Source of the DNA: Xiphophorus maculatus
Taxonomy: Eukaryota; Chordata; Actinopteri; Cyprinodontiformes; Poeciliidae
Length of the DNA stretch: 64,000 nt
Direction: 5' to 3'
Assembly (NCBI RefSeq): GCF_002775205.1
Contig: NC_036454.1
Coordinates: 1,402,382-1,466,381, forward strand
Within the stretch, counting starts at the first letter, position 1, and each line of letters begins with the position of its first letter. This document shows positions 1-64,000 of the stretch, piece after piece. The notes below the pieces were generated by a model. It ran no database searches. It had not been told where the DNA came from and saw only the letters and a program-made list of their open reading frames with translations. Position numbers and translations under genes: made by a program.

Positions 1-869
1 GTCACATGTGCAGCAGAAGGCGGCGTTCTCCTTCCTGTGACCTGGCGCCGACCCAGAGTCCGGTTCATGAGCCACCGACGCCAGAACCAGAACCGACCGC
101 TGAGGCCCGATTCTGGTGGAACTGGTGGTACCGCCTCCCGTCTGATCCTTAAAAAACATTGAGAAGCTCCTCGGGTCGGATCAGAACCTTTAGTCTCCGG
201 GGCAGGGACCGGGCCTCCTGCGGTTCTGGACTCGGACGGAGAGGGTTCAGAGTTCGGACCGGACAGCGGCAAAAACATCATATACTGAGAACTTTAGAAG
301 ACACAAACGGGTCAGCACACGACCGGAAAACCCAAACAGAAGAAAAAAGGAAATGTAGTGTTAGGAATCTGCCTTGTTGGGTTACCGTGGCGACGGCGGC
401 GCCCGGACCCACAGGGTTCTGGTGAGAGGCCCGGCGGAGAACCAACTGGATCTGGTTCTGTTCAGGAGAACCGTGGAGCCCGAGGACCAGAAGGGTTGGA
501 GAGAGATGAGCTTCTCCTGCGGCGCTGCCTGCTGGCCGCGCCCAGAACCGCTGCTGCACCAACAGTCCTTCAGAACCATGGGGTTCTGCTGGCCCGGCCC
601 GCTGCCCAGCCAATCAGATCGCTGCTCTTCTTCCTCTGGTAGCCCCGCCCCCTTCCCATCCATATCTCCCATGATGCTTGACGGATGACTCTGGAATGTG
701 TTCTGAGGTCAGGGGTCACTGCCGGCCACCCTGGAGGAAGAGGAGGAGGAAGATGATGCCCAGGTGTCCTCCACTCTTCGTCCTCCTCTTCCTCGGCCTG
801 TCCGTGTTTCTCCAACGAAAACAGGAACACTAGGAGCTAAAAAACATGTCGGCCTATTTACATACAGTC

Positions 870-907
<38 letters not shown>

Positions 908-940
908 AGCAGTCCTGTCTGTGTGAACTGAACCGTGTTC
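1..940 (-). other. brd3 3' UTR and flank
   Basis: This stretch lies downstream of the brd3 stop codon and shows no convincing protein-coding exon. The short ORFs on both strands overlap each other and resemble no family I recognise. It is probably 3' UTR plus flank. It holds a TG dinucleotide run at about 873-905 and several copies of the AGAACC word common across the window. Confidence 0.5.
873..905. repeat. (TG)n microsatellite
   Basis: Uninterrupted GT dinucleotides, about 16 units, just beyond the brd3 stop codon and probably within its 3' UTR. Confidence 0.9.
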
Positions 941-10684
<9,744 letters not shown>

Positions 10685-10732
10685 GGTGGACGATGCAGCA
10701 ATGCACCTTGGGACAGCAGCGTCTGGCCTGGA

Positions 10733-13430
10733 GGTGAGAAAACGCGGCTCACAGGTGTGTGTGTGTGCGAGGCGCTCAGATGTGTGTTCAGTTGAGGAGC
10801 TTCAGCTCAGAGGACGCCCCAGAGACACTGAGTCCCATCACACGACCTGCAACACACACACACACACACACAGTTAGGCCCGCCTCCTGGTGACATCAGC
10901 AACACCTCCAGATCACAGAAAGTCTCTGTATGGCAAACCATTTCATCATAACATCAGCTTCACAATTGACATTACTTTATGACATGCTGATGACTGAAGA
11001 GTTTCTAGTAAAAATTAGGACATTTCTATCAAGATGTACGGAAGCTTCAGCATGTCTACAATGAACTTCAGATAAATGATTAAATTATGACTAGTCAAAG
11101 TAAAATTAGGACATTTTACTTTCTGTTCTGACTGGTCATAACTGTTCTTATCAGACCAAATTGGTACAAATTAACTTGTAGATATCTTGAAAGTAAATCA
11201 TGACTCAGCAGAAGTTAGATTTCTAAAAGTGTAAGTTTGACTCTGGAATCTTTTTAAGATTTCTGCAAATGAATGACCACATCTGGGATATTTTTAATCT
11301 AGATACTTTTTCCTGCAGGTATCAGTCAGTGACATCACTGATACCTGGAATAATTCATCTGTCAGAACCTCTCAGGGTTACGCAGCAATTTGCAGATGTC
11401 TACAGTAAGTTCTCCCATAATGCAGTGCTCTTCCTACACTCAGGTATCGTCTGAGTATTTAATGCAGGCAGCTGTTTGGGCAGCACCAGGGGCCTTACGC
11501 ACAATTTATCAATTCAGATATCGGAACTGTAGATTTGATCAGTTATTATAATCCGTCTGGATCATCCGGAGCCAGAGAGCGTTTCTGTCAAAGCTCATTT
11601 TTACACAGACAACCTGGTCAGTGAACGCATCACAGAATGAGCAGCAGGCCGGACCGGACCTCAGAACCTGACCAGATCGGACCAAACACACCCACTGCTG
11701 CTGGAATACAGGAATCTGCGAGGACTGGGTCAGAACCAGAACCAGCAGCATTTCTAATTGAGCTGCTCAGGTTGGTTCTGATTGCACCTGCTGAGGTCAG
11801 AACCCGACTCGGTCAGAACCGGGCTTTTACTGTTCTGCTCATTTAAAATAAAGCTTCAGATTCAAACACTGGGTGTTTTCAGAACAGATGTGTTCAGATC
11901 AGAACCGCTTCTGGTTGCCACGGCAACACATAGATATAAAAACATGGGAACCCAGTTCTGATCTGATCGACCCAAATCTGGTACTGAAACCCACAGACAC
12001 CATCCAGAGGTCACAGCTGGCCGGAAAGATCGGCCCGGCCCAACACTGGAGAACCGATGTGCCGTCAGATCGTCACACGCTTAGCATGAACTGACGGCTG
12101 TATCTGTCAGACAATTATACGCCGTCATCACCATACGATCTTATTTCATCAGAAACATAGAATCATGACGTAGATCGTTACACACTTTGCTATTAACAGC
12201 TGTGTGACATCCTGACTTAGTGGTTTAGTAGGTTAATGAGTTTTATACGGACGTGTGTCGTAATTGACTGCAGCTTAAGCTAGTCTCTGCTTTAAATACA
12301 TTTTGAAACCACGACAATGCACCTTGCTCTGGTCCGGCCAATCAGGGGAGACGCCGGGTTCAGCGGCCAATCAGGGGAGACGCCAGGTTCAGCGGCCAAT
12401 CAGGGGAGACGCCGGGTTCAGCGGCCAATCAGGGGAGACTTGTCTCAGGTTTCTCAGAACCTCAGAAGGAGCCAAACACCCACAATCTGCTGCTGGAACT
12501 CTGGGAGCGTCACCATGTTTACTAGAAAGGTGAATAATTCAGGACAACCGGATCCGACCAGACCATCTGCTTATGGGTCAATCTTAAATCCAGATGAACA
12601 GCTCTGTCCATCCACAGGAGGTTCTGGTAGAACCAAACCCTGTTTATGCGTGGCTTGGTTTGACTTAGAAGAGGAACCCCTCTGATGTTCAGAACCAGAA
12701 CCAACGGCCCATTTGTCCCAAAACACTCAATCCTTTCCTCCACTCAGAACCATGGTTCAGGATCATGTTCTAATGTGGAAGTTCTGATCCAAACCCAAAC
12801 CGCTCCACACTCTGTCAGACCTGGAAACTAAAGACGCATCTAGTTTATCAGAACCACTCACTTATCAGAACCATTTATTCTCTCCCACATCTTCCACTTA
12901 CAAACAGAATCATTCAGAACCAGAACCGAGCTCAGCCCAAACTAGAAGCTCAATCAGGACATCTTAATGCAAAAAAAACTGAAACCCGCCTGCCAGGTAC
13001 CGACACAAACCAGTATACCAGATCTCCAGGTACCGACAGAGAGTCCAACTGGACCTTCAGGTACCGGCAGAGAGTCCAACTGTATCTCCAGGTACCGATC
13101 CAAACCAGCATACCAGACCTCCAGTACCGACCCAGGCTGTTCCCGGGAGTCCAGCTGCCTGCACGCTTCTGCCGTTATCCCGCTAATGGTAGCTAACAGC
13201 TAGCGCCCTCTACACCGCAGACATCCAAGCAAACAGCGGCTCCACCCGCTCCTCTTCCCTCAGCCGTGCAGGTGTTCTGCTAACTGCAGCCCATGATGTT
13301 GCAATGGGTGTCGCAGGGTCTCGGTTCTGCTCGTTCTTTGGACCGAAACATCCTCCTACCGAGCCAGAAAAGATGGCGGGCAAGCCTCAGCTAATGGCTT
13401 GCTGCTAGCAGACCGAGCGCTGCTCCTTAC
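10733..13430 (-). other. brd3 5' intron, repeat-bearing
   Basis: Sequence between the exon with the brd3 start codon and the candidate first exon. It holds CA/TG runs near 10755 and 10853, an X-box-like GTTGCCACGGCAAC at 11914-11927, a CCAAT-containing minisatellite (12336-12448), and at about 12990-13135 a degenerate repeat built on CAGGTACCGACA and GAGAGTCCAACTG. No coding exon was recognised. Confidence 0.55.
12336..12448. repeat. 29-bp minisatellite containing CCAATCAG
   Basis: About four copies of a 29-bp unit built from GGCCAATCAGGGGAGACGCC plus GGGTTCAGC. Each unit carries a full CCAAT-box core (GGCCAATCAGG), the pattern bound by NF-Y. Confidence 0.9.
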
Positions 13431-13900
13431 CGGAGAGCTGTAGGCAGACCCATGGGGCGGTGGACGGATTAGGACTGTGTATGTTAACAACCACGTGGAC
13501 TTTTTATGGGTTAAGAGAGTCTTTGTCACCGGGCCTTTTGGGTCAGAACTCGAATCTTTGCGGATGTTCCCGCTCCGTGCCGCTAGTCTCTTAGCATGCT
13601 AGCTTATTAGCCGTTAGCTGAGCTTTGTCTGAAGGCGCCGAGCGGCCAGCAGCCTTCGACACCACGGCCCGTACCATCCGCACCTTCCGCCCTTTAACCC
13701 CGGCACCAGAACCCTCACAGCCGTGTTTACTTTGTATTTTCGGCGCTCCGGTGGTCCAGCGGCGGATCCAGAAGCTCCTCTGCTGGATTTTTATTTAACA
13801 GCCAAGTAGCATAATAGATGAGTTATCAGCTGTCCACACTGTGCGCATGCGCTGTGCAAAACTGCATCATGCGTGTTGTTGTGAATTAATTGGCCAGGGG
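13431..13900 (-). promoter_or_regulatory. Candidate brd3 promoter and noncoding first exon
   Basis: CpG-rich sequence with a good minus-strand splice donor (CTCTCCG|GTAAGG, last exon base 13431) followed upstream by a GC-rich segment without a coding frame. This fits a noncoding first exon spliced to the ATG exon at 10684, which has an acceptor-like CTCCAG about 50 bp before the ATG. The transcription start cannot be fixed from sequence alone. Confidence 0.5.
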
Positions 13901-13914
13901 CATGGAGGAGACAC

Positions 13915-14035
13915 TGTGATTGGCTGTGAAGTTTTAATTACGTATGATTTGTTGCTATGCTTTTGATTGGTCAGTAATTTGCCTGAAGTGCTGTGGTTAG
14001 CTACTAGTATAGCTGGGCTGCCGTGATTGGCTGGC
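13915..14035 (-). promoter_or_regulatory. Cluster of CCAAT boxes upstream of brd3
   Basis: ATTGGC/ATTGGT occurs three times on the plus strand (GTGATTGGCTG, TTGATTGGTCAG, GTGATTGGCTGG), reading as CCAAT toward brd3 on the minus strand, within a few hundred bp of the candidate first exon. NF-Y binding is an inference from the motif. Confidence 0.4.
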
Positions 14036-14071
14036 TAATGTTTCTGGCTTTAGAGAGGCGCTGTGAACCAA

Positions 14072-14090
14072 ACTACATTTCCCAGCATGC
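14072..14090 (+). promoter_or_regulatory. ZNF143/STAF-type site
   Basis: ACTACATTTCCCAGCATGC closely fits the published ZNF143 consensus (ACTACAnnTCCCAGnATGC). It lies a few hundred bp upstream of the candidate brd3 first exon, a usual distance for this promoter-bound factor. Confidence 0.55.
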
Positions 14091-15246
14091 AGCATCGGAT
14101 AGCCTGGGATTCTCCACTGCAGAGATCAGATTCATTTAATCGATCCTAGTTTGTTTTGAACACATCAAATAAAATAATAGCTCTTTAATGAATACACTAG
14201 AATTCATAAGAAGAAATAGATGCATTTCCTAAATAAAACAGTTATTATTCACATATTTTCTCTAATTATTACAACTCAAACAGTTGTAGTAATAAACTGT
14301 TAATATTATTTATTATTATATATTTAGGTTTCATTTAATAATTATGTTTAGTGCTTTTCACTTATTTACTGTCAATTATGATGTACAACCATGACAATCT
14401 CAAAGCTCAAATAATACCTGAACTTTGACCCCAAATCTCATAGGAGCTGAAGAGAATTTAAAGAGGAGCAGCAAAACCCAAGGAGGTGAATTAGCAGAGC
14501 TAGCTAACAGCTGATGGTTTCATCCCGGACATGTTGCCGTGGAAAATCATTTCAGCTGCTTGGAAGTTGAGCTGTTAGCATGACGGATACGAACAGTCTA
14601 CAGTCAGAAGCTTCTTCAGGTTTGTTGCAACGCTGACTGTTGCTGAAGATCCTTCCTGTCCACAGCATCACCATCCACACCGACTCTTTGAAGGTTCCTG
14701 GTGGATGAAGGTTCTGACCGGGTTCTGATGAAGAGGTTTCCCGCTCTCCACCAACCATCGTTACTCCAGAACCCAGAGGGACACGGCTGAATAACGAGTC
14801 ACACACGAGATTCTCAGGTCGACTCAAAGAAACCTGAGCATCAACAAGCTTTATTATCATCATCAGAGAGTATAGTCATCATCATCTTCATCAGTCCTGT
14901 TGCTATGGGCCTGTGTGCTGGACTGCAGAAGGCTGTCGACATGCAGCAGAGCCAAGCAGACGGACAGGTGGACAGACAGGAGCAGAGGTAGGCAGGTGGG
15001 CAGGAAGTGAGGTAGAGGGAGATGGTTTGAAGGACAAATAAAAGATCAGAGGTAGACAGACAGAGTCAAGGTTGAAAAGTGGAACAAGTGAATAAATATG
15101 TGACCAAACAGGAAGAACCCAGGTGGAGACAGACGGGTGGAGACAGACGGGTGGAGACAGACAGGTGAACAGGGAGGTAGACGGAGAGGTGGAGCCAGGT
15201 AGCTATTGTTTTATTTACAGACAGGTAGGCAGATGCATTAGGATGC
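14091..15246. other. Intergenic, brd3 upstream to nacc2 3' end
   Basis: AT-rich sequence to about 14400, then sequence that is probably nacc2 3' UTR and flank. It includes short GACAGACGGGTGGA repeats near 15120-15170. No gene was recognised. Confidence 0.5.
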
Positions 15247-18200
15247 TTATTGGCTGTCTTCCGTAGGCTCCTCCCCCCTCATATCTGTGTCAGCCAATCC
15301 CCTGTGAGGGGGGGCGGGCTCTGCAGGCTGAGGGGAGGGGTGTGAGGAGGAGGAAGAGGAGGACAGGGAGGAGGACAGGGAGAGGGGCAGGTTTGGGGGC
15401 TGTTCAGTCTGTTGCCTTTCCTCCCTATCTGCCTCCCCCCCCATCAGCCCCTCCTCCTCCGGCCCCCCCTCTCCTCCCCGGGAGCCGGCGAACTGCAGGT
15501 GAGGAAGGTGGGCCTCCTTCTCCTTCTCCCCTGCCGCCTCCCTCTCACGGCGCTCCGTGTAGACCGGCGCCTCCAGGCTGAGGTAGGAGGCGCTGAGCTG
15601 CCGCAAGTCCAGCTCGAAGGGGCTGCCACCGGGCCGCTCTCCTCCTGCTCCTCCTGCTCCTCCTGCTCCTCCTGCTCCTCCTCTCTTCCCCTTACGGGGA
15701 TGGGATGATGCAGAGGAGGGCAAGCCATCAGGGAGGAGCGACTGGATCTTTGGGAGCCAGCGCTTACGAACTCTGCGGGCGTTTGTGCACATGTCAGCGG
15801 CAATGACGTTCATCTCACTTTCCTTGAAGTTGGGAGCAAAGTTCTGACAGTACACTGAGGAAGAGGAGGAGGGAGAGGATGAAGAGGAGGGAGAGGAGCT
15901 TCAGTGTGTGATGAAGGCAAATCATCAGTTTGTTGCCGACATTCTTACGTTTGACCGTGTTCAACACTCGGTTGTCCAGAGGTTTCCGACTCGGATCGTT
16001 GGTGGACGAGCGAATCCCTGTTCCGCAGCTATTGGCCAGGGTGTTTCTATGGAGACCAAAATAAGCCAATCAGAGGGAGTTTATGTGAGAATAAGATGGC
16101 GTCTAATGGATCTGCAGGAATATTAAAACACAAAGACAAAATTTCTCTGAGAAACAGAAACAACAAAGATGAGACAAAACCCTCATGAACTGGTCCTGGT
16201 CCCGGTTCTAGGTCTGGGTCTGGTTCTGGTCCTGGTCCTGGTTCTAGGTCTGGTCCTGGTTCTGGTCCCGGTTCTGGTTCGGGTCCTGGTCCTTTTTCTG
16301 GTCCTGGTCCTGGTCCTGGTTCTGGTCCTGGTCCTTTTTCTGGTCCTGGTTCTGGTCCCGGTTCTGGTTCTGGTCCTGGTTCTAGGTCTGGTCCTGGTCC
16401 TGGTCCTTTTTCTGGTCCTGGTCCTGGTCCTGGTCCTGGTCCTGGTTCTGGTCCTGGTCCTGGTCCTGGTCCTGGTTCTGGTCCTGGTCCTGGTCCTGGT
16501 CCTGGTCCTTTTTCTGGTCCTGGTCCTGGTTCTGGTCCTGGTCCTTTTCTGGTCCTGGTCCTGGTCCTGGTCCTTTTTCTGGTCCTGGTTCTGGTCCTGG
16601 TCCTTTTTCTGGTCCTGGTTCTAGGTCTGGTCCTGGTCCTGGTCCTTTTTCTGGTCCTGGTCCTGGTCCTGGTTCTGGTTCTGGTCCTGGTCCTGGTCCT
16701 TTTTCTGGTCCTGGTCCTGGTCCTGGTCCTGGTCCTTTTTCTGGTCCTGGTCCTGGTCCTGGTCCTGGTCCTGGTTCTGGTTCTGGTCCTGGTCCTGGTC
16801 CTGGTCCTGGTTCTGGTCCTGGTCCTGGTCCTGGTTCTGGTCCTGGTTCTTACCTGTCGAAGAAAGTGGCCAACAGCCTCCGTAGCAGCACCTTGTGTTT
16901 GACTCCGGCACAAAGGTGGCAGTTCATCAGCTGACCTCTGGTCATGAACACACCTGAACCTGAAGGTACCAGAAGATGTCGACGAGTCACATGACGCGCT
17001 GACTTCCTTATGATGCTGTTACCATGACAACGCACCTGCCACCAGCTCCACCTTCTCTCCAGGATCTCCCTCGGCGTAGAGCGACGGATGGCACCGGTAG
17101 CCGATTTGGCTGATCAGGCTGGCGGGCAGCGCCATGTTGTCCCGGCCAACCAGAACGCAGGGCCGGCGCTCGTTAGCCAATGGGAGGGGCAGCAGCTCCA
17201 GCTTTTCTTGAACTAGACCGTTAAAGTCAGGAGGGGAGAGGAAACACAAGACACCTAAATATTTACCAAGAACCCTAAAGGTCCGGGGCCCCGAGTCTAC
17301 GAGTCTACGGCTCTAAAGGTCCGGGGCCCCGAGTCTACGGCTCTAAAGGTCCGGGGCCCCGAGTCTACGAGTCTACGGCTCTAAAGGTCCGGGGCCCCGA
17401 GTCTACGGCTCTAAAGGTCCGGGGCCCCGAGTCTACGGCTCTAAAGGTCCGGGGCCCCGAGTCTACGGCTCTAAAGGTCCGGGGCCCCGAGTCTACGACT
17501 CTAAAGGTCCGGGGCCCCTGGAGTCTCTTCTAGATGGCCCCGTCACCTGATCAGCTGGTCTTGAAAGACAGCAGAGACACAAAATATCCAAATGTGACCA
17601 GAGAACCAGATGACCCAGCTGGTTCCGGACCCGGTGGCGCCATCTGGTTCCGGACCCAGTGGTGCCAGCTGGTTCCGGACCGGGCCCATGAACTCACTGT
17701 AGGGGTTTCCAGTGTGACCATAGATGTGCTGGTACAGCCCCGGATGAACTGCGTTGCCATAGTAATCCTCCTCCAGCTCCTCCTCGGTCGGCGGTTGGGA
17801 GGGAGGCGAGTCCGCGGGGACGCTGGACCCTCCTGGACTGGAGCGCCCGGCGCCGGCCAGCAGGTAGGACTGCAGCCCCGGAACCAGACCGCCTCCTGCG
17901 CTCAGGTAGCACAGAGCGCCGCTCCTGGAGGACTGCAGCTCCACGTCCGCTCTGACGGAGACACAGCGACATGGTGAGTACTGATGCTAAAGAGCTAACT
18001 GCACTAAAACACCAATCATAAAATGTAGCTCTGCTGGTGCTCAGCATTAAGTGGACGCTAACGCTAGAGAAGCGCACCAACGCTAACGCTAGAGAAGCGC
18101 ACCAACCTAGCATTTAGTGGACGCTAACGCTAAAATGCGCCATCTTCAACCAGGAGTCATTAGCACAGCACGTCAGAACATGGAATCTGGTTTTGATAGG

Positions 18201-21200
18201 GTCAGATTTGTTCTTACTGGAAGAATATGATGAGCTCTTTTCATTAGAAATATTGAAAATTACTTCAAAGTGCAGTTTAAATAGAATGGAAAAATTAGTG
18301 ACAGAATTTAAACCAAGTTTGAAAGCTAAAGCCAATCAGATCAACTGAAATGTTGGATTCACTTCTTTGTCCTTCAAACCGAAAAATAAACTATTTTGTT
18401 CTTGGTTATGTTTGCACATATTCTCCTGTCCTACTGATTGATTGTTTTCTTGAAATAAATCAAATTAATTATTTCTGCCCTGAGACACAAAATTAATTTT
18501 GACATTTTGATGTTCTGTAATGACGTTAGATATTCTACTTATTATTGGTATGTATTTATATCAGCATCCGGCTGATTCTTCATATCTCTTTAATCACCAG
18601 GTGGAAATTAGCACCAGAGCTACCGGACCGGTAGAACGATGCATCTTTCCTTTCAGCTTCATGTATTTTGTACTTTGTCCCCATTTTAAAGAAATAAATC
18701 GTAAATATTTATGGTTACTTCTTCTTCTCTACTGTCATTTTTATTTTTTTACAGTATGTTTCTTGTTTTAAATAAAGTTATTGGAAAACAAGAGATAATG
18801 AGATGAGAAAATAAAACTGCTGAGTAAACAAAACTTCAAAATAAAAGCATGAATGTAAACGTCTCACTACAGTGTCAATAAGCAAAACTTCAGCACAGAT
18901 ATTGAACTTCATTACAAAGTTTACAAAACAAGTAAATTAACCCTCTATGGCATGGCGTTGCCCTCAGGCAACAAACCACATAGCTGTACCTCACATTGCT
19001 CCTTTATTTTATTTTTTGGGGGGCATGATTTTTGACATATTTTTGTCCAAAAAAAAGTTTTTTTATGAATATAGTTTTTGTTTGATTTGTATTTCATTTC
19101 TCATAATCAGTGTAGACAATCTTGGTGTTCTAGACCAATGTTACCCTGAGGCAACAAACCCAAATCTGGGTCCAGGAGGTGTCAGAGTCCGATTTTATGA
19201 TTGACATGTAATTAGGGACCACCAAGCTCCCAAAGAATGCAGGAAAATATTTCTTCCCCACAAAAATAAAAAGTCATGCCATAGAGGGTTAGTTATTTGA
19301 AATGTATCTGGACAAATTCATTGTCATTCATTTTTGTTACTATATTTTGTCTTCCTGCTTCAGTCTTTGGGTTTTTATCTTTCTTGTCAGGCAGTGGTGG
19401 GCACACCTGCATTAATGCGCTAATAGCAAAGCTAACTTTTTGTTTAGTCCTTTTTGCTAACTTTGAAAACATTTATTGCACTATCTTTAGCAAAAAGGGC
19501 TAAACAAAAAGTTAGTTTTGCTATTAGCGCGTTAATGCAGGTGTGCCCACCACTGCCTGACAAGAAAGATAAAAACCCAAAGACTGAAGCAGGAAGACAA
19601 AATATAGCAACAAAAATGAGCTCAGAAATCTTCAACTAATGATCAAGTCGATCCGGTTCGGGCCGGTCCGGTTCGGTACTGCATCTGTGTCCATTAAAAA
19701 GCAGCCCATAAACCGTACAGCACTATTCCTGGGCCCACTTCGTTAGGTCCATATGGGACAAAGGTCTGCTGGCGTCACGGCGCAGTCCAATGATTGGAGG
19801 ACAGAAAGCGAGGCGTACGCGTCCGACGCCATGTTGGCGGTCTGAGATTAACTGAGAAGAACCTCGCTGCAGCAAACAGGAAGGGGCGGGACGGATCTCT
19901 GTCAGTCTCAGACCTTATTTGGAAATGGGACCATTGCACTCCAGAAGTGAAGGGGGCGCTATTTCCTATATTATTTTTAATATAGGAAATATTTTCTTTT
20001 TATTTTCTTTTGAAATCTGTGATATATCTTCTCTCAGCATGTTTTTGAACTTCTCTCTTTTATTTACTTCAGTTCAGCTCACAGTTTTTAACAAATTCTG
20101 TAGCTTTCTGTGAACTTCTAAATCTGCTCCTTAGTCACATCTTTTCAATCCTGATACTGCCTCTAGTGGCGTGGGGTGGTAACACAACTAATATAATTAC
20201 ATTACTAAATCAGAATACCACAACATCTTTATTATTTATTAATTTTTCATTTCCTTTAGGAAGTAGAGCTAATTAAATGACATAAACAAAATCTGAAAGT
20301 GATTCCAGTTTCACTTGATGACCAACCTGTTGAAACTGTGGTAAATATTAAATTCCTCGGGTCGTTCCTGGACAGTCAGCTCAACCTTGCTGAAAACTCT
20401 GGCTATATTTTTAAGAACTATTCTGAGAGACTCTGTCTTTTAAAGAGACCCAGTGATCTTTGGGTTACCCGACTAGAGGTTGTGTAGAAGACAATGTTGA
20501 GAGTTTTAACTTTTCATCTCATTGGCTGGTTTGGTCACATGAGCTGCATAATAACAAAGTTTTTAAAATACTTTCAATGGCAGGTAAAACGACTTTGTCT
20601 CAATTGTTTTGCTGAAAGAACATGAAAAATGGCTGGAATATTTTAGTAGATAGTATCCACCTTCCTTTTTCATCAGATTGAACCTCTGAGCTCATGAAGG
20701 CGTTACTGTTTCCCTCTGGTAAATATATAGAACATCTATTAGAAGTAATTTATTAAAAGTGCAATAATTATTCTTAACCAAATAAATGATAACATTTACC
20801 TGTAGCATGCTAAGTGTTTTACTCTATAAAAAGTAAAGAATGTTGATATTGTGATTCTATGAATGGTTTTTAATGTTTTAGAGTTGAAGGAAAATGTCCA
20901 CCTTGATAGATTAAATAGTTTCATCTTATTTTTTCCTATACATAAGACTCTACCAACAAAAAATGTCTTACAATAACATATATGGCACCACATAAGCAAA
21001 AATGGAAATTTTTGTTTGTATCTGTTTTACAACCCTGGTTGTAACAACCTGATTTGTTATTCTTCTGTGTATCTAATTAATTTGTTCGTTATTGCAAATA
21101 GTATTTTTTTCATAGTTGGTCATGTTGTTTTTCATGTCTCCTTATTTAATGTGTTCCTCCTATAATTGATGGAGATATATAGATATTATTTATAATATAT

Positions 21201-22690
21201 AAAGGTCTTTTCTATGTCATTTTAATTAGCTCTACATCCTTAAAAAATGTAACAAATATGGTGTTTTATAATTTATCTTTTACAGTGCCAGTAATACCAG
21301 AATTAATAATAAATAATAAAGACTGGAGATCCAGTGGTATTCTGATTTAGTAATGTAATTATATTAGTTGTGTTACCACCCCACGCCTCTAGAGGCAGTA
21401 TCAGGCCCGAATAGATGCGACTAAGGAGCAGATTTAGAAGTTCACAGAAAGCTCCAGAATTTGTTAAAAACTGTGAGCTGAACTGAAGTAAATAGAAGAG
21501 AGAAGCTGAAAAACATTTCTCACCTGGCCTCCTGTGCTCCTCCGCTCTCCTCGGCCGGAGGCGTGTCGGATCTCTCCTGCTTGATCCTGCTGACAGCCAG
21601 CAGCAGCTCCTCCGGGCTCAGAGACGGCTGGTCAGGACTGACCTCCTGCAGCTGGGGGGCGCTGTGCTGCTGCTGCGCCACGGGGGCATCAACCCCCCCC
21701 AGCTCGTCTGCTGAAGTCGTCTGTTTTATATTAATACATAAAGGGAGGAAGTGAGACGATGACGATGCTCAACAATCTGCCTCAGAGCTGCTACTGCAGT
21801 TACACCAACATCCACCAGAGGGAGCTGTCTGCCATGGAGTAATGAGAAAATGTTTCCAATCATATGTGAACAGCAGATTCACCCAGCAGATGGCAGCAGG
21901 GTCAACAGACCAGAGTTACCAAAGGTCACATGACCTGATTTAACTTTCATGTAAAATAATTCAAAACCGTCTGGAAGGAAGTCCAGCAGGTTTGGTCCAA
22001 ACCGGGTCATCCACAAAAGCAGGACCCAGACACCGCAGCAGATCTAAAACCAACCGGCCTAGTCAAAGTCCAGGCCTCAGCATGTAACGCTATGGTGGGA
22101 TCTCCAGGCTAAACTTCCTCCACAACAATGTGGGAGTTACTGCTGCTCAAAGTGGGTGCACAAACTTATGGGGTGTACATAGTTTTTAAGTGTTAAATAA
22201 ATAAATGACGTAATGTTGATGTGATGCAGTTCCTGGTGTTCACCTGAGAGTCGCAGCACAGAGGAGAGGATGAGGAGGACGCCTTCATCATCATCAGCTC
22301 CATGCCTCGCTCCACGATGTTCTGGATCTGCAGGTAGCCGGCGGTGTACATGAGCACCAGCTGCTCGCTGGCGGCCATGCTGAGCCGTCCGGTGTAGCAG
22401 AACGACAGGATCTGCTGGAAACACGCCGGCGTCACCGACGACGGAAGCTCAAAGACGGCCTGGGAGGAGGACGGTGAGGAAGAGGAGGAGGAGGGGTCGG
22501 CCACAGAGCTGAAGAGGTCTCTGAAGTAGAGCGAGGAGGCCGCCAGGACGGCCCGGTGCGCCTTGAAGGCCTGTCCCTGGACCAGGATGGAGACGTCGCA
22601 GTAGTGGCCCAGCAGCCGCTGCTCGTTCAGGCTGCCCAACACGCTGCTGCCGAAGTCTGGGATCTCCACCTGCAGCAGCCCCTCCGCCAT
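15247..22690 (-). CDS. nacc2: NACC family member 2 (BTB/POZ and BEN domains)
   Basis: Nuclear transcriptional repressor of the NAC1/NACC family: the BTB domain mediates dimerisation and corepressor contact, and the BEN domain binds DNA. Seven coding exons close in frame: 22690-22244, 21720-21524, 17951-17698, 17212-17036, 16959-16854, 16046-15949 and 15854-15247, giving about 628 residues (human about 587). The BTB domain covers residues 1-130 ([38 protein letters not shown]). An acidic, proline/serine-rich linker follows, then the BEN region from about residue 320 ([65 protein letters not shown]). [10 protein letters not shown] and [16 protein letters not shown] favour nacc2 over nacc1. The C-terminal exon is long and low-complexity (glycine/alanine and acidic runs). 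The start ATG is preceded by an acceptor (CCTGCAG|AGCGCGG), so 5' UTR exons lie upstream, unlocated. Confidence 0.95.
16190..16848. repeat. Hexanucleotide (GGTCCT/GGTTCT)n array
   Basis: About 660 bp of CCTGGT and TCTGGT units with interspersed TTTTTCTGGT, filling most of an 807-bp nacc2 intron. Read in the gene's direction it is (AGGACC/AGAACC)n and begins about 5 nt after the splice donor (CAG|GTAAG). The long ORFs here (LV repeats on plus, RT and DQ repeats on minus) are products of the repeat. Confidence 0.95.
17273..17518. repeat. 30-bp minisatellite
   Basis: About eight units of CTCTAAAGGTCCGGGGCCCC followed by GAGTCTACGG, some with an extra GAGTCTAC. It lies in a nacc2 intron. Each unit contains the palindrome GGGGCCCC. 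Confidence 0.95.
18941..19288. mobile_element. piggyBac-like MITE
   Basis: Terminal inverted repeats CCCTCTATGGCATG and CATGCCATAGAGGG bound a 348-bp element with no transposase. The left flank is TTAA and the right flank TTAG, close to the TTAA target duplication of piggyBac elements. Internally GGCAACAAACC occurs twice. It is inserted in the third-largest nacc2 intron region. Confidence 0.7.
19331..19617. repeat. Near-perfect foldback (inverted repeat)
   Basis: Arms of about 130 bp separated by a 26-bp spacer (19461-19486). The left arm contains CAGTGGTGGGCACACCTGCA and the right arm its inverse TGCAGGTGTGCCCACCACTG. CAGTGGTGGGCA is a hAT-type terminus, so this may be two copies head to head. 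The same short peptide is encoded on both strands purely by symmetry. Confidence 0.85.
19770..19985 (+). repeat. Dispersed repeat copy (AAATGGGAC family)
   Basis: It shares GCAGCAAACAG, GGGGCGGG, CTGTCAGTCTCA, ACCTTAT, GGAAATGGGAC and GAAGGGGGCGCTA with 56690-56811. The family is unidentified. It is probably a short interspersed element or the end of a DNA transposon. Confidence 0.6.
20039..21516. mobile_element. Inverted-repeat element with arms of about 210 bp
   Basis: The left arm 20039-20243 and right arm about 21299-21516 are reverse complements with about 90 percent identity by eye, sharing ATTTACTTCAGTTCAGCTCA, GGCGTGGGGTGGTAACACAA and TAATTACATTACTAAATCAG. The interior of about 1 kb is AT-rich and includes a decayed reverse-transcriptase tail. 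The right arm ends 7 bp from the splice donor of nacc2 exon 2. No intact transposase is visible. It could be a composite foldback transposon or an inverted duplication. Confidence 0.75.
20299..20740 (+). pseudogene. Decayed LINE reverse-transcriptase C-terminal fragment
   Basis: The translation contains [20 protein letters not shown], then [11 protein letters not shown] and, after stops, continued LINE-like sequence. KxLGxxxDxxL followed by an Y.K..QRLxxLRRL-like stretch is typical of the region downstream of the catalytic RT motifs in fish LINEs. Several stops make it a relic. It sits inside the inverted-repeat element. Confidence 0.55.
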
Positions 22691-23999
22691 GATGGATGCC
22701 GCGCTCTGCAGGACAGGAAACTGGAGCAGGGGTCAACACCGGGTGTGGCTAAGTGTCAGGAATGCTGCATAAGAGTCCTGACAAAGGTTTCAGATCCATG
22801 AGGTCAGAGCCCAGGAAGGTTCAGGAGGTTGAGGAGCCGGCAGCAGGTCTGGTGGGATGCAGGAGGATCCTATGAAGAACTGTGAACAAGCTGAAAGACA
22901 GAAGAAGAAGAAGAGAACTAGTCATCACATTTCCTTCCTTCACCAGTGAATAAATGAAACCAGCAGACTCTGCCGTCAGGCACTAAAAGTTACAATAAAA
23001 CACTTTAAATACATGGAGCCACCATAATCATTTCTGATGTTCCTGGTATATTGATGATTCATCATGGACGATGGGAAACCTGATCCTCTAGCTCCTCGGG
23101 AGCCTCTGGCCTCCAGGTCCAACTCCTAATGCCTGGTTCACACGGCGAGACCTTAAACACCTGAGAGACCCCCCACCTGGAGATAAAAGCTCTCAGCTAC
23201 AACAAGTTTGGTTGTACAGTGTGTTATGGAGCCACACTGCCAGAGCAACACATTAACCCATTTCACTCACCAGCATCCAGATATCAGACAGGAAATCTCT
23301 CACAACCTCTTGAGACCATCGTGAGCTCAGAGTAAACAAACATGGCTGATTATTGGGAAGAAGAAGCAATGGCTTCTTCCCAATAATTGGTGAACTATGG
23401 TAGACAGAGACAAAATAAAAAGTCGTCTCCGAGATCCACCAGACTTCCTGGTATGCCATGGTTGTTGTTTTGTTTTCTGCGTGTTGGATTCCCCACAGTG
23501 TTTCTGTTGCTTTCTGATTGGCCACATGTCACATTCATCAGGCTAAGACAAGCCAACATGTTGACTATCCTTGATTTTAGATGGGTGCGGTCCGAGGTCC
23601 TTCCTAGCAGACCAGAACACTCTGAACACATGACAGGAAGACCTCCTGAGATTATCTCTGGAGTTATCACGGTAATTAGAGTATGTTTAAGATCATCGGA
23701 AGGGAAAAATCGGACAAAAATCATAGAACCCTTGCTGTGCGGCCCAGGCATCAACTCAACACATGGTTTCTGGTGATCCCATCTTATGTGTTAAATTTAA
23801 ATTTTGCTGTGTGAAGCAGGTGATTGAGAGTCAGGTAGCAGGTTCCTTCTTGGTTGATCTTTAAATAAACTCCTCAGCTGGGAGATCTGAGGGGATCTGA
23901 ATGACTACAGAAACAGCTCAAGTTTTATGCTCACTGATCCACCGAATCAGAATCCACAGCAAGGATTCAGTTCCTCTGGTATCCAAGAGAGGACCTGAA
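22691..23999. other. nacc2 upstream region
   Basis: It includes the end of the 5' UTR exon carrying the nacc2 ATG (to about 22704). An inverted repeat near 23350-23400 (GAAGAAGCAATGG and its complement CCATTGCTTCTTCTTC-like) is visible. No coding exon was recognised. Confidence 0.5.
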
Positions 24000-24780
24000 G
24001 TGATTGAACCTCCACAGCAGACCTTTTAGACAGCTACAAGAACCCTGGGATCCCCAAGGAAACTCCAACCTTGATGGGCCACAAGGTAGTCTGCCTCTGG
24101 TGAGAAAAACAAGGGAATGGCCAGTACCACACCTTACCAGCCATCAGGTACCCTGCTGGCAGAATAGCTGCAAGCCACTGGTATCAAAACTGGAAAGCAC
24201 CATGCAACAGCTGTAGCATGCCAGTCCAACATCCTGACAGTATGCCAAGAGTAAGGAGGGAGGTCAAAACACCAGAAATCCTGGAGTACAGCAGGAAGTG
24301 CAGGAGAAGGACCAGGAGGTACCCTCATAGAGAAACAAAGAAACAAGCTGCATGACACAGAGGCGCTGATATCAAGAAGTTCTACCAGAAACCAGGCTGG
24401 TCTGAAATGAAGGACAATGCAGAAGCACTGGTCATTGCAGCAGCAGGACAGGTAGAGGCCAGGTTCTACCAGAAGAGACAGAAACCAGAGGCTGCTATGC
24501 AAAGACACCCTGAAACAGCCCAGCACCTACCAGCTGGGTGCCAGGTGCTGCCTGTAGGGAGCCCTCAGCCAGGTGGATTATGGCGACACCTCCTGGATAA
24601 CGCTAAGGTCCTCTGGGACTGCCAGACCCATAAACAGGTTATGTCCAACCAGCTGGACCTAATAGTGATGGACATTGTGAGAACATCAGGAAGGAGGAGG
24701 AATTGGTTGGTTCAGAGGGACCCTGAATCCGGACACCCAGGTCCAGACATACTTCTGAATGTACTTCAGTCATGAGTGCT
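24000..24780 (+). pseudogene. Degenerate LINE 3' end (R2/R4-like C-terminal region)
   Basis: Frame-shifted, stop-ridden translation retains NAEALVIAAAGQVEARFYQK, then a PETAQHLPAGCQVL segment with the ETVQHIxxGC pattern of a zinc-binding C-terminal motif, and KVLWDCQTHKQVMSNQLDLI, which resembles the WDFxIQTDKxVxxNxPDIV endonuclease-region motif of fish restriction-endonuclease-type LINEs. The clade assignment is from memory of such motifs and is tentative. It is clearly not an active gene. Confidence 0.55.
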
Positions 24781-25699
24781 GAAATACCAACTTTACAGCG
24801 ATTTAAATCTAAATCTGCTCCAGGAGTTCTGTCTAGTTCTGTCTCAGAAAGTTGGACTTTAACCAACCAAGACACCAACGACCCCAGCAGAAAAGTGTTG
24901 TGGATGCCAGAGGGACGTCCCCGGTTGGCTGGGCGGTCCTCCCTTACTTCAGTCCAGACTGAGCAGACCTCACTCAGGCTCCCCGCGGTTCCAAGCCGGA
25001 CTCACCTGGTCCTGCAGAGTTCTGGTCAACGTTCTGGTAGTCCAGCAGACGGATGAGGACGTAGAGATAGACGGGTGGCAGGGAGACAGCAGTGTAAACA
25101 CAGAGACAGGGTGACAAAGAGACAGATGAGTTAAAAGACAACTCATCCGTCCCAGAGACAAGCAGACTGCTCCTTCCTCACCTCCTTCTGCTCCCCTTCC
25201 TCCTCTCCGTCTCCATGTAGCAGGCAGGACGGCTGGCAGGCTGGGAGAGGTTTTCTTCTTCTCCTCCGCTCAGTCAATGCATCGTCTGGTGTGTCACAGG
25301 AGGGGAGGAAGAGGAGGGGGGAGGCAGGGATACAGCAGACAGCCGAGGAGGAAGAGGAGGAGGAGGAGGAGTCATCTGAGGACAAGCAGGGAGCTAATGC
25401 GGCTAACTGCCCTGCAGAGGCTGAGAGACATCGCAGCTCGCCGCTGCAGAGACCCAAACACTGCAAGGTTGACAATCAACCGGAAACACATGCCGAACAC
25501 ACACACACACACACAACACAACACATGTCGTCTCACAGAGATCAGCGCACGTGTGTGCGTGTCTCAGTGTGTGTGTGGGTGTGTGTGAGTGTGGCATGAC
25601 TTGGCCAAATGCACAGCGCTGCATTGCAGTGCCGAGGCTGAGTTGGCATGCCGAGTACATAGCGTGCATACTGCGCCTGTGTGCCAGCCACACACCCCG

Positions 25700-25750
<51 letters not shown>

Positions 25751-26864
25751 CAGTTTCTAACACGAGACATCCTGTCTGAGGGTCTGAATCTAAACGTCTC
25801 AGTAGCATCAAGGAGACGGACAGTAGAGGCTTAATGAGGACTCTTACTGTAGGTGTGTGTGTGTGCGTGTGTGTTGCTCTATAGCTTCCTGCTGACGACA
25901 TTGTTTCACATGAGGACATTTCAGTTTCGGGAGGAAAAGCCTTTGGACCAGAACCAGATCAGAGGTCCAGATCGACCCAAACGGTCCCCATAAAGACACT
26001 TAAACTGCAGCTGGGATGTGCTGGTCCAGAACCCAGAACTGGACTGGTTCAGGTTTTAGGGGGAGTCACATGGTGCGGTTCTGAGGGAACAGAATAATCA
26101 GTTGCTTCACCAGATTGTGGTTCAGACCCGGTGGAAGCATCTGCACCGGCTGCCGTGTTCCTGAGGCCCAGGTCGCTGTCAGGAGGTTCTGGTTCTCACC
26201 CAAAGTCAGAGTCAGCTGCATGGGTCCCACTGGGTCAAAATGGGCCCCACTGGGGCCAGAGGGCTCTTCTTTGACCAGTCTGACCAGATTCTTGATCTAC
26301 AGTTCAGAGGATAAGAGAGAATCCAGAAGATTAAGCAGACAGGGCAGAGAGGGAGGAAGGAGAGATGGAAACATGGATTAACATGAATCCAACATGGCCA
26401 CCTTTATCCAGAGCAGGAAGAGAAAAAAGTTGTCTTGAAAACACATCAACATCAACCCAGCATCTAACAAACTGATGTAGTAAGGTATTTCAGTCAGAAA
26501 TGAGCCCATCCAGAAAGCAAAAATCTCTTCATTGTGTTATAACCAGAAGTGGGACTGAATTAAAATGTTTATCGCATTTTATCAACAAAATTAACATTTT
26601 CAATTCCAAGCCCCTCTTTGCTGCTAAATTACTGAATAAACCGAGATATTTATAGTTTTTAATCTGTTCTTCAGGAGCAGATAGAAGTGTTTTTCTATCC
26701 GTTCATCTGTCCAGAGATTCTCTGATCATTCATGGAGCTTCTTTAGAAATGTGGATTGCGGACATTGACGTTAGCTGCTACATGTTTAGCATTGAAATGC
26801 TATTTTAGGTTAGCAAAGTTTCACTGATAGCATAACTCCTTTTAGCACAACTTTTTTTTTCTCT
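24781..26864. other. Intergenic between nacc2 and qsox2, part 1
   Basis: No protein gene recognised. It includes a GAG-rich stretch at about 25330-25372, several CA/TG microsatellites at 25497-25875, and AGAACC-rich sequence near 25950-26240. A noncoding nacc2 first exon could be here. Confidence 0.45.
25497..25750. repeat. CA/TG microsatellite cluster
   Basis: (AC)n at about 25498-25525, GT-rich sequence 25550-25590, and a long pure (AC)n at about 25699-25747. Confidence 0.9.
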
Positions 26865-27053
26865 GAAGAGTTTTTGCGGCACTAGCGGCTCGTATTTTTT
26901 CCACAGTAGGCAGACAGGAAGGAGGGTGAGGAGAGGGGGAAGACATGCGGCAAAGGTCGTCGGGACCGGGAGTCGAACCCGCGACGTCCACATCGAGGAC
27001 TAAGGCCTCCAAACGTGGGGCGTGCTAACCCGCTGCGCCACCACAGCACGCCC
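26865..27053 (-). mobile_element. tRNA-derived SINE copy, reverse orientation
   Basis: On the minus strand it begins GGGGCGTGCTGTGGTGGCGC, contains the A-box-like TTAGCACG and GGAGGCCTTAGTCCTCG, the B box GCGGGTTCGACTCCC, and the tail GCATGTCTTCCCCCTCTCC. This is the best-preserved 5' end of the family here. The family also occurs at 4585-4738 and 46893-47095. Confidence 0.8.
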
Positions 27054-27699
27054 CCTTTAGCACAACTTTAACACAATAGTGTTTTCCAATTGGATTGTTC
27101 AGAAGCAGAAATTTACTGGGAGAAGCTGCTTCATTGTTGCCATTAGCAGATGTACAGTCATGGCCAAATGTATGATTCATTTGAATCATTCAGAATGATT
27201 CAAATGTTAATATTTACAAAGTCTACTGCTTCAGTTTTTATAACAGCAATTTGCATATACTCCAGAATGTTATAAAGAGTGATCAGCGTAACAGCAATTA
27301 ATTGGAAAGTCAATATTTGCCTAGAAAATGAACTTGATCCCCCAAAACACATTTCAACTTCATTGCAGCCCTGCCTTAAAAGGACCAGCTAACATCGTTT
27401 CAGTGATTGCTCCATTAACACAGGTGTGGGTGGTGATGAGGACAGGGCTGGAGATCAATCTGTCATGATTAAGTAAGAATGACACCACTGGACACTTTAA
27501 AAAGAGGCTGGTGCTTGGCATCATTGTTTCTCTTCTGTGAACCATGGTTACCTCGAAAGAAACACGTGCAGTCATCATTGCACTGCACAAAAATGGCCTA
27601 ACAGGAAAGAGAATCGCAGCTAGAAAGATTGCACCTCAGTGAACAATCTATCGCATCATCAAGAACTTCAAGGAGAGAGGTTCCATTGTTGCCAAATAG

Positions 27700-28469
27700 T
27701 AGTGATGGTGAGATGAAGCCTCATGAGGCATTGAACCACTTGAGCCAAATGGTTCGAGAAAGGGTTCATTTCTTGAGGCTTCATGTGCACACGAAACCAC
27801 CTACTGGCCAGGTGTATAATCACAGCCAGCTATATCTTAACACGTGTGATGCATTGAATTTTTGTCTATTATGGCTCTTGGGAATGACGTCACAAAAGGT
27901 GTAGGACGAAATCATTTGTCTACATAAATTATGTATACACATATGTGTATAATAAAATATTGTTTGAATGTATCCTCTGTGTGTAATTATTCCCAAAATA
28001 GTAGTGTCATGTGATATGGCATGTTGTGTAATAAAGTTTTTCTGTGACTCTAGAAAAATGGCCTGGGCTTAATCAGGCAGAGGACAGTGAAAGTGCCTGT
28101 GGAACTAGGGAGGGGTAGTGAATAGGCTAATGCTTGTGTAACTTGGATGATTTCATGCATTTTTATTAAGAAACAACAATTTCTCCACAGTTTTTGGTTT
28201 CAAACGATTTCTCTTTTTTGACACTACATGGATGAGGTGTTATTATTGTACCCCAACTCCTTGGAGCACAATAAACACCTCACCTTTACAGAACATAAGA
28301 AACAGTGAAAAATACAGTTCCTCATAAGCAAACCTAATGCATCTGCAAATGTTCAGTTCACCTTACCTTGTTAGGGCTTATCAATTCGAAATCGAAAGAG
28401 GAGGGGAAATCCTCCTCTTTCTCGCCGGCTCCATCCTTCTCCTATCCTGTCCTCGTGCTCCTAAATCTC

Positions 28470-28559
<90 letters not shown>

Positions 28560-28915
28560 CTCCTAAACTCTCCAAACACACCGAACTAACTGTCTCAAAC
28601 TAAATAACCACTATCCAGACTCTGCTATCCGAACTATCAAAACTCTATCCACTCTCTCAACTGACCACAACTCGCCTACAACAACCCACATTTTGAATGG
28701 AGCCTGTGGGGTTTCTAAAGCTGTCAAACCCCGAGCCAAAATCTGAGCCACTTCCCGAAGCAGTCACGTGGTACAGCCAGGCAGCGAGGCTTCGGACGTC
28801 ATCGTTTTCGGTTCCTCCCCTAAATGAAGCAAGCCTCGATACGCGCTTTACGGAAACGCCCCCTCCATTACTCGACACACGCCTCGAAGCCTCGGCACAT
28901 CACGTAACATCACTA
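27700..28915. mobile_element. hAT-like element nested in the Tc1 relic
   Basis: Termini TAGTGATGG and CATCACTA, subterminal AAGCCTCATGAGGC and GCCTCGAAGCCTCGG, and flanking octamers CCAAATAG (27692-27699) and CCAAAAAG (28916-28923) matching at 7 of 8 positions, as expected of an 8-bp hAT duplication. The Tc1 reading frame continues on either side. It has no transposase and contains a TATC microsatellite. Confidence 0.8.
28471..28558. repeat. (TATC)n microsatellite
   Basis: About 22 tandem TATC units inside the nested hAT-like element. The IYLS-repeat ORFs over it are artefacts. Confidence 0.95.
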
Positions 28916-29450
28916 CCAAAAAGGCTCCAGGCGCCCAAGAAAGACCAGCAAGCGCCAGGACCGTCTCTTAAACGTGTTTCAGCTGCGGGATCGGGCTACC
29001 AGCAGTGCAGAGCTTGCTCAGGAATGGCAGCAGGCAGGTGTGAGTGCATCTGCATGCACTGTGAGGCGGAGACTCTTGGAGCAAGGCCTGGTCTCAAGGA
29101 GGGCAGCAAAGAAGCCACTTCTCTCCATGAAAAACATCAGGGACAGACTGATATTCTGCAAAAGGTACAGGGAGTGGACTGCTGAGGACTGGGGTAAAGT
29201 CATTTTCTCTGATGAATCCCCTTTCCGATTGTTTGGGACATCTGGAAAACAGCTTGTTCGGAGAAGACAAGGTGAGCGCTACCACCAGTCTTGTCTCATG
29301 CCAACTGTAAAGCATCCTGAAACCATTCATGTGTGGGGTTGCTTCTCAGCCAAGGGAGTCGGCTCTCTCACAGTCTTACCTAAAAACACAACCATGAATA
29401 AAGAATGGTACCAGAATGTCCTCCGAGAGCAACTTCTCCCAACCTGGATC

Positions 29451-30696
29451 TCATTAAAACAAGTTTGTTTATAGCAATGGCATTATTAGGGTATCAGTAA
29501 CTCGAACCCCTAGTATTTATATTGAAAATAACTATTATTTTAATAGTAATAAATGCACAGGAATAAGGCATGTTTTATGGAGTACTTAGTCTATGATAGA
29601 TGATCAGCAAAAGCAAAGGAAGCCAGAGGAATTTCAGTCCAACAGCAGCCATGATGGATCGACTTGAAGGTCCATGAGGAGTTCAGGTCTGGTCAAACAG
29701 CACATTTCTCATTTTATCTCCAAGCTCTGGCAGTTAAACAGTTCCATACAATAAATAAATATAAGTGTTGAACTTTTACCCAAGGCGACTTTACATCGAC
29801 TCTGTTCTGAGGTTTAAACACGACTCAGAGCTGCAGCAACAAGATTTATTCACACATTAACAAAGATTACAAATAATCAGAAAAACACAATCTGATTGAA
29901 ACCGATTCACAGCAGGAAACACCAGGGGGAGCCACTGAGAAACATCAATGAGTAAAACACTGCAGAAACACCTGACCCAACTCAAGGTCAGGTCTAGAGG
30001 AGAGCAGGTCAGAAATAAACCTCAGCTGAACATCAAACATTCACCGGGAGTTTATTCATGTAAACAGTTTGTGAGAACTTCATGTTTGACCACCAGAGGG
30101 CGTCAGAACAGAGCAGATTTTAGCAGCTTCATTACCTGACATACACATTCTGGTTTTCCTGCTGTGATCGGACCCTGACTCAGAACCAGCCTTAACTGGA
30201 CCAGATCAAAGCCACACTTCAATCCAGTCCTGGTTCTACAAACCGAGCTCTTCCATGGAGGTCCAACTCCTCAGTCCTCACCCGTCCCGCTGGTACCCAT
30301 CCAAACAAGCAGCCGGGTTCTGGGCCGGACCCCAGGAGTTCTGTTCATCAGCAGCCCCAACATTTGTCACAAAGACAACTTAAACTCCGGTCCAGTTCAG
30401 ATTCAGATACTGGTTTCTCATCACGTCCACTGGTCCAGGAAAAAAACCCGGTTCAGGGTCAAAACTTTTCACAGTGTAAAATAAATAAAAACAGAAACAG
30501 GTTGAGCATCTTAAATCACTGTCCAGCACCGATGTGACCTGGTCCAGCTGACCCGGTTCTGGTCCAAAACGCAGACCCGTTCGATGGATCCGTTCTGTCT
30601 GAGACGCTTCCTTTCAGAACTGCTCAGGAATGTCCACCAGGGACAGGAAACAGCGGTTCTGACCCAGTCAGAGTTCTGGTTTGGACCGGCTGCGGG
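29451..30696 (-). other. Probable qsox2 3' UTR and flank
   Basis: No coding sequence recognised. A minus-strand AATAAA (plus TTTATT) near 29845 could serve as the qsox2 polyadenylation signal. AGAACC/GGTTCT words are frequent from 30180. Confidence 0.4.
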
Positions 30697-33600
30697 TCAG
30701 ACGTGGAGCCGGGCGTGGCGCAGCTTCCACCTCCTGGACCGGACTTTGAAGAAGAAGAAGAGGAGCATGAGGAAGAGACAGGAGCTGCCGTACAGAACCA
30801 CGCAAAGGCTCATGTCCACGCTGGTGAAGCCCAGGCCCAGAATCCAGAACCCGCCTTCTCCTCGGATCAGAACCACCTGCTCCCCCCGCCTCGGACCCGG
30901 CTGGACGGGTCGGGGCTCCGCCTGATCCTCACCCTTCCTCTCCCCTCCAGCAGCCGGGCGTTCCTCCTGAGGCCGTCTGGTCTGAACCGGACCGGCACCG
31001 GCAGGAGGGCGTGGGGGGGTCAGGGAGTACCTGGGGTTCAGGTTGGACGCACCGTAGTGGTGACGAAGGAAGGCGAGGACGTTGGCGTGGTTCCAGACGT
31101 GGACGCCGTTGCTCTCCTCGTGGCAGGCGGGGCAGAGGGCGGGGCTTGGCCACGGCGCTTTGGGGGAGACCGGGTCGTCACTCAGAGACCCTGGAGAGGA
31201 GGAAGAGGAGGGCGAGATGAAGGAGGAACAAAGATGGAAACAACATGAAACCCTGGAACCCAGAATCAAGATGGCTGCCTGAGAAGCTTCCTTCCCTGAT
31301 TGGAGCCAGAATCAAGATGGCTGCTTTATCTGTCTTTTGTTCAACTGTTCCGTCAGGTCAGGGAAAACCATCGGCGCATCCAGAACTCTCCAAGTCTGCT
31401 GGTGGAGTCCAGCAGGGTTCTGGGCCCGGCCCGATCCGCTTTACTGAGGTTCTGCTGATGATACTCAGATTTATCTATAATCCAGGTTAATCCAGCCTGT
31501 TAGTAGATTACAGACATTAAAACCTGGATGGCTCCAAACTTCCTGCTGTAAATTCTGACCCGACTGTTTCTGGACCAGAACCTCTGAACAGAACCTGATC
31601 AGTGGATCACTGATCTGATCAGGTAAAGAAACTCTGAGTTATTTTAACCAGGATGTCATTTAAATCTCAGATTAAACCGATTTCCTTCCTTCAGAAATGA
31701 TCAACATCCTGTCCAGCAGTGGAGCTGATAATCTATAATCTATAATCTGTAATCTAATCCATGATGATGATCCTTCATAATAAAGTTAAAATCCTTCATC
31801 TGATCCAAAAGCTGCAGCAGAAACTAAAAGCAGAGATCAGATTCCCTGATAATCCAGATTAGAATCTCAGATCCATCATTCCAGAACTTCTCTCTGTAAG
31901 AAGAGTGTGTCAGCCACTGAGCTGACTGAAACACTGTGTTTCAGTCAGCTCAGTGGCCCCTCCCTCACCGGCCCCGCCCCTCCCTGGCCCACCTGCCAGC
32001 CTGGTGTTGACCCGGTTGTGCTGGTTCCACAGCCACAGGATTTCGTCCTCTCGGCTCGTCACCTGGTCCATATTGGCGGCCGCCGCCTGCTCAAAGTGAC
32101 GGCCACACTCCTTACAGCCGAAGAACGTCCGGATGTAGCGGCGCATCACCTGCAGCACCGGCGCTGCCTCGCCCTCCAGACCTGTGTTCACATACAATAA
32201 GGACACAGGACACACACCTGGGCTGCGACCTCGGGGTCTCTGCGTGTCGTACCTGAGCCATCCAGCGCGGTGGGCGTGGCGTCGTGCTGGACCGTTAGCA
32301 CGTGGAACAGCGTCCACAGCGAACACGGGTAGCCCCGCAGCCCCGGCCTGCTGCCCTGGCAACCAACCCAGCGAAGCTCCGCCCCCAGGAACGCGCCAGA
32401 GATCTGCACAGGAAACAGGAAGTCACCTCTCTGCCTGTGTTCTTGTATAAATGCATAATGAGGCCCGGAGGCACCAGATCAACCCACATGTTGGGTCCTG
32501 GTGGAAAGTGAGGACCTTCTGCTGCCCCCTACTGGTCAGATATATAGGTAAGGATAGTGATGCGGTCTGTTAGCATGGTTAGCATTAGCCTAGCGATTCA
32601 TCCCGATAAGAACACGGGACGTTAGGAGGGACTCTGGACTGGCGCTTAATGGGACTTAATGGGATTCCCCATGGTGGCGCTCCAGCCTTACGTTGTGACC
32701 GCTCTGGTTAGCCAGCGGCCATGTTGTAGCCCAGATGAATAACTATGGGAAAAAGGAAACAATCCTTATTTCTGACATCTGACCACTGACTCTGGGCCTC
32801 CAGATGCTCCAACTCCCTGTTTTAACATGACAGGAAGGTGCCATCAAAAACTTCCTGTCACGTTGACCCTGTCAAAGGTTCTGACAGGGTCAGGGCTTAA
32901 AACAGGGCATCGGCATAAATGAATGAAAAGTTCTGTTTGTTGGAAGTCCTGGTGTGTGTGAGAGAGAGAGAGATTCACCTTCATCTTGTTGTCCACCAGG
33001 TCCAGGACGGCCTGGTAGGGGATCTGCTGCAGCGGCAGACTGAGCAGCCAATCAGAGAGCGTCTCCATGAGCTTCACCACGGAGCCTCCGACTGGATAGA
33101 GCTACAGGAGGAAACGGTCAGCGGGGTATTCAGGATTCTGCTGATCCAGCAGGACCAGATCCATTAAATCGGTTCCAATTGATCATCTGAGCACCAGTGG
33201 TGGGAACCAATAGCAGAAAAGCTAGCTGCATTAATGCTAAAGCATAATCATGGACAGTTCCACCAGCGCTAAAGCATTACCAACCTGGTAATCAGTGGAA
33301 GCCAATGCTAAGGCGCTAACTTGCACCATGTTGATACCATCCCTGTCAGTGAGGCGTGTTCATAAACACTTCTGATTTTATTCAACTCAAAGTAAATCAA
33401 ATTCAACTCAAAGCGCTTCAGAATTTACCAGGAAAAATTCATTCAGGGGAAGCTACGTGTGCGACCTTGTCAGCAAAAACACAAAGCTAAAAATTAGCTC
33501 CGCTATTAGCAATTAGCATAAGGGTGCACAGTACACAACCTGGAGACGGTCTGTCCGTTGTCATGGAGATGGAGCAAAAATTCCAGCAGGTCACGACCTC

Positions 33601-36600
33601 TAGTCTAACTGAGGTTCTGCTTTCAGCCGTTACCTTAGCAACCAGAGTGACAAAGTCCTTGAAGACCTTTAGCTCCGCCCCCTCCAGCATGCCGTGGGCA
33701 GCCAGCTCCACCCGCAGCAGGTAGTGCAGCGACGACTCCAGGTCGGCCGTGTACACCTGGGACCTGCGGGAACACGCAGTGTTCAGCCGGTCCCGGCGGG
33801 CCTTCGGGTCGGAACCGCAGACCGGAGCCTCACCTGTCAAAGTCCCGCCATGGCTCCGATGTCCGTCCGTCCTGCAGCGCCCCCGTCTGGCTCGCCTCGG
33901 AACTGCTGCGGCGCTGCACGCCTGGCAGGCTCCGCAGCAGGGAGGAGAAGAAGAACCGGAGCGGCTTCTCGCTGCAGGGGGAAGAGGTCAGGAGGTCAGG
34001 GGGTCAGAGCTAGGTTCAACACCCATTTTGTAACAACTTAATTAAAACGTTTCTCTGTGTAAGCTAATAAACACACTAAGACAGGACGACCTGATGACCT
34101 AAAGCAGCTGAGATTTAAAAAAACTTTGATCTGTCAGATGGAAAAACTTTACAGGTTAACTGGATTGAACCTCAGCCGGAGGTTGGAGGTCACGCTGGAG
34201 GTCACGCGTTACGTCTGTCCTAACTGTTGGTTTAGAGCAGCTCTGGCAGCAACAGGTCAAAGGTCAGCCCACAATTCAGCCTCCCTCTCTCACCTGTGCA
34301 GAGGGGCGTGCGAGCCGTTGGGGTGCAGTAGGTAGACGGAGGGGAAGGCGGCCATGTTCAGGACGTCCAGCAGGGGGAGGTCAGAGGTCAGAGCTCTCCT
34401 CACTTCAACGCCTGAGAACTGTAGCAGGTCCAGGATCACCTGAACGCAGGATGAGGTCAGAGTTCAGAGGTCAGGAGGAACCACAAGAAGCTGCTTCCTG
34501 CCTGCCGGTTGAACCAGGAAACAGGAAGCAGCTCAGATCTTCCTCCTCCTCCTCTTCCTCACCTCCCGGCCAACGAACGACCCCGCCTCCTCCACGACGA
34601 TGGCCGTGTAGTGATCCGACCTTTGACCCAGCAGGGGCAGCAGCTGAGCAGCACTGGACACAGAGAGAGGTTAGCAGTGAAGTGGGCCAGAGGTCCGGTT
34701 CTGGTTCTGGTACCTGTAGGGCTCCAGCGGGGGGCAGCTCTGGGGCCGGTCCGTTCTGATGTGGTTCTGCAGGATGTTGACCATCAGCTGCCGGACAGAC
34801 CGGACCTCACGGTCCGCTCCTGGAGGGACACAGAACCGGTTCTAACACCAAGAACCCGACCAACCGGACTTCAGCAACAAAGTGGTTTCCATGGCGATTC
34901 CCTCATTTACCAGAGAGTGGGAAGAGCCCACAGAACCACTGACCGAATTGGCCAGGTTCAACAGAACTTTTTTGTTGAGTTAGTCCAGAGCCAATCAGAA
35001 CCAAAGCCACTAGGAGGGAAAGAGAATGGGCGTGTCTCCCTGCTCTGATTGGACAGAAATCAGGAAGTCCTCCAGCAGAGGGAGACAGAACCAAACTGAT
35101 TAAACCCAGAAGGTTCTGGATGTTTAACCGGGTCAGAACCATCATCACTCTGAGCAAAAACATCCTGGAAGAAAATCTGGGTTTGGATCAGAATGAAAAC
35201 TGGGTCAAAGAAAGTCCAACTGTGCGGAGCGGTCCGGACCGGAGCGTATCACTAGCATGGATTCGACTGTCAGACTTTGATCCGGTTGATGACACATGAG
35301 TTTGTCTGCTTGTATTTTTCTGTCCCTTCCTGCCACTCAGTGATGATGAAATCATGTCCAGTTTTCTAGAATGCTAAGCGCTACTAGCTAAGCGCTACTA
35401 GCTAAGCGCTACTAGCTAAGCGCTAGCTAAACTAAGGTGAAGCTAGACGCTAAAGCGTTCCAAACAGCTCTTCTTACTGCTAGTGTGATCAACCATAGCG
35501 CTCATCAGAAATCTTTATTTACCGTTTTAGATTTAACTGATTAAACAGCAACTAGTTTACTTTATTAGTTCTGATAAGTGCGTCCAAATGGGTAAAAACA
35601 GAACCATGAGGGATAGACCCTTTTCACAGTGACGTCAGACAATGGCCGCCATAACTCAAAACTGGGTATCTTTACTTCCGGTGTGATTTTGCCTTGGGAA
35701 CCAAGCTGAAAACTTCCCGCATTCTCATAATCTTAAGGATATAATAAAAGGTAAGTTTAATAATAACAGCATTTAAGTGTTAGATAGCTGTTACTAATCA
35801 TTGTAAATTCACCATTCTCTATCTGTGTATAAAATAAACAGCCTCCGATCGGAGAGTAAACCACCTAGCAGCAGCTTTAGCCACATTTAGGAAAAATATA
35901 CTCTCTGTCAGCGCTGTAACGTTTAGAGGTTCACTTTCTGTGTTTTATAAAACGGTGTTTACGTGTTAGATAACCGTTATAAGTCATTGTCAATTTACCA
36001 TTCTCCAACTGTATTCAAAGGAACCAGCTTCCGATCATGAGTAAACCAGCTAGCAGCAGCTTTAGCCACAGTTAGGAAACATATACACCGCCGCCTGTCA
36101 GTGATGTAACGTTTAGAGGTTCATTTTCTGTATTAATGGAAAATAAAGGGCAGCTTGAATCATTATTTTTTATAAGTTTAGAAAAAACAAGACAAAAGCC
36201 ACAAATAACAGTTGGGCTTGACGATATTTCTGTTTTTCCAGCAACAAAATGCGCATCTCCATGCACTGTTCATGTTTCTGTCACTGCTAACTGTCACAGA
36301 GTCTCTCCCAAAGACGCAAAGAAGGAATAAAAATAAATACACAAGAAAATATTAATGTGCAATGATTTGGATAAATAACTTTAATCTGATTACTGGATTT
36401 GAAATACGAACTCGTTAGATTATTCGTTACCGAAAAAGTGGTCCGATTAAAGGCATTACAAAGCAGCGGCGGCACCGGACATCTCTGCTTATAACAAACA
36501 AATCCCTATTTTATGGGATGAGTGGCAACTCCAGTCTATAATTTAATAATCTGATCAAGATTAGAGCCTAAAACGTTATAGTTCAAAAACAGTAAAAAGT

Positions 36601-36884
36601 TCTGGTTAAGGAACAGTTATGTCACGTAGTTAGCTAGCTAACAAAATTCACTAATGCTAAGCTAACGGTTACGCAAAACAAAAATACCTACCTTCATAGT
36701 CAAACAGGTATTGTTCGGTGAAGAATTTGTAGCCTTTGTCTAATTTAGATTTTTTTGTCAGAGAGAACTGGTTTGCAAATCGTGATATATCTTCAAATCT
36801 TATTTTAGGAAAATGTTTTAGAGACTGTGTAAACTCCATGCTCCGGTGATCTGTCTGATCAACATATGCTGTCAGATTTATACA

Positions 36885-36973
<89 letters not shown>

Positions 36974-39900
36974 GACAACTTTATCATTACTTACTATGTA
37001 CACCGGAACTAAGGATACACAGCTTCGAGCCAAAACGGAAGTTGTGTGACGTCATGTGAAAAGGGTCTATTAAAGGCCTGAATGAGTCTCACCTCTGTAG
37101 ATCGTTCCTTTGTCCGCCGCTGAGCTGTGAGCTGCGAAGAACTGCAGAAAAAACACAGCAGGTAGTTACAGGGCGGGGCCAGCAGGGGGCAACAGGTAGT
37201 TCTGGACTCCTACCTTGAATGTTGGGTAGAACTTGATGCTGAACTCTTTGCAGACCTCAAAGTTTTCCTCCTGAGCGCAGTCCAACACGGCCACAGCGAT
37301 GGCCTCATGCCAATCTGACAGACAGAATCAGAACCAATCAGAACCATCAGAGGGAGGGTATTGTATACCGCACCTTAAGACCTGGGAGAGCAACTAACGC
37401 GAGAGCAGCAGCACAATCCGGGATATTTAGGGGAGTAAGGCGGGAAAGGGGGGTAAAAAGGGGGTGGAGCGGCAAGAGATTACGGAAAGAGGCAACTCGG
37501 ACGGAGCGTGGTTCGGTCACGAGAAGCTAAGAAGTGGAAGAGCGGTTTAGAGGCATAATCTGGACTGTGAGTGAACTAAGATGGCTAGTAGTAGTGGAGG
37601 GTGCTCAGAGGATGAAGGAATGGAAACAAGTTGGTCGGTGGTAGAAAATAAGAAAGGTGGAGGAGGAAAAGATAAGGGTAAGAAAGGGATAAATACAGGA
37701 AAAAGATCTCTCGAAGATGAGGAGGAAAATGTCGAGACACGAAAGAAAGTAATGATGGAGGAGTTCAAGGTAATTTTGAAGTTCAGAGCTGGACAGGATT
37801 TGACAGGAGTGAGTCCAATCACTCTATCTATTGGTTTAAAGAAAGTAATTGGAGATGTGGAATTAGCTAAAGTGTTAAGAGATGGAAGCCTGTTGATTAT
37901 CTGTAAAAATGCTGAACAAAAGAATAAAGCGTTAAAATTACAGTCGATTTGTAAAAGAGAAATAACGGAGAGGAAAATAATGGGAGAAGAGAGAGGAATG
38001 AAAGGGGTAATATCAGGAATTCCATTAGGAGAAAATTTAGATGAGTTAAAGAAAATCATTAAAGGAGGAGAAGTGACAAATATCAGACGACTGCAAGCTT
38101 TCAGAAATGGAGAAAGAGTGGATAGCACTTCTGTGCTATTAGAGTTTAAAGGAAAAGAAAAACCAGATAAAATAATGATTGGTTATTTGAGTTTCAGTGT
38201 TAGGAATTATATTCCTCCACCGATGAGATGCTATAAATGTCAGAGATATGGACATATAGCAAAAATATGTAATGGGAAGCAAAGATGTGGTAGGTGTGGA
38301 GGAGAACATTCTTATGGGGAATGTGGAGAGAAGCCGATAAGATGTTGCAACTGTGGAGGAGATCATACTGCAGCATATGCAGGGTGTATGGTGAGAAAAG
38401 AAGCAGTAGAAGTTCAAAAACTAAAAACAGAGAAGAGAATGTCATATGCAGAAGCAGTAAAGGAGGTGAAAAGTGCAGGGGTAAGTCAAAGAGCTAAATT
38501 AGAAAAGAAGACGATAGGTAAAGATCAAAATAATGTCACGCTAGAAAAACTGATCCCGTTCTTAGCCTACATTATAAATTGTTCAGAACAAGCGAGGACT
38601 AAAACTGAAAAAATTAAAATCATAGTGAAAGCAGCAGTAAGATTCTTTAATGTTACAGACTTATCATGGGAAAGGATTCAGGATGAACTCAGACAAGGAG
38701 AGGGATCAGGTGAAAATGAAGCAAATCAAATAGTCATATAATTTTAATATTACAATGGAACGCTAGAAGTCTAATTGCTAATGGTCAAGAGTTTAAAGGT
38801 TTTATTAATAGATTAAAGGAGAAACCAGATGTAATTTGCATTCAAGAAACTTGGTTAAAACAAACATTACAGTTTAGTATTAGTGGGTATTCAACTATAA
38901 GAAGAGACAGAGGAAATGGAAATGGAGGAGGATGTGCTATATGTATAAAAGAAAAGATAAAATTTATTAAGATTCAATTGGACACGGAATTAGAGCTTAA
39001 TGGAGTTAAAGTGTGGACAAAAAATGGAAGTATAGAAATTATAAATTATTATAATCCTTGTAAGAAAATAGATAAAGCAAAGTTAGAAAATATAATTAAA
39101 CACAGGGGAGAGAAGCTAATATGGTGTGGGGATTTTAATGCACACAGCACTTTATGGGGTGAGAAAGATGATTATAACGGGGGAATTTTAGAAGGAATAA
39201 TTGAGGAAAAAGAATTGGTAGTATTAAATAATGGGGAAGGAATTCGGTTGGATGTGATTAGTGGTAAGGAATCTGCTATTGATCTCACTCTAGTATCACA
39301 AGGTCTGGCAGATAGTTGTAAATGGAAAATAAATAAAAATAGTACAATAGGCAGTGATCATTATCCAATACTTATTGAAGTTGAGTTAGATATGGAAAAA
39401 GAACAGGTAAATACTCAAGGAAGATGGAGGTTTAAAGACGCTGATTGGAGGAAATATGAAGATATGAGTGAGAATAGATTGATAAATATAGATATAAATA
39501 AATCAATAAACGAATTAAATTTAGAAGTTAGTAAGAGTATTATTGAAGTAGCAAAAGAAGCAATCCCAAAAGGTAAAGGGATTAAAAAGAAAAGAATAGT
39601 CCCCTGGTGGAATATAGAATGTACAATGGCAATTAAAGCAAGGAATAAGGCTTTTAAAACACTTAAAAAAGATGTTAGTTTCCAAAACTTAATTAGTTAT
39701 AAGAGGAAACAAGCAGAAGTCAGGAGGAAGATTAGAAATGCGAAAAAGTTTTATTGGAGTAAATATTGTGAATCATTAGGAAAAACTACAGCATTAGATA
39801 GAGTATGGAATACAATTAAGAAAATGTCAGGAAAGTCAAAGGAATATAAATTCTCAATACTGAAAAATAATGGAAATATGATTATAGAAGATAAAGATAA

Positions 39901-42900
39901 GGTAGAGTTATTAGTAAAAGTTTTAGCTAAAGTGCATAGTAATGAAAATCTTAGTAAAGAAGAGAAAGAAGGAAGAGAATTAACGATGAGAAAATATAAT
40001 GAAAGAATAAATGAGGAAATGGTTGATAATGATACTATAAATATGAAGTTTTCAATGACAGAGTTAAAAAAAGCATTAAAGAATACAAAAAATTCAACAC
40101 CAGGGGAGGACCAAATAAATTATGTTATGCTTAAAAACTTAAATGAAAGGAGTAAATTAGTTTTACTAAAACTATATAATAAAATATGGGAAGAAGGAAC
40201 TTTGCCAGATAAGTGGAAAGAATCAATTATTATTCCTATATGTAAACCAGGTAAGGATCCTCAGTTAGCTGAAAGTTACAGGCCAATAGCGTTAACATCT
40301 TGTGTCGGAAAAGTAATGGAGAGAATGGTGAATAATAGATTAATTTACTTCTTAGAATCGAGAGAAAAAATAAAAAAATATCAATATGGCTTCAGGAAAG
40401 GAAGAAGTACAACAGATCCTATGGTACAGCTTGAACATGAAATCAGAAAAGCACAGGTGAATAAAGAGGTTTTAATGGCAGTGTTCTTGGATATTGAGAA
40501 GGCATATGACATGTTATGGAAGGAAGGTTTACTGATTAAAATTAGACAAATAGGGCTAAGAGGTAAAATTTATAATTGGATTAAAGATTTTTTAACTGAT
40601 AGAAATATAAGAGTTAAAATAGGAAATGAAGTAAGTTCAAAATGTTTAACTGAAAATGGCACTCCTCAAGGTAGTATTATAAGTCCAATGTTATTTATAA
40701 TAATGATTAATGATATTTTTAGTAAAATCGAAAGTAAGTTTGGAATGACTTTATTTGCGGATGATGGTCTTATTTGGAAACGGGGAAGAAATATAAAATT
40801 TCTAAATGATAAAATGCAAGAAGCGTTAGGTAAAGTAGAAGATTGGGCGCTAGAATGGGGATTTCGAATTTCAAGTTCAAAATCTAAATTTGTTAACTTT
40901 ACTAATAGGAAGGTAGGCACTAAGATAAAATTAAAAATGTATGATAAAGAAGTAGAAAGGGTAGATAAATTCAAATATTTAGGTTTATGGTTTGATAAAA
41001 AGCTTACATGGAAAATACATATTAGTAAAATAATAGAGAGAAGTAAAAAAATATTAAATATCATGAGATGTTTAAGAGGTAAAGAATGGGGAGCAGGTAG
41101 GAAAACTTTGAAGATATTATATATTGGACTTATTAGATCGGTAAAAGATTATGGATGTGTGGTATATAATTCTGCCTCCAGTACCTTATTAAAAGAAATA
41201 GATAAAATACAGTATCAAGTGTTAAGAATTTGCTGTGGAGCAATGAAGACAACACCAGTGTCAGCACTTCAGGTAGAAATGGGGGAAATGCCATTGGAGT
41301 TAAGAAGGAAACAATTAGGAGTAGGGTTCTGGGCAAACGTAAAAGGGCATAAAAAAAGTTATCCTATAAATAATATATTACAACCATGCCAAGAAAGTGT
41401 TAAGAATGTAAATGTAAATAGTTTTGGATGGATAATAAATAAAGAAATAAAGGAAATAGGATTAGATCAATGTTTAATTAGCCCGGTGGTGGATTTTTCA
41501 TGTAATCCACCTTGGATACAAAAAGAGATGAAAGTTGATTTAACATTGTTGGAAGAAGGAAGACAAACAGTAGAAGGAGAGGTGGAAAGATACATAAGAA
41601 GGGAATATGGAGAATACTTACAAATATATACAGATGCATCAAAAATGGTAAATGATAGAGTAGGGATAGCATTTATAATTCCAGATTTAAACATCATGGA
41701 AAATAAAAGATTAACGGATAGTTTGAATGTATACACAGGAGAGTTACTGGCTATTTCAATGGCGTTAAAATGGAGTGAAGAATTAAGTGACAAGAAAGTG
41801 TTAATTTGTTCCGATTCAAGTAGTGCATTAATAAGTATTATGGAACAAGAGTCGGAAGCAAGACAAGACATATTGATAGATATAAATAAATCAATACATA
41901 AAATGGGGATAAATAGATCTACTGTTAAATTTATTTGGATTCCGGCGCATATTGGAATAGTTGGAAATGAATTAGCAGATACATTTGCAAAGAGTGCGAG
42001 TAAGAGAAGTGAAATTGAATTGAAAGTTAAGTATAGTAAAAATGAGATAAAGAGTATAAGTAAAATATATTACAAGAAGAAGTGGCAGGAACAATGGGAG
42101 GGTGAAAAGAAAGCAAGGTTTTATTATAGTATTCAAAAAAAAGTGGGGGAGTGTAGAAAGGAAAATAGGAATAAACAAGAGGAAGATATTATATCTAGGT
42201 TAAGATTTGGACATGTAGGGTTAAATAGTACTTTGAAAATAATAAATAAACATAGTACGGGGTTATGTAATTTTTGTGGAAAGTTGGAAACAGTTATACA
42301 TATTTTTATGGAATGTAATAAATATAATCTAGAAAGAGAGGAATTAGTAGAAGAGTTAAATAGGAATAAAGTTAAATTAAATATTAGAGATCTGCTACAA
42401 AAATCTTCTGGAGATGTGGTTTTTAATTCCGTATTTAGGTTTCTTAGAAAAACAGGTCTAATAGGGAGATTATAGGGTTTAGGCATCTGGTTCATACTCC
42501 AGTCCAGAAGGTGGCGGTAATGCACCTGAAAGTTGTTTGCCAACCGCCATAAAACAAAAAGAAGAAGAAGAAGAAGGGGGGTAAAAAACGGTAGTTTCCC
42601 GGCCAAAACAGGAGACTTGACAGGTATGATCAGAACAAATCAGAACTGGAGCTTTCATTTCCTCTTCATCATTTCACACATCGCATCTCTAGAGGTGTGC
42701 CGATCCATCGGCCACCGATCATAATCAGCCGATTTCTGTGAAAAAGTGTATGATCGGTGATGGCTGATCACTGTCTCTAGTTGCGGATCATCAAAGCCGA
42801 TCACATGTATCTCACTTCACAGCTGGTCTCCTGCCTCCTTCCTGCAGAATTACTCAGATCGATCAGAAACAACCAATCAGAACCATCATTAACCAGCAAG

Positions 42901-45900
42901 CCAATCAGAACCATCATTAGTCAGCTAGCCAATCAGAACCATCATTAACCAGCTAGCCAATCAGAACCATCATCAACCAGCTAGCCAATCAGAACCATCA
43001 TCAGCCAGCTAGCCAATCAGAACCATCATTAGCCAGCTAGCCAATCAGAACCATCATCAACCAGCTAGCCAATCAGAACCATCATTAGCCAGCTAGCCAA
43101 TCAGAACCATCATCAACCAGCTAGCCAATCAGAACCATCATTAGCCAGCTAGCCAATCAGAACCATCATTAGCCAGCTAGCCAATCAGAACCATCATTAG
43201 CCAGCTAGCCAATCAGAACCATCATTAGCCAGCTAGCCATGCTGTCAGGAAGTTTTGATTCAGTAACTTAGCATTGTTTATTTGAATCAACCTGGTTTTG
43301 ACTTTAATGAACGTTTCATTTTTCCTTGACATTATTTGATATCTGTGTTATGAGACTTATTTGACTCATGTATAATTTATGGCTGAGAGCCTTACTGTTA
43401 AATATTATTTTACTGTTTCACTGAATTGTTTCCGTTTTTATTGTTGTAGTACTCAAGACCGCTCTTGTGCAAAATTCTGTTCCCCTGGGAAAATTACTGA
43501 TTAGCAGCTGAAATATTTGTTTCCCCTCTCATAACTTTGGCAAATGAAGAGGAACTGCTTATCAAAGATGCTTATGTGTGATAGCATGTGGTATACTAGA
43601 AATGTTCTTAATCCAGTAATCAGCCATATTTTACATTAGGACAGGATTTATCAGTCTTAATTTTTTGTGTCCTGCCATCAGCAGCTTCCATTCTCTTATA
43701 TCAGCAATAGAAAATCATAAATACACACAATGTGTTGGAAACCCGTGTTTGGTTACTGACTTTTTTATCAGGCTTGAGTGACAAAAGTTGGAAAAAGACC
43801 GATTCTCTTGGCAATTAAGAAAACAACACAAAACGGTGTAAGAAGACGTCATTTATTATTTTACAATTTTGTTGTTGCTTCTTTTTTAAACAGCAGCTGA
43901 ATGTTACAACCTTGACATGATTATACTAATTGTTTTACCGAGAAATCGATCAGATGCGCCGTGGAAATGGTCGGACTGCCTCTCTGGCTGCAGTGCAGTG
44001 AAGTTAGTTTCAAGTTGGCTGTTGGATGTTGGCTGTTGGATGTTGGCTGTTGGATGTTGGGTGTTGGGTGTTGGGTGTTGGCTGTTGGATGTTGGATGTT
44101 GGCTGTTGGGTGTTGGCTGTTGGATGTTGGATGTTGGCTGTTGGGTGTTGGCTGTTGGATGTTGGCTGTTGGATGTTGGATGTTGGATGTTGGGTGTTGG
44201 CTGTTGGATGTTGGCTGTTGGGTGTTGGCTGTTGGATGTTGGATGTTGGCTGTTGGCTGTTGGGTGTTGGCTGTTGGGTGTTGGGTGTTGGCTGTTGGGT
44301 GTTGGCTGTTGGCTGTTGGATGTTGGGTGTTGGCTGTTGGGTGTTGGGTGTTGGGTGTTGGATGTTGGATGTTGGATGTTGGATGTTGGCTGTTGGATGT
44401 TGGCTGTTGGCTGTTGGCTGTTGGATGTTGGATGTTGGCTGTTGGGTGTTGGCTGTTGGATGTTGGATGTTGGCTGTTGGGTGTTGGCTGTTGGCTGTTG
44501 GATGTTGGCTGTTGGATGTTGGCTGTTGGATGTTGGATGTTGGATGTTGGGTGTTGGCTGTTGGCTGTTGGATGTTGGCTGTTGGGTGTTGGCTGTTGGA
44601 TGTTGGATGTTGGCTGTTGGATGTTGGCTGTTGGATGTTGGGTGTTGGGTGTTGGGTGTTGGCTGTTGGCTGTTGGGTGTTGGCTGTTGGATGTTGGCTG
44701 TTGGATGTTGGATGTTGGCTGTTGGATGTTGGCGCTCCGCGGAGCGAGCGGCGTTTAGCTCGAGGCCGACCCGATTTATGAAGGCTAATGTCAGCCAGCC
44801 GTTCTCCACCGCTCGGAGGTTCGCTTAGGGACTGTCAAACACTCCTGACAAATAAATGTTAATAAATGCCTTGGCTTACAACCAATGGACACAAATATTC
44901 AATATTTGAAATAATTTTAATAAAAAATAATATGTTTTCTTCAGTAGCTTCCAAGTCATGTGCCTCATTGATTAAAAATTAGTGTGAAATTGTTCCACTA
45001 GTCTGTACAGACGAGGCACACTCATATTTATTCCATTTTAACTTATTTTTTAACAATGTTTTTTGTCAAAATTTAATATTTTTCTGCAATAACGTTCATA
45101 CCCCATGCCCCCAACTCGAAGACGGAGGGAGGCCACCCTCTCGTTCACGGGGGTCAACCCCATGGTACAGCCACCAGGATGCAGGGCACCAGTTACTGGG
45201 TGGAACTGTGTGGGATCATTGGGAGCCACAGCGGGAGGCCAGTGCAGCCTGGGAGGCCGTTTTGTGCCAAGAATAAGGCCAAAACTTAAATGTGAACGCC
45301 ATGCAGTGCTACTCAGTAACCTAGGATTTACATTCTGATGAGGATTGTCAGATTAATAGTACTTATTGAAAATAAAAACATTTTAGAAGATATTAAACAG
45401 ACTAAGAGATGTAAGGATGTTGAACATCAGTTGTCTTTCACTTGGTGATGAAACAGCTAAAAAAAATTTACTTTATAGTCATATTCTGATTTATATAATG
45501 AGTCTGTATGTTTACTCAGTGCTTGCCTACAGTTGAACACAGTTACGGTTCATGCTGCCCCCACAAGATGCCACCCTGGGCGGTTGCCCATGTCAGAAAC
45601 AGCCAGTACCATCTGTGTCTGCGGTCATTTTCACTGCAACGTTTTGGGGCTGGTTGGATTGTAGAGTGACCATCAATATATTCAATTCAAATTCAAAAAT
45701 ATTTGATTAATATCAAAGGGAAATTAAATAATACATATAATATATAGTAACATATACAGTATAACAATATGTTACTGGATTCCAATGCAGGATGAGCAGG
45801 AATGTCACAAAAAATGACAGATTAGCCTCCATATTGCTGATCCACTCATGTAAAAGTGGCTAAAATTAAAGATGTGTAAAGTCCCGATGTTTGGATGAAT

Positions 45901-48900
45901 AAATATTTATTCTCTCTGCACGTAAATATATAACCAACTGAGTTTCTGTCAGTTCTGTCAAGATGCAATAGAGGACTGAGTGACTTTTTCTTTTATAAAG
46001 GCCAATAATTTAATTTGACCTAATTGCTGCTGTAGGAGCCATGGTTCAAATTAAACTAACTTTGGCTCCTGTGCTTTATGAAATGTTTCATCTATTTGAT
46101 GATTGCTCTGAATATCGCCAAATGATGCAATTAGTCCAGGGACGTAGAAACCCAGGAGAACAACTAAAACCAGTTGTAATCTTTTTCTTTTCCATTCTGT
46201 GTGAACCTGACGTCACATGCAGAGCCGTTGCCATGGCAACAGACAGACAACAACTCCAGGAGTCGAAAGCAAAGATTACGTTCAAGTGTATTAACAATTA
46301 ACATAAAAAAATACAAACAAAAAGTACGAAAAACACCAGAACAGAACATTCAGTTCGTTACAGTTTCATGTTTTTTGAATTTTCAGGTTTGATGTTTATT
46401 TTGTGATCTTTAAGAAATAACTGCATAAAACACGTGACGTCCAATCCACTGAGAGGACTTGCATTTACGTTATACAAAGAAATGTTAAATAGCAGTCGTC
46501 CGCTGGCTGCTCTCCGCAAATAGATGCAGACACATAAAGGAAAAATGTGTGGAAATATTGGTGGGGACATGTCTGCATCAGTCCTTCAGAAAGTTATGCC
46601 TATGATGCTTGATTAGTCCCCGCCCCCGGCAGTGCGGGGACCAATCACGCCGCCGGCGCCTCGGCACGTTGCCTCGCGTGCCGCCGCTACTTGATCTCTG
46701 AAGTTTACCTCAGAGCGGATCGCGCACCTCCTTTCACTCAAACTGGACACAGGCTGACCTGTATGGACATTTACATCAACCCCCTGTGAGGAATCATGTT
46801 TCTTTGGAGAACTCTACATCAAGGTAGGAGTTTAAACCCGCCGCGTTAGCTCTGGCTGCCGGGCGTTGATGGTTAAACATGCAGAAATCGGGGCGTGCCG
46901 TGGTGGCGTGGGGGACAGCGTGGCCCATGTTTTTAGGCCTTAGGTCCTCGACGCGGCTGTCACGGGTTCGGCTCCCGGACCCGGCGATGTTTGCCGAGTG
47001 TCTTCCCCCCTCTCCTTCCCCCTTTCCTGTCAGCCTGCTTTCATGTGGGGGACACTGGAGACCACAAAAAACCCCTGGAGGGGTAAAACAAAACAAAAGT
47101 CATTTCATCCAATACATTTTCATAAAATGGCTTCATAAATGAGTTTGATGAAACATGAAAGAAAAGGTCTGAGAAACGGGTCGGTTCTGAACCCCAGCCG
47201 GGTCTCTGGTACTGCCACACAACATCGACGGAGAACCCAGGGTGGGGACACTTCCCTAGTAGCAGAGCTAATTGTTAGCTTAGCATTTTAGCAATGTAAA
47301 GTGCACTTAGCTTCCCATAACCTAATTTATAAAGGTTCGGCTGAATAAAGTTCATCGTCTCTGTTGAAGTTTTGGTTGTCACTGTTTAAAACTTTCAATA
47401 GTTTGACGTTTACATTCCTGCTCTTACTGTGAAGGGGACAAAGACAGCAGTTCCACTTCCTCCCCTCACCCATGGCTTTCACTTTGTACCCAGAATGCAC
47501 TGCTTCCTGAAGCGCAGAGGAAGCCTTGCGGCCGGCAGGCTTTACTTCGACTATACTGAACTGGTTCGGCTGAATCCTCCCAAAATCCAGCTGGGTTCTG
47601 GTAAAACCCACCGGTCTGTCCGCTGACCCGTTTCATAGTCCGACAGACTGTCTGCAATGATTCTGGATCAGAACCTCAGCGATGGCCCGGCTGTTCGGAC
47701 CGGCTCCACTGCTGCTTTATTCTACCAGGAAGTTCTGGAGTTTAAATTCCCGACCAGAACCAGAACCTCTGTGTTCCTCTTCACACTGTTGGAGTTGATC
47801 CTTTCTCCGTTTAGGATCATAATGTTTGATGAGAGAATAAATGGGATTCATGAATTCAACTCATGAATCCCATTTATTCAGACCAAAATGCTGCGCTAGT
47901 CCATTAGCACGTCTCCTTATGGGAAAACAGCTTCTGGTTCCTCTAAGCTCCGCCCTAAAGAGGGCGTTCCCTGGCGTGTCACTTCCTTTAACCTGAACTT
48001 TGTTACAGTGCGTGTGTATAAGAGCAAGCAAGCAGCTGAGGGAGAGAAAACCACAGAACTATTTATTCCCAACAACACCGAGAAACCAGCAGGACCACAT
48101 TGTTCAGCAGATGGCTTGGTCTCTCCGCTGACCTCTGACCCCGACAGCAGGTCTCACCTGTGTGTGTGTTTCTAATGTTGTGAGGACCAGGTCTGCAACC
48201 AGCCAGTCCTCAGAGGAGGAAAATCAGCGGGGCCTCTGGTTCCCACAGCGGGGCCTCTGCCTCTGACCTTATTTATTTATTTTACAATTTTTTATGGCTT
48301 CTTTTTTAAACAGCAGCTGCCGATTAAACTGAATATTCCAACCTCAACATGATTATCTGAGTTGTTTTACCGAGAAATCGATCACAAAATGAACGGACCG
48401 CCTCTCTGGCTGCAGTGCGCGCTCCCGACACAGGGGGGCAGAATTTCCCACAAGACCGGAAACTCTGAGCACCTGTTAGCTCACCGGAGCTAGCTAACAG
48501 CTGGTTAAAGCTGATTTCCCTCCCAGCTGGTAACCATAACCAGCAGCATGTTAACTAACACTGTGGTCACGTGGTTAGGGTCAGCTAAAACTGTTCCTAT
48601 CAAAACCTCGAAGAAAAACTTTAGATTTAAGCTCTGAACTCCAGTAAAAACAAAACAGCCGCTGTTTGAAGCCAGCTGAACAAACAGAATTTTATTTGAA
48701 ATAATTGTCAAATTTAAATTAAAAGATGCCGAACTGGTCCGCACCTGCTTCTCAGTTCGGGTCTGGACCGGTTTGCAACTTAACACCTGCTGCCGTTTCC
48801 ACGATTAACGTAAAGTTTATGAAAGGCAGTTCTGAATGGAGTCTGGTGCAGCTGCTCCCAACGGAACAACAGACCGAGCCCGAACCGGGCAGTGTGGACC

Positions 48901-49140
48901 GGTACCTTTCACGTCCTGAGCTAGAGCCTTCCATGTGTTGGAGTACTGAATGCAATGTCCGCACCAGGAGGAGTAGAACTGGACCAGCCAGGCCGAGGAG
49001 GAGTTGGTGACGGTGGGCTTCAGGCTGCTGCTGCCCAGGATCACCAGCGGGTCCTCCTCCGAGTACAGCCGCCCAGAGCCGCCCGCACAGCCGCCGCACA
49101 GCCACAGGAGCCCCGCCGCCTGGAGCCACACCCGGAACAT
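30697..49140 (-). CDS. qsox2: Quiescin sulfhydryl oxidase 2
   Basis: FAD-dependent oxidase that forms disulfides in secretory-pathway proteins, reducing O2 to H2O2. Twelve exons close in frame: 49140-48906, 37314-37214, 37141-37093, 34819-34714, 34653-34563, 34439-34294, 33971-33834, 33763-33634, 33101-32979, 32403-32253, 32181-31993 and 31190-30697, about 650 residues. A hydrophobic signal peptide ([13 protein letters not shown]) precedes the thioredoxin domain with active site WCGHC (C60/C63). The FAD-binding Erv/ALR domain begins near residue 374 ([19 protein letters not shown]), with the FFGCKEC CxxC at about 446-449 and CPAC at about 506-509. A C-terminal membrane helix ([20 protein letters not shown]) precedes a basic tail. 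[11 protein letters not shown] and KVRSRRWK mark qsox2 rather than qsox1. Intron 1 is 11.6 kb and holds an I-type LINE in the opposite sense. The intron after exon 3 holds a DNA transposon. Confidence 0.94.
35370..35420. repeat. Short tandem repeat GCTAAGCGCTACTA
   Basis: About four copies of a 14-bp unit (AGCTAAGCGCTACT) in the qsox2 intron between exons 3 and 4. Confidence 0.85.
36692..36839 (-). pseudogene. Leftover first exon of the ISL2EU-like element
   Basis: From an ATG at 36839 the frame reads [20 protein letters not shown], then [18 protein letters not shown] with a good donor (GAAG|GTAGGT). The GYKFFxEQY segment resembles the N-terminus of SWIM/YqaJ-associated proteins from this transposon type, from memory. 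No partner exon follows within the element. Confidence 0.5.
36886..36967. repeat. (CT)n(TA)n microsatellite
   Basis: A CT run followed by about 30 TA units within the ISL2EU-like element. Such sequence is prone to length change and to cruciform formation. Confidence 0.95.
37581..38741 (+). CDS. LINE ORF1, Gag-like nucleic-acid-binding protein
   Basis: 386 residues. A charged N-terminal half with an RRM-like region is followed by three zinc knuckles: [14 protein letters not shown] (CX2CX4HX4C), [13 protein letters not shown] (CX2CX3HX4C) and [15 protein letters not shown] (CX2CX3HX6C). This arrangement is standard for ORF1 of I and Jockey group LINEs, where the protein coats the RNA. The C-terminus is lysine-rich and ends ANQIVI. 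The stop codon overlaps the ORF2 frame. Confidence 0.85.
   Translation: MASSSGGCSEDEGMETSWSVVENKKGGGGKDKGKKGINTGKRSLEDEEENVETRKKVMMEEFKVILKFRAGQDLTGVSPITLSIGLKKVIGDVELAKVLRDGSLLIICKNAEQKNKALKLQSICKREITERKIMGEERGMKGVISGIPLGENLDELKKIIKGGEVTNIRRLQAFRNGERVDSTSVLLEFKGKEKPDKIMIGYLSFSVRNYIPPPMRCYKCQRYGHIAKICNGKQRCGRCGGEHSYGECGEKPIRCCNCGGDHTAAYAGCMVRKEAVEVQKLKTEKRMSYAEAVKEVKSAGVSQRAKLEKKTIGKDQNNVTLEKLIPFLAYIINCSEQARTKTEKIKIIVKAAVRFFNVTDLSWERIQDELRQGEGSGENEANQIVI
38720..42475 (+). CDS. LINE ORF2: AP endonuclease, reverse transcriptase, RNase H
   Basis: The frame is open from 38720, though its first ATG is only at 38978. The endonuclease starts before that ATG ([14 protein letters not shown]), then [14 protein letters not shown] and IGSDHYPI. 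Reverse transcriptase motifs follow: [56 protein letters not shown] and the catalytic LFADD. A type I RNase H domain comes next ([51 protein letters not shown]), then a C-terminal zinc-binding segment (CNFCGK, HIFMEC). RNase H with CCHC ORF1 places it in the I superfamily. All catalytic motifs I looked for are intact and there is no internal stop. Confidence 0.9.
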   Translation, partial: SKSNSHIILILQWNARSLIANGQEFKGFINRLKEKPDVICIQETWLKQTLQFSISGYSTIRRDRGNGNGGGCAICIKEKIKFIKIQLDTELELNGVKVWTKNGSIEIINYYNPCKKIDKAKLENIIKHRGEKLIWCGDFNAHSTLWGEKDDYNGGILEGIIEEKELVVLNNGEGIRLDVISGKESAIDLTLVSQGLADSCKWKINKNSTIGSDHYPILIEVELDMEKEQVNTQGRWRFKDADWRKYEDMSENRLINIDINKSINELNLEVSKSIIEVAKEAIPKGKGIKKKRIVPWWNIECTMAIKARNKAFKTLKKDVSFQNLISYKRKQAEVRRKIRNAKKFYWSKYCESLGKTTALDRVWNTIKKMSGKSKEYKFSILKNNGNMIIEDKDKVELLVKVLAKVHSNENLSKEEKEGRELTMRKYNERINEEMVDNDTINMKFSMTELKKALKNTKNSTPGEDQINYVMLKNLNERSKLVLLKLYNKIWEEGTLPDKWKESIIIPICKPGKDPQLAESYRPIALTSCVGKVMERMVNNRLIYFLESREKIKKYQYGFRKGRSTTDPMVQLEHEIRKAQVNKEVLMAVFLDIEKAYDMLWKEGLLIKIRQIGLRGKIYNWIKDFLTDRNIRVKIGNEVSSKCLTENGTPQGSIISPMLFIIMINDIFSKIESKFGMTLFADDGLIWKRGRNIKFLNDKMQEALGKVEDWALEWGFRISSSKSKFVNFTNRKVGTKIKLKMYDKEVERVDKFKYLGLWFDKKLTWKIHISKIIERSKKILNIMRCLRGKEWGAGRKTLKILYIGLIRSVKDYGCVVYNSASSTLLKEIDKIQYQVLRICCGAMKTTPVSALQVEMGEMPLELRRKQLGVGFWANVKGHKKSYPINNILQPCQESVKNVNVNSFGWIINKEIKEIGLDQCLISPVVDFSCNPPWIQKEMKVDLTLLEEGRQTVEGEVERYIRREYGEYLQIYTDASKMVNDRVGIAFIIPDLNIMENKRLTDSLNVYTGELLAISMALKWSEELSDKKVLICSDSSSALISIMEQESEARQDILIDINKSIHKMGINRSTVKFIWIPAHIGIVGNELADTFAKSASKRSEIELKVKYSKNEIKSISKIYYKKKWQEQWEGEKKARFYYSIQKKVGECRKENRNKQEEDIISRLRFGHVGLNSTLKIINKHSTGLCNFCGKLETVIHIFMECNKYNLEREELVEELNRNKVKLNIRDLLQKSSGDVVFNSVFRFLRKTGLIGRL
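42571..43877. other. qsox2 intron 1 sequence beyond the LINE
   Basis: It contains a possible hAT terminus AGGTGTGCCGATCCATCGGC near 42693, a 28-bp minisatellite (42871-43240), and AT-rich sequence with no gene. Confidence 0.5.
42871..43240. repeat. 28-bp minisatellite with CCAATCAG in every unit
   Basis: About 13 copies of AGCTAGCCAATCAGAACCAT plus CATTAGCC. Each unit carries a CCAAT box (GCCAATCAGAA) and the AGAACC word. It lies in qsox2 intron 1. Copies differ only at a few positions (CATTAG or CATCAA). Confidence 0.95.
43878..43999 (+). repeat. Dispersed repeat copy A
   Basis: It shares TTCTTTTTTAAACAGCAGCT, GTTTTACCGAGAAATCGATC and GCCTCTCTGGCTGCAGTGC with 48298-48420. It lies directly before the heptamer minisatellite. 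Confidence 0.75.
44014..44732. repeat. Heptamer minisatellite G(C/A/G)TGTTG
   Basis: About 103 tandem 7-mers in three flavours, GCTGTTG, GATGTTG and GGTGTTG, in irregular order. Because 7 is not a multiple of 3, the long ORFs in several frames on both strands (WLLDVGC and QHPTANI repeats) are by-products. The array ends at the palindrome CGCTCCGCGGAGCG near 44733. Confidence 0.97.
44750..46200. other. qsox2 intron 1, AT-rich
   Basis: No gene recognised. A short segment near 45100-45330 has a coding-like look ([20 protein letters not shown]) but no support beyond openness. Confidence 0.4.
46208..46240 (+). promoter_or_regulatory. CRE next to an RFX X-box
   Basis: TGACGTCA (46208-46215), a perfect cAMP-response element, lies 11 bp from GTTGCCATGGCAAC (46227-46240), a perfect RFX X-box palindrome. 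Binding is inferred from motif only. Confidence 0.5.
46610..46806 (+). promoter_or_regulatory. CpG-rich, promoter-like island in qsox2 intron 1
   Basis: A GC-rich block with GGACCAATCACGCCG (CCAAT box) and several CpGs stands out in an AT-rich intron. About 180 bp on, an ATG at 46796 reads MFLWRTLHQ and ends at a donor (CAAG|GTAGG). It could be a first exon of a plus-strand transcript. I do not recognise the peptide and found no second exon. Confidence 0.3.
46893..47095 (+). mobile_element. tRNA-derived SINE copy
   Basis: It starts GGGCGTGCCGTGGTGGCGTG, contains TTAGGTCCTCGACGCGGCTG, the B box CACGGGTTCGGCTCCCGG, and the tail GAGTGTCTTCCCCCCTCTCC with TTTCCTGTCAGCC. Full 5' end present. Third copy of the family in the window. 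Confidence 0.85.
47096..48297. other. qsox2 intron 1 sequence
   Basis: No gene recognised. A short palindrome at about 47840-47878 (GAATAAATGGGATTCATGAA and its inverse) stands out. Confidence 0.5.
48298..48420 (+). repeat. Dispersed repeat copy B
   Basis: Second copy of the unit at 43878-43999, sharing the TTTAAACAGCAGCT, TTTTACCGAGAAATCGATC and CTCTCTGGCTGCAGTGC blocks. It is not followed by the heptamer array. Confidence 0.75.
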
Positions 49141-49494
49141 CTCTGCTGGGCCTCAGGGATCGTGAAAGTTTCTCAACAGAAGCGGTTGCTGGATCCGGGA
49201 AGACATGAGAACAGCGGCACGTAGCTTCTGAAGCTGCAGAGAGGGGGAGAGCGCGCAGAGGTCTCACTCTGATCTGTTTCCTGGAGACGAAACAGCCTCG
49301 AACTGCAGCAGAGCAGAAGCGATAAAGCTTTGATCAATATCTGAGTTAAATAAAAGCTAGACTGATTAAACTCCTCTGGTTGCCATGGTGATAGCCGTGT
49401 CTCGAGGTGAACCTCAGTAAGGTACAATCTCATCAACAATGAACTAGTCCCAATTTGATTAATAAAATTTTATTTTTACTTTCTTTAAGGACTG

Positions 49495-49646
49495 AATCCT
49501 ATGGAACCCCGTTTCCGCCACTCTGTAAAAAAAATCTCATTATAATGAGATAGTAACTCATTATTTTGAGATACTATCTCATTATAATGAGATCATTTAT
49601 TTTTATTTTTTTAACAGAGTGGCGGAAACGGGCTTCCATAGGATTC
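49495..49646. mobile_element. Short MITE with 31-bp inverted ends
   Basis: AATCCTATGGAACCCCGTTT continuing CCGCCACTCTGT is inverted at the right end (ACAGAGTGGCGGAAACGGG, CTTCCATAGGATT). The interior has TCTCATTATAATGAGAT palindromes. About 150 bp in all. Confidence 0.85.
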
Positions 49647-49744
49647 CAGTCACTTCCTGAATTACTTTGCTAAAATAAATGAACTATTTAGTGTTAGAAA
49701 TAAGTTGTAAACAGTTTCAGGTTTTCTCATTAACATGTCTGCGG

Positions 49745-49947
49745 GCTGTGCAGTGGCGCAGTTGGCAGCACTGTTGCCCCGGGCTCTTTCTGCTTGGCGT
49801 TTGCTCGGCTTCCTCCCAGACACATGACTTCTTTAAATTCTCAGGAGTGTCCCGTCTGTCTCTGTGTTGCCCTGCGATGGACTGGTGACCGGGCACCGGC
49901 ACCCTTCCCGAGGGTAAGGTTAGGGTGGGTGTAAGAAATGGATGGAT
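49745..49947 (+). mobile_element. Degraded fish SINE-like repeat
   Basis: It carries landmarks of a widespread fish repeat: GTGGCGCAGTTGGCAGCACT, GTTGCCCCG, GGCTTCCTCCCAGACACATG, CTGTGTTGCCCTGCGATGGA, CTGGTGACC and a GAAATGGATGGAT tail. The middle part is deleted. Confidence 0.75.
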
Positions 49948-50810
49948 ATCTGCCTGTTAATATTTTATTGCTCTGTATCCATTGGTAACTGTTCGTAACT
50001 TCCTGCTGGATTAATCCGAGAATCCCGAACTGAGGAATCAGAAATATCTCGCGATTCTTCTCGTCCTCTGGCGAAGATGGAGTTTTGAGGGCTTTTTGTT
50101 TGTTTCAGCTTAAAATCGTTCATTTGTCTCAACAAACGATCTTTTTCATGTGACGCAAAGTTGACGTATCGTGTGTTGCGTTCACAGAAGTCGGAAGTTG
50201 TTCCTCCGTTCGGAAACCAGCTGAGTTGGAGCAGTTTTCGGTGGTTCGGGCGGTTCTGGTGGCGACAGAACTTAAACATTAATAAATTGAACTGAATGCG
50301 GAAGTGAGGTTCTGTCTTCTTCTGAGCTTAAAGGTCAGATCTACACACAATGCTTCATCACTGCGGTCTTAATTTGATCTCATTACAGTTTTGTTTTTTC
50401 CCACAGTTTCTGAATGCGGCAGAGCTAGCTGCCGCCCCCTGGAGGCTGGAAGGGGGAAGTGCTCAGGTGTCGCTCCAGGTCCAGTCGGTTCTGAAGGCTG
50501 CTTTCTTCTGACGCCACGTTAAACATTTCACCTGTTTTCAAAGTGGATTAATTATATTTAAATAAGCGCTGAAACGTTTCGCCAGAAGGCCAGACTTTAT
50601 TCCACTGTAATGATTTAGGAATTGAAATTGACACCGGTACCGAGTTCTGTCGGTTTTCTTGGTTTGCGTTTTCAAAGTTTTTTTATTTTTTATTAATTTT
50701 CTGCTCAGTTTATCTGGTTGAATTGCAGCTTACTATTGTGAAGTGTGTGTTGTCAAAGTGTTTTTGGAATCTGTAATGAAGATTTTTTTTAAAAACACGT
50801 TCGGCGTGCC

Positions 50811-50824
50811 GTTACCATGACAAC
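50811..50824 (+). promoter_or_regulatory. RFX X-box upstream of cfap77
   Basis: GTTACCATGACAAC fits the X-box consensus (GTNRCC-N0-3-RGYAAC) with one mismatch and sits 40 bp before the predicted cfap77 ATG. RFX factors drive ciliary genes, so location and gene class agree. Confidence 0.55.
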
Positions 50825-50863
50825 CATCCAACTAACGACGGCAGTCGCAGGGACGAAGCTCAG

Positions 50864-53800
50864 ATGAACTTAAGTGAGTTATATCCAGTCGTTATATCCA
50901 GTAGTTTTTCACTTTCTTCATTGTCTGCCATGCTAACAAGAACACATTTTATGTAATTAATCTATTATTAATTCTAGTTAAATTTTATACTGATAAATGC
51001 AAATGTTCTGCCAAGAGGCCTTTATTTAATCTGTTTTTATCTGAATTATTAAATCAGTTCATTATCCCAAAGTCTCTACTGATATTTTGACACAATAATA
51101 ATAACAATAAAAGAACTCAAGTGAGTTTGGAGCCATTTCCGGCTGTTTCAGGTGTTTCTACCTGGGGCGGTCAGTTCCGGTTCTACAGGGTTCTGCAGAG
51201 AGATTTCGGTTCGGTTCGGTCCTCTCTGAAGAACCTCTAGAACCGGCGTGGGGCTCCTTTGAGTATTATCGTCATCATCATTAATATCAGTAATAATAAT
51301 AGTGTTGTTACCGACGTGACGCTGACCTGGTCTCATTACGATCTGCTTCCGCCTCTGACGTCACAGGTATGATTGCATCACCGCGGCTGGGCGTCTTCAG
51401 AGAGTCGATGCTGCGGGACCCGCTGCTGATCAAGGTAGGGATCAGGCAGTACATTATGACCACCTGAGGGATTCCCACCTGTCAGTGGGCGGGGCTTATC
51501 AGGTCTTTAATGTTGGACCTGAACTAAAGGAACTAGGAACAAACGGGTCGCCCAACCGGGTCAGAACATCTCCAGTTGAATCCAGTTCTGACACTGCAGT
51601 ACTGACCAATCAGAACCGGACTGGTGGTCTCAGTCCAGCTGCTAAAACATCTGACTCTTTCTGCCCGATGGGTTGACCTGCTGGGTTTCATGTCCCGCAT
51701 GTCCTGAAAGAACTCCCAGAACCAGAACCGGTCTCTGTGAGCGGCCATGACCGACTGGAGGTTTGAGAAGGCAGAGACATGAAAACCCAGAAGCCTGTGA
51801 GCCAGCGGCACCGCTGGGCAGACTGATGGGGTCGCTCTGTGCCAGCTGTTCTTTCTACAGGATGAAACCAGAGAACGGTTCTGTTCTAACCGGGTCCAGT
51901 TCCCTTCAGCCCGCTGTCCGACTGACGGCTGGACCCGTTTTTTATCTAGACCCCAGAACCAGCTGGCTGAGCAGAACCGCTCAGACCAGATGAAAAGGTC
52001 AAAGTTCAACCGTGGTAAGGAGCGCTGCGTTCTGTGTGCAGGCTCCGCTGGGGAGGGCACGGTCCAGGGGCCTCACCATCCCGGGTCCAGATTTCACCTA
52101 TGGAGCCAGCACCATGATGAGAGACGGAAGCGTGGCTGAAGGTAAGCCCCGCCCCCTGCTAACACCGGACCGGACCGGAACCGGGTCCTGGTTGGTCTAG
52201 AAACCTGCTGGATCTCTGAACCCAGGCTCGGTTCTGGTTCTGAACTGCTGCTCATGTCTAGCCCACTCCGAGGAGTTCACCAGAACCGGTTCCAGGATTC
52301 AGACCAGAACCGGCTTTAAACTGTGGCTGGTTGTCAGCAGAAGGAAAGAACAGAGTGTGTGTGTGTTCAGTGTGTGTGTGTTTAGTGTGTGTGTGTGTGT
52401 TCAGTGTGTGTGTTCAGTGTGTGTGTTCAGTGTGTGTGTGTGTGTTCAGTGTGTGTGTGTGTGTTCAGTGTGTGTGTTCAGTGTGTGTGTGTTCAGTGTG
52501 TGTGTGTGTGTTCAGTGTGTGTGTGTGTGTTCAGTGTGTGTGTGCTTAGTGTGTGTGTTCAGTGTGTGTGTTCAGTGTGTGTGTTCAGTGAGTGACTGAC
52601 AGATCAGAGCAGCAACCCGGCGCCTCCGCTGAGCGACACACAGGTGAAGCGAGTCGCTGACTGACAGACGTGATCGTTGCCTGAAGGCAGGTTTCCATCA
52701 GACAAACTGCGTCTGTCAGCTGAACACACACACACACTGAACACACACACACACACACGTTTGCGTGGCTATCTTTGTGGGAACTTTCCATTTCTACATC
52801 CTAAACTTTATGCTAACCAAAATTAAATTCACATCTTAGTCCTAAATCTGACCTCTGACCCAAAACAGCGTTTTTCCTTATGGGGCCCAGGCTTCGGTCC
52901 CACAAGGAGCAGTGTGTCCCCACAACGTAGTATATGTCAGGAAAATGGTCCCCACCAGGTATTAGAAACAAACACACACACTCACTCAGAAACACACACA
53001 CCTGTCCCTCTCCGTCTCTGAGGTTTGCTGGCTGATAAACATCCTGTCTGGTTTATCGGCGACTGTTTTAGGTGTTTTGGACCTGGTGGACGGTCCGGTT
53101 CTGGTGGAAAACTCAGCCGGGTCAGAACCAGACTGACGTGTGTCAGGAAGGTGGGAGAGTCATGTAGCAGGGCAACTCTTCTCTGATTGGCTGTTCAGGT
53201 GGAATAGAGTGAGGTCATTTCCTGGTTTCCTGGTGAGGAAGATGAAGTCTGGAAACTACAAGCAAACTATTCCTAAACTACACCTGAACCTCAAAGTCCA
53301 TTGGTTCTCCAGGTGTTTGGTTCCAGATGTTCTGATTCTGTGTTGCAGCTCTGTCCAGCTGGCAGCTGCAGACCGAAGCTGAAGAGGCCGTGATGAAGGT
53401 TCAGTGTCCGGACTTCGTGGTTCTGAACCGGGACGCGGTCCGGTCCGGTTTGGTGACGGCCAAGGAGCTGAGGCAGTACCGGCTCCAGATGGGGGACCTT
53501 CAGATCCAGGCCGCGGAGCAGCAGCAGCGGTGCAGAACCTCACGGCGGCCCCATCTGGTACCGGACATCACGTTCGGGATCCGCAACAGGTGAGGAACCG
53601 GATCAGCCGGCTGACGGAACCGTTATCGATCAGATTACGGCTCAGATCGATTATTGATGTCTGATCAGGCCGTCCTCTCCGCTGGCCGATGTCCTGGCTC
53701 ACCACTACGGCCACCGCTGGCTGGAGGAGCAGCTGAGCCGGAGCCGACCCGGCAACCTGACGGTGAGAGGGCAGTCCAAACGTCACCGGGCTTTTAGAAC

Positions 53801-54804
53801 CGGACCGGCACTCGTCTCGGATGTCCCATTGATTATTGATTGGATCATCACAGGCTAAACCGGGTCGAGCTGCAGAGACCAGAACCAGCCTGCTGAGGAG
53901 CGCCAGAACCGAGACTGTCGAAAAGAAAGCCTTCACCCTGCCTCAGTTCTCACAGGTAAAACACACACCTGACCTGAACACACCTGACCTGAACACACCT
54001 GACCTGAACACACCTGACCTGAACACACCTGACCTGAAGACACCTGACCTGAAGACAGCTGTTAGGAAGCGTTCAGAGGAAGCAGAAGTTTGACCCACAA
54101 CTTCCTGTCAAACCTCAGATGAACTGGTTAAACTGGTCCGAACTGGTTTACAGATCAGATGTTTCATCTTCATCTCAGCCGTTGATTCTTCTGCTGTTCT
54201 GGATCTAGAAGTGAAGAGGCAGCTGAAGAGACGTAACCAGAACCAGAACCAGAACCAGATGGAGTCAGCCCAGAGTCCAGCAGAGCAGCTCTGTGGCCTG
54301 ACCCAACAGAAGGTTCTGTTGCTGTGGAAGACATCCTGCCTGGTTCCGGTACAAAAGGAAACTCAGTCACTGACGACTACAGACCTGTTGCCATGACAAC
54401 CCACATCATGGAGGAACTCCTGCTGGGCTCTGGACCCTCACCGGTTCTGATCTGGTTCTGGTTCTATTCTGGTTCTGATCTGGTTCTGGTCCTGGTTCTG
54501 ATCTGGTTCTGACTGGAGAAAGTGCAGCGTCTTCAGTCAGAGGCTTGTTCAGAGCCACTGTAACACAGACTGCTACAGGAGCTCCTTCTGAATGAATCTG
54601 ATCGACAGAAACGTTTCATTTCCCTTTGGGGTCAATAAAGTCTTTTGGATTTGAGCTCACAGCTCGGTTCTCCTGATCGGGTCAGGCGGTTCTGGTTCTG
54701 GTGACGCATCTCTGCTTCCCCTGCAGATTCCGGCGGCGCTGGACACTTTCCGGGACTCGGCAGACCGGAAGCGGGCCGCCAGCGCTCAGCAGCAGAACCG
54801 GTGA
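50864..54804 (+). CDS. cfap77: Cilia- and flagella-associated protein 77
   Basis: Axonemal protein, a microtubule-associated component of motile cilia. Seven exons: 50864-50873, 51367-51434, 52042-52141, 53349-53589, 53669-53762, 53854-53955 and 54727-54804, about 230 residues, phases consistent. Landmarks are LGVFRESMLRDPLL, RSRGLTIPGPDFTYGAST, GSVAEALSSWQ, VLNRDAVRSGLVTAKELRQY, DITFGIRNRPSSPLADVLAH and KKAFTLPQFSQIPAALDTF. The first exon (MNL, donor A|GTGAGT) is the least certain; if wrong, an in-frame ATG at 51369 is the alternative. It is shorter at the N-terminus than mammalian CFAP77. It is followed by barhl1-like in the same orientation, as CFAP77 and BARHL1 are neighbours in human. 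AATAAA at 54855 is the likely polyadenylation signal. Confidence 0.8.
52355..52590. repeat. Imperfect (GT)n array with TTCAGTG interruptions
   Basis: TGTG runs of 8-16 nt alternate with TTCAGTG about every 14-24 bp, in the cfap77 intron after exon 3. The cysteine-valine ORFs over it are artefacts. Confidence 0.95.
53960..54056. repeat. 15-bp tandem repeat ACACCTGACCTGAAC
   Basis: Six to seven units right after cfap77 exon 6. Confidence 0.9.
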
Positions 54805-54854
54805 TCCAGAGAGGACGGCCGGATCGGAGCCAGAACCGGGCCGGTTCTGATAAA

Positions 54855-54860
54855 AATAAA
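54855..54860 (+). terminator. cfap77 polyadenylation signal
   Basis: AATAAA 51 bp after the cfap77 stop codon, on the sense strand. Confidence 0.7.
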
Positions 54861-55361
54861 GCAGCAATGTTTGCTCCACAGGAACGAGTCAAGTTTCATT
54901 CTTTTACAGGACAGAACCGGGTTCTGGTCCAGTTCGGTTCTCTGTATCAATCATAAATGATCATTAAGACCCGATTATTACATTTATTCTCTATTGAATG
55001 GATCTCCGTTCTGGGCCCAAAGCTCTTTAACCGAGCCACGGTGAACAGAACCTTCAGGTCGGAACCAGAGGAGAAAACAAGTCTTAGGGCGGAGACGCAC
55101 CTGAGGAGGAGGAGGAGGAGGAGGAGGAGGAAAAGGTTCATTAGGATCCGGGGGGTATGGTTCTGGTTCTGGTCGTGGTTCTGTTCGCAGCAGCAGCTTG
55201 GCTCATGACGTCTCTCGGACTTTTTCTTTACTTTAAATCAGTTAAATGACGTCAGAACCAGCATCCCGCCACTTTCTCTGCTGTTTGTCGGGTCAGGTGG
55301 GTTCTGGTTCTGGTTCTGGTTCAACATCTCTGTGATCGAACTTTCCCGGTTGCGCTCGGAC
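54861..55361. other. cfap77-barhl1 intergenic region
   Basis: Short gap with a GAG trinucleotide run (about 55104-55132) and GGTTCTGGT repeats near 55158 and 55300. It should contain the homeobox gene promoter. No TATA box is obvious. Confidence 0.4.
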
Positions 55362-56586
55362 ATGGACCTTCCGGCCTCCGGACGCTCCAGGTTTCTCATC
55401 GACTCGCTGCTGGCGCTCAGGCCGCCCGCAGCGCTCCTCTCCCGGCCAAACCCTCCGGAGCTCCCCGGCGGCTTCCCGGAGCCTCCGTCCCCGCAGAGGG
55501 AGCCTGTTCCCCGCAGGGAAAGCCCGGCGCTGCCCGGTCCGGCACACCGGCACCGCTGCCTCGGCGCCTCCTTCCTGATCCGGGACATCCTGGCGGACTG
55601 CCGGTTCTGTTCTGACCCGGGGCATCCCGAACCGGGAGCCGAACCGATCCGACCGGGACCGGCGGAAAACAGCGCAGGTAAAAATCCAGAAAAGATTCAG
55701 GAACAAATCTGATCGATTTGATTAATTTATACTTTTTATTTAATCCTTTAAAAAATAGTTTGAAGGTTTCAGATGTTCACATTTTGATCCAATTTATTAT
55801 GATTAAGTTCTATTTATTTTTTCAGTTTTATTTTTAGAAAAATATAAAAAAGGTAAAATATCTTTTCAACATAAAATGAATCATGTTCATTTCAACAGAA
55901 AAATAATTTAAAAATTGTTTAAGTTTCACTTTATGGAATAAAAATTATTTCACATAAATCTGATGGTGATAATAATAATCAATATTCTGATCGGTTCTGG
56001 TCCGAACTTATATTTTAATTACCGGTCAGATAAATGGACCTGGTTCTGGTTCCGAACAGAACTGCTCGGTTCTAATGGACCTCCTGGTTCTGGAGGCAGA
56101 AATGCGATAAAATGATGAAAATAAAAATCCAAAGTTTGATGAGGAAAGTTCGGTTTTGCAGTTTTCTGACCGGTTCCGGTCCGGTTCGATGCGACCGGAT
56201 CAATCCGGCCCGGTTTTTTTCTTGATGAACAATTTGTGTCTGCAGAACCGGCCCAGAGCAGCTCGGTCCAGTCTGACCCGAACCTGAATCACCTGGTTAT
56301 TTTTACTGGTTTCATCGTCATCTTTAAACGGAACCCATTCGAACCAGCAAGTTCTGATCCGGTCTGACGTCATCTCCACCTGTCCACCCTCAGCCCACGC
56401 TGGGCCGGAACCGGGACTCCTGAAGAAAGTCCGGAAGGCCCGAACGGCGTTCAGCGAGCAGCAGCTGACCCAGCTGGAGAGGAGCTTCCAGAACCGGAAG
56501 TACCTGAGCGTCCAGGACCGGATGGCGCTGGCGGCGTCCCTGCAGCTCAGCGACACGCAGGTCAAGACCTGGTACCAGAACCGCAG
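55362..56586 (+). CDS. barhl1: BarH-like homeobox gene, 3' end missing from window
   Basis: Homeodomain transcription factor of the BARHL family, nuclear, used in neural and sensory development. Exon 1 (55362-55677) encodes two FIL/eh1-type repression motifs, FLIDSLL and [11 protein letters not shown], in a proline-rich context. Exon 2 (56394-56586) encodes [40 protein letters not shown] and [11 protein letters not shown], most of the homeodomain, ending at donor CGCAG|GTAAGC. The last homeodomain residues (TKWKRQ-like) and C-terminus need a third exon, which I do not find before the retroelements starting at 56814. The homeodomain differs from typical BARHL1 at several sites (SEQQ for TDHQ, QNRK for ERQK), so it may be a fast-evolving paralogue. 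An upstream in-frame non-ATG extension is possible, but ATG 55362 suits. Confidence 0.8.
55678..56393 (+). other. barhl1-like intron 1
   Basis: About 716 bp, AT-rich and without recognised repeats apart from GGTTCTGG words. Confidence 0.7.
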
Positions 56587-56689
56587 GTAAGCTGGGTCAG
56601 AACCGCTCTGACCCAGTTACAGCAGGACGTGTAAATAAAAATCATGAATTCAGCGGAAACCGAACCTGGAGTTTTTAGAGTAAGTCCAC

Positions 56690-56811
56690 CTGCTGCAGCA
56701 AACAGAGAGGGGCGGGGCCGGACCGCTGTCAGTCTCATACCTTATATGGAAATGGGACTATTTCATTCCGGAAATGAAGGGGGCGCTAGTGACACTATTT
56801 CCTGTACCGAC
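56690..56811 (+). repeat. Dispersed repeat copy (AAATGGGAC family)
   Basis: Second copy of the repeat at 19770-19985: GCAGCAAACAGAGAGGGGCG, CTGTCAGTCTCATACCTTAT, GGAAATGGGACTA and GAAATGAAGGGGGCGCTAGT. The BEL LTR begins at its end. Confidence 0.65.
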
Positions 56812-56813
56812 CG

Positions 56814-57257
56814 TGTTATAATAATTATACTAATTATACTGCCTTCGCCATATGAAAAGCACTAGACAGTACAGCTAAACTCTTCCCTGATCCAAAGACT
56901 CTGAGGCAAGTTGACCTTTTGTCCACAGGTTTAATGGTTTCAAGGAAGTGTGAAACTGAAACACACAAAAGGGGATACAAGACTTACAAACATATTCAAA
57001 AATATTTAACATCCACCGCAACAACCAAAAAATGATGTAAGAAATAATGATATATAATAATATATTAAACATAACCTACCCACAATGCTTCGTCCGGGCA
57101 AAGACAGATACAGATTAAACTGGATTGATTAAACACATGGGTGACATGAATCTAACGCAGCTTGGCTTCCTGGCCGAAGTCACATGACATGTAGCTGGGC
57201 CGCACCTCTTAAAGGGAAAGCCCCACCCATATACACACACATAAATCCCCAACAACA
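56814..57257 (-). mobile_element. 3' LTR of the BEL/Pao element
   Basis: On the minus strand it starts TGTTGTTGGGGATTTATG and ends ATTATTATAACA, giving TGTT...AACA ends over 444 bp. A purine tract (GGCGGGGAG) precedes it and the pol frame stops 50 bp before. The matching 5' LTR is absent. Confidence 0.7.
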
Positions 57258-57307
57258 CACTCCCCGCCTGGCATGCCCCCATGCCACACATTAGACTACA
57301 ACAGGCC

Positions 57308-59902
57308 TTAGTCGTTCGGAGAGAAGAGAAGCACTATCTCTGTGACAGGCCTGAGGAAGAGTGAAGAACCTTCTGCTTTGCAGATCTTGACCTCCACCTT
57401 CCTGACCTTGCCATCCGTGCTTGGGAAAGTCTGTGTCACAAGTCCAAGAGGCCATTCGTTCCTTGCCAACTGAACGGTCTTGAGGAGTACGACACTTCCT
57501 TGTGTAATGTTTGGTTGAGTTACCAGCCACTTTCTGCGTGGCTGCAAGGTTGGGAGAAACTGTTTCCGCCAGCGGTCCCAGAAGGTGTTAGATAAATGTT
57601 GGACCTGGCGCCACTGCCGCTTGTAAAGGTCAGAAGCTCCAAACTCTCCTGCAGGTGCTGAAACAATGTTTATTTTCTGAGTGAGTAAAGCAGCAGGTGT
57701 TAGGATAAATGAATCATCAGGGTCAGTGGTCACAGGAACTAGAGGTCGAGCATTAATGATTGCTGCAACCTCTGCCATGAAAGTTGTCAGAACTTCATGA
57801 GAAAGTTTGTCTTTCATCTGGAGGAACATAGAGTCAAGAATCCGTCTTGCAAGTCCGATCATCCTCTCCCAAGTCCCGCCAAAATGAGAGGCATGTGGAG
57901 GATTGAATGTCCACACACAACCTTGATCTGACAGGTATGTTTGCACTGTGGTATTGTCCATGTTGGAAGGTATGTTCAGCTCTTTACAAGCACCGATGAA
58001 GTTTGTGCCACGATCCGAGTAGATGTGTTTGACTGGTCCACGAACTGCAATGAATCGCCTGAAGGCATTGATAAAGCTAGATGATTCAAGGGATTCAATG
58101 ACTTCAATGTGAATGGCTCTCACACTCATACAAGTGAATATTACAGCCCAGCGCTTACTATGTGAAAGACCACCTCTTGTCCGTCGCGAGCAGATGATCC
58201 AAGGACCAAAAACATCAAGTCCAATATGTGTAAAAGGAGGATCTGTAGACAGGCGAGCTGCTGGGAGGTCAGCCATTTTCTGAACACTAACGGGAGCTCT
58301 AAGTCGTCGACAGACCACACAGTGATGGATAACGCTGCTTGTCTTCCTCTTCCCACCAATAATCCAGAAGCCGGCAGACCGAATGGCACCTTCAGTAAAG
58401 AGACGGCCCTGGTGATGTACCTGCTCGTGGTGGTGTCGAATGATCAATGTCGCAATATGATGCTGTGCTGGAATAATCACTGGGGTTTTCTCACTTTGAC
58501 CAAGGTTGGAATGCTGAAGGCGACCACCAACCTTTAGCAGACCGTCCATGGCAATGAAAGGATCCAAGTTCTTTAGAGGGCTGCTTTGTGGCATTTTTTT
58601 CTGTTCCTGAATACACTTAATCTCCTGGGAATATGTCTCCTCTTGTACTGATTTGATGATGATGGCTGAAGCTTGATTTCTCTCCTCAACACTGACACGT
58701 GACTTGCAGTAATGCCAGCCTCTGCAGGAATTGCTTTGTGCTGCCTTGACATGAAAAAGATGTGCTATGTGCACAAGGCAGGCCACTGCACAGGTGAGTG
58801 ACTTCCAGGAAGAAAATCTAGCAAATCGTTGAGAACCTAGATGATCAGGGGATGTTGTTGTGCTCAAAGTAGATGCCAAAGGTCGCACATCAGGATCTGT
58901 ATCTGGCTCAACCAGATCGCAGCTTCTCTTGGAGACCACTGCCTCAGGCAAGTAGAGAAACTTAGGTCCAGCCAACCAGTTGGTATATACGAGTCGACCA
59001 GCAACAACAAACCGGGTTGCATGATCTGCTGGGTTCTGATCTGTGGGTACAAAGTGCCATTGATTTGGGTTAGATGATCTTCTGATCCGTAGTATACGAT
59101 TACTGACGTATACGTAGAACCGCCTGGTTTCGTTGTGAATATAGCCCAAAACGACCTTACTATCTGTATAGTAAGATACATCACTAAGCTGAAAGTTTAG
59201 TTCTGTAGACACTAGGCCAGCTAGCTCAACAGCCAGCACCGCTGCACAGAGCTCTAATCTGGGGATTGTATGCTCTGGACGTGGGGCTAGTTTGGCTTTT
59301 CCCATGACAAACCCAATCTGATTGTTACCTTCACCATCTGTGACTTTCAAATACGCAACCGAAGCAATAGCTTTAGTTGATGCATCACAGAATACACACA
59401 ACTCTTTCTTGTCAGCGGCTGAAGGTGACATTTTGGTGTACAATCTGGGAATTGGAAGTTGAGACAGTTTGGTCAAAGAAGCTCTCCATGCAATCCAGGC
59501 TTCCTCTCCTTCCTTTGGTAGAGGGGTGTCCCAATCTCCACTACCTGTTGTGAGCTCTCTTAAGATTGCCTTGCCTTGGATAGTGATTGGTGCTGCGAAA
59601 CCAAGAGGGTCGTACAGACTGTTGATTGTAGATAAGACACCACGTCGAGTGTATGGCTTTATCTCCTTTGAGACACTAAAGTGAAAACAGTCTGTCTGGA
59701 GGTTCCAGCAGAGTCCAAGACTACGTTGCATTGGAAGCTGATCGACATCAAGATCTAGCTCTTTCAAATCACTTGCCCGATCAGATGGTGGAAAAGCCTC
59801 CATGACTTCCTTGCTGTTAGCTGCGATCTTGTGCAGTCTCAGGTTTACCTGAGTGAAGTTGGCCCCCCCCACCTTCTTCAAATTAGACAAAATTGGTGTC
59901 AA
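57308..59902 (-). CDS. BEL/Pao retrotransposon pol fragment
   Basis: 864 open residues. The frame covers a late-RT/A17-like segment (GVLSTINSLYDPLGFAAPIT), an RNase H-like region (CVFCDASTKAIASVAYLK, YTDSKVVLGYI, WHFVPTDQNPADHATR), an H2C2 zinc-binding domain (HHEQVHHQGR, CVVCRRLRAP), a DDE integrase (HIGLDVFGPW, IYSDRGTNFIGA, PPHASHFGGTWERMI) and a terminal DUF5641-type domain (WDRWRKQFLPTLQPRRKW). Gag, protease and the RT catalytic core are missing. The N-terminal dozen residues (MTPILSNLKKVGG) derive from the tandem repeat next door, so the ATG is not the native start. It has no internal stops but is 5'-truncated and so not autonomous. Confidence 0.88.
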   Translation of the reverse strand: MTPILSNLKKVGGANFTQVNLRLHKIAANSKEVMEAFPPSDRASDLKELDLDVDQLPMQRSLGLCWNLQTDCFHFSVSKEIKPYTRRGVLSTINSLYDPLGFAAPITIQGKAILRELTTGSGDWDTPLPKEGEEAWIAWRASLTKLSQLPIPRLYTKMSPSAADKKELCVFCDASTKAIASVAYLKVTDGEGNNQIGFVMGKAKLAPRPEHTIPRLELCAAVLAVELAGLVSTELNFQLSDVSYYTDSKVVLGYIHNETRRFYVYVSNRILRIRRSSNPNQWHFVPTDQNPADHATRFVVAGRLVYTNWLAGPKFLYLPEAVVSKRSCDLVEPDTDPDVRPLASTLSTTTSPDHLGSQRFARFSSWKSLTCAVACLVHIAHLFHVKAAQSNSCRGWHYCKSRVSVEERNQASAIIIKSVQEETYSQEIKCIQEQKKMPQSSPLKNLDPFIAMDGLLKVGGRLQHSNLGQSEKTPVIIPAQHHIATLIIRHHHEQVHHQGRLFTEGAIRSAGFWIIGGKRKTSSVIHHCVVCRRLRAPVSVQKMADLPAARLSTDPPFTHIGLDVFGPWIICSRRTRGGLSHSKRWAVIFTCMSVRAIHIEVIESLESSSFINAFRRFIAVRGPVKHIYSDRGTNFIGACKELNIPSNMDNTTVQTYLSDQGCVWTFNPPHASHFGGTWERMIGLARRILDSMFLQMKDKLSHEVLTTFMAEVAAIINARPLVPVTTDPDDSFILTPAALLTQKINIVSAPAGEFGASDLYKRQWRQVQHLSNTFWDRWRKQFLPTLQPRRKWLVTQPNITQGSVVLLKTVQLARNEWPLGLVTQTFPSTDGKVRKVEVKICKAEGSSLFLRPVTEIVLLFSPND

Positions 59903-60560
59903 ACGTTTGTGCTACGTTTGTGCTGGTTTGTGCAGCAAAAATTTTCGTTTGTGCCGCTATCATTTTAAAGATATAAAGAAATGTTTTTAGAGGTCATCAA
60001 AGGTCAACCAGCCCCCCCACCTTCTTCAAATCAGACGAAATGGGTGTCAATCAACTCAGCTACGTTTGTGCTGGTTTGTGCAGCAAAGATTTTCGTTTGT
60101 GCTGCTTCGGTTTTGAAGATATTAAGGAAAGGGTAAAGGTCAAAAGGTCAACCAGCCCCCCCACTTTTATTAAATCAGACAAAATTGGTGTCAAACGTTT
60201 GTGCTACGTTTGTGCTGGTTTGTGCAGCAAAGATTTTCGTTTGTGCAGCTTCGGTTTTGAAGATATTAAGGAAAGGGTAAAGGTCAAAAGGTCAACCAGC
60301 CCCCCCACCTTCTTCAAATCAGACGAAATGGGGGTCAATCAACTCGGCTACGTTTGTGCTGGTTTGTGCAGCAAAGATTTTCGTTTGTGCAGCTATCATT
60401 TTAAAGATATTAAGAAAAAAGTTCTAGGGGTCATCAGAGGTCAACCAGCCCCCCGACCTTCTTCAAATCAGACGAAATGGGGGTCAATGAACTCGGCTAC
60501 GTTTGTGCTGGTTTGTGCAGCAAAGATTTTCATTTGTGCATCTTTGGCTTTGACGATATC
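59864..60560. repeat. 144-bp tandem repeat
   Basis: Nearly five units, each with CCAGCCCCCCCACCTTCTTC, AAATCAGACGAAATGGG, CTACGTTTGTGCTGGTTTGT and GCAGCAAAGATTTTCGTTTG. The period of 144 bp keeps frame, so an ORF of 175 codons (60040-60567) repeats YVCAGLCSKDFRLC three times or so. It adjoins and partly overlaps the BEL fragment start. Confidence 0.92.
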
Positions 60561-61186
60561 AATTTAAACCTTTTGATGTCAAGCGTGCTGGTTTTGCTTT
60601 GAACATATGACTGAAAACTTAAAGCAGAGAAGCTTCAGTTATTCCATTATGACCAACTCATGATCACAGTTGTTAACAAATGACTTTTATTTATCTGGAT
60701 TAACTGACTTTACAATTCATAGCACAGAACTTTCAACAACATTTTACAATAACAGCTTAATCTGTTTAAATAACACTACATTCAACCTTTATATTTTTTG
60801 TGTCATCATGCATTCAAAGTTGCCCTTCTGGTGCATGAAATGTTATTTTTGGTGTAATCCATGTTGAAAGACCTTTATCAACCAACATAACTCATCAAGT
60901 CATCTTAGTATTATGTTCAGAGCAACATATGTCTAATTTATTAAATGTGAAAAATAGCTAAACATAAACTTGAGTTGAACCATTTTTAAAATAAACTCTG
61001 CACCCACTTGGACAAAAGTGCTAATATGCCGTTTACCAAAATACAAAACTACCAGAACAATTAAGGGAAGTGTCTTTTGAACAAAAAATACATCAAACTT
61101 TCTTAGGTTCTCAAATGTAATACATTAACTCAAATAACAGCTGACTCACAAAACAAAAAACTACATTCTTTCAAGAAAGCTGACCA
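60561..61186 (-). other. 3' flank of the DDE-USP ORF
   Basis: AT-rich, no coding frame. It is likely the 3' untranslated part of the element to the right. No inverted terminus was recognised. Confidence 0.4.
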
Positions 61187-63985
61187 TTATTCTTTTATGT
61201 AGAGCACAGCGTGAGGGCATATGCTGGTCTTTTCAGATGGTGTCGTTGCTTCTTTTCTGAGGTCATCGTACATTTCCCAGGTGCCCGGGGACCTCTTACA
61301 AAATGCCACATAATGCCCAATTGTTTCAGGCGTTGGACCCTCCTGAAATGCTATGATGGCTTTCAGTGTGAATCTCTGTTCTTGAAGTTGAAGAGTTGCT
61401 GGAAATTCACTGAGGGAAAACTGCTTGGTACTGGGGACACTTTGCTCCACAGTTGTGGCACAGAATTGTCCAAGGTCTGTGTCAATCCAGACAAGTTCTT
61501 GCACTCTGTGACTGTGACAAACAGTCCCCATACAGAGACGTTTTCCTGACATGTCAGTTTTACATGCTGCTGGGCATGCATCAGGACTTTGGATTGGTCT
61601 TAGGCATGGAGATTCTGCAAGGTGGAGCCCTTGTTCAACAGCAGACTGAAGGTGAGCTATGCCAGAAGATGACAGGACTGACAAGTCAATGGAAATGAAA
61701 GGTACTTTCCTTGTATTTGGAATGGAAAGTTTACAGTACTGGGAGGAGCACTGTCTTGTGAAGTGAATACTTGGATTTTCCGTCATTGTATTTTGGATAA
61801 CTGTGGACACATGGCACTGTGCATCAACATGATGAACACCAGACTTCAACTGAACAGGGCTGAATATTGAGCTCAGAATCTCAGCTCTCAAAGAATAGGT
61901 ATGTGGAGTGACACCTTTTGAAGTAATATCTTTCACAAGCTGGAACACTTTATTTTTCTCTGTACTTTTTAGCACATTCTGAGCGGAAACACCGTCACAG
62001 AAAGCGCAACATAGACCTTGACAGACTGCATCAAAGGCACAGGTGTTGGTGACACAGTATCGTTCCTTGCCGACTCTGATTGGTTGTTGATTATTTCCAT
62101 TTTTTAAAAGCCCCAGCTTAACTTTTTTCTGTTTTACAGCTGGATCAGAATGGAGCCATTCGGGACAAGGGGAGAGGTATGATGTCAACTTCCTCTTCTT
62201 TGGTGGGACTGCAAGGCCTCTCCAGTTTTCCAATGCAGCTGTTTCTTCTTTGTTGGGTTCCTGAGAGCAGTTTTCATCCATTCCTTGTTCCACAGAACTT
62301 TTGATTGGATTCTGAAGCTTCACTGTCTCTTCTTGTCTGGCAGCCTCTGCTTCTTTTTTTATTTTTTTGGCAGAACAGATCCTCATGTTGCCCTCAATGA
62401 AGCCAAGATGACGTGAAATGAATTTATCAACCCTAATGGGAAGATTTTCATGCTTGAACAAGCCATGTTTAATGTTCTTAAACTCAGCTTCAACATTAGC
62501 TGAAGTTGCAGTGAGTTTTTCACTGTGAAATAGGGGAACCATTATTCCAGTCCAGAGAGGTAGGTATCCTCCCAGTCTTATTAGGTGTGGCACGAGCTCA
62601 GGTAGGTAGTGCATATTATCTCGGTCGCCATTGACTTCACTGTGGCACTTACTCTCCTCACAAATATCTGTCACCCACCTCCTCAACTCAGTATGTATTT
62701 GTGTGCATTGATCCAATCTAAATTCTTCTGCTTCCTCTTCCCTGGGAATGGACATAGTGTCATCTGCGATTTTGCTTTTAAGGTTTGATTTGCACACTTC
62801 TGACATGATGGGGTTACCATGAATATCATTACCTTCTGTCTCACTTAATGCCACAGTGGCAATGCTGCGTATTAGGACCTTTGCTTCCTCCAAAGATTGC
62901 GACTTGACCAGCTGTGCCATTGAACGCACATAGAAGTCTTTCACCCGATGAGGTTTTTTCCTCAAACAATCCCACTGGGAAATCATTTTGATCAGGTGTG
63001 CCACATCCACTCGGATGAAGCATGGGGGCAATTTGCTACATTTGTTCTGAAGCAGAACACCAAAGCACTCATTTACATAGCTCTTCAAATCAGAGAGATG
63101 TGTGAAAGCCTTAACTAAAGCACCAAGTAAAGCTAAAGAAAAATCTGAAATTGCCTCTTTTGGAACTGCTGCTCCAGCACGAATCCATTCTGACAACCAT
63201 CTTGTGATTGCCTGGACATCATGTCTCTCTGACATCATTTGAACCACAGGGATGTGGGAGTTGTCGCTTCCTGTTAAAACTCCTTGATACAGGAAGATAT
63301 GTCCAGACAAGCCGTTCGGCCTGACAAGCTTTTTTACAACTGAGCCAGTTGCATCGAAAGCAACAATAGGGTGTTTCTCTGTCTGGTACATCATCATTTG
63401 GGTAGGACTCCAGTAATGACAGAAGAATTTGTCTAATCCAATGTCACCAATACTTCCACTGTGAGGACAACTACATTTGATTGCCTGTAGTGACAAGATT
63501 GGGTTTTTATGAGCCATTTCAGATTCATGTTGTTCTTGTTTGGCTTTACGTATAGTTGCTAAATTTGGTAGATGACTTGGCTCAGGGTCTCCAAAATCCA
63601 TTAGTTTTTCTGCCTGTGATGCTCTCCACACATGTGGCTGCAGTCTACCTTCACAAAGTTCTTTTTTAACTTCTGCACGCAGTCTTCCAGACAATGGTCT
63701 CTTTGAAAACCCCGTGTGCAGGGATTCATCCGTGTTTGCCATCACACACCGAAGCACCATTGGGCACTGCGTGTCTGGTTCCTTTTCACATGTAATGTAC
63801 AGTTGACCTTTGCACTCTTTACAGAAACCTCTTATTTTTATGAAAGATGACACCTGGTTGGGGTACACCTTGGCTCTTTTAAATGTAAAAGTGCAAGAAC
63901 TTTTAATTTCATTCCAGATTCCCTGGTTCACAACATGAGTCCATGTGCCTCTCTTCAAAATGGTGTATGTCCGTTTTTTAAACAT
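61187..63985 (-). CDS. Transposase-like DDE protein fused to a USP-like protease
   Basis: 932 residues without a stop; the frame is open to the window edge beyond the first ATG, so the true start may lie outside. Residues 50-80 have a cysteine cluster (CKEC, C66, C74, C80). A DDE-like core follows: D211 in IVAFDATGSVVKK, D281 in AISDFSLALLGALVKAF, PPCFIRVDVAHLIK at about 320, and candidate glutamate E499/E501 in TSANVEAEFKNIKHG. After a lysine-rich linker (PPKKRKL at 594, nuclear-signal-like), residues 640-932 form a peptidase resembling ubiquitin-specific proteases: Cys box NTCAFDAVCQGL (C649), His box ETIGHYVAFCKR (H891) and WEMYDD. I do not recognise a named gene. MULE or KDZ-type DNA transposons, which carry Ulp1 or OTU domains, are the nearest idea. 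It is probably a mobile element, or one recently domesticated. Confidence 0.7.
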   Translation of the reverse strand: MFKKRTYTILKRGTWTHVVNQGIWNEIKSSCTFTFKRAKVYPNQVSSFIKIRGFCKECKGQLYITCEKEPDTQCPMVLRCVMANTDESLHTGFSKRPLSGRLRAEVKKELCEGRLQPHVWRASQAEKLMDFGDPEPSHLPNLATIRKAKQEQHESEMAHKNPILSLQAIKCSCPHSGSIGDIGLDKFFCHYWSPTQMMMYQTEKHPIVAFDATGSVVKKLVRPNGLSGHIFLYQGVLTGSDNSHIPVVQMMSERHDVQAITRWLSEWIRAGAAVPKEAISDFSLALLGALVKAFTHLSDLKSYVNECFGVLLQNKCSKLPPCFIRVDVAHLIKMISQWDCLRKKPHRVKDFYVRSMAQLVKSQSLEEAKVLIRSIATVALSETEGNDIHGNPIMSEVCKSNLKSKIADDTMSIPREEEAEEFRLDQCTQIHTELRRWVTDICEESKCHSEVNGDRDNMHYLPELVPHLIRLGGYLPLWTGIMVPLFHSEKLTATSANVEAEFKNIKHGLFKHENLPIRVDKFISRHLGFIEGNMRICSAKKIKKEAEAARQEETVKLQNPIKSSVEQGMDENCSQEPNKEETAALENWRGLAVPPKKRKLTSYLSPCPEWLHSDPAVKQKKVKLGLLKNGNNQQPIRVGKERYCVTNTCAFDAVCQGLCCAFCDGVSAQNVLKSTEKNKVFQLVKDITSKGVTPHTYSLRAEILSSIFSPVQLKSGVHHVDAQCHVSTVIQNTMTENPSIHFTRQCSSQYCKLSIPNTRKVPFISIDLSVLSSSGIAHLQSAVEQGLHLAESPCLRPIQSPDACPAACKTDMSGKRLCMGTVCHSHRVQELVWIDTDLGQFCATTVEQSVPSTKQFSLSEFPATLQLQEQRFTLKAIIAFQEGPTPETIGHYVAFCKRSPGTWEMYDDLRKEATTPSEKTSICPHAVLYIKE

Positions 63986-64000
63986 ATCCTTTTTGTATGT

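Follow-up and report, generated by a model that had tools for sequence, protein, structure and literature searches.

Related transposons and peptidases

Mutator-like elements (MULEs) make 8-11 bp target duplications, carry long inverted repeats with tandem subunits, give rise to foldback derivatives and encode transposases with the residue order D-D-CxxH-W-E (PMC6446971, PMC5225508). In Muta1, mutation showed that residues D214, D283, H307, W401 and E419 matter (PMC5225508). According to the 2019 survey in PMC6446971, evidence for MULEs in chordates is limited, the vertebrate ones reported are judged to be misidentified and their absence is an open question, while the superfamily list for ray-finned fish in PMC7599744 does not name Mutator, a word that occurs once in its general section. 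Rehavkus elements, for which the listed hosts are arthropods and annelids, combine 9-bp duplications with inverted repeats of up to 400 bp, a minisatellite and a PHD finger (PMC6446971). Within the KDZ group, Zisupton and Dileera are reported to make 8-bp duplications.

Transposons are described as carrying Ulp1, OTU and tegument-type peptidases (PMC2836005, PMC9741609). Ginger1 has an integrase-type core, Ulp1 or OTU domains are described on transposases, and a T. vaginalis protein joins transposase_11 to Peptidase C19 (PMC2836005). Vertebrate Helitrons, zebrafish included, are rolling-circle elements that encode VTD deubiquitinases with an Asp-x-His motif, and the Helitron peptidases are proposed to keep proteins of transposition from being degraded (PMC9741609). 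In the SUMO isopeptidase USPL1 the catalytic pair is H456 and D472, and a blocking loop is reported missing (PMC8983731). In the published literature that we searched, no animal DDE-type transposon was described as carrying a USP-like domain, and no Mutator-like element was described as recently active in a vertebrate.

Ends and insertion site of the element

The window, meaning the whole stretch of 64,000 nucleotides analysed here, lies at C12:1402382-1466381 of a 704-Mb assembly, which was the genome searched. The RAG1 profile matches this genome at 1,286.7 bits, and a further piece scoring 157.9 bits lies just upstream, which marks the host as a jawed vertebrate; a RAG1 gene divided by an intron is characteristic of ray-finned fish, and the host is probably a fish. 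Comparison of the window locus (L031) with a second locus on C15 (L032) defined the ends of the element, and every end of both elements begins ACCTGAGTGAAGTTGGCCCCCCC. The window element is complete, occupying L031:2229-8618 (6,390 bp, or 6.39 kb), which corresponds to window positions 59847 to 66236 and passes the window edge; the C15 element covers L032:2211-8738 (6,528 bp). The inverted repeats measure 428 bp at 97% identity in the window element and 548 bp at 98% in the C15 copy, with tandem units of about 144 bp, and the tandem array at 59864-60559 is the 3' end of the window element. This element sits inside the pol frame of a BEL/Pao retrotransposon, flanked by an exact 9-bp duplication, and joining its flanks presumably restores the usual BEL reading. 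The features of this region are as follows.

57308..59846, minus strand: interrupted BEL/Pao retrotransposon pol fragment, the target, outside the element (Peptidase_A17 8e-45, DUF5641 6.4e-25)
59838..59846, no strand: target site duplication of 9 bp, left copy, CTCAGGTTT (identical to the right copy, which is outside the window, at 9 of 9 bases)
59847..60562, no strand: gene-distal (3') terminal inverted repeat, starting ACCTGAGTGAAGTTGG (about 4.8 tandem 144-bp units; 428 bp at 97% to L031:8192-8618)
60563..61186, minus strand: 3' non-coding part between the repeat array and the stop codon, within a 98%-identical block common to L032

Target duplications and foldback derivatives

Searching the genome with a 432-base inverted-repeat query yielded at least 84 end matches (40 of 813 first-look candidates scored), and many of those listed were two arms back to back, that is, foldback elements with lengths near 590 and 736 bp. 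Twenty derivatives were taken with 50-base flanks from the listed pairs, a subset of all pairs: ten of 726-736 bp, nine of 589-590 bp and one of 1,424 bp. The 9 bp outside their ends agreed exactly in 12 of the 20 and at 8 or more positions in 17, the remaining three agreeing at 5, 6 and 7. True pairs had a mean agreement of 8.3, against 2.3 in a mis-paired control that set each left flank beside the right flanks of other copies, where agreement of 8 or more occurred in 0 of 380. Duplication lengths of 7, 8, 10 and 11 gave at most 7/11 agreement. No clear target preference was seen among the 17 derivatives whose duplication agreed at 8 or 9 positions.

A deleted derivative of a second subfamily, B (L048), is flanked by the exact duplication CTCCGCTTG. 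Flank agreement at the full-size copies was 7/9 for L032 and 6/9 for L033, while at the ends chosen for L038, L039, L044, L049 and L050 it was 0 to 2 of 9 and a duplication was not seen. The genome-wide search for termini and target duplications that had been suggested for this locus thus returned both, exact ends and duplications of 9 bp.

Copies, subfamilies and recent movement

The window protein gave at least 54 matches in the genome (49 of 67 candidates scored), among which two copies, those on C12 (the window copy) and C15, were free of stops over all 932 residues searched, the others being partial or broken. Between the two intact proteins, 6 of the 1,057 residues are different, and between their coding sequences 10 sites, of which 4 are synonymous (dS 0.006). 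Since the two intact copies are nearly identical, we infer that the element has moved recently. A transposon with recent activity had also been proposed by the sequence-only reading, and the ends, the inverted repeats, the 9-bp duplications, the near-identical second copy and the many derivatives all agree with it.

Subfamily B includes, among others, L033, L036, L038, L041, L042, L043 and L045. L033 is a full-size element of 6.27 kb with ends AGCTGAGTGAAGCTGACACCCC and repeat units of about 145 bp; its protein is 58% identical to that of the window, and the catalytic sets of both transposase and peptidase are kept in this subfamily. A distant relative, L047, is 26% identical and has its own inverted repeats, near the ends of which no duplication was found. 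It retains the motifs DATGSVV, TDYS and CSAH; its frame of 607 residues stops soon after the CSAH region, and no peptidase was found at the locus. In viral contigs, 179 stretches matched one pattern, none of them a relative, and another pattern matched nothing; in prokaryote genomes 5 stretches matched, none a relative, and none was found in phages. This says little, because those collections hold few eukaryotes.

Coding frame

An uninterrupted frame occupies 61187-63985 on the minus strand, with 932 codons from the ATG at 63985 and 937 codons open up to the window edge, while no frame in 500 mononucleotide shuffles of this stretch exceeded 204 codons. The frame runs beyond the window. From stop to stop it has 1,069 codons, and its first Met (MPKKSL) lies 12 codons in, at about window position 64360, giving a protein of 1,057 residues; the ATG at 63985 codes for its internal residue 126. 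The single long frame noticed earlier is therefore present and far above the shuffles, with its start to be moved upstream. All the residues named in that reading (D211, D281, E499/E501, NTCAFDAV, IGHYVAF and YDD) were recovered; in full-protein numbering, used from here on, the catalytic candidates are D336, D406, E624/E626, C774, H1016 and D1032/D1033. Immediately before the MPKKSL Met there is a pyrimidine-rich stretch that ends in CAG, which makes an upstream exon, perhaps non-coding, likely.

61187..64000, minus strand: coding frame, the in-window part of the 1,057-residue frame
63746..63844, minus strand: N-terminal cysteine cluster C180, C183, C191, C205, the four cysteines being identical in both subfamilies

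The cysteine cluster is a candidate zinc-binding, DNA-binding part. Two single-sequence structure models, the kind of check named in the sequence-only reading as able to refute it, had pLDDT values of 31.6 (the model examined for the right-hand papain-like fold) and 38.9; both were of very low confidence, spoke neither for nor against the two folds, and were kept out of the fold searches.

Predicted transposase core

62381..63370, minus strand: DDE-type core, residues 331-660, with D336, D406, D452xxH455, W603 and E626 (or E624), assigned from motifs and copy conservation

The order D336, D406, D452xxH455, W603 and E624/E626 follows that of Mutator and hAT transposases, with DxxH in place of CxxH in both subfamilies. 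Among the fetched copies that span each site, leaving out the window copy, the first Asp was kept in 8 of 10, the second in 9 of 10, the [D/C]xxH motif in 10 of 10, E626 in 6 of 6 and E624 in 5 of 6; these copies are related, some nearly identical, and do not count as independent. The D...D...E-like core read earlier is accordingly present, in the motif order D-D-[D/C]xxH-W-E, and kept in most spanning copies.

Pfam searches with the first 585 residues of the window protein, with pieces of that region and with L047 gave zero matches at E up to 10, and the subfamily-B core matched GET4 only (E 0.05). Matches to GET4, Macin, But2 and FAA_hydrolase were set aside as chance. The Pfam MULE transposase profile, PF10551, did not match the protein at E up to 10 and had 0 matches across the genome, where 5 candidates were scored; the same profile matched in 3 of 14 control genomes. 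As judged from these motifs and searches, the element is built like a Mutator-like element yet is not filed as a MULE.

USP-like peptidase domain

61190..62065, minus strand: USP-like peptidase, residues 766-1057, with C774, H1016 and D1032/D1033 and candidate metal ligands C871, C876, C943 and H949 (below the curated Pfam cut-offs)

The Cys, His and Asp boxes of the C19/C98 type are present in order. The isolated domain matched the Pfam models UCH at 3.4e-4 (20.7 bits against a cut-off of 23.9) and C98 at 4.8e-4 (20.3 against 27 bits), and a tighter piece gave UCH 2.3e-4 (21.3 bits) and C98 4.6e-4 (20.4 bits). These matches, although all below the curated cut-offs, favour the USP-type peptidase of the sequence-only reading. 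With the whole protein, C98 was the best Pfam match. The peptidase domain of subfamily B alone matched neither model and gave an implausible FAA_hydrolase at 6e-4; among six aligned members, the window protein was the one with a C98 or UCH match. Pfam holds models for Ulp1 and OTU, and neither peptidase matched at E up to 10.

Profile searches of solved structures gave one match, to USP4 at the His box (E 0.56). Searched alone, the peptidase had 12 matches, all of them weak (E 0.1 to 1.1), including yeast Ubp8, TssM and USP14 at the His box; a RagB structure that ranked as high as the peptidases is surely chance. The whole window protein matched no peptidase, its matches being BIR and RagB structures at E 0.5 to 1.

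Among the fetched copies that span each site, with the window copy again left out, the catalytic Cys was kept in 7 of 7, the His in 10 of 11 and the Asp in 11 of 11, in copies that are related and not independent. A genome search with the peptidase part gave 22 matches; those with E up to 0.002 lay in known copies, except for one piece of 32 residues on C19, 72% identical, which we take as a further remnant of the family, and the next best had E 0.09. No evident close host-gene relative of the domain was found among the 22 matches. A recent capture of a host gene as the source of the peptidase is unlikely, because the matches up to E 0.002 are the known copies and the presumed remnant.

Constraint

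Ratios of dN/dS were obtained by codon counts, dropping codons with stops; decay after insertion raises them. Between the window copy and L033, L036, L038 and L041, the ratios were 0.07, 0.07, 0.12 and 0.08 for the core at dS 2.0 to 3.5 and 0.24, 0.27, 0.26 and 0.24 for the peptidase at dS 1.5 to 1.7; dS between the subfamilies is near saturation and its values are imprecise. By these ratios both halves of the protein are under constraint between subfamilies. In comparisons with the closely similar copies L032, L034 and L035, ratios for the peptidase were 0.87, 0.97 and 0.76, with few changes in L032 and L034; these by themselves look neutral and show no constraint alone.

Proposed mechanism and alternative explanations

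We consider it probable that the locus is a cut-and-paste DNA transposon, autonomous, Mutator-like in build and recently active, whose motifs indicate a transposase joined to a USP-type peptidase, which would remove a ubiquitin-like modifier. Its N-terminal part, with the cysteine cluster, would bind the repeated ends and the D-D-E core would cut and join DNA. The C-terminal domain would act as a USP-type cysteine peptidase stripping a modifier such as ubiquitin or SUMO off the transposase itself or off other proteins of the transposition complex, in line with proposals for the Ulp1 and OTU domains of Ginger1 (PMC2836005) and for the Helitron peptidases (PMC9741609). The sequence-only reading had such a peptidase act on host factors, which it may also do. 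Such removal might keep the complex from being degraded, or shield it from silencing or repair control that depends on the modifier.

A transposon whose C-terminal domain is a USP-derived binding or structural module, with no cleavage of ubiquitin-like proteins, is an improbable reading. The UCH and C98 matches below threshold, the failure of subfamily B to match either USP model and the second cysteine pair of the finger region, C943 and C948 in subfamily A but C and H in B, would suit such a module; the Cys, His and Asp counts given above and the boxes kept across subfamilies 58% identical speak for an enzyme. That this enzyme is of the USPL1 (C98) type, and so an isopeptidase acting on SUMO and not a deubiquitinase, is a possibility we hold tentatively. 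C98 is the top match of the whole protein, and the strand box LQLQEQRF runs directly into LKAIIAF, so that the domain seems to lack a blocking loop, as USPL1 is reported to do (PMC8983731), the placement of the loop being an interpretation; on the isolated domain, however, UCH scores slightly better than C98.

As to the transposase, we regard it as rather unlikely that it comes from another known superfamily (Rehavkus, hAT, P, Kolobok or KDZ) and that its Mutator look reflects convergence or deep shared ancestry. The want of a MULE profile match would fit, Rehavkus too has 9-bp duplications and a minisatellite, and the CxxH and W are common to hAT. On the contrary, the PHD finger of Rehavkus was not seen here, and hAT and P make 8-bp duplications and Kolobok duplicates TTAA, which do not fit 9 bp. 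The KDZ assignment raised by the sequence-only reading is likewise unsupported: Zisupton duplications are of 8 bp, and Pfam holds a KDZ model that did not match. Domestication of the transposon as a host gene, an option in that reading also, has very little probability. Two intact frames and the low dN/dS between subfamilies could be expected of a host gene, but the complete ends, the exact target duplication inside another mobile element, the near-identical second copy and the many broken copies are those of a transposon.

Beyond the mobile element itself, there is a fair possibility, short of probability, that the family represents a vertebrate-resident, recently jumping lineage of the Mutator group lying beyond current MULE profiles, its transposase durably joined to a USP- or USPL1-type isopeptidase. 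If true, this would settle whether vertebrates lack Mutator-like elements, the question posed in PMC6446971 on which the family bears, and would add the USP class to the modifier-stripping enzymes on animal transposons. A constrained USP-like domain on a transposon of a vertebrate would stand as one more, distinct case beside the Ulp1, OTU and tegument-type ones, and would suggest that transposition repeatedly requires ubiquitin-like tags to be removed. Fusions of transposases to ubiquitin-type peptidases are already known, and this family may already stand in Repbase, Dfam or a general protein database.

Comparison with known systems

The Helitron VTD proteins share with the window protein a deubiquitinase-like domain on a mobile element, here by sequence match. 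The element differs from them in its DDE-type core and in the order C774, H1016, D1032, where the His precedes the Asp by 16 residues, which excludes the Asp-x-His class. Ginger1 and the T. vaginalis protein likewise show a transposase fused to a ubiquitin- or SUMO-type cysteine peptidase; Ginger1, however, has an integrase-type core with Ulp1 or OTU, and the T. vaginalis protein a transposase of another class. USPL1 (C98) has the same Cys-His-Asp order, the same His-Asp spacing of 16 and a weak Pfam similarity to the domain, while its Cys-His spacing is 220 against 242 here and the score lies below the family cut-off.

Rehavkus resembles the element in its 9-bp duplication, inverted repeats and minisatellite, and differs in host, here a vertebrate, and in its PHD finger, for which Pfam gave no match here (a divergent finger is possible). 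The 9-bp duplication together with long inverted repeats agrees with the 8-11 bp duplications and long repeats of MULEs. The closest likeness among these is to Phantom/Muta1 of Aedes aegypti. Unlike the latter, the element has no Pfam MULE match, carries DxxH for CxxH and a C-terminal peptidase, and resides in a vertebrate; the D-H (49 against 24 in Muta1) and H-W (148 against 94) spacings also differ. It shares with Phantom/Muta1 the 9-bp duplication, the long inverted repeats of tandem units, the foldback derivatives and the motif order, with close D-D (70 against 69) and W-E (21 or 23 against 18) spacings.

Derivatives and relatives of the transposon

The search of the genome for terminal arms of the transposon, in which 40 of the 813 first-look candidates were scored, revealed foldback elements of approximately 590 and 736 bp that consist of two such arms placed back to back; they are numerous, near-identical and found genome-wide. 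One example of each class is as follows:
C12:8007068-8007803 (C12 being the sequence of the assembly that holds the window), foldback element, 736-bp class
C2:6149526-6150115, foldback element, ~590-bp class

Four subfamily-B copies, at loci L044, L048, L049 and L050, are shortened, and in each a piece of the coding frame is flanked by an inverted duplicate of sequence close to one end; this common layout suggests that all four represent one shared derived form. Close to a broken subfamily-B copy at locus L039 lies an 832-bp element (L039:5542-6373) with ends of the subfamily-A type, and no target duplication was found at its ends.

A third, distant relative, with inverted repeats of its own, was located at L047:309-4822 (C1:31987308-31991821). 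Its frame of 607 aa retains the DATGSVV and CxxH motifs of the transposase core and stops upstream of the E residue, and no peptidase was found at this locus.

Other features of the window

The following features were also identified in the window:
37575-42475, + strand, LINE-like retrotransposon with two long frames
3659-4432, - strand, bromodomain gene exon (Pfam match at 5.5e-6)
44014-44733, array of 7-bp units, ~103 copies
16190-16847, array of 6-bp units, ~110 copies

One frame of the retrotransposon carries a weak zinc-knuckle match, and the other encodes endonuclease, reverse transcriptase and RNase H. Both arrays contain several frames without stops, and frames of this kind do not represent genes.

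The 5' non-coding part of the transposon

At L031, the locus of the window copy extended past the window edge, a stretch ending in GGATGGATGGATGGA lies beyond that edge within the 5' non-coding part of the element, ~250-400 bp before the start of the gene, and presumably resembles the tail of a fish SINE or LINE.
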